This document shows, piece by piece, positions 1 through 64,000 of a DNA stretch of 64,000 nucleotides. Where the stretch lies: the NCBI GenBank assembly GCA_036768485.1, contig JAVLUZ010000154.1:34182973-34246972 (forward strand), read 5' to 3'. The DNA comes from Mermis nigrescens (taxonomy: Eukaryota; Nematoda; Enoplea; Mermithida; Mermithidae). The position numbers and the translations under genes are program-made. Every line of letters begins with the position of its first letter. Position 1 is the stretch's first letter. The notes beneath the pieces are model-generated. The model saw only the letters and a program-made list of their open reading frames with translations, had not been told where the DNA came from and did no database searches.

Positions 1-230
1 TCTAATGATTGACCGCCCATTTCTCCCCTGTCCCCTTAAATCCGCCCTAGCGTAAAAGTGAGCAAAGTTTTTCTAACGCTGTAGCACGAGTATAAAAATG
101 AATCTTTTAATAACTCGGATTATCAGAATTTGCATCCTGCCTCAATAAAACAAACACAAAATTGATTTTTTATGACAATTTGAAGAAAAATTCTCATTTC
201 ACAACTTTTTAATTTCACGATAATTTCAAA

Positions 231-425
231 AGAATGGAATCGGTAATGGAATCGGAAATTTGTGTACTTTTGGCCGATTCCGATACGATTCCGATTCTCT
301 AAAAATCAGAAATGACGATTCCGGATTCCTTAAATTCTGTGATCACCGATTCCGATTCGATTTCATGAAAAACGACCGATTCTTACCGATCCCGATTCCG
401 ATTCCGATTAATCGGAACATCCCTA
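231..425. mobile_element. hAT-like transposon end fragment
   Basis: The stretch is dense in GATTCCGATT-type subterminal repeats and ends in CGGAACATCCCTA, which resembles a hAT terminus. The opposite terminus and a target duplication were not found, so this is probably a truncated or solo end. The first ~60 bases of the window also end in a MITE-like terminus (TTAAATCCGCCCTAG). Confidence 0.45.
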
Positions 426-832
426 GTAGCCGACCTTCTGAATTTGAACGGACTAAAATTTTTTAGCCAGATATCTCAACAACTACATGTAGATAGTATG
501 GATGCAACGGATCCGGGTTTTCCAATAATATCGGATCCGTATCCGCACACATTCAAAATAACGGATCCGGATACGGATCCATAAAATTTAAAATAACGGA
601 TCCGGATACGGATCCTTAAAATTTAAAATAACGAATCCGGATCCGGATCTTTAATTATCAAAATAACGGATAATAACGGATCCGGATCCATGAATATGCA
701 TTATGAACGCTTTATTTTCTTTAATACTTAAATTTTTGTTCGCAAGTACGGTGCTCATTAGTTTCAGAAGCATAATTACTATAGGATGATGAAATAAGTA
801 AAGCTGCATGAGCTTGGTTTTTTTCTGCGTCT

Positions 833-1098
833 CTAAGGGCGAAAATCACTATCGTCTTAAAACGGCGCGAAGCGCCGAAAAATTTGACATTTTTCCTTTT
901 GAAATCCAATTTCTGCCATTATAAAGATATATACAACACACATATACTCATTTCGGCGCGAAGCACCGAAAATTTTTGCGAATTTCAGACCTTTTTGCAA
1001 TTTTTGTCTTCCCATAAATCTTTGTACATGTACAAAGACGGTCCCGAAAATTCTTTGTACATCGGGAAAAATCTTTGCCGAGTACAAAAAAAAACACT
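833..1098. repeat. Dispersed repeat R1, copy 1 (nested in the hAT element)
   Basis: It carries the R1 hallmarks: the dyad GGCGCGAAGCGCC, a CATTATAAAGATATATA segment, the palindrome CTTTGTACATGTACAAAG, and the end GGGAAAAATCTTTGCCGAGTAC followed by an A-run. Other copies are at about 7108-7303, 7722-8168, 8380-8826 and 16576-16850. No coding capacity was seen. Confidence 0.8.
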
Positions 1099-1320
1099 GG
1101 TACCACCTGCATGACGAAGCATCTGCAAACTAAGCATGCGGCGGATTATAAAAAGTTCAAAGCAGAGAAGTCCCAGCAGATCGAAGAAAAGGAAAAGGTA
1201 TTCTTGTTAAGCACAGATTGTATAAGATTCGCGTCAGGCATGTCTACTTTCCTTTGCAGAAAAACGCGCAGATTGCTAAAAGACTGCTTTGAAACAGGAA
1301 AAACAAAAAAGTGCAAATGA
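1075..1320 (+). pseudogene. BED zinc-finger fragment of a hAT transposase
   Basis: This 81-codon frame lies inside the hAT element. It contains a GTTCMTKHLQTKH segment followed by a basic K-rich stretch, matching the C-terminal half (CxxxHLxxxH) of a BED-type zinc finger that normally begins hAT transposases. The first cysteine pair is missing because an R1 repeat abuts it. No catalytic DDE/RNase-H-like region follows before the element ends. In hAT enzymes the BED finger binds transposon ends; here it is only a remnant. Confidence 0.6.
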
Positions 1321-1797
1321 CAATGGAAGCATGCTAACTTGCCGCATAAAATATTTTATTTTTATGAGAGGATTCCTAATTAACTTACTTACGATTTAAG
1401 GGTAAAAAATGGAATAACGATGATGCAAGATCAATTTATATAGATGAGCGGTTAGTTGAGCTTATGACTTTGAGCAATCTACCGTTTTATTTCGTTGCAG
1501 AAAAGCTGCTGTTTCTTAAATACAATTTGCCTGTCATTGAATTTGAGTATTAAGTCAATCAAAGTAAAGCTTTTGTCTCATAATGATGTTGTTTCTTCAA
1601 TACAATTCAAGGTTTAATGATCTTTTATAATAATCTCTGGGATCCGTTTTAAACTGTAAAAATAACGGATCCGGATCTTATTTCTGAAAAATACGGGATC
1701 CGGATCTTAATTTTTCAAAATACCGGATCCGGATCCAAAATAATACCGGATAATAACGGATCCGGATCCGGATATCCGTTGCATCCCTAGTAGATAG

Positions 1798-2350
1798 GCA
1801 AAAAAAGTAGTGTTTTGAGCGTTTCTAACAAACTCTACACATTGGAGAAGAGAAAATTATAAGAATTTGAGAAATTCAACTTCATTTCAATCATATTTAA
1901 GGAATAAGTTGCATAAAATGAGTACAAAAAATGACTTTTGAACATTGTATCCAAGCTTGACCTTTATTGGAAATAGCTTAACTTGCTTTGCACTCAATTC
2001 TGGTATGTTGCAAAGAAAAGCAATCAGAAAATAAATAATTCTGCGTGCAGTGCCAGAAACTTTTGTCACACTTACTGTATTTAAGTTATTTGGAAGACAA
2101 AAGTTATACAAAAACAATAAATCCGGCACGAAGCGCCGGAAAATTTCGGGCTTTTAGCTCGAAAGCGTGCTATGTACAATCTATTCCGGTTGTCTTTCAA
2201 ACGCGTTCAAGAATCTTCAATTTTTTCCTTTCAGGAACCCTCATAAAATATAATCGTACTTCAGAAATTTTGGGGAAACTAGTCCCTTTGCCGGAATAGA
2301 TGGGGTTGTTATCTTATACTAGTACTTCCCAGACTTTTTCAACGCCTTAC
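1798..2350. other. Non-coding stretch downstream of PNPT1 exon 5
   Basis: This is probably the next PNPT1 intron, because the following exon is not found in the window and would lie to the left. It contains one GGCACGAAGCGCCGG dyad near 2126-2142. Nothing else is recognisable. Confidence 0.5.
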
Positions 2351-2560
2351 CGCTGAAAAACTGCTGAACCGTGTAGGGAGTCAAATAAGCCAACTGAGCA
2401 TGTTATGGGTCTCAATTCATTAGCAGACCGGCCGTCGCAACGGCGTCCGGTTTTGAAAAATCGTCGCCGAAATACCTCGTTGCAGACCTGGGTAAAGGCT
2501 ACGTCAAAATTGTTTGAGTCGACAGATGTAGAAGACAATGAGGTCAATTGGCTGTTCGAA
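2351..2560 (-). CDS. PNPT1: PNPT1 exon 5: start of the second RNase PH core
   Basis: This is the fifth recognised exon of mitochondrial polynucleotide phosphorylase, a 3'-5' exoribonuclease and RNA polymerase of mitochondria. On the minus strand a TTTGCAG acceptor precedes it and a CG|GTAAGG donor ends it. The translation includes DVAFTQVCNEVFRRRF, the signature GRRCDGR and LHGSAVFQR. The last two match the conserved opening of the second RNase PH domain (RCDGR...LHGSALFQRG in animal enzymes). The first codon is completed by the GA left by exon 4, so frame is kept. The next exon, which should begin with GQTQ, is not visible and probably lies off the left edge. Confidence 0.88.
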
Positions 2561-3813
2561 CTGCAAAGTAAGAAGAGTCGCATATATTCATGCGCAACAC
2601 AATTATGAACGATCTCCGTTGCCCAAATTCGGTCGTCCATTCATCCCCAAACAAGACTTCTTCCATGAATTTTCGGCTAAAATTTCATTTCCTTACAAAT
2701 TGATATATTTTTTGCTGTTACAAAATCTAGTTTCATAAGAAACAAAAACTATGAATATTCGTTTAAACGAGCGAAACGTACGCATCTCTTCAGAATTTTT
2801 GAAATGTTAGAAACTCGCTTACTCCAACTACGAGGCTTATCCCGCTTACCATTACTTTGAGCTGTTACAATGCAAGGTCATATTTTCAGGTGAACGGCCG
2901 CTCCGGCCGTCAAAAAATTTTTACACAATATGATAGTGCGCGAAACATGAGAATTTTCATTAGTACACTATCAAACTTCCGTTTCAATTGTTTTTACACA
3001 ATTTAATTTCTGTTGCGGCCACAAAGAAACATTATTTGCGATGCTTTAAGGAAGCATGCCTGTAAGCACTTAGTCATGCATGCACACGGTCAAAAGCTCT
3101 GGGAGGGAGTAAAGCGAGTTTCCAGGAGGGAGGGGGGTAAATGGACTAATTTTTTACCTATTTGATATCAAAATTTTGCACTCAATTCGTCGTATTTTAT
3201 TTTTCATGTACATTTATGGTTTAACTTTTATGAAAGCAATAACGATAAGGGTAATTGAATGACATGTAGCATCAAAAATATACAAAATAATGGAAAAAAG
3301 TGTCTGGATGAATGAATTGAAGAGTCTATTGCTCTAAAAATAAGTATATGTACTTGAATTACGCTGTCGGACGTCATTTGACGCTTTTTCATGGTTCAAG
3401 CTATCGGTTTTGGTCCAAAATGGCCTGAGGGGGTATGCTTCTCAAAAGTCCTGGTAGTGGGGGACACGCCCTCATACCCCAGTATGCATGTGTGCACATA
3501 GTACGAAAGATACATGTGTCCTGCTGTCCTCTAAAAACCCAATTTCTGCTTTTCGTGCGATTTATCTTTACACACTACTGGGTTTTGGGATTGTTTATCA
3601 AGGCTACACCATGACCAGGTACTCCAACACTCACTTTGATTCAATATTCCTTCGTTATCTCAATTTTTTATGAAAAGTGCAACTTTAAAAAACCCGCTAG
3701 TTACTAAAAGATGCGTATCGTGTCCCAGAAATCCATTTTTTTAAATTTCCTTGAGTTCAATCAAGCATTTATCCCAGTTTATCAGTCAAACCTAAGCATA
3801 TATAATAATGTTC

Positions 3814-3875
<62 letters not shown>

Positions 3876-3989
3876 GTTATTTTAAGAAAAATTTCTTCGG
3901 GAACCGTTTTGTCACCTACAAAACCCCAAGGGTTTTTTAGAATATAAATGCTCTTGGGTTTTTTAGAGGATAGCACTAAACATACTTAC
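2561..3989. other. PNPT1 intron between exons 4 and 5
   Basis: AT-rich intron with no gene. It holds a MITE-like G-rich stretch near 3420-3485 and a long (AT)n tract at 3817-3873. Confidence 0.7.
3817..3873. repeat. (AT)n microsatellite
   Basis: About 28 uninterrupted AT dinucleotides. Apparent YIYIYI reading frames over it are artefacts. Confidence 0.95.
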
Positions 3990-4240
3990 TCTTGCAACAA
4001 TGTCTTAACATTCTGAAATGTTTCGCTCTTGACCTCCGAAACAGCCTTATCGCGCGATAACTTATCTAGAGTGTCATCAAATATCAGATCCAGACGACTC
4101 TGCGCAATTGACTCAATCAACTTTAGTAGATCAGGATGAGGCGAAAATAGCGAAGACAATGTTTCGCGTTCCTTTTTGCCGTACAGACTTTTCATGTCAA
4201 GCAATTGATCTATAATTCTCTCCGTGTGCTTCAAACCGAC
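3990..4240 (-). CDS. PNPT1: PNPT1 exon 4: linker / alpha-helical region
   Basis: The exon starts after a TTTCAG acceptor with VGLKHTERIIDQLL. It continues through LFSPHPDLLKLIESIAQSRL and DKLSRDKAVSEVKSE to LLQ plus two bases before a GTAAGT donor. This corresponds to the all-helical segment between the two RNase PH cores of PNPase (animal equivalent: a PSPEIV...SRDEAVNKIR region). Exon 3 ends exactly on the preceding Q codon, so the junction reads CVQ-VGLKHT. Its mitochondrial location is inferred from orthology. Confidence 0.88.
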
Positions 4241-6553
4241 CTGAAATTTCCAACGAATTTTAAAAGGTACCAAGATATGTAAGGTAACTGTAAAGCTAAA
4301 TACGTTATATAATATCATAATATAGAAAAGATGGTTCAAATCAAGAAGCAGCTAAAATTAATTCCGTCCGACTTCGGTCATCTTAGAGGGAAAAAGATAC
4401 AATAGTGTTTCTGATTTCTGAATATTGAAAAATGTCCCATTCTTGTTTAATAATATGCATGTGATGTACGTATACAGCATACTCGTACACAGGGCCGTAT
4501 TTAAGGGGGCGGGGGGGGCGGCCTGCCCCCTTGGCGAAAAAAAATTTCGATGTGGTAAAATAATGCTCGGAAAGATGTTAAAATCGTATGTCTTTTTTCG
4601 TCAAATCTTCAGATTTTGGGCGCTTCGCGCCAGATGTGAAGTATTTTCCATAATTTTGGCTCAAGCACAGTCAAAAAACGGCACTTTTTATAGCGTTTTG
4701 AGTGAAAAATTTTATTTTTCGAAATGTCCGAAATTTATGATCATAATGGATAGTGCATGTCGAAAAACGCGGTTTTTACGAGCTATCCCGACAAATTTCA
4801 GAGATATAGTCCAATTTATATTGGATCCGTCCCCTCTTGGCCGGATCCTGGATACGGGCCTGCTCGTACATGCATATATACATAATAAAGACGAAACACT
4901 TGTGTACGTATAAGCGAACATGGGATCAACCGATGAAGCAAATTGTAATGTTCATTGACTGTGGGGTAATACCGCCTCTCAACCCTCCCTAGGAGCATGT
5001 ATGTATGTAAAGCAGCTGCTTTTCTTAGTTATTTATCTGTTAAGCTCGAGCTACATAATTGTGCTTTTATAGTTTTTAACAAAAAATTCTGCTGAGACCG
5101 AATATTCTTTTATTGATGCAGACTGACTTCCTATTAATTCCGTGTTCAAATACCTTGAAGGCGTTTTCCGATTGTAGCGGAAGATACCCTATTCCACACA
5201 TGCATACTGGAAGGGAGGTAGATGGATTCCCCTTAAAATTTTTCTCTCGAAATTTTCAGCTACGAAAATTCACATTTTCACGTTCTCTAGCGGGAAAATT
5301 GCCAAATTGAGCTTAAAAAATAGTCAAAATTTCTCGGGCGCTCTGAGCCCGATAACATGAAATTACTGTAGTACTTATCTTTAGAAAGCCGCAAAATTTA
5401 ACTAAAAATTTCCTGCGGATATAACACGTTTATGTACATAGTTGTTGCATTGTTTGTTCTCTACGGAGCTAAAAATAAAGTCTAAAAAAGTAAAAATGCA
5501 AAAAATTTTGCCGCCCCTTAATTTTTATGTTCCAACAACAAAAGCAGCAGAAGTGATGCAAAAAACGCAAGACACGTCGAAAATGTCGTTCTATTACGTA
5601 AAATCGCTTCTGAAAGCATTGAATGCATTTTCGAAATTCTACGATTACCTCAAAATAAAATCCTTTATATGGGGCTTTGTATAAGTGAGGCAGTATGTAG
5701 CTACAGTATATATAAATTACTACATATAAAAACTCAATATATTTGCCCAAAAATGCATCAAAAAATAATAAGCACAAAAAATTATCAAAATTGGAGCGTC
5801 ATTTACTTTGTATAAACGTCAAATTTAATATCTTTAGCGACAAAACACTATAATTAGTCTCAACTTTTCCGTATTTTTCGAATTGATCGTTCTGAAGTTG
5901 CCATTGTTCGACACGGGAAACCTATTTGAAGAACTTTTGCAAAGGCAAGGGAACTCCGGATTATACATAAAATAGAAATTGCGCTGTAAGAAAGCTTAAA
6001 AAATAAATTGTGAAAATTAACTTATACATTGTTAACAGAATACGCCGTGTACTTTTGTATATGTACTTAGTAACAAAACGCACAGAAATAAATGATTTAT
6101 AACGTTATTGGAAACATTTCAAATCAAACTGGTGGGTACGATACATGTACAGCATGGGATGGGAATTCTGAGAGGGTGGTCAGGCCAGAAAAAATTTAAA
6201 AAGCGCCTTTTTGGGGCTTAAAAGCAATGGGTACATCGTACACTTCAAAAAACACTGTTTTTGACGTTTCAGACAATGCTCATTCCCTATAAAACATAAA
6301 AACAAAAAAAATTGAGAAAATCGCTAGTCAAAAAATGTGTAAATGGCGAAGCGCCGAAAATTTGAGACTTTGAGTCAGAATTGGGCTAAAACGCTTAAGA
6401 AGGCACACTGTTTACAATTTTTACGAAAAATCAACAATTCTGGGAGAGGGTGTCGCAGCCATTTTGCGGGGCTTAGTAGCCATTCTAAGGAGGGGGGTCA
6501 ACCCCCTCCTCAAAGATCACGTGGGTTATTAAATTTTGAAAATCGGTTCCTAC
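4241..6553. other. PNPT1 intron between exons 3 and 4
   Basis: Repeat-rich intron. It contains a hAT MITE (4490-4862) and a GGCGAAGCGCCG-bearing repeat near 6150-6510. No gene was seen in the remaining AT-rich DNA. Confidence 0.7.
4482..4870. mobile_element. hAT-like MITE, family A copy 1, with 8-bp TSD
   Basis: The 373-bp element at 4490-4862 begins CAGGGCCGTATTTAAG and ends CTGGATACGGGCCTG. It is flanked by exact CTCGTACA duplications at 4482-4489 and 4863-4870. It contains a GGGCGCTTCGCGCC dyad. A sister copy lies at 9378-9757. Open frames over it are incidental. Confidence 0.9.
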
Positions 6554-6674
6554 CTGTACGCAATGCATAAATTGTTCTAAAGGTAAGTCGTTCGCTTCGA
6601 CATCCAACATTATTATTCGGCCTCCGCTCGTCGCAGCCATTACCGCATTCAAAGGACTAAGTTTTAAAAAGCGC
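6554..6674 (-). CDS. PNPT1: PNPT1 exon 3: end of the first RNase PH core
   Basis: Between a CTTTACAG acceptor and a CAG|GTAGG donor, the 121-base exon encodes RFLKLSPLNAVMAATSGG, then RIIMLDVEANDLPLEQFMHCVQ. This matches the end of RNase PH domain 1 of PNPases, where the animal enzyme reads [21 protein letters not shown]...FCHAIKVG. The AG left by exon 2 plus the first G here complete an arginine codon, so frame is preserved. Confidence 0.87.
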
Positions 6675-7107
6675 CTGTAAAGGACAGACAAAAGAAAATA
6701 ATTTTCAACGAGTACATAACATGCAAAATTAATCTAGCAATTTGCGCTCTACAATCCTTACGTAAATACTTGCAGTCTAAATAGAAAATCATTTACCTAC
6801 CTACAAACATGAACCACACAAGGGCATAGGAAGGGGTGAGAGCATACAGGGTGGCCACTGATTTCCCAAAATCAAATTCCCTTGTTTTTCCCGGATTGCC
6901 CGGGTGATTAATGGACAATTTCCCGGTTTTAAATCATGCTTTAAACGCACACTATATACGCAGAAGTGTCATAAGAACATGAAAAAGGATAAGGCAAAAG
7001 CAACTTTTAATCAAACAAATGCAAATAATACACGAAACGTTTTGGATGGAACAATCATAATTTCTTTTCAATAATGCTAACGAGTTGTCAATAGCAGTTC
7101 TCGGAGC

Positions 7108-7303
7108 CTATAAGATAGTACAGTAGCGATTTTAGTGTGGTAAAAGAGGGTTTTCGATCTTTGGTAGTGTATTTCAACTAATTTATGGGTTATTCACGCC
7201 AAAAATTACTAAAAATTGTGTCAAAACGGCGCGAAGCGCCGGAAAATTTGATATTTTTCCATTCTAAATGCAAATTCTGCCATTTTAAAGATATATAGGA
7301 CCA
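7108..7303. repeat. Dispersed repeat R1, copy 2 (5' half)
   Basis: It shares the ACAGTAGCGATTTTAGTGTGG start, the GGCGCGAAGCGCC dyad and the ATTTTAAAGATATATAGGA end with the other R1 copies. It is interrupted at 7304 by a segment starting CAGTGGCGGATCTAGG, a hAT-like terminus. Confidence 0.75.
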
Positions 7304-7721
7304 GTGGCGGATCTAGGATTTTCCTAAGGGGGGCGGTATCACAACTTTTCCAAAAACAGTCAAAAATAGGTCCGAAAATTTGCCCTTAACGCGCAAAATA
7401 GCGTTTTTTTCGGTGTTTTACATTGTATACTTTTACATAAAATCACCTGACGCAATAATTTTTCAAGAAATTTCAAAATGTTAAACAATTTTGTGCGAAA
7501 AAATCATTAAATTTCTTTGACTTTAACAAAAATCTGGCGCGAAGCGCCAAAAAATTTGTGAAATTAAGGCGGATAGACGTCTAGAAGTATGATTCACTGC
7601 TTGATTTCCCGTATGTATAGCATTTGATGCGAAGCATCGAAATTTTTAATTGAAAATAGAAGAAAACTATGCAAAAATAGCTGTAAAAATTGTTTTGAAA
7701 CCTACATGAACAGAAATGGCT

Positions 7722-8168
7722 TCCAGGCAGTGTTTTTTGTACAAGGTCCGTTTGTACATATACAAAGATCTTCCCTAAAGTCTTTGTGCATTTTGTACGC
7801 ACAAATTTTCGGGTACTATGATATAGTATGGTAGCGACTTTAGTATGGTAAAAACAGAGTTGTTCGACCTTTGGTAGTGTATTTTGGATAATTACTGGTT
7901 TTATGAGGGCAAAAATCATTAAGAATCGTCTTAAAACGGCGCAAAGCGCCGAAAAATTTGACATTTTTCCTTTCGAAATGCGATTTCCGCTATTATAAAG
8001 ATATATAGGACACACAATTACTCATTTCGACGCGAAGCGCCGAAAAGTTTTACAAATTTCAGACCTTTTTTGCAGTTTTTGTCTTCCCGAAAATCTTTGA
8101 ACATCTACAGAGACGGTCACGAAAAGTCTTTGTACATCGGGAAAAATCTTTGCTGAATACAAAAAAAC
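7722..8168. repeat. Dispersed repeat R1, near full-length copy 3
   Basis: It runs from AAGGCAGTGTTTTTTGTACAAGG through the GGCGCAAAGCGCC dyad and the CATCGGGAAAAATCTTTGC terminus to an A-run. It is a useful reference copy of the ~450-bp family. No protein is encoded. Confidence 0.8.
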
Positions 8169-8379
8169 GTGCTTCCATGTCGCCAAGAAAGTAAATAAAT
8201 GTCATTAATAGGTATCATATGGCGCGTAGCGTCGGAAAACTTTGAGAAGTTATAGTTACTGACGGCCAAAAATCATTGCAAATTGCTTATCCATGCTTTA
8301 TCTCGCCAAATATTTTTGGCCAATGGGAAAGGGGCCGCCCCCGCCCCCTCGTTAAATCCGCCCTGTATAGGACAAACAA

Positions 8380-8826
8380 TTGCGCCGAAAATTTTTGGGA
8401 ATTTCACACCTTTTCGCAGTTTTTGTCTTCCCAAAAATCTTTGCACATTTTGTACACAGAAATTTTTGGGTACTATAATATGGTAGAGTAGCGACTTTAG
8501 TGTGGTAAAAACAGAGTTGTTCGACTTTTGATAGTGTGTTTCAGCCAATTCCTGGGTCTCTAAGGGCAAAAATCAGTAAGAATCGTCTTGAAACGGCGCG
8601 AAGCGCCGAAATTCGACATTTTCCCTTTTGAAATACAATCTTTGCCATTATAAAGATATACATATAGAACACACGAGTACTCATTTCGGCGCTAAGCGCC
8701 GAAAATTTTTGCGAATTTCAGACCTTTTTTGCAATTTTGGTCTTCCCAAAAATCTTTGTACATGTACAAAGACGGTGCCGAAAAGTCTTAGTACATCGGG
8801 AAAAATCTTGGTCGAATACAAAAAAA
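8380..8826. repeat. Dispersed repeat R1, copy 4
   Basis: Same layout as copy 3, including the CTTTGTACATGTACAAAG palindrome near 8753 and the A-run end. A MITE-like terminus (TTAAATCCGCCCTG, about 8352-8366) abuts its left side, suggesting a nested insertion. Confidence 0.75.
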
Positions 8827-9369
8827 CACTGTTGCACAAACGTCTTAACGAACAATAGTACAAATAGCTACTAGCTATATCAAACAAAGAGAATACACAA
8901 ATAGCAATCAACGATGTGACAATGGGCGAGAAGGAAAACGGAAATAAATGCTACATGATAAAATATAAAAACACATAAACTAGCATGATACTAAAAGCGA
9001 TAAAAAATGTAACATTGTACTATTCATTCAATATTTTTGGCCTCCGAAAACTGAGTTCAAACTAAATTTCTTGACGAAAATCCCGGGTTTTTCCCGAGTT
9101 TCCTGGGTGCCGAAAAAATCCCCGGGCTTTTCCCGGGTTCCCGGGTAAGTGGCCACCTTGAGCATACATGTAATGGTTAGAATAAGGGGTCCCTGAATTT
9201 TTTAAGGGGGATAGGATAAATAACTTCCAAGTTTTGGCTTAAAACAGCCGAGAAATTTAATTTTTTTTCTAAAAATCGGGAGAGGGGTCAAAAATTTTCT
9301 GGCTTTGGAGGATGGGGGCGACCAACTTTGGGCGGGGATCCCCCACCTCTTTCCGTTGTTACATGTATA

Positions 9370-9765
9370 TGCCCAAGCAGGGCCGTATTTCAGGGGGGCT
9401 GGAGGCGGCCGCCCCCCTCCCTTGGCCGGAAAAAATTTTGAGAGGTAAGATAATGCACGGAAAGATTAAAAATCGAATGCATTTAATGTGGAATGTAATC
9501 TTCAAATTATAGGCGCTTCGCGCCAGATATGATTTATTTTCCATCATTTTAGCCTAAGCGCGACGAAAAAATGACACTTTTCATAGCATTTTAAGCGAAG
9601 AAAATTTTTTCAGAAAAGTTCGAATTTTTCGATCTTATTGAATAGTCGCAAAACGTCGAAAAACGCGGTTTTTGCGAGCCATTCCAACGAATTTTCCGAG
9701 ATACAGACAAATTTATGTTGGGTCCGCCCCCTTGGCCGGATCCTGGAAACAGGCCTGTGCCCAAG
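9370..9765. mobile_element. hAT-like MITE, family A copy 2, with 8-bp TSD
   Basis: The 380-bp element at 9378-9757 starts CAGGGCCGTATTTCAGG and ends CTGGAAACAGGCCTG. Exact TGCCCAAG duplications flank it (9370-9377 and 9758-9765). It carries the same GGCGCTTCGCGCC dyad as copy 1. Confidence 0.9.
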
Positions 9766-10909
9766 TATGATGTGAACGCAATGCTCCAGCAATTGCTGCA
9801 CATCGATAACATGGTACACACAATTCTTGATGTTTAAGTTCTTAATTTTAAGACAAAAGTATCGCAAGTTAAAGGCCTTTGATGCAATTAATAGTAATAC
9901 TCAAAACCTTTATGATATCCTTATTATTGTCTATTTAGCCCCAAACGCGTGCTTTGAACACTTCACAATCAATCGTCATATAAAACCCTTTGCGCCTATC
10001 TCTTCTAGATTTTTTGAAGATAAAAGAAAAAAGCAACACATGAGAAATAAAGAAAAATTTAAAATAAATATGAAAATTAAATGAATTGAAAAAATTTTCA
10101 ATAGAGAAATAAAAAATTCAAAGAGATCAAAAAATAAAGAAAGACATGAAAAAAGTTAAAAAAGAAAAATAAATAAATACAAAATGAAACAAAAAATATT
10201 AAATTGATAAATAAATTAAAATGAATGAATAAGGATAAGGATAAAAATTAAGTTTACGCCGGCTCACGCGAGATACATATAATGATTTTTATGACTCAAA
10301 AAACAAGCGAAACTGAGTGTAAAAGAGCAACAATCACAAAATTTTTAATTAAGAAAAATTTGCAGAAAAGGCCCTGTTTTAAGCGTTTTTGTCGATCTTT
10401 TAGCTGAAAAGTGCAAAATTTTCTACGCTTCGCGCAACATACAGGGTTTTTCGAAATGATCCGCTCTCTAGGAAGTAATTAATTACACAATCCCAAGTAT
10501 ATTCGTTTTTTTTGTTCCATCAGAGCATTTTTCTTTGCTAATACTGATATACATTGTTTTTTTCGTATTGGACAAAAGATTTCGAGGCTCGTACAAAGAT
10601 TTTTGAAGCGATCTTTGTACACAAAATAAAGGCAATTTATAGGCAATTTTGCATGTACAGAAAAAAATCAAACTTTTTGTACAAATAAAAAAGAGAGCTT
10701 AGACACTATATGCTATATTACTAATACGTTGTGTTCCCAGGCCCCAGGCCCAGGCCAAAAAAGTCGCCCCGGTCGATCAATAATTGACATTATACATAAA
10801 AAAGTCAATTATGTACATACGACGACTGAAAATTGTAATAGGATTATGGAAATTAAATTTGTAAATGATTTGTATTGTTATAAATATTTATATTCTATTA
10901 TTATTGTCA

Positions 10910-10918
10910 TTTGTATTA

Positions 10919-10964
<46 letters not shown>

Positions 10965-10965
10965 C
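10910..10965. repeat. (ATT)n microsatellite
   Basis: About 15 ATT repeats, bordered by further AT-rich imperfect repeats to about 11010. Confidence 0.9.
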
Positions 10966-11069
10966 AATAATAATACAATAAATGCGTTGTATTGTATTAT
11001 TATTGTATTAAATTTATAAATTTAAGTTGAATCAAAATATAAATTAATTAAATTAAACTTAAAAATAAC

Positions 11070-11342
11070 CTGGTAGGATTGATCAAGCATCGGTTCGGCT
11101 GGTCAGGATCGCAGGCAAGACGCACAGCTGCGACCGGACCACGCCAAGGAATGTCTGACAAAAGAAGAGCCGTCGAAGCGGCATTGATAGTGGCCACAAC
11201 TGGATCCCCGGACTGATCCAACGATAAAGCGTTGCATGACAATTGGAGGTCGTGACAGAAACCTTTTGGGAATAAAGGTCGTACGCTGCGGTCGATGATT
11301 CGAGAAGTCAGAATTTCGAATTCACTCGGACCAAGATCTCGC
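11070..11342 (-). CDS. PNPT1: PNPT1 exon 2: body of the first RNase PH core
   Basis: The 273-base exon lies between an AACTAG acceptor and an ACCAG|GTTATT donor. It encodes RRDLGPSEFEILTSRIIDRS, then VRPLFPKGF, QLSCNALSLDQ, VVATINAASTALLLSDIPW, and GPVAAVRLA ending INPT. These are the most conserved PNPase blocks (LTSRIIDRSxRPLFP, INxASxALxLSDIPxxGPVxAVR, NPT). Exon 1 ends with AG, which joins the first G here to give the arginine of YHRRDLG. This is an intact-looking core and the strongest single evidence for PNPT1. Confidence 0.93.
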
Positions 11343-12758
11343 CTAGTTACAAAAAAGCGACTATCATAAATGGACAAGGAAGAGGTGGCCAGAGGGAAGG
11401 CGAAATCGAAGAATGGTGAATGAAAAACACAACACATTTGTCAATACAGCGCGAAGCGCCGAAAAAATATGATATTTGTTATTCTGTTTCGGGTAGAATT
11501 TTTGGCCTTTTTTCCGCAGTAAGCTCTAAAATTGTTTTGCAGCACTTTCCATTTTCTCGAAATCGCCTGACAGTACCTGATATTCGGAAACCTTAGTTAG
11601 GGATAATACCCCCTCTCACCCTACCCTATGCCCTTGTGTAACGACTATAGTCCATTTCACGAAAACTGAAAATCAATTTTCAGCGATCACGCGAGCAGAT
11701 ACAAAAGCGATTTCTAGGCAGCTTATTGTATACAACAACTCTGCACAGTCGAACTTCATGTGCTTATCAATTACTATGCATAATCGATTAACATCGATTC
11801 AAGAATCGTAATTCATGCACAAGATTTCGTGAAACAGACTATACGTATATACTAGTAAGCAGATCTGCGCGTGGTCGGGCTTTACGATCTAGTCTACACT
11901 AGACCATGCATTAGCTGCACAGCATGGCGGGCCTTGGGCGGTCAGCCAGAACTTTTTTGAGGCAAAATAGCCTAAAAACCTGGTATAGATGTAAACCGGC
12001 ATAAAACTATGATAATGTACAATTTCAGGCCAATGTCACGCAATCTTGCAGAAAATTGTTGATTTTCAATTATTTCTGGCCTACATTTTGCCATACTTTC
12101 CCCAGAATATTTTCCGCTTTTTAATTCTGGTCTCTCCATCTCCCCCATCTTTTCCATTTTTCAAAATTCCCAGTAAGGTGCGTGGTCGATCTTCTACACC
12201 CCAAAGACATACAAGCATAACATAAAAGGGATAAAATCAAGGCCAGAAACAACAATCAAAAATTTTTTTAAAGCGCTCGAACGAATTTACACGTTTAATT
12301 AAGATATTTTTCAAACTATTCCAGCATGATAACAAAATAAATAAAATAGAAATTAAGCTGTGTTATTTAGAGGATCAACAAGAATGGTATTTTAAGCGGT
12401 TGAAGCAAGATCGTGATATTTTGACTGGTAATCTAAGGCGTGTTATGATGACCGCCATTTGATATTTGACCGATTTTGGATTTGACCCCCTCTAGCTGCC
12501 CCTAACTTGCCCACCTACGACTGCACCACCCACTTAACCTATGGAATCCTATGCTGCAATAATTACACAAAATTTATGACTACTCATATCGATAGACCAA
12601 GTAAACATTTCAAACGTTAGTAACATAGATAGCCCGAAAGTTCGTTCAATGATGCAACAGGCCACATACATAATGCCAAGTTGTCTAAAAATCGGTTTCT
12701 TTGCTTACCTATAAACATTTATACTTTTGTTTATATATGCATATCTATATTTATTTAC
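11343..12758. other. PNPT1 intron between exons 1 and 2
   Basis: AT-rich intron with one GCGCGAAGCGCCG dyad at about 11448-11462 and MITE-like G/C-rich scraps near 11600-11640 and 12460-12540. No gene was seen. Confidence 0.65.
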
Positions 12759-13072
12759 CTATGGTAATTAGTAGGAATTCTACCAGCTGCCGACCACTTG
12801 TGCCTATAATCTACTGTTAAAGGTAAAAAGCCACCAAATGCACTTAATTTGGGCTTGCAAACAGCCGTTACTAGGACCGACGTGCCGTCAGTCGAGCCAA
12901 CGGCGCTTCCGTCGGCCATTTTAGCCAATCGACCACTTTCTAAACGAAGCGGCCGCCCATCGATATCGATTTCGCGCGTAAAAGAAGCCGTAGAAAAAGA
13001 ATCGACGTCAAAAGCCCAGTTTTTACGCATCATTAAATGACCCGAATGGCGTAGTAACGGCGAACTAGTCAT
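12759..13072 (-). CDS. PNPT1: PNPT1 exon 1: N-terminus with possible mitochondrial leader
   Basis: The ATG at 13072 opens MTSSPLLRHSGHLMMRKNWAF; the rest matches the PNPase N-terminus: [49 protein letters not shown], then a CATAG|GTAAAT donor. Animal PNPT1 reads LEISSGKLARFADGSAV...[21 protein letters not shown] at this place. The first ~20 residues contain R, K, H, S and L with no acidic residue, consistent with a mitochondrial presequence (inference). An in-frame TTG lies two codons upstream, but ATG is the likelier start. An unseen upstream exon cannot be excluded. Confidence 0.88.
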
Positions 13073-16000
13073 AATCAAAAGGTATTGCGAAACAGGCGAA
13101 TGGAAAGTTAGCGCCGAATGCGCAGTCCACGAAAATTATGTATTAAAATATGCGAAAAATGAGCAACCACAATAATCGATCATTTATTATTCAACGTTGT
13201 CGTCGTCGAACAAGTCGTCAAAATCATTGTAATCAAGAAAATTATTCACTATGGAAAAAAGAAATAAAGAGCTACATAAATATACAGTGTTAGCTTAGAA
13301 AAATAATTTTATTGAAGATACCTAAATAAGCTTGATCATTCGGCTGAACTTTAGGATTTTTACATAAAAAATTGCATTCATTCATATACAAGAAAAAGAG
13401 CAAGACACCTAGACAGCTACAGATACATAATTCTAAAGATCCTAAATACGAGTATACTCGTATACGTATGCATTTTATGGCAATAAATTCAAAATATTGC
13501 CTCTTATTGGTTTAAGGCTTAAAATCAGGGGCGTACGCTGTATTTTTAATGAGAAAGCCGTCCGAAAATTAGTGACCCTACATAAACTTCAGAATATATT
13601 CGACGGTTAACAAAATAAATTCAATTTTCTGGCGTTTCCGGACATTCTTTATCAATTAAGCTCGTACAATTGAAACTTCTCGAGAAGAAATTTTATTTTC
13701 CCTTAATAAGCTATGAAAAAAGATGTTTTTCGGTCGCGCTTAAGACAAACTGATAGACAATAACGACCGTAGCCAAAAATTTTGATTTTCCGATAAATAG
13801 TTGCCAATTTTCATTATCTATCACGCATTGACCATCCCTTTCAAAAGAATTTTTGAGTCAAAGAAGGAGCCGCCCTCTGCGTGCATACACGGTTGAATTG
13901 TTAATGTTTGTAAGGAAAGGACACTAGACCACGCATGAGCAGCATAGAAATTCTGGGGGTCTTTCAAAAAACCAAAAGAAATTAATGTTAGCGCGAAAAA
14001 TAGCCCTTTTCAACTTTTCTCATCATTAATTGCGAGAAAAAGTAAACAAAATTCCAAAAATATAATGTCAGGCGATCTGAAGAGATTTGAACTAGAAATT
14101 TTCTGAATCCAAAATTTTATCATCAGCCTTTCGGAAAGCTGTCTTACTTCTCATATTCTCTATTATCAAATGACAACAAATTACACTAAAAATGATAAGA
14201 CGAGTATAACATTAATCCATGCATGTTTCATTGTGCGTGTGCTTACGATAGTAATACTGAAATCAATCGTATTCATAGTTTCACCGTATGGTCGATCTCG
14301 GGGAGTCAGTCAAGAGCCAAATTGGCCTTAAGTGGTATAAACAATAAAATAGCACAAAAATTACCTTACGCGCAATTTCAGGTCCACTTCGAGCACTATA
14401 TACAGAACTTTAATTTTCGTTCATTTTCACTATGATTTTGCTCAAGGCTCAAGTTGTCGCTAGAAAATTTTTAGCTTCTCTTTCCGAGCGTCTAGAAAAC
14501 CAATAAAAACTAACGTGCATTTCTGGTCATATTTGAATTCATTCTATTCAAGATATTTACTGGATTTATTGCTCTACATACCTATAGGTACCGAGCTTCT
14601 ATTATTTATCCATATACCTACTCGTATTAAAGTTCAAAACGCTGCAAAACGATTTTCATTTCAAATTTCAACGCGTAGTAGTGAAATCGTGAATTTTGAG
14701 GGAAGCGACGGGCGATTGACCTTGCTACATGTTTTACATATACAGTACATGATAATGCATAGGAGTATTCAACATGATGCAAAATCTACTATTGAGAATG
14801 AAGCGATCCGTGCAATAGGGAAGTTATTATTCTACTGAAGGGTGAGACAGACAGGTACCTTATGACGATTTTCAGCTGGCGGAACATTTTCAGCGTCATT
14901 TTCAAAGACAAAAGCGCCCAAAATTGGGTCAAAATAGTCTTCAAATTTCTCGCCAAATTGATCAATTGCTATATTTTTTCAGTGCTGAAAACTATACAAT
15001 GCAGTCAAAATGGACTGAAAATGCTTTGAACATGCGATATTACGAAGCATATCGTTTTAAACAGGCTGTTTTGACCATTTTTGTAATTTGATTAGCAAAA
15101 AAAGGCGTGAAGATTTACTGGCCTGAATTTCTACGATTCAACCCCCCTACTGATCCTGACCCAGTGCGTCTATGGTTATCATCATACCATTGAAAAAATC
15201 CTGGTGAATTGTTTTGCTATCTGACGGAGCGACGTCGAGCATCAATGCTTGTGCGTTTGACTTAAAAATAAAAAAGCATTTAGATTTAAAATATAGCTTA
15301 AATGCATAACGCGTCGTATACGTATATACAATTCATTTCAAGCTTCAATGCTGTTTTTTTTGAAATGCGTTTTAAGCATTAATATTTATCCAGTCGGCAA
15401 TGACATTTTAAAACATCGAGATTTTAACAGAGAATGCCCCTGGTTTACTATGCTATTCTAAGATATCTCTTCTTCTGCTCATCCTAACAGGCCATCACAC
15501 GCTACAAAGACAAGATTTCAAACATTTGACGACCGCGTTTTTCTACTTTCATGTCAATACTGCTACTTTGTAAATTAACAAAGATATAATGACGTACATG
15601 GGAATAGAGGGGTGAAAGGGATGTTTTACACCTCCCCAAAAATTGCCAAAAAACAATTCTTGTCCGGCGATTTCGGAAGATAATGAGTTACTAGGAAATT
15701 TCCGATCCTAATTTAGAAAATCTGACTCATTTAATCAAATTTTCAATCAACTTGATATGTTCATTGCAAAAGTAATTTTTCTATAAATCTTTCTGATTAT
15801 TATTAATAATTGATCAAACACCTTGCTTGAGTTATCTTTATCAAACATGGTCAAAACAAGCGTTTATCCGATAAAAAATGTAATTTGTGAATTCAACAGC
15901 TTTATTTCATCGTAAAAGTGGCATTTAAAACGGTCGAAGAAAGGCCTAAATGACACTTTAAATTGTAAAAGAATGCTTTTAAGGTGGACCACCATTTAGT

Positions 16001-16575
16001 ACATGACTGTTTCCGAGTTTCACCCTCTGGTCGCCCTTTTCTCACCCATCTATGTAATCAAGACTTTCACTTAATCGATAAACAATAAAATATCAAAAAC
16101 AGACATGTAAACAGTTCAAAATTATAGGTGAGGTTAACCGGCAATTTTAGGGATAGGGGGTAAACGACCCTCAATTTTTGACCAAAATGGCAAAAGAGCA
16201 CCTAAAATTACCTCACATCGCAAGTTTTTGCATAATATAGGGGGAGAATCGTGGTCTTTAAGAAATGGTGGGACGGCCACGTTGGAAGGGGGATCCTCCA
16301 CCCCTTTTACATGTAAGACCAAAAGTATTTTCTTATTTAATTTGCTTGATTTTTGAGCAGAAAAGTGAACTATTTTTCGTATTTATCCGAAAACCACAAA
16401 TTACACTCTTTCAAAAGCAATTTAATTCCAACAACACAGCGATCTATACACAGATCACGAAGAGGAATGATTTCAAAAAATTATTCTAATACGATCTAGC
16501 ATCGTCTAAACGACGAAAGAAATGTAAAAATTATCTAATTAGAGAAGCAGATATGCAAAGGTAAGACCGGTCTAA
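13073..16575. other. Intergenic region between PNPT1 and the Polinton
   Basis: AT-rich with small G/C-rich MITE-like scraps (for example 16128-16320). No convincing exon, RNA gene or intact transposon was seen. Short frames here look random. Confidence 0.6.
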
Positions 16576-16850
16576 GGCAGTGTTTTTTTGTACAAGGTCC
16601 GTTTGTACATGTACAAAGATGGTCCCTAAAAGTCTTTGTATATTTCGTACACACAAATTTTTGGGTACTATAAAATGGTACAGTAGCGATTTTAGTGTGG
16701 TAAAAACAGAGTTGTTCGACCTTTGGTTACGTATTTTAGCAATTTCTAGGTTTCTGAGGGCAAAAATCAGTAATAAACATCTCAAAACGGCGCGAAGCGC
16801 CAAAAATCTGGCATTTTTCCTTTCAAAATGCAATTTCTGAAATTATAAAG
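16576..16850. repeat. Dispersed repeat R1, copy 5, abutting the Polinton left end
   Basis: It shows the R1 order (AAGGCAGTGTTTTTTTGTAC, TTTGTACATGTACAAAG, GGCGCGAAGCGCC, AATTATAAAG). It stops exactly where the element TIR begins at 16852. The 3' half of R1 is not found on the other side of the element. Confidence 0.8.
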
Positions 16851-16851
16851 A

Positions 16852-17262
16852 GTAGTATAGCCTGTGTCCCTAGGGTGCAACACAAAGTATATACAGCTAT
16901 GTTTTGTGTTATAGGCCCCGCCCACCCGATCGCAGAGCAGCAGCCTCTCCTGTGTTATAGCATAGGCGGAGTAGCGCCCTGGCTTGCGCCCTGGCTTTTC
17001 TCTCAGGGCGCAATGATGAGGCATGGGGAAGCTGAGCAAGCCAATGAATTAACATACATATTGTAAGGTGCATACCTACACGATTAAAAAATTGGCGAAA
17101 CAGTGTGCGTAATAACGCGCATTGTCGAAGCATTTTTTGCAGCTGGTAATATCGCGCATTGGCAGCGAATTTATAATAAGGATTACTGGCGAAGCTACAT
17201 AGACTGAAACATGATGAATATAATAAGCGCATTGGCAGCGAATTTATAATAAGCGCATTTTG
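16852..17262 (+). repeat. Polinton left terminal inverted repeat
   Basis: It is the inverse of 26150-26563, with about five substitutions and one 4-bp indel over ~411 bp. It begins GTAGTATAGCCTG and ends GCGCATTTTG. It contains two direct copies of GCGCATTGGCAGCGAATTTA (about 17153 and 17229). Confidence 0.93.
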
Positions 17263-17278
17263 CTCAAATATGCAATGA

Positions 17279-17731
17279 CTATATTGCTATTTTGACTGCC
17301 GCATGATGCTTTAAAATATCATTTTTAATAAAGCGAATAATGTAGAGGATGGTTAGAGTGCATAACATTGCAATACAACTCAAAATCTCATTTGAAATGA
17401 TATTCAAATCTTCTTTATGTCTGCATTTTATATCGCTTTCCAAACACCTGCCTTCAATTTTTATTCCATTAAAATGCTCATCAATTTTCAAACAGCTTTT
17501 ACATTTAGGCACAAATTTCATAGACTCAAGTTTTGGTAAGCATGTTGTCAAATTTTTCCAATCGGAAACTTGAAAATCACAGCTGTCTCTCAAAATCATG
17601 TTTTGGACTGATCTTGGAAGCCTACTATAGTCTGCTAAATTATGACACACTACCGTAGACTCATTCGCATAATCATCACAGTATGCGTCAATCCCGTATG
17701 TAAAATGCAAAACCACTAGCAAGAAAATCAT
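17279..17731 (-). CDS. Putative type I membrane glycoprotein (150 aa)
   Basis: Not recognised by family. Residues 1-17 form a hydrophobic signal peptide. Residues 18-114 form an ectodomain with eight cysteines (18, 29, 51, 64, 77, 80, 96, 103) and an N-glycosylation site NES at 24. Residues 115-135 (around ILSCIAMLCTLTILYIIRFI) are a transmembrane segment, followed by a short basic tail. It is the last gene of the leftward block, next to the left TIR. A TATA-like box sits at 17758-17767. Position and topology suggest a virion-membrane, attachment or host-interaction protein, but this is inference. It is far smaller than the herpes-gB-like fusogens reported from some nematode Mavericks and shows no resemblance to them. 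Confidence 0.7.
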   Translation of the reverse strand: MIFLLVVLHFTYGIDAYCDDYANESTVVCHNLADYSRLPRSVQNMILRDSCDFQVSDWKNLTTCLPKLESMKFVPKCKSCLKIDEHFNGIKIEGRCLESDIKCRHKEDLNIISNEILSCIAMLCTLTILYIIRFIKNDILKHHAAVKIAI

Positions 17732-17757
17732 TTTTTATATTTTCTGATCGATGGTTT

Positions 17758-17767
17758 GTATTTATAA
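17758..17767 (-). promoter_or_regulatory. TATA-like box for the 150-aa membrane protein
   Basis: The minus strand reads TTATAAATAC, 26 nt upstream of the ATG at 17731. The box lies immediately beside the stop codon of the 258-aa gene. Confidence 0.65.
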
Positions 17768-17768
17768 C

Positions 17769-18545
17769 CTACTGGCGTCTAAAATGCAATTTAACTATAG
17801 TCTTGCCAAATTCAAAAGGCACAGGTTTATCTTGATCACTTTTAATGTTCACTTCAATGGTATTGAATGATTTTTTGAGCACAGGTATATAATGTGGAGT
17901 AATATATGCATGATTAACAATATCCATATATTTTCCTTCTATATTCACAACCTGCAGAAGTGGTGCAAAAACATTTCCAACGATTTGAGGTTCAACTATA
18001 TCACAATACACGTAAAAATTATGCATTCCACCCAGCATGTCAGGAGAATGATGGGCAGCTATGATTAATTCTTGTGCGACAGTATAATTTATATCGCTAA
18101 GCTGACTTTCTAGAAATCCTAGCATATACATTAAATGCTTTGTCAGCTTTACACTTCGAATATATTCAGTATTGATTGTTAAGTGACAAAATTTTCCATT
18201 TTCATCATACTTTATACCAAAATATTGCATGTATTCAAATTTTTCTTTCAAACTAACCATTTTTATTCCCTCACTGATTGTTTTAACAAGATCATGTATA
18301 TTTAGATATCTTGCTCGAGGAATAAGCATTTTTATTCGAACATTATTTTTTAAATCGTAAAATTGTATCATATTCTGCTCCTCGGCAACATTGTGCCATG
18401 TATTTGCATAAATTATTTCGGATAACCCAACATCCCAGTCACCAGTTAATGCGATTTGTCTAGGCAGATTGGTAACAAATGTGGCTGCAGTATTTGTTTC
18501 TTGGGAATTGCTCGGAAGCGTTACGTAAAACTGTTTTGTATCCAT
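17769..18545 (-). CDS. Penton-like minor capsid protein candidate (258 aa)
   Basis: The N-terminus MDTKQFYVTLPSNSQ, then FVTNLPRQIALTGDWDVGLS and EIIYANTWHN, follows a pattern I associate with the conserved companion of F54H12.2-type capsid genes in invertebrate Polintons (FYxTLPSNSS...LPxPIxLxGxWEVGLxEIxYPxTW). That companion is generally treated as a penton/minor jelly-roll protein. Beta-strand-rich composition with few lysine clusters fits a capsid fold. The ATG follows the protease stop by two bases (TAAACATG). A variant TATA box lies at 18568-18578. The penton role rests on synteny and remembered family pattern, not on a structural test. Confidence 0.7.
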   Translation of the reverse strand: MDTKQFYVTLPSNSQETNTAATFVTNLPRQIALTGDWDVGLSEIIYANTWHNVAEEQNMIQFYDLKNNVRIKMLIPRARYLNIHDLVKTISEGIKMVSLKEKFEYMQYFGIKYDENGKFCHLTINTEYIRSVKLTKHLMYMLGFLESQLSDINYTVAQELIIAAHHSPDMLGGMHNFYVYCDIVEPQIVGNVFAPLLQVVNIEGKYMDIVNHAYITPHYIPVLKKSFNTIEVNIKSDQDKPVPFEFGKTIVKLHFRRQ

Positions 18546-18547
18546 GT

Positions 18548-18964
18548 TTATAATTCTAGTTTATTAAAGTATTTATTAATTTTTTTACTGAGCATAGACA
18601 GAACAATGTTTGTGAAACTTATGCCTTGGCTCATGCAGACCAAAAAGTAGATACACATATGACCACAGCTAATTGAAAAAAGCCCTTGTACTTGCATATT
18701 ATTGTATGTAAATGAGAGCGCATTATCAGAAATGTATTGATGTAATTGAATATTTGGTTCTAACCCATAGCTGTCAAAATAGTCGCAATGCTTCTTATTT
18801 TGGAAATAAATTGCGACCCAGTGCGATCCTGGTTCCTTACTGGAGTCCAAATTTACAACCAGAGCCGCAGGGTAATTTTTTATAGGTGGCAGAAGATCTA
18901 TGGGGAAAACGCCTGCAAATATATTATCATGTCTGAGAATTTTGAATATTTCAATAGTGTTCAT
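18548..18964 (-). CDS. Adenain-like maturation cysteine protease (138 aa)
   Basis: The protein is short and carries the adenovirus-protease (C5/C48-like) catalytic order: His48 in GSHWVAIYF, Asp64 in DYFDSYG, Gln93 in NMQVQG, and Cys100 in SISCGHMC. In Polintons and adenoviruses this enzyme cleaves capsid precursor proteins during virion maturation. It lies directly downstream of the major capsid gene with a two-base gap (TAA-AC-ATG). It has no TATA-like box of its own, which suggests translation from the capsid transcript. All catalytic residues are present, so activity is plausible. Confidence 0.87.
   Translation of the reverse strand: MNTIEIFKILRHDNIFAGVFPIDLLPPIKNYPAALVVNLDSSKEPGSHWVAIYFQNKKHCDYFDSYGLEPNIQLHQYISDNALSFTYNNMQVQGLFSISCGHMCIYFLVCMSQGISFTNIVLSMLSKKINKYFNKLEL
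18568..18578 (-). promoter_or_regulatory. Variant TATA-like box for the penton-like gene
   Basis: The minus strand reads TAATAAATACT, 23 nt upstream of the ATG at 18545, inside the 3' end of the protease ORF. It departs from CTATAAATACT at its 5' end. Confidence 0.45.
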
Positions 18965-18966
18965 GT

Positions 18967-20280
18967 TTATGCATCATAGTCATGAAACGTGTTTCGATTT
19001 TTATCAATCATTATTAAGTTATCAAATTCAGCATATATAATGATTTCAATGCCAGAATCTGGCAAATTTTCAGAAAACCTAACAGCGATGCTCGTTGTTC
19101 CTTCACGAACTAGGTCCCAGTGTCCTCCATCATCTGCATCAGGGGTCAAATCGAACACAAAGAAGCAGTGACTTGTTTTAAAATCTTCTCTGCTAATAAA
19201 ATTACCTTCGTGCCCAATATCTAATGCATCAAACATCTGAGTATAAGCTTGCAAGTACCTGTCATGTTTAAATGAAATGCTGAGTGGGTAAGCAGGATAT
19301 GTTATACCTCCACACGTTACTTTTACATCATTTATGCTGAACGGTTTGAAGTTGAATGGCGATTTTGCCAAGTTGCCTCGATAAGCACTGCCTTCAACAC
19401 AGGCAAACACTATACGCCTAGGCAGCTGACCAGTGAACAATGTATAATTGGGCGTTTCTCTCGCAGGATTTGAAATGTGCAAATTAGTCAAAGCTACACG
19501 CCTTATGGGATATTTTGCTGTATATGAAAGCATTGTTTGCTCAAGGGCTAAATTCACAGTGTCCAAAACCTCAACTTTTCGAATAAATAATTTCATTTGG
19601 GAGACTTTTAAGTCAAGGCTGACATCCTCAAAGCACTGCAAAACAAATGCATTATTATTTCTGTGTAATTCTAGGCGGAAATCGGTAAAATTAACTAAAT
19701 ATCTGTCTTGCAAGAACATGTCAATGTGCAGTGGGGCCGCGACTTCCACAACATTTTCATCTTTGAACATTTTTGAACGTTTCTTGAAAGCTTCATTCTC
19801 TTTTGTGTCAACATCGCCTCCACCTTCATGAAAGTACAGCGCAGATTGCAAGTGTGAATGTTTGGCATCGTACCCATAATTCAATTCAGTTTCGAAATAT
19901 GATCTATATGCATATTTATCAGAGCTGTCAAAAACTAATTTGCCTCCTAAAAAGCATTTTACTTGCTTGAAGAAAGTCTTACCAATAAGATTGATAGGCG
20001 CATAGTCAGGCACTGCTGCTCCAGCAGCAACAACTGGTTTTTTGATTCTCAGTAGCATATAAATGTAGTTTTTATTGAGCTGAATATAATGTGGATCAGG
20101 AGGTACTCTAAATTCATAGGGCCCCTCATTGGTAATAGGATTTGTTGGTTGAATTTCATGCCAAAAACCGCGTTTTATCACTACTTGAGTAGGAGGGACC
20201 GTGAAAAGGTCCAATTCAGTTTTAGTACTGGGAATAGATTTTCCGTTTACGAGAGCCATTTTTTTGTTTCGAAAAAGCAT
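18967..20280 (-). CDS. Major capsid protein, F54H12.2-like (437 aa)
   Basis: The N-terminal block MALVNGKSIPSTKTELDLFT, then VPPTQVVIKRGFW, matches the F54H12.2-like family (MALVHxxSEExxKSELDLFxVPPTQTSIE) typical of invertebrate Polintons/adintoviruses, thought to be the double-jelly-roll hexon. Further family-like parts are NLIGKTFFKQVKCFLGGKLV and a YAYRSYFETELNYGYDAK stretch. The first ATG is at 20280; an internal ATG at MALV (20256) is equally plausible and agrees better with relatives. A canonical CTATAAATACT lies at 20290-20301. Its 5' end overlaps the stop region of the upstream 148-aa gene. The ORF is unbroken. Confidence 0.87.
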   Translation of the reverse strand: MLFRNKKMALVNGKSIPSTKTELDLFTVPPTQVVIKRGFWHEIQPTNPITNEGPYEFRVPPDPHYIQLNKNYIYMLLRIKKPVVAAGAAVPDYAPINLIGKTFFKQVKCFLGGKLVFDSSDKYAYRSYFETELNYGYDAKHSHLQSALYFHEGGGDVDTKENEAFKKRSKMFKDENVVEVAAPLHIDMFLQDRYLVNFTDFRLELHRNNNAFVLQCFEDVSLDLKVSQMKLFIRKVEVLDTVNLALEQTMLSYTAKYPIRRVALTNLHISNPARETPNYTLFTGQLPRRIVFACVEGSAYRGNLAKSPFNFKPFSINDVKVTCGGITYPAYPLSISFKHDRYLQAYTQMFDALDIGHEGNFISREDFKTSHCFFVFDLTPDADDGGHWDLVREGTTSIAVRFSENLPDSGIEIIIYAEFDNLIMIDKNRNTFHDYDA

Positions 20281-20665
20281 CAATCATGCTAGTATTTATA
20301 GACTTTGGGCGACTACCAAGACCCTCTCCTTGCTGCTGCTGAAGGGCATGAGAGGCTTCATCAAAAAGTTGTGCAGCTTCTCGCTTTGAGTGTTCTTTAG
20401 TTGACTCAAAAAGCGGTTTTCCTTGGGCCAAGTCAGACGCTATGTTTGAACCTGCAACTAGAGCATGTTTTCCAACTTGCTTACCAATTGACTGCAAAAC
20501 TGGGACTGCCATTCTGAAAAGCGAACGAAAAAAGCTGCCAAGACCCACGCCCCGCTGGTATGGGATGCCTTTATACCCTTCCAACCCATAGCCTGTTTGG
20601 GCAGCCTGCCCTGTGTAATAGTCCAACCAAATGTTGTAATCGTTAGGATTGAATTGAACGTGCAT
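20222..20665 (-). CDS. Small core/minor capsid-like protein (147 aa)
   Basis: The start was placed at the ATG of MHVQFNPNDYNIW (20665), because the TATA-like box at 20701-20711 lies between it and the further-upstream frame start. The conserved Polinton pattern GLGSFFRSLFRMAVPVLQSI, GKQVGKHALVAGSNIASDL is clear at residues ~43-84; it is amphipathic and basic. The family has been compared with adenovirus core or protein-VI-like components. GLG motifs on either side of this region could be maturation-protease sites (inference). The C-terminal SINTS is encoded by the promoter box of the capsid gene. The C-terminus is lysine/arginine rich, suiting DNA or membrane contact. Confidence 0.75.
   Translation of the reverse strand: MHVQFNPNDYNIWLDYYTGQAAQTGYGLEGYKGIPYQRGVGLGSFFRSLFRMAVPVLQSIGKQVGKHALVAGSNIASDLAQGKPLFESTKEHSKREAAQLFDEASHALQQQQGEGLGSRPKSINTSMIDAFSKQKNGSRKRKIYSQY
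20290..20301 (-). promoter_or_regulatory. Canonical TATA-like box for the major capsid gene
   Basis: The minus strand reads CTATAAATACTA, ending 9 nt before the first ATG (20280) and ~34 nt before the MALV ATG (20256). It doubles as coding sequence (SINTS) for the upstream gene. Confidence 0.8.
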
Positions 20666-20700
20666 TTTTGTAATTTTGTTTGAAGGAATTAAATATGATA

Positions 20701-20711
20701 AGTATTTATAG
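20701..20711 (-). promoter_or_regulatory. Canonical TATA-like box for the 147-aa gene
   Basis: The minus strand reads CTATAAATACT about 36 nt upstream of the ATG at 20665. The TAA stop of the 188-aa gene is formed by the TATAA core itself. Confidence 0.8.
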
Positions 20712-21272
20712 ACTTTCATCCCAGTCGAATTCACTACCTGCAGCAAAAATCTCCTTACCTTGTCTATTTGCTATACTTTCCAGTGGAACATTTGTGCGAT
20801 TAAACACTTTCAGCAATTCTTTTGTGCCAGGATGCCTACTTATTTTCTTACGCTCACGTGCAAGATCATTAACTAAATCTGTAATGTTTGAGCCTTCAAT
20901 TTTATTGCCATCTATCACAAGCTCGCCATCAGGCTCAATTTCAATAAATGGATTTGTACGAATGTAGTGAAGAAGGAGTTTGGCCTTTGGAATCTGATTT
21001 TTTGGCATACCAACGAGCACATCTTCATCACTCAAAGCATTTTTTGCATCTTTAACTATACTAGCTCTATATGGCTGCTGCTTTTGTTCATATAGTCGTT
21101 TAAATCTGTTAAGCGCCTGATTGTATTTCATGAGTTTTATTTCAGGAGCTACACTTTTGCTATGCAAAACTTTTTGCATTTTATTATCCAAGGAATCTAG
21201 CACAACATCAATAGGTTTAGTCCGCTCACTGATTTCAGCAGGTATAAGAATCATCTTTTCAGTATGTTTCAT
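20706..21272 (-). CDS. Conserved Polinton protein of unknown function (188 aa)
   Basis: The layout resembles a conserved family found between capsid and ATPase genes of invertebrate Polintons: an N-terminal KMILIPAE segment, a helical KYNQALNRFKRLYEQKQ block (~residues 49-65), then IPKAKLLLHYIRTNPFIEI and DGNKIEGSNITDLVNDLAR, and an acidic tail (FDWDESL). I know no established function; a virion or packaging role is inferred from position. Its ATG overlaps the stop of the preceding gene as ATGA, and no TATA-like box lies upstream, implying translational coupling. Confidence 0.72.
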   Translation of the reverse strand: MKHTEKMILIPAEISERTKPIDVVLDSLDNKMQKVLHSKSVAPEIKLMKYNQALNRFKRLYEQKQQPYRASIVKDAKNALSDEDVLVGMPKNQIPKAKLLLHYIRTNPFIEIEPDGELVIDGNKIEGSNITDLVNDLARERKKISRHPGTKELLKVFNRTNVPLESIANRQGKEIFAAGSEFDWDESL

Positions 21273-21619
21273 TTTCTACCAACTATTGCATCAGCTAACA
21301 AACTACCAGCTATTGTAAGTATAGGAGTAAGTAAAAGAGGAAGGAAACCACCTTCCTGTATTATAATATCTTTCTTTTGTTTTGTAGTTGCCTGCCTATT
21401 CTTTGCCAGGTATCTTATTTGATTCTGATATCTTCGAAGTTTATTTATATCCTTCTCAGCAAAAGGAATATTACCATTCAGAAAGTTGTTTGCACAGTCA
21501 CAGAGACAAAGGATTTGATCTTTGCTGGCAGTATTTATAATAGCGGTTCTTTGAGGTTTTTTTGCTTGACTTAGGAGATGTAAACAACCAATATTGCGTG
21601 TTAATCGTTCTTTACCCAT
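21269..21619 (-). CDS. Conserved small Polinton protein with hydrophobic C-terminus (116 aa)
   Basis: The start was taken at ATG 21619 (MGKERLTR); the longer frame needs a TTG. It carries the pattern CLCDCANNFLNGNIPF, KLRRYQNQIRYLAKN, then KKDIIIQEGGFLPLLLTPIL and a hydrophobic tail, which matches a small protein conserved beside the ATPase in many invertebrate Polintons. The function is unknown; the hydrophobic C-terminus (~93-110) could be membrane-associated. A canonical TATA-like box lies at 21641-21652. It overlaps the ATPase stop by 8 bases (ATGGGTAA). Confidence 0.72.
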   Translation of the reverse strand: MGKERLTRNIGCLHLLSQAKKPQRTAIINTASKDQILCLCDCANNFLNGNIPFAEKDINKLRRYQNQIRYLAKNRQATTKQKKDIIIQEGGFLPLLLTPILTIAGSLLADAIVGRK

Positions 21620-22262
21620 TTTTTGTTGCAATGTCTCTACTAGTATTTATAGATTTTTGCACATAAACAGTTGGATGAGGGCTAAAAATATTTGTTTTAA
21701 GCCTGAGCTCATCTCTAGTATTTTGAGTTAGATCAATTAAAAGGTAACCATGTGGCTGAGAAGTAGCATCTGAATAGGCTTCTAGAAAATATTTAGCGTT
21801 GGCAGGATAGAGCTGCCTAGACAGCATTTGTGCCTGTAGCTGATCAGCAGGGTGTTTGAATAAAACTATATAATCAGAGTTGATGCGTGAAGTTCTTAGA
21901 CCATCAAAGAAAACGTTTTGAACAATGTGTATAATGCTAATGTTCCAATGATGACAACTCCTCGTAAAAAGTTGAACAATCTGGGCATTACCCTTGCTCT
22001 GTTGCATAAGATCATCGAGAATCAAAAGTTGTGGCACATGACTGAATTGTTTCAAGTAATTAAAATCAGGAAGCCCTTCTATAAATAAAACATCATTTAA
22101 TTTTTTATAAAGAGGCTGATTTTCTGCAAAGCACCACCAAATCTTTTTGATTTTAATATCAATCAAGTGTGCTCTTTTTTCAATTAATCGCGTGACAAAT
22201 GTTGTTTTGCCAGACTTAGTTGGTCCTGAAACAAGGCAGGTGAAAGGATGTTGGAACATCAT
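21612..22262 (-). CDS. FtsK/HerA-type DNA-packaging ATPase (216 aa)
   Basis: The Walker A motif SGPTKSGKTT is at residues 12-21 and the Walker B motif LLILDDL at 79-85; the hydrophobic run before the acidic pair is typical of packaging ATPases of Polintons and related viruses. Conserved extras include HWNISIIHIVQNVF and YLLIDLTQNTRDELRLKTNI at the C-terminus. It pumps genome DNA into preformed capsids using ATP. It heads the leftward structural block. The divergent TBP gene starts 46 bp away, and two TATA-like boxes occupy the shared intergenic space. Its last residues (KSINTS) are encoded by the promoter box of the next gene. Confidence 0.9.
   Translation of the reverse strand: MMFQHPFTCLVSGPTKSGKTTFVTRLIEKRAHLIDIKIKKIWWCFAENQPLYKKLNDVLFIEGLPDFNYLKQFSHVPQLLILDDLMQQSKGNAQIVQLFTRSCHHWNISIIHIVQNVFFDGLRTSRINSDYIVLFKHPADQLQAQMLSRQLYPANAKYFLEAYSDATSQPHGYLLIDLTQNTRDELRLKTNIFSPHPTVYVQKSINTSRDIATKNG
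21641..21652 (-). promoter_or_regulatory. Canonical TATA-like box for the 116-aa gene
   Basis: The minus strand reads CTATAAATACTA about 22 nt upstream of ATG 21619, inside the ATPase coding region, where it encodes SINTS. Confidence 0.75.
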
Positions 22263-22270
22263 GGTTATAG

Positions 22271-22280
22271 GTATAAATAT
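22271..22280 (+). promoter_or_regulatory. TATA-like box for the TBP gene
   Basis: The plus strand reads GTATAAATAT, about 28 nt upstream of the ATG at 22308. It faces away from the ATPase promoter in the same short intergenic gap. Confidence 0.7.
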
Positions 22281-22292
22281 AAGTTTATCATG

Positions 22293-22304
22293 AAGTATTT
22301 ATAG
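22293..22304 (-). promoter_or_regulatory. Canonical TATA-like box for the packaging ATPase
   Basis: The minus strand reads CTATAAATACTT, 31 nt upstream of ATG 22262. Confidence 0.8.
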
Positions 22305-22307
22305 AAA

Positions 22308-22826
22308 ATGGTAACTATACAGAACATTGTGCTGACTACAGCACTACCAAATACGCTGAATCTAGATGATATCTACCCTAAATTGCCAAATACTGCGCAA
22401 TACAATCGCTCGAAATTTCCAGGCATCATATTTCGATTACCTCAGGCAACATTGCTGATTTTCAAGTCGGGTAAAATTGTATGTGTTGGAGCTAAAACTA
22501 CGCAAGAAGGCGAAAATACGATAAAGACATTCATTTATATACTGAAGATGGAGAATTCCATGTTGAAAATAAAGCCAGTGCTGTTTGTTGGCTCAGCTAA
22601 CTTGGGATATCGCATTGATCTTTGTAAGTTTTATGAGCTGGTGAAAAGGAAATGCATGTATGAAGTAGAATTATTTCCCGGATTAGTATACAAATTTAGA
22701 ACAGTGACCTTTTTACTCTTTACAAGTGGGAAAATGATTCTCACAGGTGCAAAACACAAGCATGAGTTGCATATAGCATATAAAATAGTTTCAACAATGC
22801 TTGAGAAATGCAACTTAGATACGTAA
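22308..22826 (+). CDS. Element-encoded TATA-box-binding protein (172 aa)
   Basis: It is a two-repeat TBP core with little else. Repeat 1 covers about residues 5-80 (NIVLTTALP, LLIFKSGKIVCVGAKTT); repeat 2 covers about 89-166 (KPVLFVGSANLGYRIDL, VELFPGLVYKF, FLLFTSGKMILTGAKHKHEL). Eukaryotic TBPs read SGKMVCTGAK and ELFPGLIYR...SGKIVLTGAK at these places. All four phenylalanines that intercalate and kink the TATA box are present (Phe37, Phe52, Phe123, Phe138). TBP nucleates transcription complexes at TATA boxes. Inside this element it probably recognises the element's own CTATAAATACT boxes (inference). It is intronless, divergent and placed between viral ATPase and integrase genes, so it is not a host exon. 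Confidence 0.9.
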   Translation: MVTIQNIVLTTALPNTLNLDDIYPKLPNTAQYNRSKFPGIIFRLPQATLLIFKSGKIVCVGAKTTQEGENTIKTFIYILKMENSMLKIKPVLFVGSANLGYRIDLCKFYELVKRKCMYEVELFPGLVYKFRTVTFLLFTSGKMILTGAKHKHELHIAYKIVSTMLEKCNLDT

Positions 22827-22837
22827 TATTCCAAATT

Positions 22838-23122
22838 TTACAAAACTACAAAACAATTTCCAAACTTTACAAAAAATATTCCAAACTTTACAAAAAATAT
22901 TCCAAACTTTACAAAAAATATTCCAAATTTTACAAAAAATATTCCAAACTTTGCAAAAGTACTATGCTTAAGCACGTAAAATTAATTCCAAACTTTACAA
23001 AAAATATTCCAAATTTTACAAAAAAAATTCCAAACTTTACAAAAAATATTCCAAATTTTACAAAAAAATTTCCAAACTTTACAAAAAATATCCCAAACTT
23101 TACAAAAAATATTGCAAAGTGT
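22838..23122. repeat. 21-bp tandem array between TBP and integrase genes
   Basis: About a dozen units of the form TTCCAAACTTTACAAAAAATA, some varied by one base, sit between the convergent 3' ends of TBP and integrase. A non-repeat spacer (CTATGCTTAAGCAC) interrupts it near 22965 and recurs in the relic element. Because 21 bp is seven codons, one plus-strand frame stays open across it (118 codons from 22808), encoding KLYKKYS- then NFTKNIP-type units. Coding is doubtful. Confidence 0.85.
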
Positions 23123-23143
23123 AAAAATCTGGCCTTTAGACGT

Positions 23144-24202
23144 TTACAACTTTATCAGGTTTGAGACCCAGGAATCAAACTTTTCTGGGTACCCTCGCCA
23201 GCGCACTAAATAATCAGTTTTATTGCCTTTCTTACGCGTTTTCAAAATCTTTTCAACAATAAACAAGTCATCCGAGGATATATCAATTTTTTGCAGTTCA
23301 GGTTCGTAAAAAATACCCTCAACTTTTTCGCCCATTTGGTCTTCTAAAACGTAAACGGGCGGTGTGCGAGCAAACCTCTCCTTAATTATGAAAAACTCCT
23401 CTGTCCAGTTGGGCCAAAATCCTTTCTCAAAAGCGCGCTTAACTTTACTCAGTCGGACTTTATCACCAATATTAAATTTAAAAACAACGTTCTGTTTATC
23501 AATCCTAAATGCTTTATTTAAAATTTCCGTCTCATTTTTAACTGTAACATTAGCTGGCGAGGTACCTATCGTACGATGCTTGGAGTGATTATAGTTTTTC
23601 ATCAAGTCGGGTAATACGTCAATAAATTTATATGAATTGCTCTTGGTGAAGTACCGCCACATACGTTCTTTAAGCGTGCGATTAAAACGTTCAACTACGC
23701 TAGCCTTCATTTCGCTTTTAGTCGTGAAAAAATTGATAGATTCAGATTTAAGAAATTTTTGAAATTCTTTGTTTGTAAATTCGGTCCCTGCGTCTGTTTG
23801 CAGCTTGTACGGTTTTCGATTTGATGAATGCAAAATGCTTTGAAAAGCGGTCAGAACATCTTTTGAACTTTTAGATTTCAAAGGGATGGACCATGCGTAT
23901 TTTGAAAATATGTCTATGCAATTCAAGAGATACTTAAAATTATCGTTAAACTTGCTTAAGGACTGCAGATCTACAATATCACATTGCCATTGCTCATCAA
24001 TGCTACTTACTAACACTTTATTTCGAGAATATCTCTTGAGGGCGGGTTTGTGTAACGTGTAGGTGGGCTGCTTTTCCAACCATTGTTTCACGTAGGACCG
24101 GTCTATTTTTGGCTTTACTTTTTTAGCCCTCTCATATAGCTGTTCCACGCTACTATATCCCGTTTTAGGGTCGTAATATATGTGCTTTAACACTTTTTCC
24201 AT
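23144..24202 (-). CDS. Retroviral-type (RVE) integrase with chromodomain (352 aa)
   Basis: The integrase core shows the DDE triad: Asp75 (QWQCDIVDLQ), Asp137 (LQTDAGTEFTN) and Glu171 (VVERFNRTLKERMW), with 33 residues between the last two, normal for the family. A C-terminal chromodomain at ~312-351 (FIVEKILKTRKK, YLVRWRGYPEKFDSW) probably directs insertion to modified chromatin. Polinton integrases join the linear element DNA into host chromosomes. An N-terminal helical region (~1-65) is present, without an obvious HHCC finger. The ORF is intact. A variant TATA-like box lies at 24229-24240. Confidence 0.93.
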   Translation of the reverse strand: MEKVLKHIYYDPKTGYSSVEQLYERAKKVKPKIDRSYVKQWLEKQPTYTLHKPALKRYSRNKVLVSSIDEQWQCDIVDLQSLSKFNDNFKYLLNCIDIFSKYAWSIPLKSKSSKDVLTAFQSILHSSNRKPYKLQTDAGTEFTNKEFQKFLKSESINFFTTKSEMKASVVERFNRTLKERMWRYFTKSNSYKFIDVLPDLMKNYNHSKHRTIGTSPANVTVKNETEILNKAFRIDKQNVVFKFNIGDKVRLSKVKRAFEKGFWPNWTEEFFIIKERFARTPPVYVLEDQMGEKVEGIFYEPELQKIDISSDDLFIVEKILKTRKKGNKTDYLVRWRGYPEKFDSWVSNLIKL

Positions 24203-24228
24203 TTTTTAAACATTTTATAACAGTCCAT

Positions 24229-24240
24229 CTATTTATTAAC
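24229..24240 (-). promoter_or_regulatory. Variant TATA-like box for the integrase
   Basis: The minus strand reads GTTAATAAATAG, about 27 nt upstream of ATG 24202. It is a weaker match than the other boxes. Confidence 0.45.
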
Positions 24241-24249
24241 ATCATTCTG

Positions 24250-24260
24250 TCTATAAATAA
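24250..24260 (+). promoter_or_regulatory. TATA-like box for the polymerase-N-like gene
   Basis: The plus strand reads TCTATAAATAA, 31 nt upstream of ATG 24292. Confidence 0.7.
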
Positions 24261-24291
24261 CGATTAGTAAGTATGTAGTTTTAATTTGAAA

Positions 24292-25065
24292 ATGGAGCAG
24301 TACTTTGAAGTACATGAGCTCCCACACATTTCTGTTCGTAGGTTTAGGACAACCGCTAAGGCATTTTTGTTGCGTTTCAAGAAATGCCCTAATCTCTTTG
24401 AGATTTTCGAACAGATTTTTGAAAAAGCTATTAACCTGATGTTGCGTGGCTGTCCTTATGACAGTATGGTAGGCATTGAAATTAGACAGCCAAGCCTCTA
24501 TACGCCTGTGTTAGTACCATTCACTCAACGTCAATACATAAATGCTGACAAGGTTTTGAGTATTATAGAAAAGGTGGCTCAGTCCCAAAAAGACTTTTGT
24601 TTAAGTGAAGACTTGACTTTCAAAGTAGTTCTGGTGGACAAAAAACCCCAAATGGGTACCGGTTATGACTTTGAAGTAGGTGACTTTTGCAAAAATGGTG
24701 GGGCATATATTAAAATCACATCAAACGATAATTTATCATTAGCCAGAGCTGTTGTAACAGGTATAGCAAAGCTAGACAACTGCCCTAAGTGGGAATCTGT
24801 TCGGAAAGGTGACAAAGGACGGCACACTCTGCAAAAGCAACTTGCATTAGAGCTGATGCACAAAGCTGATCTAAGCATTAATGACGAGAAATATGGACTT
24901 GAAGCTATAGACAAAATTCAAAAGAGTCTGGTGCCAGACTACCAAATAAAAGTTTATCATGGCAATATTTTGTACTTTCAAGGGCCTGAGGCTGAGAAAG
25001 TAATTCACTTGCACGCTGCTAATAATCATTATGATCTAATAACAAAAATGCCTGAGAAGCCCTAG
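24292..25065 (+). CDS. Stand-alone N-terminal module of Polinton PolB ORF (257 aa)
   Basis: Start at ATG 24292 (MEQYFEVHELPHISV). The sequence follows a pattern I know from the region N-terminal to the exonuclease/polymerase of invertebrate Maverick PolB ORFs: a VLVPFTQRQYINADKVLSII segment, then KITSNDNLSLARAVVTGIAK (compare NxDxLCLARAI), DYQIKVYHGN, and NNHYDLITKMP (compare HYDVITSM) at the end. The ORF then stops. In relatives a cysteine-rich segment, 3'-5' exonuclease and polymerase palm follow; none of these motifs occurs anywhere in the element. The module's biochemical role is unclear; it may act in replication or be kept for another use. Two hairpin/T-run signals follow its stop. Confidence 0.7.
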   Translation: MEQYFEVHELPHISVRRFRTTAKAFLLRFKKCPNLFEIFEQIFEKAINLMLRGCPYDSMVGIEIRQPSLYTPVLVPFTQRQYINADKVLSIIEKVAQSQKDFCLSEDLTFKVVLVDKKPQMGTGYDFEVGDFCKNGGAYIKITSNDNLSLARAVVTGIAKLDNCPKWESVRKGDKGRHTLQKQLALELMHKADLSINDEKYGLEAIDKIQKSLVPDYQIKVYHGNILYFQGPEAEKVIHLHAANNHYDLITKMPEKP

Positions 25066-25125
25066 GCTTGGCTGGCATCAATGCTGTAAGCAAATTGCTT
25101 CGCCAATGCGCTAGCAGGTTATTAG

Positions 25126-25148
25126 TGGTGGGCAACCACCATTTTTTT
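25126..25148 (+). terminator. Hairpin plus T-run after the polymerase-N-like gene (1)
   Basis: A perfect 6-bp stem TGGTGG-GCAA-CCACCA is followed at once by seven T on the plus strand, 61 nt after the stop. It could mark the transcript 3' end. The resemblance to intrinsic terminators is suggestive only. Confidence 0.4.
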
Positions 25149-25165
25149 ACACACACACACATGAT

Positions 25166-25190
25166 GCCTCTGAGAGGCGCTAATTTTTTT
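25166..25190 (+). terminator. Hairpin plus T-run after the polymerase-N-like gene (2)
   Basis: A GCCTC-TGA-GAGGC stem is followed within a few bases by a seven-T run, 18 bp beyond the first hairpin. An (AC)5 run separates the two. Confidence 0.4.
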
Positions 25191-25222
25191 GGTTTTTTTA
25201 TTTTTCAATTCAATCAAATCGT

Positions 25223-25549
25223 TTATAATACACGACTAACTCGCTCGTTTAGGCAATTTTCATACATGCTTTCCCATGTATTTTTGCCATTTTGATCGAA
25301 ATCTTGCCATAAATCTAAAATAGGCTCGATTTCACGATTTATTAGGCATCGTTTCACATAAAGCGCAAAATTCCAAAATGCTTTCCGATTATCGAGGCTT
25401 TTGCGATTTTCTTTGTATTCTTCAGAAAGCAAACTCCAAAAGCAGGAGCCAATGTTTTGTACATCGTGAGAAGTGATGTACCTTGTACTGGCTTTATCAG
25501 CCAACTTGGTCACAAAATGATTAAAACTCAATTCACCTTGAGAACTCAT
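25223..25549 (-). CDS. Orphan Polinton protein (108 aa)
   Basis: Not recognised. The protein is mainly helical-looking, tryptophan- and asparagine-rich (SCFWSLLSEEYKENRKSL, KAFWNFALYVKRCL, ILDLWQDFDQNGKNTWESMY), with no signal peptide, membrane segment or known motif. Its own TATA-like box (TTATAAATATG on the minus strand, 25579-25590) is about 30 nt upstream, which supports it as a real gene. Small genes near the integrase-side end of Polintons are often element-specific accessory genes; a role in host interaction is inference. Confidence 0.6.
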   Translation of the reverse strand: MSSQGELSFNHFVTKLADKASTRYITSHDVQNIGSCFWSLLSEEYKENRKSLDNRKAFWNFALYVKRCLINREIEPILDLWQDFDQNGKNTWESMYENCLNERVSRVL

Positions 25550-25578
25550 TTTGTAGATACTTTTTGTCAGATATCGCT

Positions 25579-25590
25579 CATATTTATAAC
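25579..25590 (-). promoter_or_regulatory. TATA-like box for the 108-aa orphan
   Basis: The minus strand reads GTTATAAATATG, 30 nt upstream of ATG 25549. Confidence 0.6.
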
Positions 25591-25591
25591 T

Positions 25592-25915
25592 TTACAAGCC
25601 ATTTTTCGCTTCTTCAACCTGTTGAGCAACATATTTCTTAATCACCATGTTCCCAGCCTCCTGGGATGCCCTATTATACTCACAACATCTTGGGCACATT
25701 TGAACGTTGAAATACCATTTTCCTGAATTTGTTTCAAAAACGTCTTTTTCAGACGAATTTTTTTGACAAAAATGACATAAATGTATCATGAGAGGGTACA
25801 TGGGACGCTCCAGATTCCTCCCGCATAACTCAATAGGCGGTCGTATTGTCCGCCCATAAGGTTTCTTTTCCTCATCCGTGAAAGGACGTTTTTTCAGTTC
25901 GATAATTTCCTCCAT
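25592..25915 (-). CDS. Zinc-ribbon-like small protein (107 aa)
   Basis: Two CxxC knuckles, Cys47-Cys50 (HLCHFCQK) and Cys74-Cys77 (QMCPRCCEY), 23 residues apart, make a zinc-ribbon-like fold likely. Between them lies WYFNVQM, typical of ribbon beta strands. The N-terminus is charged (EEIIELKKRPFTDEEKKPYG) and the C-terminus helical. Zinc ribbons are common in transcription factors (TFIIB, TFIIS) and viral late factors, so this could partner the element's TBP, but that is speculation from context. A canonical TATA-like box is at 25947-25957. Confidence 0.6.
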   Translation of the reverse strand: MEEIIELKKRPFTDEEKKPYGRTIRPPIELCGRNLERPMYPLMIHLCHFCQKNSSEKDVFETNSGKWYFNVQMCPRCCEYNRASQEAGNMVIKKYVAQQVEEAKNGL

Positions 25916-25946
25916 TTTGAAGTTTTAAATTAATAAAAGAATTAAT

Positions 25947-25957
25947 AGTATTTATAG
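25947..25957 (-). promoter_or_regulatory. Canonical TATA-like box for the zinc-ribbon-like gene
   Basis: The minus strand reads CTATAAATACT, 31 nt upstream of ATG 25915. Confidence 0.8.
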
Positions 25958-26002
25958 ATTTTGCAAGTCCAAAACGGCTTGGAAATTGGGGGTTGAACTT
26001 CT

Positions 26003-26063
26003 AGTCTAGAGCGGCGGTCTACCCCTTGAATGATTAAGATGCAGTAGACCGTGGACCTAGACT
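26003..26063. other. Imperfect 20-bp inverted repeat next to the right TIR
   Basis: Arms 26003-26022 and 26044-26063 pair as AGTCTAG / CGGTCTAC against their inverses, with a five-base internal mismatch and a 21-nt loop. The right arm runs into the TATA-like box at 26062. It could be an operator, a replication element or a structured leader; no further support was seen. Confidence 0.5.
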
Positions 26064-26070
26064 ATAAATA
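26062..26070 (+). promoter_or_regulatory. TATA-like box pointing into the right TIR
   Basis: The plus strand reads CTATAAATA. Its spacing to the ATG at 26095 (24 nt) is like that of other boxes in the element. Confidence 0.5.
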
Positions 26071-26094
26071 AATATTTCATCACACGCACTTAAA

Positions 26095-26217
26095 ATGGAT
26101 AATCCTGGCGCGAGCATTGTCAATTTAATGCTATTGCTTCGCCAGTCAACAAAATGCGCTTATTATAAATTCGCTGCCAATGCGCTTATTATATTCATCA
26201 TGTTTCAGTCTATGTAG
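26095..26217 (+). CDS. Possible 40-aa peptide reading into the right TIR
   Basis: A short frame starting MDNPGASIVNLMLLLRQST lies correctly placed behind a TATA-like box. It ends at TAG in the TIR after a hydrophobic segment (ALIIFIMF). No homologue is known to me. It may be a genuine micro-gene, the 5' stump of a lost gene, or chance. Most of it lies in TIR sequence, so the left TIR holds its 3' part without the promoter. Confidence 0.3.
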   Translation: MDNPGASIVNLMLLLRQSTKCAYYKFAANALIIFIMFQSM

Positions 26218-26563
26218 CTTCGCCAGTAATCCTTATTATAAATTCGCTGCCAATGCGCGATATTACCAGCTGCAAAAAATGCTTCGTCAATGCGCTTATT
26301 ACGCACACTGTTTCGCCAATTTTTTAATCGTGTAGGTATGCACCTTACAATATGTATGTTAATTCATTGGCTTGCTCAGCTTCCCCTTCCATGCCTCATC
26401 ATTGCGCCCTGAGAGAAAAGCCAGGGCGCAAGCCAGGGCGCTACTCCGCCTATGCTATAACACAGGAGAGGCTGCTGCTCTGCGATCGGGTGGGCGGGGC
26501 CTATAACACAAAACATAGCCGTATATACTTTGTGTTGCACCCTAGGGACGCAGGCTATACTAC
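26150..26563 (-). repeat. Polinton right terminal inverted repeat
   Basis: The mirror of 16852-17262, with a few substitutions and a 4-bp insertion near 26388. The outer end is CAGGCTATACTAC. Confidence 0.93.
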
Positions 26564-28040
26564 GGTCTCTTGCATTTTTCATTTTTCGGGACTTTTGATG
26601 TTTTTGGGATATTTCTAAAAAAAATTGTTGGTAAAAACCATATTTTATTTTTTTGTATTTTTTTAAAATGTCTTTTGTCAACCATTTTTTCGATCAAATC
26701 CATATTTTTGACGTTACAGAATGGTTTTGTAAATTCTTTAGCCAAAATCATATTTTTTATGTTCTGGATGTTCTCGAAATTTTTCTGATCAAACCCATAT
26801 TTTTGATGTTTTGGGATGTTTTGGAAAATTTTTTTGGTCAAACCATATTTTTGATGTTTTAAAATTTTTTTGTTCGTTGAAGCAAAGGGTGTCATATATC
26901 ACGTGATATCTCATATCACTCATATGTTATAGCAGATGGTACATATCTCCTATCTTATATCACTGCATGTTATGGCACAGACAGGTATCTATATCACACC
27001 CATCTATAAATTGACTATCTTGTAGCACAGGGTATCTTATATCCCATCATATCTTATAGCATTGCCTACATTGTAGCACAGGGTATCTTATATCATGTCC
27101 TATCGTGTAGCATTGCCTATCTTGTAGCACAGGGTAAGTTATATCACATGCTATCTTATAGCATTGCCTATCTTGTAGCACGGGGTATCCAATATCATGT
27201 CCTATCTTATAGCATTGCCTATCTTGTAGCACGGGGTATCTTCAATGTCCTATCTTATAGTATTGCCTATCCTGTAGCACAGAGTATCTTATTTCACGCT
27301 CTATCTTTTAGCATTGCCTATCTTGCAGCACATGGTATCTTATATCATGTCTAGCACGGGGTATCTTATATCACATCCTATCTTATAGCATTGCCTATCT
27401 TGTAGCATGGGTATCTTGCATCACGTCTTATCTTATAGCATTACATATCTTGTAGCACGGGTAAGTCTTTTATCAATGTCCTATCTTATAGCATTGCCTA
27501 TCCTGTAGCACAGGATATCCATCACATCCTATTGTATAGCATTGCCTATCTTGTAGCACACGGTATCTTATTTCATGTCCTATCTTATAGCCAGGCAACT
27601 GTGGGGGACTGAGGGGGCTCTCGACCCGCCCAAAATTCAGAAAACTGGTAAAATATGACTTTACACGTTATTTTGTGTTATTTTTGGCTTAGACCACTCA
27701 AAATTGGTGTTGGTCCCCCCAAAAATAGGAGGGTCAGCTACGTGCCTGCTTATAGCATTGCCCATCTTGTAGCACTGCGTTGGTTATATTGCGTCCGATC
27801 CAATGTTGTTCCGCGCAGCGGCCAAAGTATCAACCCGAAAATAGTATGCAATGCTTAAGCATAGGGCTGCCTCCCTTTCCACCCCTTGTATAGGTTGAAT
27901 GGTGAAGTTGGTCAAATTTAATGTCGCTACGGATCCTTTCCCCGGTAGGCCGATCTCCAGCCAAAACGCCGGCTCACTAAGTGTCACTCGCTGGAGCCAA
28001 ACCCGAACAAACATACAGACATACATACAAACAAACTTCC
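26564..28040. repeat. Composite satellite-bearing repeat, copy A
   Basis: Order: a ~48-bp T-rich tandem array (ATATTTTTGATGTTTTGGGA units, about 26575-26870); a GTGTCATATATCACGTGATAT link; a 17/51-bp minisatellite (about 26925-27790, interrupted by a MITE); then a unique tail ending in GAACAAACATACAGACATAC at about 28040. Copy B at 40138-41400 has the same order. It starts directly at the Polinton right end. Confidence 0.8.
27584..27756. mobile_element. hAT-like MITE inside the minisatellite, with 8-bp TSD
   Basis: The 157-bp insert 27592-27748 starts CAGGCAACTG and ends CTACGTGCCTG. It is flanked by CTTATAGC at 27584-27591 and 27749-27756. The minisatellite resumes in register afterwards. 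Confidence 0.85.
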
Positions 28041-28681
28041 ACAAATAGCATGCTACTTCGTATGTAATCTTTTTATCTACAAATACCGCACCATAAAGGC
28101 GACTGACTTCGAAAAACCATCAACGTTTCCTTTAAGAAATGTTCATCCGACTTTCGTGCCAGTTGAGTATTTTCGCAAGATGCCAGTACGTTATTAAAAA
28201 ATTGTTTTCGACCGTCCGCCAGTAATTTTATTAATTGATTCCTCAACCGAAAGCCTCTTCATTCAACGATTTCGTTATTTTCCACTATTTTTTCCGCCAA
28301 ATGAGCGGTTTTATTCATGCACTTTATAAAAGCGGCAATCGATTTTCTTTGGAAACACTCGTGAATTTATTTTACTAATCAATTTAGGACAATCGTACTT
28401 TTTTGGCCCTTAGCAAGCCAAACATTAAAATTACGGCTTATGAACGAAACGACAGAAGCAGTTGAGACAATTGTACTTAACGAGCCAAACATTAAAATCA
28501 CGGGTTAACGAAACAACAAAAGCAGCTCCTGAAAAATCGAGTCACGCTTTCGCGAATTTCGTTAACGAAAATTATCGAAACTAACGAAGTGTCGACCGAA
28601 ATAATCAACGTAAACGCGTGATTTATTAAAAAACGAATTCGAAGCCCGTTTTATAATTGGTTGAAATGCGGGAAAAACGCG
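28041..28681. other. Unannotated AT-rich stretch
   Basis: I see a partial internal duplication (AGCCAAACATTAAAAT near 28411 and 28472) and no gene. Confidence 0.5.
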
Positions 28682-28876
28682 TTATTGCTGACCAAAATGA
28701 TGCCGGTGATATCGGCTTGCCAGCAAAGCCTTCTTTCGGCCTTTTGAGTGGAGTTTTGGGCCACCAAACTCGACACCCGAATCCTGGATTTGGAACAACT
28801 TGATCACTATCAAAACGTACGGAAATAGAATCAAAGCGAACATGATCGATTCGAAGATGTTCACAACGTTTAGCAG
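28682..28876 (-). CDS. Possible terminal exon of an unidentified membrane protein
   Basis: After a TTTTCTAG acceptor (minus strand) the frame reads LLNVVNIFESIMFALILFPY, VLIVIKLFQI, then a basic tail (LHSKGRKKALLASRYHRHHF) and a TAA stop. This gives one strong transmembrane helix followed by a positive cytoplasmic-like tail. The codon use and higher GC contrast with surrounding DNA, which supports a real exon. I do not recognise the protein. The upstream exon candidate at 30318-30494 does not join in phase, so another exon may lie between. Confidence 0.4.
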   Translation of the reverse strand: MLNVVNIFESIMFALILFPYVLIVIKLFQIQDSGVEFGGPKLHSKGRKKALLASRYHRHHFGQQ

Positions 28877-30317
28877 CTAGAAAACGTTCACTTAGAATAT
28901 CACTAGCTTGTGAAAAATTCAATTAGTAAAAATTGTAGGGAAAAAGGGAAAATTTACGTGAAATTTTCCAAGTCGAAAACGAACCGAAAATCGTAAAACT
29001 GATAAAATGTCAACGAAAGGAAATTTTGGCGTCTGTGCTTGACTTTTTTAATTGGAGGCAATGCAGGTAACGGCTCAAAATTTTGGATGGGGTTCTCAAA
29101 CCTTCTAGGGAGGGAGAGGGGGTAAATCCCTTGATCTTCAAGCAGAAACGGCTGGAAAATACCTAGAAATGGCATGCAAAAAGCAAACATATGGGGCAAA
29201 TAGTTCGAATTTTGGGAAGGATTGGGTCACGCACCTGGATGGGGAGTTCAACCAAACTACCCCTCGTTACACATGCTATTAGGTCCTAAAACTTCATCAA
29301 GGACGTGTGACTAAGGCTTCCATTATTTTTATTCAATTTATTTTTATAATTTCATCTCTTTATTTTTACACATTTTCAATGCTACAAACGAAGAACAAAT
29401 CTCTACAATTGCTGGCGCAATTAAACGAGTGTTACACTTTGATCAACACTAGAAGCAAATCCATCATTACGGAAAGATCTTAAACAGAAATTTACCGCGG
29501 AAATGACTAAATCTTTTTAAGCTTAGAAGAGAAAGGAATGGCTTCATTGAAATGAGATGTGGCTAGTATCGACAAATGTGCACAATGCAGCGACATGATC
29601 GAGAATTTCGCTAGCTGATTAAGCTCGAAATATTTTTTCTTACTCTTATTTTTGAAAGTTTTTTAGCTTGTACTTTATCTTCAAAAATAAGCTAGTACGT
29701 AGACAGAACATACAACTTCGTTCATCCGAAATAAATTTCGAGTTGGGTCGGTATCAATGGAAAGACCTGCCAGTAATAGAAAATTTCTGCAACGTTATAC
29801 TAATCGAGAAAACTGATAGACACTCAAGAATGGTTCTGAAACAAAGTAATCAATCAAGTATGTAGATGAAGGAAGATGAAACTAGGAAAAATGCATGAAA
29901 CTAATTTGAAAATCCACTAATCAATTGACTAGCTGATCAACGACTAACCAATCGGTTAATTAATAACCAATCAACGACCAATGATTAGGTATCAACCGAA
30001 AGCAAAATCAACCAACTGGACAGCCACTTTATAGAAGGATCATCAAGGAAAGAATTGAAACAGTTGGTATCAACAAGAAGCGTATGTGTAACGGCTCGAG
30101 TTTCCGGATGGGGTTCCCGGCCACTTTTAGGGTCAGGTAAATGATATTCAATTTTAGTCAAAGACAAAACACCTAAAAACGGTAGAAAATTGGGAGAGCT
30201 TTAGAAATTTTTCGGTGGGGAGGGGGCAGGAAGACAACCAACTTTGGGCAGGGATCTCTCCCATCCCCCTATTACATGGGAGACCAGAATCTGCCCATTT
30301 ATGACCCCTTTCCATAC
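28877..30317. other. Intron-like stretch with MITE-like G/C patches
   Basis: MITE-like segments around 29055-29275 and 30085-30295 share an ATGGGGTTC...CAACCAAACTAC / CAACTTTGGGCAGGGATC layout with the patches at 9175-9360 and 16128-16320. No gene was seen elsewhere. Confidence 0.45.
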
Positions 30318-30494
30318 CTGCTGGCTCTGAGGACGGCAGCTTGACGACTTTGCGATTGGCTGCCGCGTTCAAGAAGGAGAAAATAAAATGACAGCGTTAT
30401 GGACATAGCGACCGCCCAAGCGACTGGTAGACAGCAAATCGGTCGAGCAAACCACAACTCGTCGGCTTTTTGCTGATGAAAAAAGGCCACGTAT
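30318..30494 (-). CDS. Possible internal exon of an unidentified membrane protein
   Basis: Between a TTCTTCAG acceptor and a GCAG|GTATGG donor (minus strand) the open frame reads YVAFFHQQKADELWFARPIC, CLPVAWAVAMSITLSFYFLL and ERGSQSQSRQAAVLRAS. It contains one transmembrane helix flanked by polar segments. Exon-like composition and good splice sites support it; the protein family is not recognised. It may belong to the same gene as 28682-28876, but the splice phases do not match directly. Confidence 0.4.
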
Positions 30495-31486
30495 CTGAAG
30501 AATGTAATCAAATTCGATATTCTGTTTATAACAAGTGCAGAGGTTATGTGTCAGTGGAAACTGGGTTCTAAAAACTGGTCAGGCTCAATAAACAAATATT
30601 GACATTATAACATAGCCGGACAAAGACACCGAGTAGCCAACCAAGTTAAACAAAAATCTGAAAAATTAAAAAAAAACAAAACAAATCATTTTTTATCAAT
30701 CGTAGTTCATATGCTTAATTGATTTATGAACAATTTCTCTCAAAAGATATACGTGTTGGTCCTTGAAGAAACTACACGATTTATGAAAGAACTCGATCGT
30801 CAAGAGCATAAACTGGAGTTTCAAAGCACGAACTTTTTTAAGTGTACATTTACGATAAATGAAAACCGTTATGTAGAATTTTCAGTCTTTCATTATCAGA
30901 AAAATTGCTTTTACTTTATTTCGTAATTGCTTTGTGTCACGTTATTCATTGATGCGCTTCACTTTGTCGCTTTTCAACGTATGATTAGGTTTCCTTAGCT
31001 TTTTTGGCACAATTATGATTTGGCGAATGCAACGTTCTACACACAATGTTATAACATAGAGAATTTTATAACTTTGCAATGTTATGAAATGTCATTAATT
31101 TTCTAGATAAAGCGAGGACGAAGAATCTTAATTTCGCCGTATAATTCAATTTCGCCGTATTTTTGCATAAATTATTTATTCCTTTTATCTTATTTCATTA
31201 GTGTTCCCTATTCTATTCAACTTATTCGCTGATAATAAGTTTTAATGAGAAGCCACAAATAAACTGATCAATAGTCAGAAAAGGGCTTTTTGAAAAGCAA
31301 AATACTTTTTTTTGATCAGACTGAATCGGTTTCTTTGCTACTCGTAAAAGGCCATTAATTCTCTAATCGTTAGGAATGTCATTTGTTCTGCGAATTGTTT
31401 TCCCCTTTGCACAGCAATTACGTCCTCAAATGGATTTTTATAATTTGCGTTATTAAAATTTGCAAAGACTTATGAATTAGTTTCAC

Positions 31487-31769
31487 ATTCTAGTCATAGA
31501 TGGGCGGCACCAAAATTTGGGCGGGGGTGGAAGATTTTTTAAAGGTCAAAATGACCTTTTCAAATAGTGGAATGGCAAAAACACCATTTTCCAACGTTTA
31601 TCGAATACTATCCATTGACATCAGAAAAACGTGAAAAAAACGAAAAGAATTTTCAAAAAATTGAATTTGGATGAGTATTTTGGTTTCCGGAAGAGGGGCA
31701 TTTTGGTTTCTGGTAGGGGTTCATACCTCCCCCAACCCCCCCCTCCTCACGCCCGGGTATGATTCCAGT
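31487..31769. mobile_element. hAT-like MITE, family B, with near-exact 8-bp TSD
   Basis: The element 31495-31761 starts CATAGATGGGCGGC and ends CACGCCCGGGTATG. Flanks are ATTCTAGT and ATTCCAGT (7 of 8). Family B recurs throughout the NOAH-like gene introns. Confidence 0.8.
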
Positions 31770-33218
31770 CCGTCAATCTATAAATATGTGCATGTTTGCG
31801 TTGCTTTGAATTTTTTCAAATCTTTCACATATTTTACGTAAGGTCCTCAAATCTTCGTCTCTATCCGACTGTCTGAAAAATTGCCTAAAATCCATCCAAA
31901 ATTTGCAAATCGGCCATGTATTTTTACGATGCTCCGAATGCGTACTAAACAACGCGGACAAATCGGACAGGCCCGGATTTATTTACTGACGATACCCAAG
32001 GCTATATCGTCGACTATATCGAAAAACATTTGTTTCGCGGGTCGAAATTTGGTTGGCAAAAGTGCCAAAAAGATGAATCCGGCTGTTATTATCAATCGAC
32101 ATCCAGTTTACAATACACTAAGGTTATTAATAAACGACTTTTGCCTGCTTGATCCGCTGCCAAACACGGGATTTATTGACTTGGTAAATTTTTATGCGAC
32201 AATAATAAAGCGGTAAAAATTCATCTATGTTCAGTTAAATACATTTTATTCATATGTTCTTGATTAATTGGCATATTTTTAAATTACCGCTTTAATTATT
32301 AATGTCAATAAAAATTAATTGAAAACAAAAATCATTAATTTATTATTATTTTGCATTCTTTAACTCTAAACACCCGTTTTGTTGCTCGTGATTTTGTACA
32401 GCTGCCATTTTCATCTTAATTCGCAATTTGATTATTTTCGTAATAATCATTCATCTTTTGCATATTTATCTCAATAACGCTTTTTTGTCTTCATGTTTCA
32501 ATTGATTTATTGAATCTTATTTTTACCGGCTTTCTCTATTACCCCGTTTTTACGTTTATTTGTCCTTAATTTTAAATTGTGCACAATATTTAATGTCTAT
32601 ATTTTAATGAATTAATTTTCCAATGAAATATATACCGCCTAGCTTGATTCTGCTTTGGGTCAAATGTTATTTTTTTACAAATGTCAATTTAAACTTTTTC
32701 TGATAATATTGTTGTTCCCTATTATTAATGACAAGTTATTCACTTTCTTCTTCCTTCATGACTATTATTAGATATAATAATAAATAAATTTGTATGTCAA
32801 GAAATCAACTAGCAGATTGAAAGTTTAGTACAGTCTACAAACATATACGCTGAATGAAACTAAATGTTGAAAAGCGCATCTGATTTTCAGCTAAAATAGA
32901 TGTGTAAAAGCTTATAATTCAAAAGTAAGGCGAGTGAAACAAGCAGTAAAAAAATAAAAAAGCGAGTAATCGTTTTTAATAGCTAGAAAATTGTGCAAAA
33001 GTCTTAAAAAATTATCAAGCCATATATTCGATTAATTTTATTTTTAATTAATTAATTTTATTTGAATTCAATTTATTTTAATTTAATCGAATTTATTCAG
33101 TTCGACTTTATTTTTTTATTAAATTTGACTAAATTAGTGATTCATAATTAGTTTTTAATTTTATTAATTACTAATTTTTCTACTGTAATACAACATTATT
33201 ATTTTTACCTTTTCGCAG
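31770..33218. other. AT-rich DNA upstream of the first clear NOAH-like exon
   Basis: Apart from the frameshifted PAN segment, only low-complexity ATTAA-rich DNA is visible. Confidence 0.5.
31849..32042 (+). pseudogene. Frameshifted PAN-type exon
   Basis: One frame reads DCLKNCLKS and CSECVLNNADKSDRP; the next frame continues DLFTDDTQGYIVDYIEK, and a third supplies the final cysteine (NICFAG). Read together these mirror the intact PAN exon half at 36535-36643 (GECIINS...DLFSSETQGYTVDYFENKC). The apparent shifts fall in short G/C and A runs, so assembly error is possible; otherwise it is a decayed duplicate of a PAN module of the NOAH-like gene. Confidence 0.55.
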
Positions 33219-33386
33219 ACCGATTCGAGCTCGAATCGCTGAATTTTTGCCGAGGATTCAATTTCGATCGAGGACGACAAACTTGCTATTTAAATACCAA
33301 TTTATCGACTTCATCCGGCGAAATCGGAAACAGAGCTTTTCAAACTGACACCGACGTGGATTACTACGAGAAAATATGCTTGTCTT
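33219..33386 (+). CDS. NOAH/NompA-like exon a: PAN module end
   Basis: A TTTTCGCAG acceptor and a TCTT|GTGAGC donor bound an exon reading FELESLNFCRGFNFDRGRQT, CYLNTNLST, then TDTDVDYYEKICLS. The spaced cysteines and final DYYEKxC are typical of the second half of PAN/Apple modules in ecdysozoan ZP-domain cuticle proteins (C. elegans NOAH-1, Drosophila NompA). These secreted or apical-matrix proteins attach epidermis and sense organs to the cuticle. Earlier exons were not identified with certainty. Confidence 0.75.
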
Positions 33387-33534
33387 GTGAGCTCACATTA
33401 ATTAAAATGAACCAAAGCCTACAACTTAAAATTCAAAAATTTAAAAACTTGAAGAGATTATCTTAAAATTTTTTGTAATGCTTAGTACATTTAAAATTTT
33501 GTCCTTCGTCTTGCTAAGAGTGCAACCAGAAATG

Positions 33535-33747
33535 CTTACAGGCAGCGGCGGTTTAGGGGCGGGGGTGGGCGGCCGATCCCCCCATTTGGCTTGAAATAGT
33601 GCGCAAAATTGAGCATTTTTGAGCGAATTTTAGCGATTTTTGGCTTAAAACGGCTAATTTTTCCGCCCAAGTCAGGGTTCCGCCCCCCTCCCCCTTAGGG
33701 GTACCCCCGCCTTACGAGAAAATCCTAGATCCGCCACTGCTTACAGG
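33535..33747. mobile_element. hAT-like MITE, family C, with 8-bp TSD
   Basis: The 197-bp element 33543-33739 starts CAGCGGCGGTTTAGG and ends CCTAGATCCGCCACTG. It is flanked by CTTACAGG on both sides (33535-33542, 33740-33747). Similar termini occur at 7304 and near 51605-51625. Confidence 0.88.
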
Positions 33748-34065
33748 GGTTTTGGTCTAGACTCAAACGAAACAGAAAAACTGGGACAGTTTTTCTTTGT
33801 AAAAATAGGGCAAAATAAAGGCAAAATATAGGAAAATCAAGAACGTTCAGCACAAAATGCTTCAAATCGACCATCAGTATAGCGAAACTTTTGTCATCGT
33901 AAAACAACAGTTATAAACTGAAGTGATTAAAATTTTGGATATATTATCAGCCGTTTTTATTTGCCTATTCTGTTTTTCCTACTGAGGGAGTGATATTTAT
34001 TTTTCCGTCGCTCACTTTGCCCCTTTTAATTTCGTAGCTAATAAATATTTTAAGCTATTTTTCAG

Positions 34066-34251
34066 ACGAGTTTTTATGCAAAAATTTACAAAAATCTGGC
34101 GGCTTTTGACCATTACATCGCACATGTTTTCGTTGGACACGCCCGAGAAATTAATCGTCAATCAAAGCTAGAAGATTGCTTGGATATTTGTCTGAATTCG
34201 AAAAGCATCTACGGTTTCCCGTGTTTGTCAACGATGTTTTATTACGAAACG
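34066..34251 (+). CDS. NOAH/NompA-like exon b: PAN module start
   Basis: The frame reads YAKIYKNLAAFDHYIAHVFV, GHAREINRQSKLEDCLDICL and YGFPCLSTMFYYET before a GTAGAT donor. The FDHYIxHxxxGxxxEINRQSKLEDCLDxCL segment is a PAN-domain opening. An acceptor at 34065 gives a phase mismatch with exon a; an AAG acceptor about 11 bases upstream would restore phase, so the 5' boundary is uncertain. Confidence 0.75.
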
Positions 34252-36534
34252 GTAGATATATTTTTATATCGTAAATAAGGATATAAAATTATAAAAATTT
34301 ATTAAGATATTAACAAAAAAATATAAATCATAAGATAGAGAATTAGAAATCATTAATATACAGATATGTGAAATTATATAGCATAAAATGTATGAAACTA
34401 AACGTATAATTTGAAATTACGTAATTATAAGATTGATAATAAGGAAAATGCATGCGTATAATTATCAAAGTATATAAATCTTTACTTCGATCGATTTTAT
34501 TTTGCTTTCCCAGAGCGAAACTAGCTCTTAAAATCCATTTGATTACTTTCAAATTCAATTCGGCATCTGAGCAGATATATTGGTATTCTTATTTATTACT
34601 ATATATTGTCCTGAAAACGAAATTTTCTAGAAAATTTCATATTTTTGATAGCCAAACGATATTTTCAAATTTTTTACTGTTTTTTTACTTAAACCATTGT
34701 ATACAATATCGGACGCCATTTCAGTGTGCCCAAAATTTCCTTGCCTTCTAAACCTGTTCATTTTCAAAAGCCTTAATCAAAGAAATAATTTTGAAATGCG
34801 ACGAGCGTTTACTCTTAGGTAGCATTTGACTGGACTTAGCTTGTTTTTCTTGCCTATTACTTCGCGATTTCATTTTTGGAGTAATCCATTTGATCAATTA
34901 TAAATTTTTTTTATAGGTTTCCAGAGAAGAAAGTAGCGCGCAAAGAAATGAACAAAAATGTATTTTTTCGACCAGCCACCACAGTAAAAAGCTGAAAAAT
35001 CTGAATTTAACTCCATATTGAGTGTGAAAGAAATTTAATTTCTGCCAGTTTGTAACGTTGTTTGTCAAAATCTTCTGTTCCGCAAAACATTTGAGATATT
35101 GACCAATCAAAAAGGGATGAAAACGTCTTTTCCCTATTTTACACCCCCACCCTAGATCTCGAAATTTACACCTTCGAAACTAACTCCAATCTGGAGTGGG
35201 CAGAATAGTAAGAGTGGCCAGAGTAGGGGCTGAAATTCAAAAACGTCACGTATGTAGTAAATATCTGTCCTTAACATGCGTTTTTACCACGTAATATATT
35301 GATTTTAATCTACTTCAGCATTATTAAAATGACATTCCTGAGGTCAGATGGTTCAATTAATGGTAGATGAATTCAGTCCTAAAATGAATTTCTTCGAAAA
35401 AATGCCCTCAAAACAATGTATTAGGTGGGCTATTTTTAATATATATTAGACAAACAATTGACAAAAAAGATTAAGACTGGCTAAAATTAATACTTTTGCA
35501 GCAAGCTGACCAGGCTGACTGAACTCTCTGCTAAATAAGCTGTATTTTCCCATTATGAAATGAACATTTTCCGAGGTGGAACTTATGCTTCACCAAAATT
35601 GTCGTCGGACAGTACCCGGCTTTTCGAATCTCGGGGAAGGGTAATAATATCCCCTCTCACCTCCCTATGCGCTTTTGTGAACTCAATATTGCGTGTTTTT
35701 TAACGCAATTTGTTACAACGTGTAGCCCCAAAAACGTGCTTTATTTTGTTCCATTCAACTTTTCCCAACTGATAAGTGGAAGTTGGCGGAGAAATTCGAA
35801 GGAAAACCTGTTTTTTACACCATGTACAAGATTATGGCACTAACTCCGTATTGAGTAGTGTAAAAAAGTTTCTAGTGAGCAGAAAGTAGCCCTTAGGACA
35901 TTAAATGTTTCTAAATGAAAAAAGATTTTGGGACTCATAACCGGAGTCGTTGGCAGACAGAGAGAAGAAAAACGCGGCCAAACTCTGACTTTACACCCGC
36001 AGTTTTTGGACTCCTTACAACTCTCCTGGAATCAACATTTAAAAAACAAAAAATATCATCTAGAGAATTTTATCTTCTGCAATTCTGTACTATTCAATTG
36101 TATCAAACATTTATGCTGAGTTGTGTTCAACCTCTCCGAATAAAGCGTCAAAAGTTCCTATATGTTATGACCTTACGCAAAAACTTTACACACTCAGTTC
36201 AAGGTAAATATTGAGTGTAAAAAGGATTAAAAACTCGGGTAGTGAATTTTTTATTATCTTCCTTTTAAAGAACCGAACCTTTCTGATCTGTCGCGTTAGC
36301 TGAAGTGGGTGCACAGGTGTTGGGGGTACCCAAGCATATTAGAGGTACGCTATAAAATAATGGTAATACATTATATGCATTAACATAATGTCATGTTTTA
36401 TAAGATGTTTGGAATTAAAGTCTGGTATCAAGTTATATATAATTTAAATGACATCAAATTAATCGACGCTTTAAAATTTTTGCAGCCTCTTATAGCTCAT
36501 GCTTTAATTTTTACAACCAAATTATTTTTTTCAG
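34252..36534. other. Intron with TTTACAC-rich repeat family
   Basis: From about 34960 to 36235 it carries a diverged repeat (phrases such as GACTTTACACCCGCAG and TATTGAGTGTGAAA) also found at 45590-47220. No exon was seen. Confidence 0.55.
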
Positions 36535-36643
36535 GGAGAATGCATAATCAATTCGGTATCACGGGAAAGCAGTCCGGATTTGTTTTCATCAGAAACGCAA
36601 GGATATACGGTCGACTACTTCGAAAACAAATGCGTTCATTCAG
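36535..36643 (+). CDS. NOAH/NompA-like exon c: PAN module end
   Basis: A TTTTTTTCAG acceptor and a CATTCAG|GTTTGA donor bound GECIINSVSRESSPDLFSSE and TQGYTVDYFENKCVHS. It completes the PAN module begun in exon b: phase 0 to phase 0 joins YYET-GECIIN, a known PAN junction. Confidence 0.82.
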
Positions 36644-36718
36644 GTTTGATAAGCGAATTTTGATACTGATTTTTAGAGAATCTTAATTGTCTGGGCCTGA
36701 AAGTTTTGTCAAACAAAA

Positions 36719-36775
36719 TTGTTTATTTATTTATTTTACCTATTTGTTTATGTATTTATGTATTTATTTATGTAT

Positions 36776-36858
<83 letters not shown>

Positions 36859-36925
36859 TTAATCTATTTATTTATTTATTTATTTAATTATTTATCTATC
36901 TATTTATTTATACATCGATTTGTTT
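36719..36925. repeat. (TTTA)n microsatellite
   Basis: About 200 bp of TTTA with occasional variants. LFIY-repeat frames are artefacts. Confidence 0.95.
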
Positions 36926-37435
36926 ATTTATTTTTTATTTATCCACTTTTTAATTTACTCTAAGATTCTATAAAATACATTTTAAGTTCGCTTACAATAA
37001 AAAAATCTGTGCTTTCTTGACGAAATGTAACGTACGAGGTAAAAACGGTAGTTTGTTTGTCAACGAGGTCAACAAAAATCATTTTCTGGCCACAAAAAAT
37101 ATAATTTCTGGCCCAAAAACAATTTTGTGATTCAGAAGACCAGCTTGTCTTTTTTCAGAATCATTTGATAGTAATATTTAGACTGTTCTTTGAAATATTT
37201 ATTAATCGTTCGCAAATAGGGATTGTATAATTATTCTTCTATAAAATAAGCTGTAAAAATATTCTGATTTTTGACCGCAGGAAAAAATGGGGACACGTCA
37301 CGTAAGTCATCGGGATAATATTACTATAATTAAGGAATTTTATTGATTGGACAGTTATACTATGTAAAAGTTTGATCCATTATTATTTTTAAATTTTTAT
37401 ACATAAATAATCATCAGTTTCATTTAATATTTGTA

Positions 37436-37534
<99 letters not shown>

Positions 37535-37566
37535 GTTATTATTGTTATTATTATTATTATTATTAT
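37436..37566. repeat. (TTA)n microsatellite
   Basis: About 130 bp of ATT/TTA with a few interruptions. Confidence 0.95.
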
Positions 37567-37692
37567 AAATCGTTTGAATTCGCAATTGATTTTATCAACT
37601 TTGTTGATAAATATTGATTTTTTTACAAAATACTACTGTTTTTAATCAATAATGATAATTTTTCAATATAAGAATAATAGAAAAATTTCCAG

Positions 37693-37871
37693 ATTTCGCT
37701 CATTTTACGACATCTATAGAGCAAACCACATTCTCTTTAATGGTTCCTCAATGGACGACGTATCCCAGCGTGTTTCGTTTACCGCCTCCAATAGTTCCTT
37801 ACGCGATTCCACCGACCCTAGAGCCACCAATAACTTTTTACAAATTTGTGCCAGCTCCGACGCACAGAACA
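37693..37871 (+). CDS. NOAH/NompA-like exon d: proline-rich linker
   Basis: A TTTCCAG acceptor joins exon c in phase (G + AT). The frame reads FAHFTTSIEQTTFSLMVPQW, then VFRLPPPIVPYAIPPTLEPP, ITFYKFVPAPTHRT, before an ACA|GTGCGT donor. It is a proline-rich extracellular linker with no domain. Higher GC than its flanks supports coding. Confidence 0.6.
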
Positions 37872-38834
37872 GTGCGTCTTTAAATTTTTTGCATATTAAA
37901 ATAGAAAAATTTTTATTTTTTTAACAGTAACATAATATTTTTTTGTTATTGTTTTTTATTTAAACTTTTTATTTTTAATTTGTTTATAATTTAGTATTCG
38001 AATTTCTTACATTTTATGACATTTGCCTTTTTAATTAACTGCATCCTCTCCATTATGCAAAAGAAAAAATTTTACCATCTCTTTACTGTAGCTTTAGTTT
38101 TTACCGTCAATGTTCGCTAAATACAGGGAAAATATCGAAATCTAAGCAGGAACACTTTATAAGCATCAGAACGTTTACGGTAGAGAAAGTGAGTGAAGGA
38201 AGCGAAAATTATGCTTCTTCTTTAATTATTGAAAATTGATTTTTACTTCTGATAATTTGGAATTTTTTGATATAATTTTCATTTATTCTAATTATCTTAA
38301 AAGTCTTTTGAATAGAATCTTTTTATCTTGTGAATAATTTTTTGTGGCAGAAACCAGAAAGTTCATAAGAATGTAGAATTGCATAAGTTTGTTCCTAAGA
38401 TTTTGTCCAAGCACAAAATACTTGAAGATTCGCTTATAGTCGTTATTGCGCAATAGAAAAATGACGCAGAGGGGTTTTACGGGCATGGCTTCATTAATTT
38501 TTTTTGTCATTTTTAATATTAAAATGAATATATTTTGCAGAACTTATTTCTCAATTTTTGATGCAAATTTTTTAAAGAAAGCAAGATGGCAGCTTTTACG
38601 TGATTCTGATATTTGTTACGAGAATTTGATTCGAATTTTGACGATTTTTGAAAGCTGTTGATAATAAATAATTAACAAAATTTTTCATGGATATTTTGGA
38701 CCACCTTTTTAGCTGATTATGCTTAAAAACGAATTAGAACGTCAGAAAATGTTATATTTTTAAATTTTCTTTTTTCTTCATTTTTCCTGTTTATTGTCAT
38801 TTTTTTCATTTTTCGTTATTTTATTATTCTTCAG

Positions 38835-39076
38835 TTTTTCATCTATTTGAGGCTTCATTTATCGAAGTGACCGGCAGGCCATTAATTGTTGCGGCTTCTT
38901 CGCTTGATACGGCATCATCTTGGATCCTATCAACTGAATCGTATCGTTCAACTTCATCGAAATCAGTCAGCATTGCCGAAAATAACTTTGACACTAATCT
39001 AAACGGCTCGGAAGAAATTGACGGCGACGACAACAAATCTATTGTAGTGATTCCTTCGATATTCGATAGAACAAAT
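38835..39076 (+). CDS. NOAH/NompA-like exon e: acidic/serine-rich linker
   Basis: After a TTCTTCAG acceptor, the frame HLFEASFIEVTGRPLIVAAS, then STESYRSTSSKSVSIAENNF and GDDNKSIVVIPSIFDRTN runs to an AAT|GTGAGA donor. It joins the ZP exon in phase 0. The junction with exon d does not match in phase, so a small exon may be missing between them. It is a low-complexity linker before the ZP domain. Confidence 0.6.
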
Positions 39077-40137
39077 GTGAGAAATTGAATAGAAATCATA
39101 AAATTAAAAGTTAAAAAAATAAATGACGTGGCACAAAAATTTGAAATTTAATTTTAAATTTTAAAATTGGGATAAGTTGTAAAATATTCAGGCATAAATT
39201 GCGATTAAATTAAAAATTGAGATAAAGTTGAGGTAATAAGAAAAGAATAATAATTAATAAAGCGAATTGACGTAAGTTTTTTAAATTATATAAATTAAGG
39301 GCATGGCCAGCTTTTGATCCCTAAACGTTAAGATAGATTTGAATGATTCATCGGTTGCATCTGTTTGTTTGTATAAAAATACAGAAATCGTGAAAAAGAG
39401 AAATAATTTCGGAGAGCGGAGTGAACAAGGGTACTTTGGAAGTTTTCGAAGCAATCTTATAAGAAAATTATAATTTTTTTCGTTTCTCATTGATAAATAT
39501 ATGTTTAGACCTTTTGCTCAAAATAAAGCACAATAGTCTGATCATGCGATGTTAAAAAATATGTGCATTTTGATTGATTGCTGCAGTCGGTCAAATTGGA
39601 ATCTCACAAAATTTCGCTAAAATTATGCTTGATATAATCAAAAGCTGAATTTGAAAAGTGCCTTATTTGGTTGATAATGCCGCAAAATACTATAATGCTT
39701 ACTAGATACCATTTATAAAAGTGATGTTATCAGATTATTTTGCAGAAACAGTCACAATTTTTAGAAATTGGTAACTTTGAGCGAAAGGCCAGTCTTTTGT
39801 TCAAATCTATACAATAGAATAAAATAATAAATTTGAATAGTTTGAAGGCTAATTTTCTTGGGCAGCTTTTGCCCGTTTTACTTTTTTATATTATTTAATT
39901 TAATTAAATCGAAGATTTACGCCATTTATTGATTATTTATCGATTTATTCGTTATAGATTTATTTATTGTTTTTCGAGTTATTATTCAATTTAAAAACTT
40001 CAAATTGAATGGTCGACGTTTTTAAAAATAAAATAAATTGTTTAATTTGCGAAAAAAATCAAACTTATTATTGACTAGTTGAGCTGCCCGGCGTAGCCCG
40101 GGCTGAACTTGGGCCTGATAGCTATATGGAATTAATA
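39077..40137. other. AT-rich intron, no gene seen
   Basis: No repeat family or exon stands out before the composite repeat copy B. Confidence 0.5.
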
Positions 40138-41400
40138 TGTCTCTTGTATATTTTATTTTTCAAGACTTTTGATGTTTTTGGGATATTTCTAAAAAAATTG
40201 TTGTTACAAACCATATTTTATTTTTTGAATTTTTTTTAAAATGTCTTTTGTCAACCATTTTTTTGATCAAATCTATATTTTTGACGTTACAGAATGGTTT
40301 TGAAAATTGTTTAGCCAAAATCATATTTTTGATGTTCTGGGGTGTTCTGGAAATTTTTTTAATAAAACCCATATTGTTGATGTTTTGGGATGTTTTTGGA
40401 AAATTTTTTTCGTCAAACCATATTTTTGATGTTTTAGAATGTTTTGGAAAATTTTTTTAATCAAACCCATATTTTTGATGTTTTGGGATGTTTTGAAAAA
40501 TTTTTTTCGTCAAACCATATTTTTGATGTTTCAGGATGTTTTGAAAAATTTTTTCGGTCAAACCATATTTTTGATGTTTTAAAAATTTTTTTGTTTGTTG
40601 TTAGCAAAGGGTGTCATATATCACGTGATATGTTATAGCTGATGGTATCTCCTATCTTATATCACTGCATGTTATGGCACAGACAGGGTATCTATACCAA
40701 ACCTATCTTATAGCATTGCCTATCTCGTGGCACAGGGTATCCATACTATCTTATAACATTGCCTATCTTGCAGCTCGGGGTATCTTATATCACTTCCTAT
40801 CTTATAGCATTGCCTATCTTGTAGCACGGGGTATCTTTTATAACGTACTATCTTATAGCATTGCCTATCTTGTAGCACGGGGGTGTCTTATATCACGTCC
40901 TATCTTATAGTATTGCCTATCCTGTAGCACAGAGTATCTTATATCACGTCCTATCTTATAGCATTGCTTATCTTGTTGCACATATCATCTCATACCATGC
41001 CTATCTTATAAAATTGCCTATGTTATAGCATCATTTGGTTAAACCCGTATTTTGATGTTTCACAGTGCCGACCAATGCTATAACATATAACAATGTATAT
41101 AGTGTCGCCAGGCATGCTCCTCTTGGCCCGGGGTATGCCTATACAAACAGTATAGACTAATTTTTGAAAAAAATGACAAAAAATTGGCCATCTGCCGAAA
41201 TCGTGGAGGCTTATAGCACAGGGGCCAAACCCTGCTCCCTCCCTGCCCAGGGCCAATGGGTGCGTTTGTCGAAATTTCAAGATCGCTACGGCTCCCTTCC
41301 CCATTGGACCGACTTCGGCCTAAAATATCAGCCCACCAAATTTCATTGGGCCGGAGCCAACCCGGCACAAACAAACGAACATACATACAAACAAACTTTC
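40138..41400. repeat. Composite satellite-bearing repeat, copy B (intronic)
   Basis: Same order as copy A: start GTCTCTTG, ~48-bp T-rich array (40150-40590), link AGCAAAGGGTGTCATATATC, 17/51-bp minisatellite (about 40640-41035), and a tail ending AACATACATACAAACAAACT. It lies in the intron before the ZP exon. Confidence 0.8.
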
Positions 41401-41628
41401 AAAAATATATAGTAGATTTCGCTCCGTTTCACATTAGACAAAGTAAAACAATGCACAGCGAAATCATTACGTTCGCTTATTTCGCTATTTTCCGCGTTTT
41501 TCAGATTTAATCTTTGTATTATTTAATCTTTCCCGCATTCGTCCATCGAATTTTTGTTGCTCTCGTCATTTTTTCGAATTTTTTGTCTTTTTTATTTCAT
41601 CCCTTCATTTCTCTACCAAAAACTTTAG

Positions 41629-41925
41629 GGAAAAAACGCCGACAAGCAAACTTCGCCGGAAAATAGTCGAAAATTGAATCGTAAAGTCGAAATTTCTCTG
41701 AACGCCGATTGTTTCGTCGATTCGGTTCGATTGGTCGCCGTATTTTCGCAGCCAATCATAGGCGCCATTTTAATTAAAAATGATAAAAATAATGACGTCA
41801 GCATCGACGGGCCGTGCGGGAAACGGTTCAATGTGACTAATGTCCAAATTTTCGATGTGCGTACTCGACCAACAACTATTGATAATGGGCAATTATTGAA
41901 CTACTGCGAAGCTGGCACACAGCTA
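41629..41925 (+). CDS. NOAH/NompA-like exon f: ZP domain N-terminal part
   Basis: The exon (ACTTTAG acceptor, CTA|GTGAGA donor, 99 codons, phase 0) reads RKVEISLNADCFVDSVRLVA, VFSQPIIGAILIKND, SIDGPCGKRFNVTNVQIFDV and LNYCEAG. The first cysteine in NADCFVDSVRL and the later GPC and NYC positions match a ZP-N subdomain. ZP domains polymerise into apical extracellular matrix. Confidence 0.8.
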
Positions 41926-41977
41926 GTGAGAAAAATTTTCAAACCCCTCCCCTACCCCTGTCTCCTATGAGGACGGC

Positions 41978-42232
41978 CTTTTGGCCATAGGAGGGCTGCA
42001 CCGAAATTCTGTGGGCTGCAAGATTTTGCAAAGGTCAAAAAAGGGCCCTAAAAGTGGTGGTATGGCGATGAAACACCATTTTTTCAACGTTCCTCATCGA
42101 GCACAGTCCATTGGCATCAAAAAATTGCGAAAAAACAAGAAAATTTTCAAAAATTGAATTCTGGGTGGGTATTTTGGTTTCTGGGGGTGCATACCCCCGA
42201 ACCCAGCCCTTACGCCCAGGTATGCTTTTGGC
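41978..42232. mobile_element. hAT-like MITE, family B, with exact 8-bp TSD
   Basis: The 239-bp element 41986-42224 starts CATAGGAGGGCTGC and ends ACGCCCAGGTATG. CTTTTGGC lies on both sides. It is inserted ~50 bp after exon f. Confidence 0.88.
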
Positions 42233-43832
42233 CAATCATATTATCAGAATTTTGTTCTGATCTTTCTTAACTCTTGTCTAGAAATCTGCCTTGTTTCGTA
42301 TTGGCTTCAATTGCATCGTTTTTAATGCTTTTCTACGGGAAATCGTATAACTGTGAGAAACTTAACGTTTTTGGCGTATTTACAGTAGGTATCACGGAAA
42401 CCTTAAGATGAGAAAATAGGGTTCTAATAAAAAAATTAGCGGTCTATTTCTTTTCAAATTCGAAGCGACATCCCCTGGTTTTGCCTAACAACGGAGGAAT
42501 CTACTTTTCCTTCTTTTTGCTTGGATGTCCACCAGCTTTCTACACTTATGCACTGCGGTAGTCTTCTATTTGTAACTCTTTAAAAGATAATTTTTGTGAA
42601 AAAATAAGATGCATATGAGAAAGGGGATTACAAAATGAATCTGATAATTGCTAGAGTACGTAAAGCAGGTACAGTTTAACACAGGCTGGAAAGGCATTTT
42701 GGCATGGTACCCTTCGACTGTAAAAACAACGCGGTAAACGGAGGGTGAATTGAATAATGGCCAGAAATTTATGTGGGTCTAATGGGGAGTAGGCCCTCAG
42801 AATTTAAAAATAGCGAATTTTCTATAGAAATGAAGCAGAAAATTATAAATTCTGTTCAACAGTGCTTTGATGACCAGAAAATGTAGATTAATGTAGTTTT
42901 AAGTTTTAGCGATATTTTAGCATTTATACCAGTTTTTTATGTCGTTTTCGTCAGAAACCTTATATGTGACTCTCCAGACCCGCCGTTCTGTTCATTCATG
43001 ATAATGGCTAGATACATAAAGCAATGGAATTCAAGGGTCAGTTTCCAAAAAAGCTGTCTGATATGCGTTTTTGGGCTAAACGAGGGGGATACCATTTTTT
43101 ACATTCGTACAGGTCCACAGCGTGGTCAGTAGTCAGGGGAGGTCAGCAAACATGAAAAGTATTTTGAAAATAGTTTTTTCAAAATTATTTTTTTGATTAC
43201 CAATTTCTTATTCACTTTCGGCCTTAATTTTAAAGAAATTTTATCCGCCTCTCAAGCCCACTCATGCAAGTCTCTTTCCATCAATATTTCTTCTTCCAAA
43301 TGTGAAAGCTAGGAAAGAGTTAAATGATATAGTAGAACAGAATACGAATAAAAAGGCAATTATTAGAAGGTTAATAATTAGGAATTGCTAATTAATTAAA
43401 TCATTAATCATATTTTTAATTAATGTATTAAAAATTAAGAATTAATAAAATATAAAAATTAGTCTGCGCTGTATTCCATTAATTAACGTATTTTTTCATT
43501 CATTTATTTTATATTCATTTTTCACGTAATATTTTGTGTCCAAATTTCTACTAATTTTCTGGAAATTTTTATATTTAAATCTCATTTATATCTATCTGTA
43601 TTTCTCATTTGCATTTGGTGCAATTTTTGATTAAATTTTACGCAATATTGAGTTTACGATTGGATTTATTTCATTTTCCAGTCTTATCCTGCATGCGTTT
43701 CGGTCCACTCGTTTCTGTACTTCTTATTTTTTATTCATACTATGTACTATTTTTTTCATTTCAATAAATTTTTGTACATTTTCTTTTTTGGCACTATTTG
43801 TTGTGTCATTTTTGTTTATATCTTATTCGCAG
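42233..43832. other. AT-rich intron, no gene seen
   Basis: Only AT-rich DNA was seen between exons f and g. Confidence 0.5.
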
Positions 43833-43963
43833 GCCGACAAAGTTTACTCATACACCGTTGTCGTGCAGCGGATTTTGGACGATCCGATTAATACTATAGA
43901 CGAACAAGCTTTTAACGTAACTTGCGACTACAATGACGACAACCTTAAAACACTGGACGGCAC
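43833..43963 (+). CDS. NOAH/NompA-like exon g: ZP domain
   Basis: A TTCGCAG acceptor, phase 0 from exon f. It encodes ADKVYSYTVVVQRILDDPIN and DEQAFNVTCDYND before a GGCAC|GTGAGC donor. YSxTVVVQR and QAFNVxCDY are hallmark strands of the ZP domain of NOAH/NompA-type proteins. Confidence 0.85.
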
Positions 43964-45159
43964 GTGAGCTGACACTATGAAATTTTAAAAAAACATTGAA
44001 ATAAAAATCAAAATTAAAAGAAATTGAAATATAGTATGGGGATATGACTAAATGGAGTCTACAAATTTGTATGGTCCTCTAAAATATTTTCTAGGGGACG
44101 TCCAACTAGGTGCTAAATATGATATAAATAATACATGAGAATTTTTAAAAGATAATCAAGATCCCGAAAATAAAGAGATTAGCCGAGTCAAAGGTTTTGT
44201 GAGAAAATCTTCAAAGGTTTGTTGAGGAACAGAACTCCTGATCTTACGAGACTTTACAGAATGTATACTATTTTATCCGTTTTAGCAACGTTTTTGATTT
44301 TTTTAAGCTTTTTCCACGCTTCTTGCTTAATCGCGCCTTCTCAATCATATATTGTTGGGTTTTATTTGTCTGTTGATAAATTTCCGCTTCGGGGCTATAA
44401 AAAGAAGGACATGATCATAAAACTCAAAAATATTGGTTTCGAGTCAAACCCATCAGTTGTAAACGCAAAAACTGCAATACAATAACTTTTGAGCCGACTT
44501 TACAAAATCAGCCCCAAAATTTGTGTATATTTCAATGCTTTTATCTATCAAACTTTCGCCTCAGTCTAATGCGTCACTTCGCTCTCAGCATTAAATTTTC
44601 TTTAAGTTTTTCTTTGTTATTCTGTTTTTAAATTTTCAGGTTTTTATTCTATAACCTGACTTTGTAAACCGATATAATTGCATGCATTTTGTAGGCGACA
44701 CCGAAGTAAAACATTAAGCACATAGTGAAGTAGTAGCCGTCGTCAGTCAACTTCTGGAGGATCCGACAGGGAAAAACAGATAAAAAATAGCACAAAAAAT
44801 TCAATTATAGGACAAAAGGGTAGTTGAGATCATAGGTGCTCAGCATGACCGATCTGGCGGGGTCAGCCGGTCTGCGAGGGGTCAAAATTTGAGCTTTTTT
44901 GGGTCAAAATGACCTCAAAAACTAGTGTAAGCGCTAAAATAGCGGTAAAACTATGTTATTACACAGTTTCAGGTCAATTTGAAGCACTTTTTAAGATAAT
45001 TTTTAATTTGCATTCGTTTTTGGCCCAAATTTTGCCTAATTTTTCCCACCAAATTATCCATTTTTCACGGGGAGTCAGGACCCCCCATGTGCGTGTCTGG
45101 TTGAAACCTAAGACTCTCACGCCCATATGTGGCTACAATACGAAATAAATTTATTAAAG

Positions 45160-45320
45160 GAAGGAGTCAGCGGATTTATCGTCAACAAATATTGAAAATA
45201 CAGCTAAAATTAAAATCGAGCAGCCCAACATTCTGATGACGTTAGTCAGAGGAATTACGCCTGTCGACTCGGTGTTTCTCGGCGAATATCTCGAACTTCG
45301 ATGGACATTGAACACAACAA
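45160..45320 (+). CDS. NOAH/NompA-like exon h: ZP domain linker, with GC donor
   Basis: Starting after TTATTAAAG it reads KESADLSSTNIENTAKIKIE, PNILMTLVRGITPVDSVFLG and EYLELRWTLNTT. It matches the ZP linker/ZP-C opening, where relatives carry VxLRIxxxxGxxVxxVxLGExLxLR. It joins exon g in phase (AC + G). The only phase-correct end is ACAACAA|GCAAGA, a GC-AG intron. The join to exon i is then in frame. Confidence 0.72.
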
Positions 45321-47391
45321 GCAAGATCCAAATAGAATTTTACATAATTTTTCAAGCGTTATTAAGAATCATTTTTGCTTTATTTAATTTTCTGTTTTCA
45401 CTTGGGAAAATATTAAAAAAAATAAAATTATAAGTTTGCATAATGACGCCTGCCTATTATAGGTAGCGCAATAGCGTGTACCTATGATATACTTGGGTAC
45501 CCTTAAAGAGTGACTCTCCCTACAGCAACACTGAGACACTTCTGTATTGTGCGGTTTTTTAAAAGATAATAATAAAAAAAGATTATGCGCTCTTTTTTTT
45601 ACACTCTATACCAAGTGTGTGATGAGGGTGTAAAGTTTTGGCGTAACGTTATAACATATACGAACCTGTGACGGTTTGATCGGAGAGCTTGTACACAACT
45701 CAGCTTTTCCAGATGGCAAATTTTCTGTTTTTCGAATTTCGCATTAGTTCTCGAAGGGGAGTGTGAAGAGTGTAAAAATCTACGGGTGTAAAGACAGATT
45801 TTAGTCATGTTTTTTACTTCTCTCTGTCTACCAACAACTCTACTTATAAGTCCCAAAAAATTTTTCTGATAGAAATGTACTAAAACTCAAGAGCTACCTT
45901 TGGCTTACCTGCAGACTTTTTCACACTAAATATGGAATTATATTCAGGGGTTTAAACTTTACACTCTAGTGGATGGTGTGAAAAACAGATTTTGTCTCAG
46001 ATTTCTCTGTTAACTTTTCCGTTTATAAGTTATGATAAATTTAATATAACAAAAAATGTACCTTTCAATGGCTACACATCACAGCAAAACGCGTTTAAAT
46101 AAAACGCAATATTCAGTTACCTACGGGGGTGTAAAGTTCGAAATCAAGGGTGTTAAATGGGCGAAAAAACACGTTTTTTCCCTATTTTGATTGGTCAATA
46201 TCTCAAACCGGATGTGGAATAGAATTTTTTAATACGCAAACGTACTACAATTTAAATGCTACAAACTGGCCCGAATAGAATTTTTTTACACTCAAAGGGA
46301 GGTAAGCTTCAGATTTTTAAATTTAACAATGTGATGAATAGTGGGAAAATGCGTTTTTGTCCCTTTTTTCGTTCGGCTTTCTCTCCATTTAGAAGTCGGG
46401 ATAAGTCAAATAGAATAAAAATAAAGAAGTTTTTAAGGAATACTTGTCACAGCTAGTTGTGTTTAATTATATCAATATTGAGCTTTTCCAGGAGGTGTAA
46501 AGTCAAAACTCAGGAGTGTTAAACGTCTTTCTGTCTCGTTTGTTTCTGCCAACTTCTCCGGTTATGGGTCTGGACATGATCACAAGTAAAAATGTACCAA
46601 GGATCAAACATCATACGTCATTTAGATGCATTTGTTTACACTCAACAGTGGTGTGAAGTTGTTTACATCTAATATTTATTTGTCTTCAGACCGTTGTGCA
46701 GAGTTAATTTTTTCATAAATGTTGATTGTTATATCAGAGTAAAGCAGCATTACGAATCCGCCTTAAATCTTAACGTTCGGTGAGTGAGTTAAGTCTTCAC
46801 TTATAATTAACTTTACTCCTAGAGCGTTTCAAATGCTTAATTTTTTCAAAATGTTCTATCTTAAATCAGAATTACGATTGTGACTTTTAGTTTTCTCTAC
46901 ACCCTGCAGTTATGTAAAGTCTATACTATTCAATTATTGTTGATGTGTAAAGTTTATACTACAAATTTGTTTTACACTCAAAGCATTGCAAAACGTGGTT
47001 TTTTTCCTACAAAATATGTCCAAAAAGGTCTAAATTACGAATCTGACCGCACGCTTTCTTTACAACCTGCAGTTATGCTAAGTTTACGCTGAAAGTTAAT
47101 TTTAGTTACAAAGCGTTACAAAAGCTCAATTTTTTCAAATTGTTACATGTAACGCCAAGGTTACGAATCTGACCGTAAATGTCCTTTACACGTAGTAGTT
47201 GCGTAAAGATTACGCTTAAAACATTTGATCTGTTTTAATAAGGAAAAACGATGATCACGTTTAAAAATATGGTGCTGATGTTTAGAACAATATTCTTTTA
47301 CCCGTTCTCGGGCTGCTGTCAATATTGTGGCATGTTACCGTATGTGTTTACTGACTGATTTACTCAAATCGTGCTAGTCTAAAGTAGGGTA

Positions 47392-48671
47392 CTAGCAAAG
47401 AAAAATGCCCTGATGGAACAAAAAGGACGAATATACTTGGAATTTCGGATGATTGAAGACATAAAAGGAGGGAACTAGGAAAAGTCACCTTTGCGCTCAA
47501 AAAGTCATGAGAATCTGCTTAAAATCAGATTTTTCTAGGCAACACAAAAATCGAAGTATATTCTGCGGCCTCTGAAAAAAGAAGGCGTCCTCTCAAAATA
47601 CTTCTCATTGGTGTTTGGTGAAGAGCTCGGAAAGAAACCATGGCCTTTGTTAAGTAGCCGATGTAGCTTGAGATCAGTATCACATTTTCATGGCAACATT
47701 TAGTTAATATTCAGTTAAAAGGCTCAATAGGTGAATTATGACATTCGTATCATGCTGTTTAATGCTAGCGTGATGAGATGATGTAGGTAGGTCCACTTTC
47801 TCCTGCTTCGGTATTTTACGTATATGAGCTTTTAAAATTTCCGCTCTTTCATTATGCACTATTGCATTTATTTGCACGGTTATCTCGCCCATTCTTCTTG
47901 CGCCGTGTGTCCTAAAATTTTTGTTGCTAACCTGATTGCGCATGTTTAGTGCCTTAGAGCACTTCAATCATACCTGGGCGTGGGGGGTTTAGGAGTATGT
48001 ACCCCCTCCCCGAGAAACCAAAATACCCCCCCAGAAATCAAAATACTCCCAGAATTCAATTTTTTAATTTTTTTTGTTTTTTCGCAATTTTTGATGCCAA
48101 TGGATAGTGCTTGATGAGAAACGTTGAACAATGGTGTTTCTTTCGCCATACCACCATTTTTAAGGCCATTTTTCGACCTTTGAAAAAATCTTGCACCCCC
48201 CTCCTTTGCAACAGCGGTCGTTCGGGCTTGTATTCAGTTAAGGTTAGAAAAAAGAATGATTTGTCCTGTTTGTAATAAGATTGATTAGTATCGTGTTATT
48301 TAATTCTCAATTTGAGGCCGCAACCGTACATGGGCAGCAAGAAAATTCTGTGGGTCTGGTTGTGTGAAATCACCAAAAACGTGACTAAAAATATAATTCT
48401 GGGGGCCTACACTAATCCGTGGGGATTTTCCATCTCCTGGGTGTGCAACCCCCAGAAACCCCTTACGCCAACTTGTGGCCACAACTACCTTCTGTAGGCC
48501 GCAGAATATACTTCGATTTTTGCTTAGAGAAATCTGATTTTTGGCACATTCCTATGATTCTTTGAGCGCATAGGTGACTTTTGCCTAGTCCCATCCCTTT
48601 ATGTCTTTATAAATCCGCAATTCCAAATATATTCGTCCTTTCTGTTCCATCGGAGCGTTTTTCTTTGCTAG
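47392..48671. mobile_element. Fold-back element with ~175-bp inverted arms
   Basis: Arm 47392-47570 (from CTAGCAAAGAAAAATGCCCT to TATATTCTGCGGCC) is inverted at 48498-48671 with moderate divergence. A related fragment lies near 10490-10555. Two MITE copies fill much of the centre. No transposase was seen. Confidence 0.65.
48317..48485. mobile_element. Family B-like MITE with near-exact TSD
   Basis: The element 48325-48477 starts CGTACATGGGCAGC and ends TTACGCCAACTTGTG. Flanks are GCCGCAAC and GCCACAAC (7 of 8). Confidence 0.65.
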
Positions 48672-50524
48672 TTTTATATATTTGTGCATGTACGTATTTC
48701 TTCATTCTTGGCTTCATTTTTCCAATTTAGATTTTTATATGAATGTCACTAATATCAACTTTCAAGTATGCACAAACGTACGAGTATGCGTAAAACTGTA
48801 AATTATAATAATTAATTAGTCGATTAAGTAATCAATGAAAACATAATTTAGAGTCTTTTCGATCCATTATTAACAACTTTAAGCCGAATGAATATTTTGC
48901 CGCTCTTCTTCACAAAAATTCACAATTTTTTGGGGTCAATTTTTGAATTAAAATGAATTTTTGTTAATGAGCGAAAATAGAGAAAAAACATGGCATGTCA
49001 GTTAGAAGATTTATTCAAACTTCATAACGTTTAAGATGATAGCTTAACCTTCCTTATTCGAAGCTGCGAAGCCGATCGAATTGGCGGAACTCCACCACAG
49101 CCCTCATCGTTAAGCTTTGTTTCAAACGGGTAAGCTGTCATGACATATGGGCAAAATAGGTTTTGGACCAGACATGCACGTGGGGGTCTGGATCATGCGT
49201 GGGCGGCAAATAAATTCTGCCGGAGGAAGGTTCGGATTTGGCAAAATATAAAAATAAAAAATCGCAAAAAGCATGCCAACATTTCTGTGAGATCTATAAA
49301 TTTTTTGGGAATGAGATCGAATACCCCCGCAAGCAGACTTATAGTCTAGACCCCCGAATCGGAAATGTGAGAATGTTTTTGGGAGAATACGGCTACATAA
49401 AGACCGAAAATGAACGGATATCGCAAATTTTCTTCAAACTCATGAAACTAACCAGAAAATGTGACAAACTCAGTTTCAACGCTTACGCTTTTGTAGCATT
49501 TGTTTAGCATTTTAATCAGTTTTCGAGGTCATTTTGGCCCAAAAAACCTCTCTCAGTGACCCGCCCGACCGGCTAGCCCTCCAGATTGCTCGTGGTGTTT
49601 TTTTTTAATTTTTTGACTTATTATTTTTTGACCACATATGGATAGTGACCGAATTTTCAGGATGAATGATACAGAGCGAAATCGCGGAGAAGTACCGAAA
49701 ATTTAATTCTGGCTTTCTGAAATCAGGGTCTAATTTGCCTCCCAAACTTCCAATGCTGACGTATGGCTAGGATCATACATAGGTATTACCCAAATTCAGG
49801 GGGTCAGGATAGAGTAAATTGCCAAAATTGACAAAAATGTTACTAAAAATAGAATTCTGGTGGTCAACCGTAATACGCAGGGGTATTTCAACTTCTGTGG
49901 AAGGGGGTACAAACACCTAAAACTCCCCCAAAACCCTCCCCCCACGCCCATGTGTTGGTATAACCCTTAACAGAATTAAAAATTTCTCAGAAAACCCCTA
50001 TGATGAAACTTTCGACACTGTTTTGAAACTTTTGTCTCCTACTTCTCTCCCAACCAGACACAGATAGTAACCAAAAGCTGGGATTCAAGCTAATTCGCGA
50101 AAAAACCGGAGTTGACTTGAGTCTAGGGGTCTTCCGGATTCCGGGGTCTATATACCCCCTTCCCGCCTAATTGTGCCTATAACGCAAGAAAAAAATTGCA
50201 TACAGAATTAGAGTATGTTAAAAAATGGATGAGCAAATCTAACATTTTTAAATTTAATTTTTCACCTTTTTATAATTTATTCAGAATTTAAAATCAATTC
50301 AAAATATACTCGTCAATTGATTAATTTTAAAACGTTGCGATAATAAAAAATTATTATTTCTTTTCTAAAATGATGATTATGCCCTACGGCGACCCTTGAA
50401 TAACAATTTACTCATATTTTTATCCGTGTATAAGGTTTGCGGCGTCGCCTACAAAAAGTCCAATTTTTTTCTACACTAACATAAACAATAATTTTACTTA
50501 AACCTAAATTTGCTTTGTGCATAG

Positions 50525-50736
50525 GCCTTGAAGCAGAATTCATAATTAGAACGTCCGATTCAGCGCTTTTGTATAGGTGCCCCGATGAAGATGCGTACGG
50601 AAAAGTTATTTTGTCCCCAATTGTGCAAAACTCGTCGAAAATTTTGACAACAAAACTGGCCATTTTTCGGTTCGACGGTCCGAAAAGCGTTAAAATACGA
50701 TGTGCCGCCGATATTTGCTTCCAAACTTGCAAACCG
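50525..50736 (+). CDS. NOAH/NompA-like exon i: ZP-C subdomain
   Basis: A GTGCATAG acceptor, in phase with exon h. The frame reads LEAEFIIRTSDSALLYRCPD, EDAYGKVILSPIVQ, TTKLAIFRFDGPKSVKIRCA, then ADICFQTCKP before a GTACTG donor. C-P-D, the RFxG beta strand and CxxxC at the end are the usual ZP-C cysteine pattern. Confidence 0.85.
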
Positions 50737-51988
50737 GTACTGAATTCTCAGTGAATGGGTACTTTATGGCCTCTGATACCACACGCGTTTAGGGGGAGGG
50801 TTTGACGCGGTTTCATCCCCTTCTTTTAAAATATCTGCTGAGTGTTTACCACCAAAAAGTGGCTGCTGACCCCAGAATTGATAATTTTTGAGAAGAAATC
50901 GTTTTTTTTCAAGTATTTTTAACCATATGTTGAATTTTGAAAGAGAATTCAAAGACCCCTAGTATTCCGCTTTTGAAATTTTTTCCATTAATTTTTACGC
51001 CATTGCTTAAGATGAAAGAAGAACTTTGCGCCTACCAATATTTTTTTGACTTTTTGACCTTTGAAAATTTTTCTATTTATAACATCTAATTTGAATAGGA
51101 ATTAATTATCATTTTAAAAATCTGAAGCTTACTAATCCCTGCTAAATTGTCTGCTGACCTGTCAACTTGCAGGAGGAGCATAAAAATTATGGGGGTTAGC
51201 CCTAAAAATGTTTTAAAGTGTCCGTTTTGAGCTTAAAAACCATGAGATCACGTCAAAAACACTGTTTTTTTGTATTGTAGACGGTTCTTTCTAAAATAAA
51301 AGCATAAAAGAATCTGAAATATTCAGTTAAAATGAGCAAAATAAAGTTAAAAAATAACATATGGCACGAAGCGCCGGAACTTCTCACTTTTGAGCCGAAA
51401 TTTTCGTGTCGATTCTGCATTAATTTTGCCATTTTTCATGAAAAACATCGGGATATTTCGAAGATTTTTGAGTATTTTGCATTAGAAAAAATTCTGCCTA
51501 TAAAAAGACAGCAAAACACCTGTACTTTAAGCATAATATACGAATTTTCGGACTATGTTTGACACTATAGGAAAATTTTGGGTTTTGCCCCCCCTCCCGT
51601 CAGACAATCCTGGATCCTCCACTGGCTGCATGCCACCATCTTAGGGGGGTCACAATCACATGTGGGCGTGGAAGGGGGAGTTTGGGGGTATGCACCCCAC
51701 CCCAGGAGTTAGAATACCTCACGCAGAAATCAAAGTACCCCCAGAATTCAATTTTTGAAATTTTATTTGTTTTTTTAGCGCTTTTCCATACCATTGGATA
51801 GTGCTCGATGAGAAACGTCGAAAAATGATGTTTTTTTGCCATACGACCACTTTCAAGACCATTTTTTTGACCTTTGAAAATTTTTTCACCCCTCCCCCAG
51901 AATTGCGGTGCTGCCCACCTATGGTCACAATAAATCCCACTTCTCCCCTTCGTAATTATGTACATAATCAAACGATGATGTTTCTTAG
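50737..51988. other. Intron with family B and C MITE pieces
   Basis: A GGCACGAAGCGCCGG-bearing segment ends near 51625 in a family C-like terminus, followed by the complete family B MITE at 51657-51923. Confidence 0.6.
51649..51931. mobile_element. hAT-like MITE, family B (inverted), with exact 8-bp TSD
   Basis: The 267-bp element 51657-51923 starts CACATGTGGGCGTGG and ends CTGCCCACCTATG. GTCACAAT is duplicated at 51649-51656 and 51924-51931. It ends only 65 bp before exon j. Confidence 0.88.
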
Positions 51989-52277
51989 ATATTTTGTCAA
52001 CTTGACGGAGTATCGCTACAATCGTTTGGCCGAAAAAAGAGAAATTCGGATGAAACCGATCAAAAATTGTTTACTGTATCAGCAGACGAAAATTCAAAGT
52101 CTTTTGACCGAAATGAGGCCGCAGTTAATCAAGATATGAAGATGAAAAATTCCCCAGAAAATGAATTTTTACGAAACTCGGACGTGATGAGTCGTTTGAC
52201 TATCCACAGCGTTTTTACGATCGTGGACCGTTCAACAGCGTTAAGCAGTATTGAAACTAACAAGCTGCCAAAAAATA
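51989..52277 (+). CDS. NOAH/NompA-like exon j: furin-like site after the ZP domain
   Basis: A TTTCTTAG acceptor joins in phase 0: IFCQLDGVSLQSFGRKKRNS, then LFTVSADENSKSF, then MSRLTIHSVFTIVDRST. RKKR is a consensus furin-type cleavage site in the position normal for ZP proteins, between ZP domain and membrane anchor; cleavage there releases the polymerising ectodomain. The 3' end is taken at AATA|GTACAT (52277), which fits the phase of exon k; a donor at 52301 is an alternative. Confidence 0.75.
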
Positions 52278-52301
52278 GTACATTTTGGCTAATTTGGACC
52301 A

Positions 52302-53677
52302 GTACAGATGGGCGGGCAGCATTCAAATTCTGGGGGTCGAATGGATGGGGCTAAACTGCCGAAAATAGCACAGATAATTCAATTCTGGGGGTCTCTCAAT
52401 TTTTGAGGGGTCCGCCGGATTCTGGAAGATCCAGCTGGACTTCCAGAACTCCCGCCCATGTGTGACGAGAACAACCCCCCTAGTTCTATAGAGCCTAAGG
52501 ATTAAATTTTCCAACGTTTTTTGCAATTTTATGATACCAATGGAAAGAACTGAATAACAAACATCGAAAAAACGGTATATTCGCCCTTGCCATCAACTTT
52601 TCGGCACTTTTTAAATCATTTTAAATTTTTAGACTTCATGGTGTTACAATATTGCACAAATACAAAGTCGTCAAAGTGCGGAAACAAGTTGTAATTTCCA
52701 GCGAAAAATAAGAGACAAACAACTTAATGATCGATTTATGCGCAAACACTCGAGGGCAACTAATTAATTACCTGCGAAAAATTAATTGAAAATTAAGTAA
52801 TTTTTATTGAAATTAATAATTTAAGAAGATGCTTAATCACTTTGAAAAGTGATTGTTTTTTATTAGAATGAAAATATTTAAAAAAGTAAACTAATTTTAC
52901 TTCATCGAAAATTTTCCGACATTCCGACAGTAAAAAGTCGTTGAAGTGACGGTAAAAAAGTGTGATTTTCGGCGTATGAAAGATTTGAGCATAGAAAATG
53001 AAAAAGTTGAAAATAGATATTTTTTATCAGATGCAATAATTGGACAAAAATATAGTTATTCTCAAATTTTAAAAGCTTGTAATGAGAACGCTAACTTTTT
53101 CCTATTTAATTGATAACGAATACTATGTTACAATCGAGAAGGGTCCACTTCGGATAAGATACGAATAAATGGAAACTGGATTAAGATGATTAAATAAAAA
53201 TTAACATGAAAATAAATATAGACATAACATAAACATAAACATACATGAATCACCTGTACTACAGCATAAGTTTACATTTAAAATGCTGCATTTTGAACAT
53301 AAAAAGACACTGTAGTACGCCTGTTAATTATTTATTACAAAATGTAATACAGTGCGTTTCGAGTGCAAATTTTGACACGGAATTTTCAGCTCAGTAGCAC
53401 GGAACTTGCGAACTAAAAAATATCTTGACAAATTCTGAAAAATCATGAAGCATTGCTTCCATTTTATTGTAAGATATGAAGTTTAAAAAATTGTCTGAAA
53501 GAATACTATTAAATTGATATTTCAAAATTTCAAAATCCAAATTAAAATACTCATGTTATAAAACGAAGTTAGTTCGCCTCATTTCGGTTTTTCAATAAAA
53601 TTAGGACGATTCGTTTGAGTCGTATATATTTTCCTAAAATTGGGTATTTATTGTCGTATTTTTATCACCATTTTCAG
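52302..53677. other. AT-rich intron
   Basis: A family B MITE-like segment lies at about 52304-52470. The rest is AT-rich with no exon. Confidence 0.5.
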
Positions 53678-53848
53678 ACTTATTGACAACGAGCGACGAA
53701 ATTTGCTTCGCGAATAATATTTTTCTGCTCATTTTCGCCATCCCGTCGTTTTTGTGTTTTATCGAAGCAATAATCGTATTTAATCATTATCGCCGCGATG
53801 TGGCCGTTTTCGCTAAGTCGATTTGGCAAAATTTCGGCTATTGTCACG
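53678..53848 (+). CDS. NOAH/NompA-like exon k: transmembrane anchor
   Basis: A CATTTTCAG acceptor and a TCACG|GTAGGA donor. The frame reads LLTTSDEICFANNIFLLIFA, IPSFLCFIEAIIVFNHYRRD, VAVFAKSIWQNFGYCH. A ~22-residue hydrophobic segment followed by HYRRD (positive inside) is the expected C-terminal anchor of a ZP protein. It joins exon l in phase (G + GT). The longer open frame past 53848 is intron. Confidence 0.75.
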
Positions 53849-55309
53849 GTAGGAGCCAGATTCGGCCCGCTGCCCAAAATTTAAATAATAATAACGGATC
53901 TTATTCGTCTAAAACATTGACATGCGAATGCTGTTCGGCGACCATCGATTGTGCCGAAAATTTTCGATACGATCAAAGTCACGTGATCAAAATTTGTTAT
54001 AATAATGACGTTATTTATCGAAAATTATTATAAGAATTATTATACAAAAAAATGATTAAAGTTATTAAAAATTTTTAACGAAAAGATTTTCTAATTATTT
54101 TTTCCATGTTTTTGTATTTATTGCTCTATTTCCTTAACATGTTTTTGTCTATGTTAAGTTGATGGATTTCCATTTTATGTTTTTGCTGATGCTACTTTTG
54201 TTTTAGTTTAGGTTTTAACTGGTATCCGCTTTTTTTAGATAGGTTCACGTTTATTATTATTTTATGATTTATCCTACTTTCTCGGTTTTGCTTTTTGAGT
54301 TTTGGAGCCTTATGTTAAATTTTGTCATATTCAAGAATATGGACAAATTTTTTATGCAATAATTTTATTATTCGGCAATCAATAAACCAGAGTCGTTAAT
54401 TCAAGATGTATTATTCAAACTTTCAATTAGAATTAAAGTTTTAATTCTGATTTTTCTATTGCCAACGTTGTCGCTACTGAACAGTGAAAAGAAAAAAGAG
54501 AAAAGAGATTGAATCAATACAAAAATACTAAATAAGAAATAAGAATATGGCATACTGACAGACTTATGTTATTGGCTGAACACCTAGAAACACGATTTCG
54601 GTAAATATTTTACAGTGATCCCTTGATTTAATAAATAAAGTTTGATTATAAACTCTACAAAATGAGAGTGTCGATCGATTATTTATCTTTCAATTTTTAA
54701 AACGAAACTACATAAGTTATTCTTTTTGAAAGTTTTTCGGATTGTTTTTAAGTCTTATATATACAATTTAGTTTTTTAAATTCAGTTTTTATTGTAGTTT
54801 CTAGCTTTTCATAATCTCTGAAATCTTGGAGTAGGAAACTTAATAAATCTGGTAGATTCAATTGGAATCGAAAAAATATTGTTGACAGTCAAAACCCGAT
54901 GTGTTCTTCACATCACAAAATTGAGTATTTCTCTGACAAATTAATCTGGCATGTTGCTAACTTGCTACTGGGAAGGTCAACTGAGTCTTGTGCCACGTTA
55001 TAAAATCACTTATTTCTGTGACTAATTGACTTGGCACGTTGCCTGCTTTGAACCAGGAAGTCACACCAGAGTATCAAATGAATCTGTAAGCCTTTATTTT
55101 TCATATGGGTCGTCGAAAGATAATTATTTTTCACTAAACAACGATGAATTTTTAAATTGAAAATAATCCTAAATTCAGCGGAATTTGTGATGGTAGGACG
55201 GGTGAAAAATGACATAAATAATAACAACGTTGATTGAATAATTCATAAAAATATTAATATAAAAATTAGGATAAACAAAAATTAATAAATTAGTTACTTT
55301 CGTTTAAGG
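53849..55309. other. AT-rich intron, no gene seen
   Basis: A short direct duplication of text such as ATCACTTATTTCTGTGACTA / TGAGTATTTCTCTGACAAAT lies near 54915-55030. Nothing else was seen. Confidence 0.45.
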
Positions 55310-55553
55310 TTGTCTTCCGGCTTATTTTGATGCTGAGTATTACGACGAATCGAACAGCAGCGCCCACGACTGTCTAACAATTTTTGGCAATGCCAAAATC
55401 GCCGAAATGCGGGCAGATCCATTAAACGACGCCAGTTTTCGCCGAAAACTCAATACCAACATAATAATGTCTTATCGAGCGATTTTCGATGAAATGGACG
55501 AAGCTCCGATTGAAAAGCCGCCACCGCTTCCTAAAAGATTGCAAACAAATTGA
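55310..55553 (+). CDS. NOAH/NompA-like exon l: cytoplasmic tail and stop
   Basis: After a CGTTTAAG acceptor the frame reads CLPAYFDAEYYDESNSSAHD, CLTIFGNAKIAEMRADPLND, RRKLNTNIIMSYRAIFDEMD, then EAPIEKPPPLPKRLQTN and TGA at 55551-55553. The acidic/tyrosine-rich start and proline-rich end (PPPLPKR, an SH3-ligand-like motif) suit an intracellular tail. This is the gene's 3' end. Confidence 0.7.
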
Positions 55554-55795
55554 AAGTCCATTGAATTTTAGATTTTCATTGTAATTCAATTTTATCCAAA
55601 ATCACGTTTATTCCTTTGATTCTATTTAATCGGCAATTGACTAATATGAATAGAAAATTTGTGGATTTTTGAGAGCTGAATTTTGACGAGTTTAGTTTGA
55701 TCTTAAAATCAAAATGACAATAGTTCCAGAAAGAAGAAAAGAGCAATTTTGTGTGTGTGATTTACATAATAAAAAATTATAAATATGTTTTTACC

Positions 55796-57287
55796 TTCAC
55801 CGAAGCGCTTGCCGTGATTTGGGCGGAAGACCTTCCACCCATACTAAGTTGGACACCAAGCACAGATTCAAACCGACCACGCTCCGCTTTTTGGACTTTT
55901 CAAGAAAGAAAACAATTTGACTGGCAGGCTAGCGATATGGCACATTAATTTACAACAATTTAACTACACTCATACCCATCAATCCCAAGAAAAACACAAG
56001 AATGCTGACGCTGTTTCTCGACTTTTTGTAGCAAATATTTACGCCGAAGATCCACGGATTATAAGCGAACAACGAAAGGATGCTGATCTGATGCCTATCA
56101 TTGACTATTTATAAAACAGCACCCTACCCATTGACCCCACCTTTCAAAACTTAATTTTGTCAAAAACTACACTCTACTGCATGATAGATAAGTGCTTATT
56201 TAGACAGCTGAAGAAAAACAAGGGTGAAAATGCCATTAGCATCCCACTTTCACTACGTCAAGAGACACTAGAATCTTACCATGATGATCTTTTGTCTGGC
56301 CACTTTGGATTCGGAAAAAGTTATCAGTGTATCCGTCAAAAACATTTTCGGGAAGTGATGATAAATGACATAAAACGACAGTGTATGGAATGCTTAGGAT
56401 GTGCAACGCGCAAATCACCCACCCACAAAACACGTGCAGCTCTCTGCCCCTTGCCGGCAGAAGGTCCTTTTGATCGAGTAGCGACTGATATCCTCCGACC
56501 CCTCCATCTCACTCAAAATGGCAATAAATATATCATTGTTTTCACTGATTACTTAACGAATTGGGTTGAATTTTTCGCTCTTTCTGACTACACAGCTAAA
56601 ACAACTGCTCAAAAATTTGTAGAACGTATTTTATGCCGTCATTCGGCCCCAAAACAATCACTTTCTGACAAAGGAACAAATTATATGTCGAAACTTGTTC
56701 ATGAAATCAGTGCCCTTTGTAACACCAAAAAGATTAACACTACACCTTATCATCCCCAAACTGATAGACTAGTCGAGAAATTTAATCACACTTTAGCAAA
56801 TATGCTCTCCATGTATGTCAGCTATAATCAGCAAGATTGGGACGATGTCCTCCCCTATGTCACTTTCGCTTCGCAACAAATGAGCACAAATTTTTCCCAT
56901 TCGAACTTATCTATGGAAGGATCCCTAGACTTCTCATCGATGCTGCCCTTATTTTTCAAGCATCCTCGATACACGATTGACTTAGACGATTGTGTAATAG
57001 ATTTTAAAAACTATTTAACGCAAGCTAAAAGTATTGCACGAGAAAATATTTGACTAGCACAAGAAACTCAAAAAACTTATTATGATAAGAAAGTGAAGCA
57101 TGCAGACTATAAAATTGGAGATTTTATTATGATTTTCAACCCTAGCACACCCCAGGGTAAAACACATAAACTTATGCACCAGTGGAATAGACCTTTTAGG
57201 ATAAAATCTATAGAAACTCCAACTCTCAATTTTGAATCACTGGACGGAAAAAAGGAACTTGGGACTGTTCACTTTAATCGAACTTAA
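55796..57287 (+). pseudogene. Ty3/Gypsy-type pol relic (RNase H end and integrase)
   Basis: A degenerate RNase H tail (EALAVIWAE, then LQQFNYTHTHQSQEKHKNAD, AVSRL) is followed by a stop-containing linker. The integrase then reads HH-CC finger (YHDDLLSGHFGFGK...CMECLGCATR), core D (VATDIL), D (SLSDKGTNYM) and E (RLVEKFNHTLANM). The 298-codon integrase frame (56157-57053) ends at an in-frame TGA; the C-terminal domain continues after it (YYDKKVKHADYKIGDFIMIF...) to 57287. No LTR, gag or reverse transcriptase was found. Several conserved positions are altered, so it is inactive. Confidence 0.85.
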
Positions 57288-57665
57288 CTCTATAAGACTA
57301 ATATAAATGACAAAAAGGATAGGGAGGGTAAATTCTCCGCGACCAACCCGGAAACTTCACCTCCAAAGGAGGAAGGGGAAGAAACCCATAAATCGGACAC
57401 TATTCATCCTCACACGTTTAATTTACGTCATAAGAAGGAGTAAATCACAGATTATCGACTAATTAGCTTAAATTAGCTTAAAGTTATCCTAAACCGGTCC
57501 GTCGCATTTCAACTACTTAATTAACTTATGCAGAAAATCCTTAAAATAAATTAGAACTTCTTCATAATCATTTATAGTTCAATTAGCAACAACACACCGA
57601 GTGATCAACAATCTACCCAAAACCAAGAATTTAATTTGAAATCAACATTCAAACGTCCCCAACCA

Positions 57666-59982
57666 GGGCCCGGTTGCTCGACTCGACCATTAACTAATGT
57701 TTACCTTAACGTTAATGGTCACCTTAACGCAACCATTAATTAACGGTCGCGTTAAGTCAGATTTCCACCTTGACGGAACCATTAAAAAAATCGGGTTGCT
57801 CGACTCAACCATTAAGCTCGACTTTAAGGGAAGTCTAATGGTCGATTTAAATTTCGGTTGCTGGACTCCACCTTAGTGCAGCCATTAATTAAGGCTCAGT
57901 TTTTTAATGTCTACCTTAAAACCGGTTGCTCGACTGAAACCTTAACGCTCCCATTAAAAGTTTAATGGTTTCTTTAAGGTAAATTGGGTTGCTGGGCTTC
58001 ACCTTAACGACTTTAATGGTTTGGTTAAGGTTCATTAAGGTAGGTCGAGAGCTCCATTAACGAACTCATTGATTGTTTTTCACAATGAAAAATGGCGCTT
58101 CTTCTTATCGTTCCGATTTTTAATATTATGACAACTTCTCGCCGATTCGAAGTCAAAAGAAGTCCTATGACTAATTTCAATGACGACGAATTTTATGACC
58201 GATTTAGATTTAGCAAGTTATCCTTAATACTGAAGATTTCATAACAATAATATTAGTTTATCCTTTTTTTCTAGTTGCAGACAAGGCAACTAAGAGCGCT
58301 TCCTACTGACAATGCGAATTGCAGAAAAATGGCTGATACAAAACTCATATTTACACAAATAGATTTTTTTTAAGTATTAAATTTCTCCAACTACAAAATT
58401 TTATGACAATTAAAACGCGGTTCTTATAGAGACTTCATATATGCAATTATCGTTTTCACGAGATAACTCAATGATTACATCTCACACTTCAAAAGTAAAG
58501 CTTCTTTCATTATTTTTTTATGTAATAATATGATACATGCTCGTCGATCCACTGTCAAATGAAATCCATTGGTTCATTTTATTGACAATAAATTTTAATA
58601 AAGATTTTATTCAGGTATGGAAAAAACCCAGATTTGAAAATTTTGGGTTTTGGGTTTTTGATTTTTTCGGGTTTTTTGTGCTTTATTCGGGTTTTACTGG
58701 GTTTTTTCAATGGAAATGACAACTAGAGCTACATAAAGTAGCTAGGAATACTCCAACAGCTGCAAGACACGAGACAAACAAAGAGCAACAACTTTATTCA
58801 GCTAATATTGAAATCCAACAACAAAATCGATCGTTCACTGCGGTTGCCACATATATTTATTTATCTTCCTCTTCAATGCACGGACATTACCAGATTTTAA
58901 TAAAAAAATGCACTAGCTTTCGAAAAATATTAGGAAATAGAAAAATTGTTTGAACTCAAAAAAGTGTGGGCTTTTGAGGTGGCTGAATAAAAGCGCCCTG
59001 TTTTGCAGCATGGGATGGCAATTGAGAACTAGCATGGCATTGTGTTGACCAGACTGACTTTGGTTGGCCTTTACTAGTCGAAGGAACAGCATAAAGCAAA
59101 CAAAAAAGAGATTGGAAATACAATTTGAATCACCTACAGTATTTATTTCAGTCTATTTAAAAATTGGTATCCTGTGGATAAAAAAACCCAAAACCCAATG
59201 ATTTTTTGCACCCAAAAAACCCACGAAAAAACCCATAAAACCCAGTTTAAAAAAACCCAGCCTTGCCAACCCTGATTTTATTCGAGAACGAGTTTTTTCA
59301 ATTGACTTCTTCATTTTCTTTAGATGTTGCCGAAAATGTGCTAAAATCAAAATTGTATTTCCCTATCTTTATTTCTCTATTTTTTTAAAATTTACATATC
59401 ATCGCAAGCAACCAATTATTTTTTATCCAGACTAACAAGCGTTTTCATTTATTTTCCTGATTAAGTGTATCGCAGCCGAATTCGAACCAACACCAAAAGT
59501 CAAGCGCTAAAAGAGTAAAATAGAAGAAAATTCGAATTTTCAATGACTATGGTTCTCAACGTTTTATATCTATGTATTTTAACCAAAACATTAAAATTCT
59601 CATGAAATGCGTGTGAACTTAACACAACCATTAAACTTCCTTTAAGGAAACCATGAAGCTTTCCTTAATGCTACCATTAGATTTCCCTTGATGCAGCCAT
59701 TAAAGGTTTTTGTTAATGGTTTCTTTAATGGTACCCTTAAACTTCCCTTAACAAAAGCTCGACCATTAATTAATGGTCAAGTCGAGCAACCCGATTTTTA
59801 CGAACCTTAACGAAACCATTAGTTAAGGTTTTACCTTAAGGTTAATGGTTTCGTTAAGGGAATCTTAATGGTCGTTGGCGTTAAGGTGGAGTCGAGCAAC
59901 CGGCCGACCATTAAAAATTAATTTTTTTGGTTAGCAAAGGCAATCAAGTTAGCAATTAAGGTGAAGTCGAGCAACCGGGCCC
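57666..59982. mobile_element. Non-autonomous inverted-repeat DNA transposon, 2.3 kb
   Basis: It starts GGGCCCGGTTGCTCGACT and ends AGTCGAGCAACCGGGCCC. Subterminal regions (57666-58060 and about 59600-59982) are built from repeated GGTTGCTCGACT and CCATTAA/CCTTAA units in opposite senses. The core has no transposase. Inner GGGTTTT-rich (58616-58710) and AAAACCC-rich (59178-59275) stretches form a second, nested inverted pair. No target duplication was seen. Confidence 0.75.
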
Positions 59983-59989
59983 AGATCCA

Positions 59990-60540
59990 GATTCATTGAG
60001 ATTTTGCATAACCAAAACTGTAAATTAGTGGTCTCAAATATAAGGACTGTATCCCTGTCCCTGAAGTTTTGACCTTGGGAAACTATGCAATATAGATGAA
60101 CTTGTACTAAGATGATATTTTTTACGATACAGACAAAAAGCATACAGCCTTATGCTCGTAATGTTGCTAAATTGCTCACTTAATGTTGCAGGTTTTAATA
60201 CAAGTAAGCTAACTCGTGCAGCACACGCTATCAGAATAAAGTGTGGAATTTAAATAGTTTTGGGTATACAATACGAGTATTTCTGGCACATTTGGTGTGT
60301 GGTTAGGCTAGCATTATCATGATCGTTATCAATTAACAAGCAAAATTTTAAGCGCACAGGACGCAGCCTCACAAATACAAATTTCTGTTCAGATGCCAAA
60401 CAATTTACGTATTATGTTTATCTCTACAACTTGTCTTATTAACTTAGGCAATAGAAAATAAGGATTTTTGGATGCAATATGGGCAGATATACCCCTTTAA
60501 TTATGGCTAAATTCGGATATCTAAACATTTATTAAACTTT
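59990..60540. other. Unannotated stretch
   Basis: AT-rich DNA; nothing recognised before the relic repeat array. Confidence 0.5.
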
Positions 60541-60589
60541 CTTATGACTTTTACAAGCTTTGTTTTAAATTTTACAAGCTTTCTTCCGA

Positions 60590-60890
60590 CTTCCACAAAA
60601 AATCTTCCAAACCTTACAAAAAATGTTCCAAACTTTACAAAAAATTTCCAAACTTTACAAAAAATTTCCAAACTCTACAAAAAAAATTTCAAAACTTCAC
60701 AAAAAATTTCCAAAATTTACAAAAAAATTTCCAAACTCTGCAAAAGTCCTATGCTTAAGCACACAAAATTAATTCCAAACTCTGCAAAAAATTTCCCAAA
60801 CTTTACGAAAAATTTTCCAAACTTTACAAAAAAGTTTCCAAACTTTACAAAAATTTTTCCAAACCTTACAAAAAATTTCCAAAAAAATAC
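60590..60890. repeat. 21-bp array of the relic Polinton, array 1
   Basis: Units like TTTCCAAACTTTACAAAAAA match the array beside the intact TBP gene, including the shared spacer CCTATGCTTAAGCACACAAA. One plus-strand frame (60544-60933) is open across it. Confidence 0.85.
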
Positions 60891-61557
60891 AAAAATTTGT
60901 TCATTCAGATCAGAAATATTGTTAGCATGTTGAGAAAATAGAACTCTCAATGGACTTATACAAAAACGATCAAAACTCGTGTAGCACTTATTCTTCTATT
61001 GTATTTAAGTAGGTAATACTATTTTAAAAGCAATTTCCAATTATACCAATAAGACGAAAATCCCTAGCACTTGTTCTTTAATTTTAATCAATAAAATCAT
61101 GTGTTCACATAAGAAATTGTAAAGAATCGAGCATACCTAAAATCTTCTAATCAGACGATTTCTAAACACTGCATGAAATTTGTGGAATTTTAGGAGTTGT
61201 ATGTACAAAATTCAGTACTTTTGGATTATTTCATCTTTTCCATGTTTATTCTTGCAGATACGCAGCCTTCAAGCTATACTTTAGCTTGTCACCTTCATGT
61301 GCAATAACTTCACCTCCATAGGTATGCAACTTGAACAGCTTTACTGGTTTTTAATCGTATGCTCAAAGTAGCTCACTGCTCTCAGAATCTTTAAAATACG
61401 CACTGTTTACTTAATTCACAAGACATATATCACATTTTGCTGAAATGAGTCTTAAGTTTTATCCCAAATTTATTCTTAATATGCAGTATTTCGTCAATTC
61501 GAATCACTGGAATTACTGAAAAAAGATTTCTCAATCACTTAAAAAATGATTTTATTA

Positions 61558-61791
61558 TGGGTTCTGCTTATTCAGGTTATCGTATTATTCTATATAAATT
61601 TTAAGAGATGGTAAATGGGAAATGCATGCACGAAGTAGAAGTGTCTCCTGGTTTGATATACACATTTAGAAATGTAACATTTTTGCTCATTACAAGCGGA
61701 AAAATGATTCTTACAGCTGCAAAACACAAGCATGAGTTGCATATAGCATATAAAATAGTCTCAACAATACTTGATGTATGCCGAATTAAAT
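61558..61791 (+). pseudogene. Decayed second-repeat half of an element-encoded TBP
   Basis: The frame aligns with residues ~95-169 of the intact TBP at 22308-22826: GSAYSGYRIILYKF, a TAA where the intact copy has Tyr, then VSPGLIYTFRNVTFLLITSG, KMILTAAKHKHELHIAYKIV. One of the two kinking phenylalanines of this repeat is replaced (SPGL for LFPGL), the other by Ile (LLITSG). The first repeat is not recognisable. It shows that a TBP gene also sat in another element of this family. Confidence 0.85.
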
Positions 61792-61796
61792 AGTGA

Positions 61797-62000
61797 ATTT
61801 TCCAGACTTTACAAGAAATTTTCCAAACTCTGCAAAAGTCCTATGCTTTTAAGCACGCAAAATTAATTCCAAACTCTGCAAAATATTTTCCAAACTTTAC
61901 AAAAAATTTTCCAAACTTTAAAAAAAAATTCCAAACTTTACAAATAATTTCCAAACTCTACAAAATTTTTTTAAACTTTACATAAACTTTACAAAGGATA
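61797..62000. repeat. 21-bp array of the relic Polinton, array 2
   Basis: It directly follows the TBP relic, as in the intact element, and again carries a CCTATGCTTTTAAGCACGCA spacer. Confidence 0.85.
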
Positions 62001-62084
62001 TTCCAAATTTAGGCATTTTGATGGGCTGCGAGATAATAAATTTTACTCTTTTTAATCCTTTTGTAAAAGATTGATTCGCCAATG

Positions 62085-62225
62085 TGTTAGTCAACAAAAT
62101 GCGTCGATAAATCTGTATCACAAAAAATGCTACGCCAATGTGCTTATTATTAGTTGATAATTCCAAACAGGCTGCCGATGCGCAATATTACCAGCTGCAA
62201 AAAATTGCTTCGCTGATGCACAATC
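62085..62225. repeat. Remnant of a Polinton right TIR
   Basis: Phrases such as AGTCAACAAAATGCG, CCAATGTGCTTATTAT, GATGCGCAATATTACCAGCT and GCAAAAAATTGCTTCG follow the order of 26140-26300 in the intact right end. The integrase-side genes are missing between array 2 and this TIR. Confidence 0.75.
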
Positions 62226-62235
62226 ATATAGGAAG

Positions 62236-63140
62236 CGGTAGCTTCCTATATATATGTTTGACTTTAGGTGTGTTCCTATGTTTTCAATTGCCAGTTTTTT
62301 CCGGTTATTTCCTTAATAAAATCTTTGGATTTGATCGTATTTTGGTGATTTTTTCAGGATCGATAGTACTAACCAGACCATACTGCCATTTTCGAAGATT
62401 TTTGCTTAGCATCAAAATTTACATTTTTATTCAAGTGCAAATTTCAAAGTTTGCAAAAAAGCTGCCACGCTGTTTCAAGTGAAATAATGGATAAAAAATG
62501 TACAAATTCTTTTTATGAACCCTCCGAAGAAAAAAGTCAACACGTGTGCTTGGAAATTATTTTAAAACTTAAATTGAAGGAATCAAGTCGAATTTAAAAG
62601 TGCGGAAAAAATTAATTTTTTTAGTTTTTTATTTCTAGTCATGTGATACCTCATTCTGTTTGCCATGAAAAGTTACATCTAATCGTAGACTATTAGGTTT
62701 TTTAATCAGATGTGACACGAATGATTTGCATTTTTGTCTAGTGAAACATTTTAAATTTTAAGATTTCGCCATTTATTTCAAGATTTTCAGCGATGACCAG
62801 ACTTTTTATGTTGTTTTTATGTTATTCTAATTAGTACCAATCGTCCTGGATGTTGAACTTAAAATTTTTAATTTGTTGGTGATAAATTATTTGAATATGC
62901 AAATCGCGGGAGGAATTACATTTCTCTCACCTGTAAACAGGTTCACCTTGTTGTATTATGCATCAATCGATATAGAGCGTTTAAAACTACATATTGTCTC
63001 AGAATTTTAAGTCACAATTTTGAGTTTGGAATGTTTAGTCGTATAATTTAAATCCTGTATCATTCGAAGAATTTCGAGATTTTTTTGCAAGTTGAAAATC
63101 GATATCTTGCTTCGTTAGAATCGAACAGAGCTCGTTATTG
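62236..63140. other. Unannotated AT-rich stretch
   Basis: No exon, repeat family or RNA gene was recognised. Confidence 0.5.
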
Positions 63141-63149
63141 GGTCAGTAG

Positions 63150-63440
63150 CATTAGAGCGAAGGTATTCACAAGAGCGAAGGTATGCATAAGAGCGAAGGT
63201 AGTCAGAAGAGCGAAGGTATTCACAAGCGCGAAGGTATTCAAGGTAGTCAAAAGAGTGACCACACCTCGGTGTGGGGGTTTTGGGGTATGCACCCGCACG
63301 AGAAACCAAAATACCCCCTCCAGTAAAAAATACCCCCCAGAATTCAATTTTTGAAAATTTTTTCTGTTTTTTCGCAATATTTTGATGCCAATGGATAGTG
63401 CTCGATGAGAAACCTTTGCTCGTGTGAATACCTTCGCTCT
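63150..63440. repeat. Short tandem repeat split by a truncated family B MITE
   Basis: Units of ~17 bp (AGCGAAGGTATTCACAAG) run 63150-63255. A family B-like segment (63262-63412, GTGGGGGTTTTGGGGTATGC) follows, and an inverted unit (TGAATACCTTCGCTCTTC) appears at 63427-63444. Confidence 0.65.
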
Positions 63441-63862
63441 TCTGATAAAAATAATAAAACCTTAAATAATCTTTGAAAACCTTCCCGTTTTCTCCAAATT
63501 TTTTTTGATACATGGACAAAGCTCGTTGGGAAACGTCGAAAAATTAAGCACGCTATAGGTATATTAATTTCTCTTCTATGTATAATCACGTGTTTTAATT
63601 TAAGGATAAATTTCATGGTGCTTGCATCCCTGTTGTTCATCTAGATACTCAAGCGTTAATTTATGAAATGAGGGGATGGGGTTGTATTATGGTAGGTACA
63701 TTATTTGATTGTTCTTACGTCCTGCTTCAACGACTATAATTTTCTAAATTGTCTTTGAATTTTTGGCGAAAAATTGCTATTGAAAGGCTGTTTAGGTGAT
63801 GTTTTAATACACAAAAATATCATTTTAGCTTTAACCAAAATATTATTTTAACGTTTAAATAA

Positions 63863-63980
63863 ATTATGTGCATAGATGGGCAGCATTAAAACTCTGGGGG
63901 TCTAGCGGAAATTATCAATTTTTTGGGGTCCGCCAGATTCTGGGGGTCCAGAGACCCCCACGCCCATGTGTGATTATGTG
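63863..63980. mobile_element. Short family B MITE with exact 8-bp TSD
   Basis: A 102-bp element, 63871-63972, starts CATAGATGGGCAGC and ends CACGCCCATGTGTG. ATTATGTG is duplicated on both sides. Confidence 0.88.
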
Positions 63981-64000
63981 CCTCTAAAAATTCGGTTTGT

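Follow-up and report, generated by a model that had tools for sequence, protein, structure and literature searches.

Our analysis of a 64,000-nucleotide stretch of Mermis nigrescens DNA (hereafter the window), which lies on a 48.8-Mb contig, revealed a short Polinton that encodes a genuine TATA-box-binding protein (TBP), both by sequence and by fold, and this gene belongs to the mobile unit in which it is found. In addition, a TATA-like octamer, TATAAATA, recurs upstream of the element genes, a pattern that is new here. These observations suggest that the element carries part of its own gene-reading machinery, and we consider it likely that the protein is a working TBP of a Polinton lineage that binds the element boxes and recruits host TFIIB and RNA polymerase II.

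The TBP gene (22308-22826, + strand) is a single intact open reading frame of 172 codons with an ATG start, no internal stops and no intron. The PF00352 profile matched its product in two stretches, corresponding to both repeats of the TBP core (E-value 2.1e-41; 140.1 bits against a curated cut-off of 22.9), and a phmmer search of PDB chains matched the Sulfolobus TBP 1mp9 (5.4e-30), with human TBP at ~1e-21 and the eukaryotic TBPs at ~1e-21 to 1e-18. An AlphaFold2 model based on a 13-row alignment (A1) had a pTM of 0.79 and a mean pLDDT of 92.3, and all 44 PDB matches that Foldseek returned for this model at E-values of 0.001 or less contain a TBP; the top match was 1mp9 (6.1e-17, 42% identity), and the saddle fold is present, as seen in the superposition with human TBP 1cdw (TM 0.90). 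A complete two-repeat TBP core of 172 residues had been read from the sequence in a preliminary description, and both the profile score and the confident match of the model to solved TBPs bear this out; chance is excluded because the score, the model and the preservation of the frame across copies all speak for a TBP.

To compare contact surfaces we used yeast numbering, in which we take F99, F116, F190 and F207 to be the DNA-intercalating phenylalanines, E186 and E188 to contact TFIIB, positions 137, 138, 139, 141 and 145 to form the side facing TFIIA, NC2 and Mot1, and N69, T124, N159 and T215 to be the central minor-groove contacts. All four DNA-kinking phenylalanines named in the preliminary description are indeed phenylalanine in the window TBP, as they are in 12 of the 13 element TBPs compared, the exception being the L029 protein with a tyrosine at 207. 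E186 and E188 are retained in all 13, position 189 being leucine or isoleucine. On the TFIIA/NC2/Mot1 side the host TBP has R137, K138, Y139, R141 and K145; among the element TBPs R137 is retained in one, K138 in ten, Y139 in none, R141 in one and K145 in four, and the window TBP has kept none of the five, positions at which the archaeal TBP rows likewise differ. At 69, 124, 159 and 215 the window TBP has N, V, L and T, and five element TBPs have all four contact residues.

The element (16852-26563, ~9.7 kb) has 13 main genes and is bounded by ~410-bp terminal inverted repeats (16852-17262 on the left and 26150-26563 on the right, found by a repeat search as blocks that are 99-100% complementary). 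The TBP gene is located, as first described, between a packaging ATPase of the A32-like type (21612-22262, − strand; PF04665, 1e-4, 22.3 bits, slightly below the cut-off of 22.8) and an integrase with a chromodomain (23144-24202, − strand; rve PF00665, 1e-13; PF00385, 4.7e-9). The other genes with a recognizable product, all on the − strand, encode an adenovirus-type cysteine protease (18548-18964; PF00770, 1.7e-5, above the cut-off), a candidate major capsid protein (18967-20280) with a weak DJR-like domain match (0.02, below the cut-off) and homologs in other element loci, and a 258-residue protein (17769-18545) that is presumably a minor capsid candidate; the latter scored above the cut-off of no Pfam family and has homologs in loci L035, L037 and L044. 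The remaining genes are of unknown function: orf150 (17279-17731), without a Pfam match, orf174 (20222-20719, first ATG at 20719), orf188 (20706-21272), orf120 (21269-21619, first ATG at 21619), orf108 (25223-25549) and orf107 (25592-25915), all on the − strand and with homologs in other element loci, and orf259 (24292-25065, + strand), which has a weak phmmer likeness to the LAGLIDADG endonuclease I-MsoI (3fd2, 2.5e-6) and at least 147 matches in the genome. The convergent TBP and integrase genes are separated by ~13 repeats of a 21-bp unit, TACAAAAAATATTCCAAACTT (22847-23118).

The element shares its terminal inverted repeats, rve integrase, A32-like ATPase, adenovirus-type protease and capsid candidate with Polintons/Mavericks and adintoviruses, but differs from them in its TBP gene and TATAAATA boxes and in that the window copy is without protein-primed DNA polymerase B (PolB), no open reading frame of PolB size being found among those of this copy. 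This short Polinton has retained its integrase, ATPase and capsid candidate, and near-identical copies of it occur elsewhere. No 5-6 bp target-site duplication is visible, the flanks of the two element ends being different, which could be explained by an old or recombined copy.

A search of the 524-Mb genome with the window TBP identified at least 150 copies, of which 135 among those listed are free of stops (some being partial), and eight of the matches listed, including the window copy, are 100% identical. At 15 loci compared, the distance between the TBP gene and orf259 was 1978 bp in eight and 1779-1984 bp in the other seven, and these multiple copies with like spacing rule out a one-copy artefact. 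A genome search with PF00352 identified, among the matches listed, the host TBP as two core exons on contig C73, as well as further TBP families. We fetched 20 places, namely 19 element loci and the host TBP gene; in all 19 element loci one or more of the other window-element genes had a match near the TBP gene, and ten of them had matches to the integrase, capsid, ATPase or protease (L029 to integrase fragments only). The divergent element TBP families have 31-77% identity to the window TBP (P0001). Two of these loci, L037 and L044, hold a 188-residue TBP family that is nearer to eukaryotic TBPs, adjoins the 258-residue gene and not the ATPase, and has gtCTATAAAAG boxes. Another locus, L042 (G000:C724:9000-18900), contains two inverted, partly broken ATPase-TBP regions less than 3 kb apart, followed a few kb farther on by a third TBP from another family.

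The association with other Polinton genes was also evident from proximity counts, for which 121 PF00352 rows were used (rows repeating the window-TBP search and the two host exons being left out). Among the matches listed, 78 of 150 ATPase copies had a TBP within 1.5 kb and 58 of 150 TBP copies had a neighboring ATPase; of the 72 ATPase copies with no TBP among the matches listed, six were fetched and each of the six had a TBP beside it, some in broken frames. A TBP was located within 20 kb of 8 of the 80 PolB places among the matches listed, compared to ~2% of places by chance, and the distance was exactly 14,466 bp at four sites and 14,510 bp at a fifth; from this fixed spacing we conclude that some elements carry PolB and have the TBP at a constant position. 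The preliminary description had left room for a TBP captured in this copy only, and the answer is that the gene travels with the mobile unit, given the at least 150 copies, the company of other element genes at 19 of 19 loci and the TBP at six of six ATPase loci.

The element TBP is under purifying selection, with dN/dS values of 0.07-0.27 in nine of the 12 element TBP pairs tried; two of the 12, outside these nine, gave saturated dS. Comparisons between the window TBP, L035 and L046 gave 0.155-0.169, closer pairs 0.203 and 0.268, and three further TBP families 0.114-0.149; the value of 0.071 for L041 and L033 is unreliable, its dS of 3.46 being saturated. Between the window element and L046, the ATPase had a dN/dS of 0.122 and the integrase one of 0.059, the latter with saturated dS.

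The window TBP is highly diverged from that of its host (34% identity over 146 residues), which is itself 86-88% identical to insect TBPs and a clam TBP, a similarity that by itself makes a protostome host likely. In a 77-row tree, 11 of the 13 element TBPs formed one clade with eight environmental proteins, apart from eukaryotic and archaeal TBPs (bootstrap 99, SH-aLRT 94, the bootstrap not having settled), and the L037/L044 family was placed beside eukaryotic TBPs, its branch having a length of 1.25. A 51-row tree recovered the same clade, here composed of 11 rows from elements and seven environmental ones (97/91), and its support was 88/94 once ten IMG/VR loci were added; all of these trees were built without giant-virus and mirusvirus TBPs. 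In AU tests on the 51 rows, with groups that were defined only once the first tree was known, a clade of all 13 element rows and the environmental rows was compatible with the data (p-AU 0.386), and a clade of the element core with animal TBPs was rejected (p-AU 0.0198). The phylogeny with host TBP that had been proposed as a check thus places 11 of the 13 element TBPs outside cellular TBPs. As for a single origin of all 13, the free tree separates L037/L044, yet one clade fits. Compared to cellular TBPs, archaeal and eukaryotic (PF00352), the window TBP has in common the two-repeat saddle fold, the four phenylalanines and E186/E188, but it has no N-terminal extension, is only ~34% identical to that of the host, has substitutions at most of the eukaryotic TFIIA/NC2/Mot1 positions and falls in a clade of its own.

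The environmental relatives include P0048 (49% identity to the window TBP), P0010 (58% to L047) and P0014 (61% to L033), and with relatives of 49-61% identity the element TBP lineage is therefore not confined to this genome. Scans of IMG/VR with A1, with a capsid alignment (A2), with the integrase and with A3 found no relatives. A scan with cellular TBPs identified the ten loci mentioned above, seven of them forming one group near an archaeal-named row and three being long-branched, in a tree where only some of the 'archaeal' rows are so named and the remainder were placed by the earlier tree. One of the IMG/VR contigs, the 17-kb L065 (IMGVR_UViG_3300000875_000007), has a short, very divergent TBP-like frame, and a plant protein, P0130 of Linum tenue, has a partial plus a whole TBP core in tandem.

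The octamer TATAAATA occurs 13 times in the element on both strands, compared to 1.2 expected from a Markov model (none of 300 simulations reached 13), and 8 times in the remaining 52.5 kb of the window. For seven of the 13 genes, a motif scan placed it 32-41 bp before the first ATG: orf150 (−35; 17759-17766, −), orf120 (−32; 21644-21651, −), the ATPase (−41; 22296-22303, −), the TBP gene (−36; 22272-22279, +), orf259 (−40; 24252-24259, +), orf108 (−39; 25581-25588, −) and orf107 (−41; 25949-25956, −). In 5000 simulations the number of genes with the octamer between −46 and −30 of the first ATG averaged 0.04 and never exceeded 2, compared to the seven of 13 observed. Of two further boxes, one (20293-20300, −) lies at the capsid gene, at −20 relative to its first ATG and −41 relative to a later ATG in the same frame, and the other (20703-20710, −) is at −45 relative to an in-frame ATG inside orf174; a different form, AATAAATA, was found at −35 of the integrase and −32 of the 258-residue gene. 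No box was found upstream of orf188 and the protease, the starts of which abut or overlap the preceding gene, and four of the 13 octamers are upstream of no main gene. The spacer between the ATPase and TBP genes contains two opposed boxes, of which the TBP-facing one is present in every family-1 copy examined; variants of the other were seen in L035 and in one L042 copy.

In the interval from −50 to −28, the form cTATAAATA was found in 20 of the 51 non-TBP rows from the window element and loci L029-L047 and in none of the 22 TBP rows, a difference for which the Fisher p of 0.0003 overstates independence because the rows include near-copies and broken copies. The boxes of the TBP genes were instead gTATAAATA or tTATAAATA, TATAAAAG, TATATAAG, TATATACT or TATAAATT; a TATAWA word was missing from this interval in 7 of the 22 TBP genes and in 21 of the 51 others. 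The matching box of L037 and L044, which count as one lineage because they are near-copies, was gtCTATAAAAG. When the contact residues of the element TBPs were compared with their boxes we saw no residue-to-box code, because five element TBPs keep T124/N159 and yet have the same boxes.

We infer that the TBP is expressed, binds DNA, recruits TFIIB, acts independently of host TBP and escapes host regulators. The protein would bind TATA boxes, mostly gtCTATAAATA, located ~32-45 bp upstream of the element open reading frames, bend them in the usual TBP manner and recruit host TFIIB, and hence host RNA polymerase II, which would start element messages with very short leaders. It may act as a minimal, archaeal-style TBP that is less open to host TBP regulators, which is probable because most of the eukaryotic TFIIA/NC2/Mot1 residues are changed. 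A genome search for TFIIB gave three exon-like matches, two of them with stops, and no multicopy TFIIB family; as no element-encoded TFIIB was found, that of the host would have to be used. The earlier proposal that the element promoters are served by its own TBP is supported by the boxes 32-41 bp upstream of seven of the 13 first ATGs, and of the two mechanisms offered with it, the redirecting of host TFIIB and polymerase fits better with E186/E188 in 13 of 13 proteins and the lack of a multicopy TFIIB family in the genome search, while a bypass of host control is the part that we infer. Counting against our preferred explanation are V124 and L159 in the window TBP, the retention of K138 by 10 of the 13 element TBPs, and the rows without a TATAWA word (7 of 22 and 21 of 51); moreover, the host TBP could equally read TATAAATA. 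A more elaborate version, which we offer tentatively, is that animal Polintons have a TBP lineage outside cellular TBPs and that this gene is read first, from its own box (gTATAAATA, TATAAAAG, TATATAAG or TATATACT), after which the element TBP with host TFIIB would read the gtCTATAAATA promoters of the other genes and evade host TBP regulators; in L037/L044, with gtCTATAAAAG, TBP and box may change together. The order in which the TBP gene comes first is at most suggested by the counts of box forms.

We also considered that the boxes are ordinary host-type TATA boxes read by host TBP/TFIID and that the element TBP is mainly a competitor, titrating host TFIIB or occupying host promoters and so favoring the element indirectly. 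The suitability of TATAAATA as a TATA box for cellular TBPs, the retained TFIIB-contact residues and the loss of two DNA-contact residues in the window TBP agree with this; however, the four intercalating phenylalanines kept in 12 of 13 element TBPs would be needless in a pure TFIIB decoy, and boxes are much more concentrated within the element than in the rest of the window (13 in 9.7 kb compared to 8 in 52.5 kb), such that we regard a competitor as rather unlikely. Yeast retroelements are targeted via host transcription factors, and with this precedent and the TBP gene adjoining the integrase in the window element, the TBP might instead serve integration or replication and not transcription, e.g., by bending target DNA or guiding the chromodomain integrase to promoters. 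We find such a role improbable, as gene order varies (the TBP of L037/L044 adjoins the 258-residue gene) and the box pattern at promoters would be left unexplained.

Viruses commonly capture genes, and the L037/L044 family does group with eukaryotic TBPs, if on a long branch; even so, a recent capture of host TBP with no function in the element is hardly credible to us, and is contradicted by identity, trees and the AU test. The host protein is only 34% identical to the window TBP over 146 residues, a grouping of the element core with animal TBPs had a p-AU of 0.0198, dN/dS is well below 1, and the element families themselves differ (31-77% identity to the window TBP). A functioning TBP that reads the element boxes through host TFIIB is the explanation we retain.

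The statement in the preliminary description that no Polinton or adintovirus TBP had been described agrees with the open-access literature, in which we found neither a Polinton TBP nor a description of how Polintons are transcribed. There was no TBP in Polintons in the consulted sections of PMC10328495, PMC11071308, PMC11071296, PMC10675110, PMC10120064 and PMC8363768, nor in those of PMC8097293, where the term looked for was 'TATA' and not 'TBP'; the comparison also took in sections of PMC12220804. Our findings would place a general transcription factor on a ~10-kb animal mobile element and add a lineage of TBPs that falls outside the sampled cellular branches, which bears on the evolution of TBP and its regulators. 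With an element TBP and its likely cognate boxes, Polinton transcription becomes directly testable, and the pair can serve as a marker for finding related elements.

Giant viruses and mirusviruses likewise have virus-type genomes with their own TBP, which in the sections of PMC10132985 consulted is given for 59% of mirusvirus genomes; they differ from the present case, in which the host is an animal and the element ~10 kb. Sporadic TBP genes are also described, in the sections consulted of PMC10675990, in the mirusvirus-related heliorhodopsin elements of the alga Cymbomonas, which are repeated elements with TBP genes in some, as here, though Cymbomonas is a green alga. The named viral TBP structures most similar to the window TBP are 15-20% identical to it, namely those of Heterosigma akashiwo virus (20%) and Terrestrivirus (15%).
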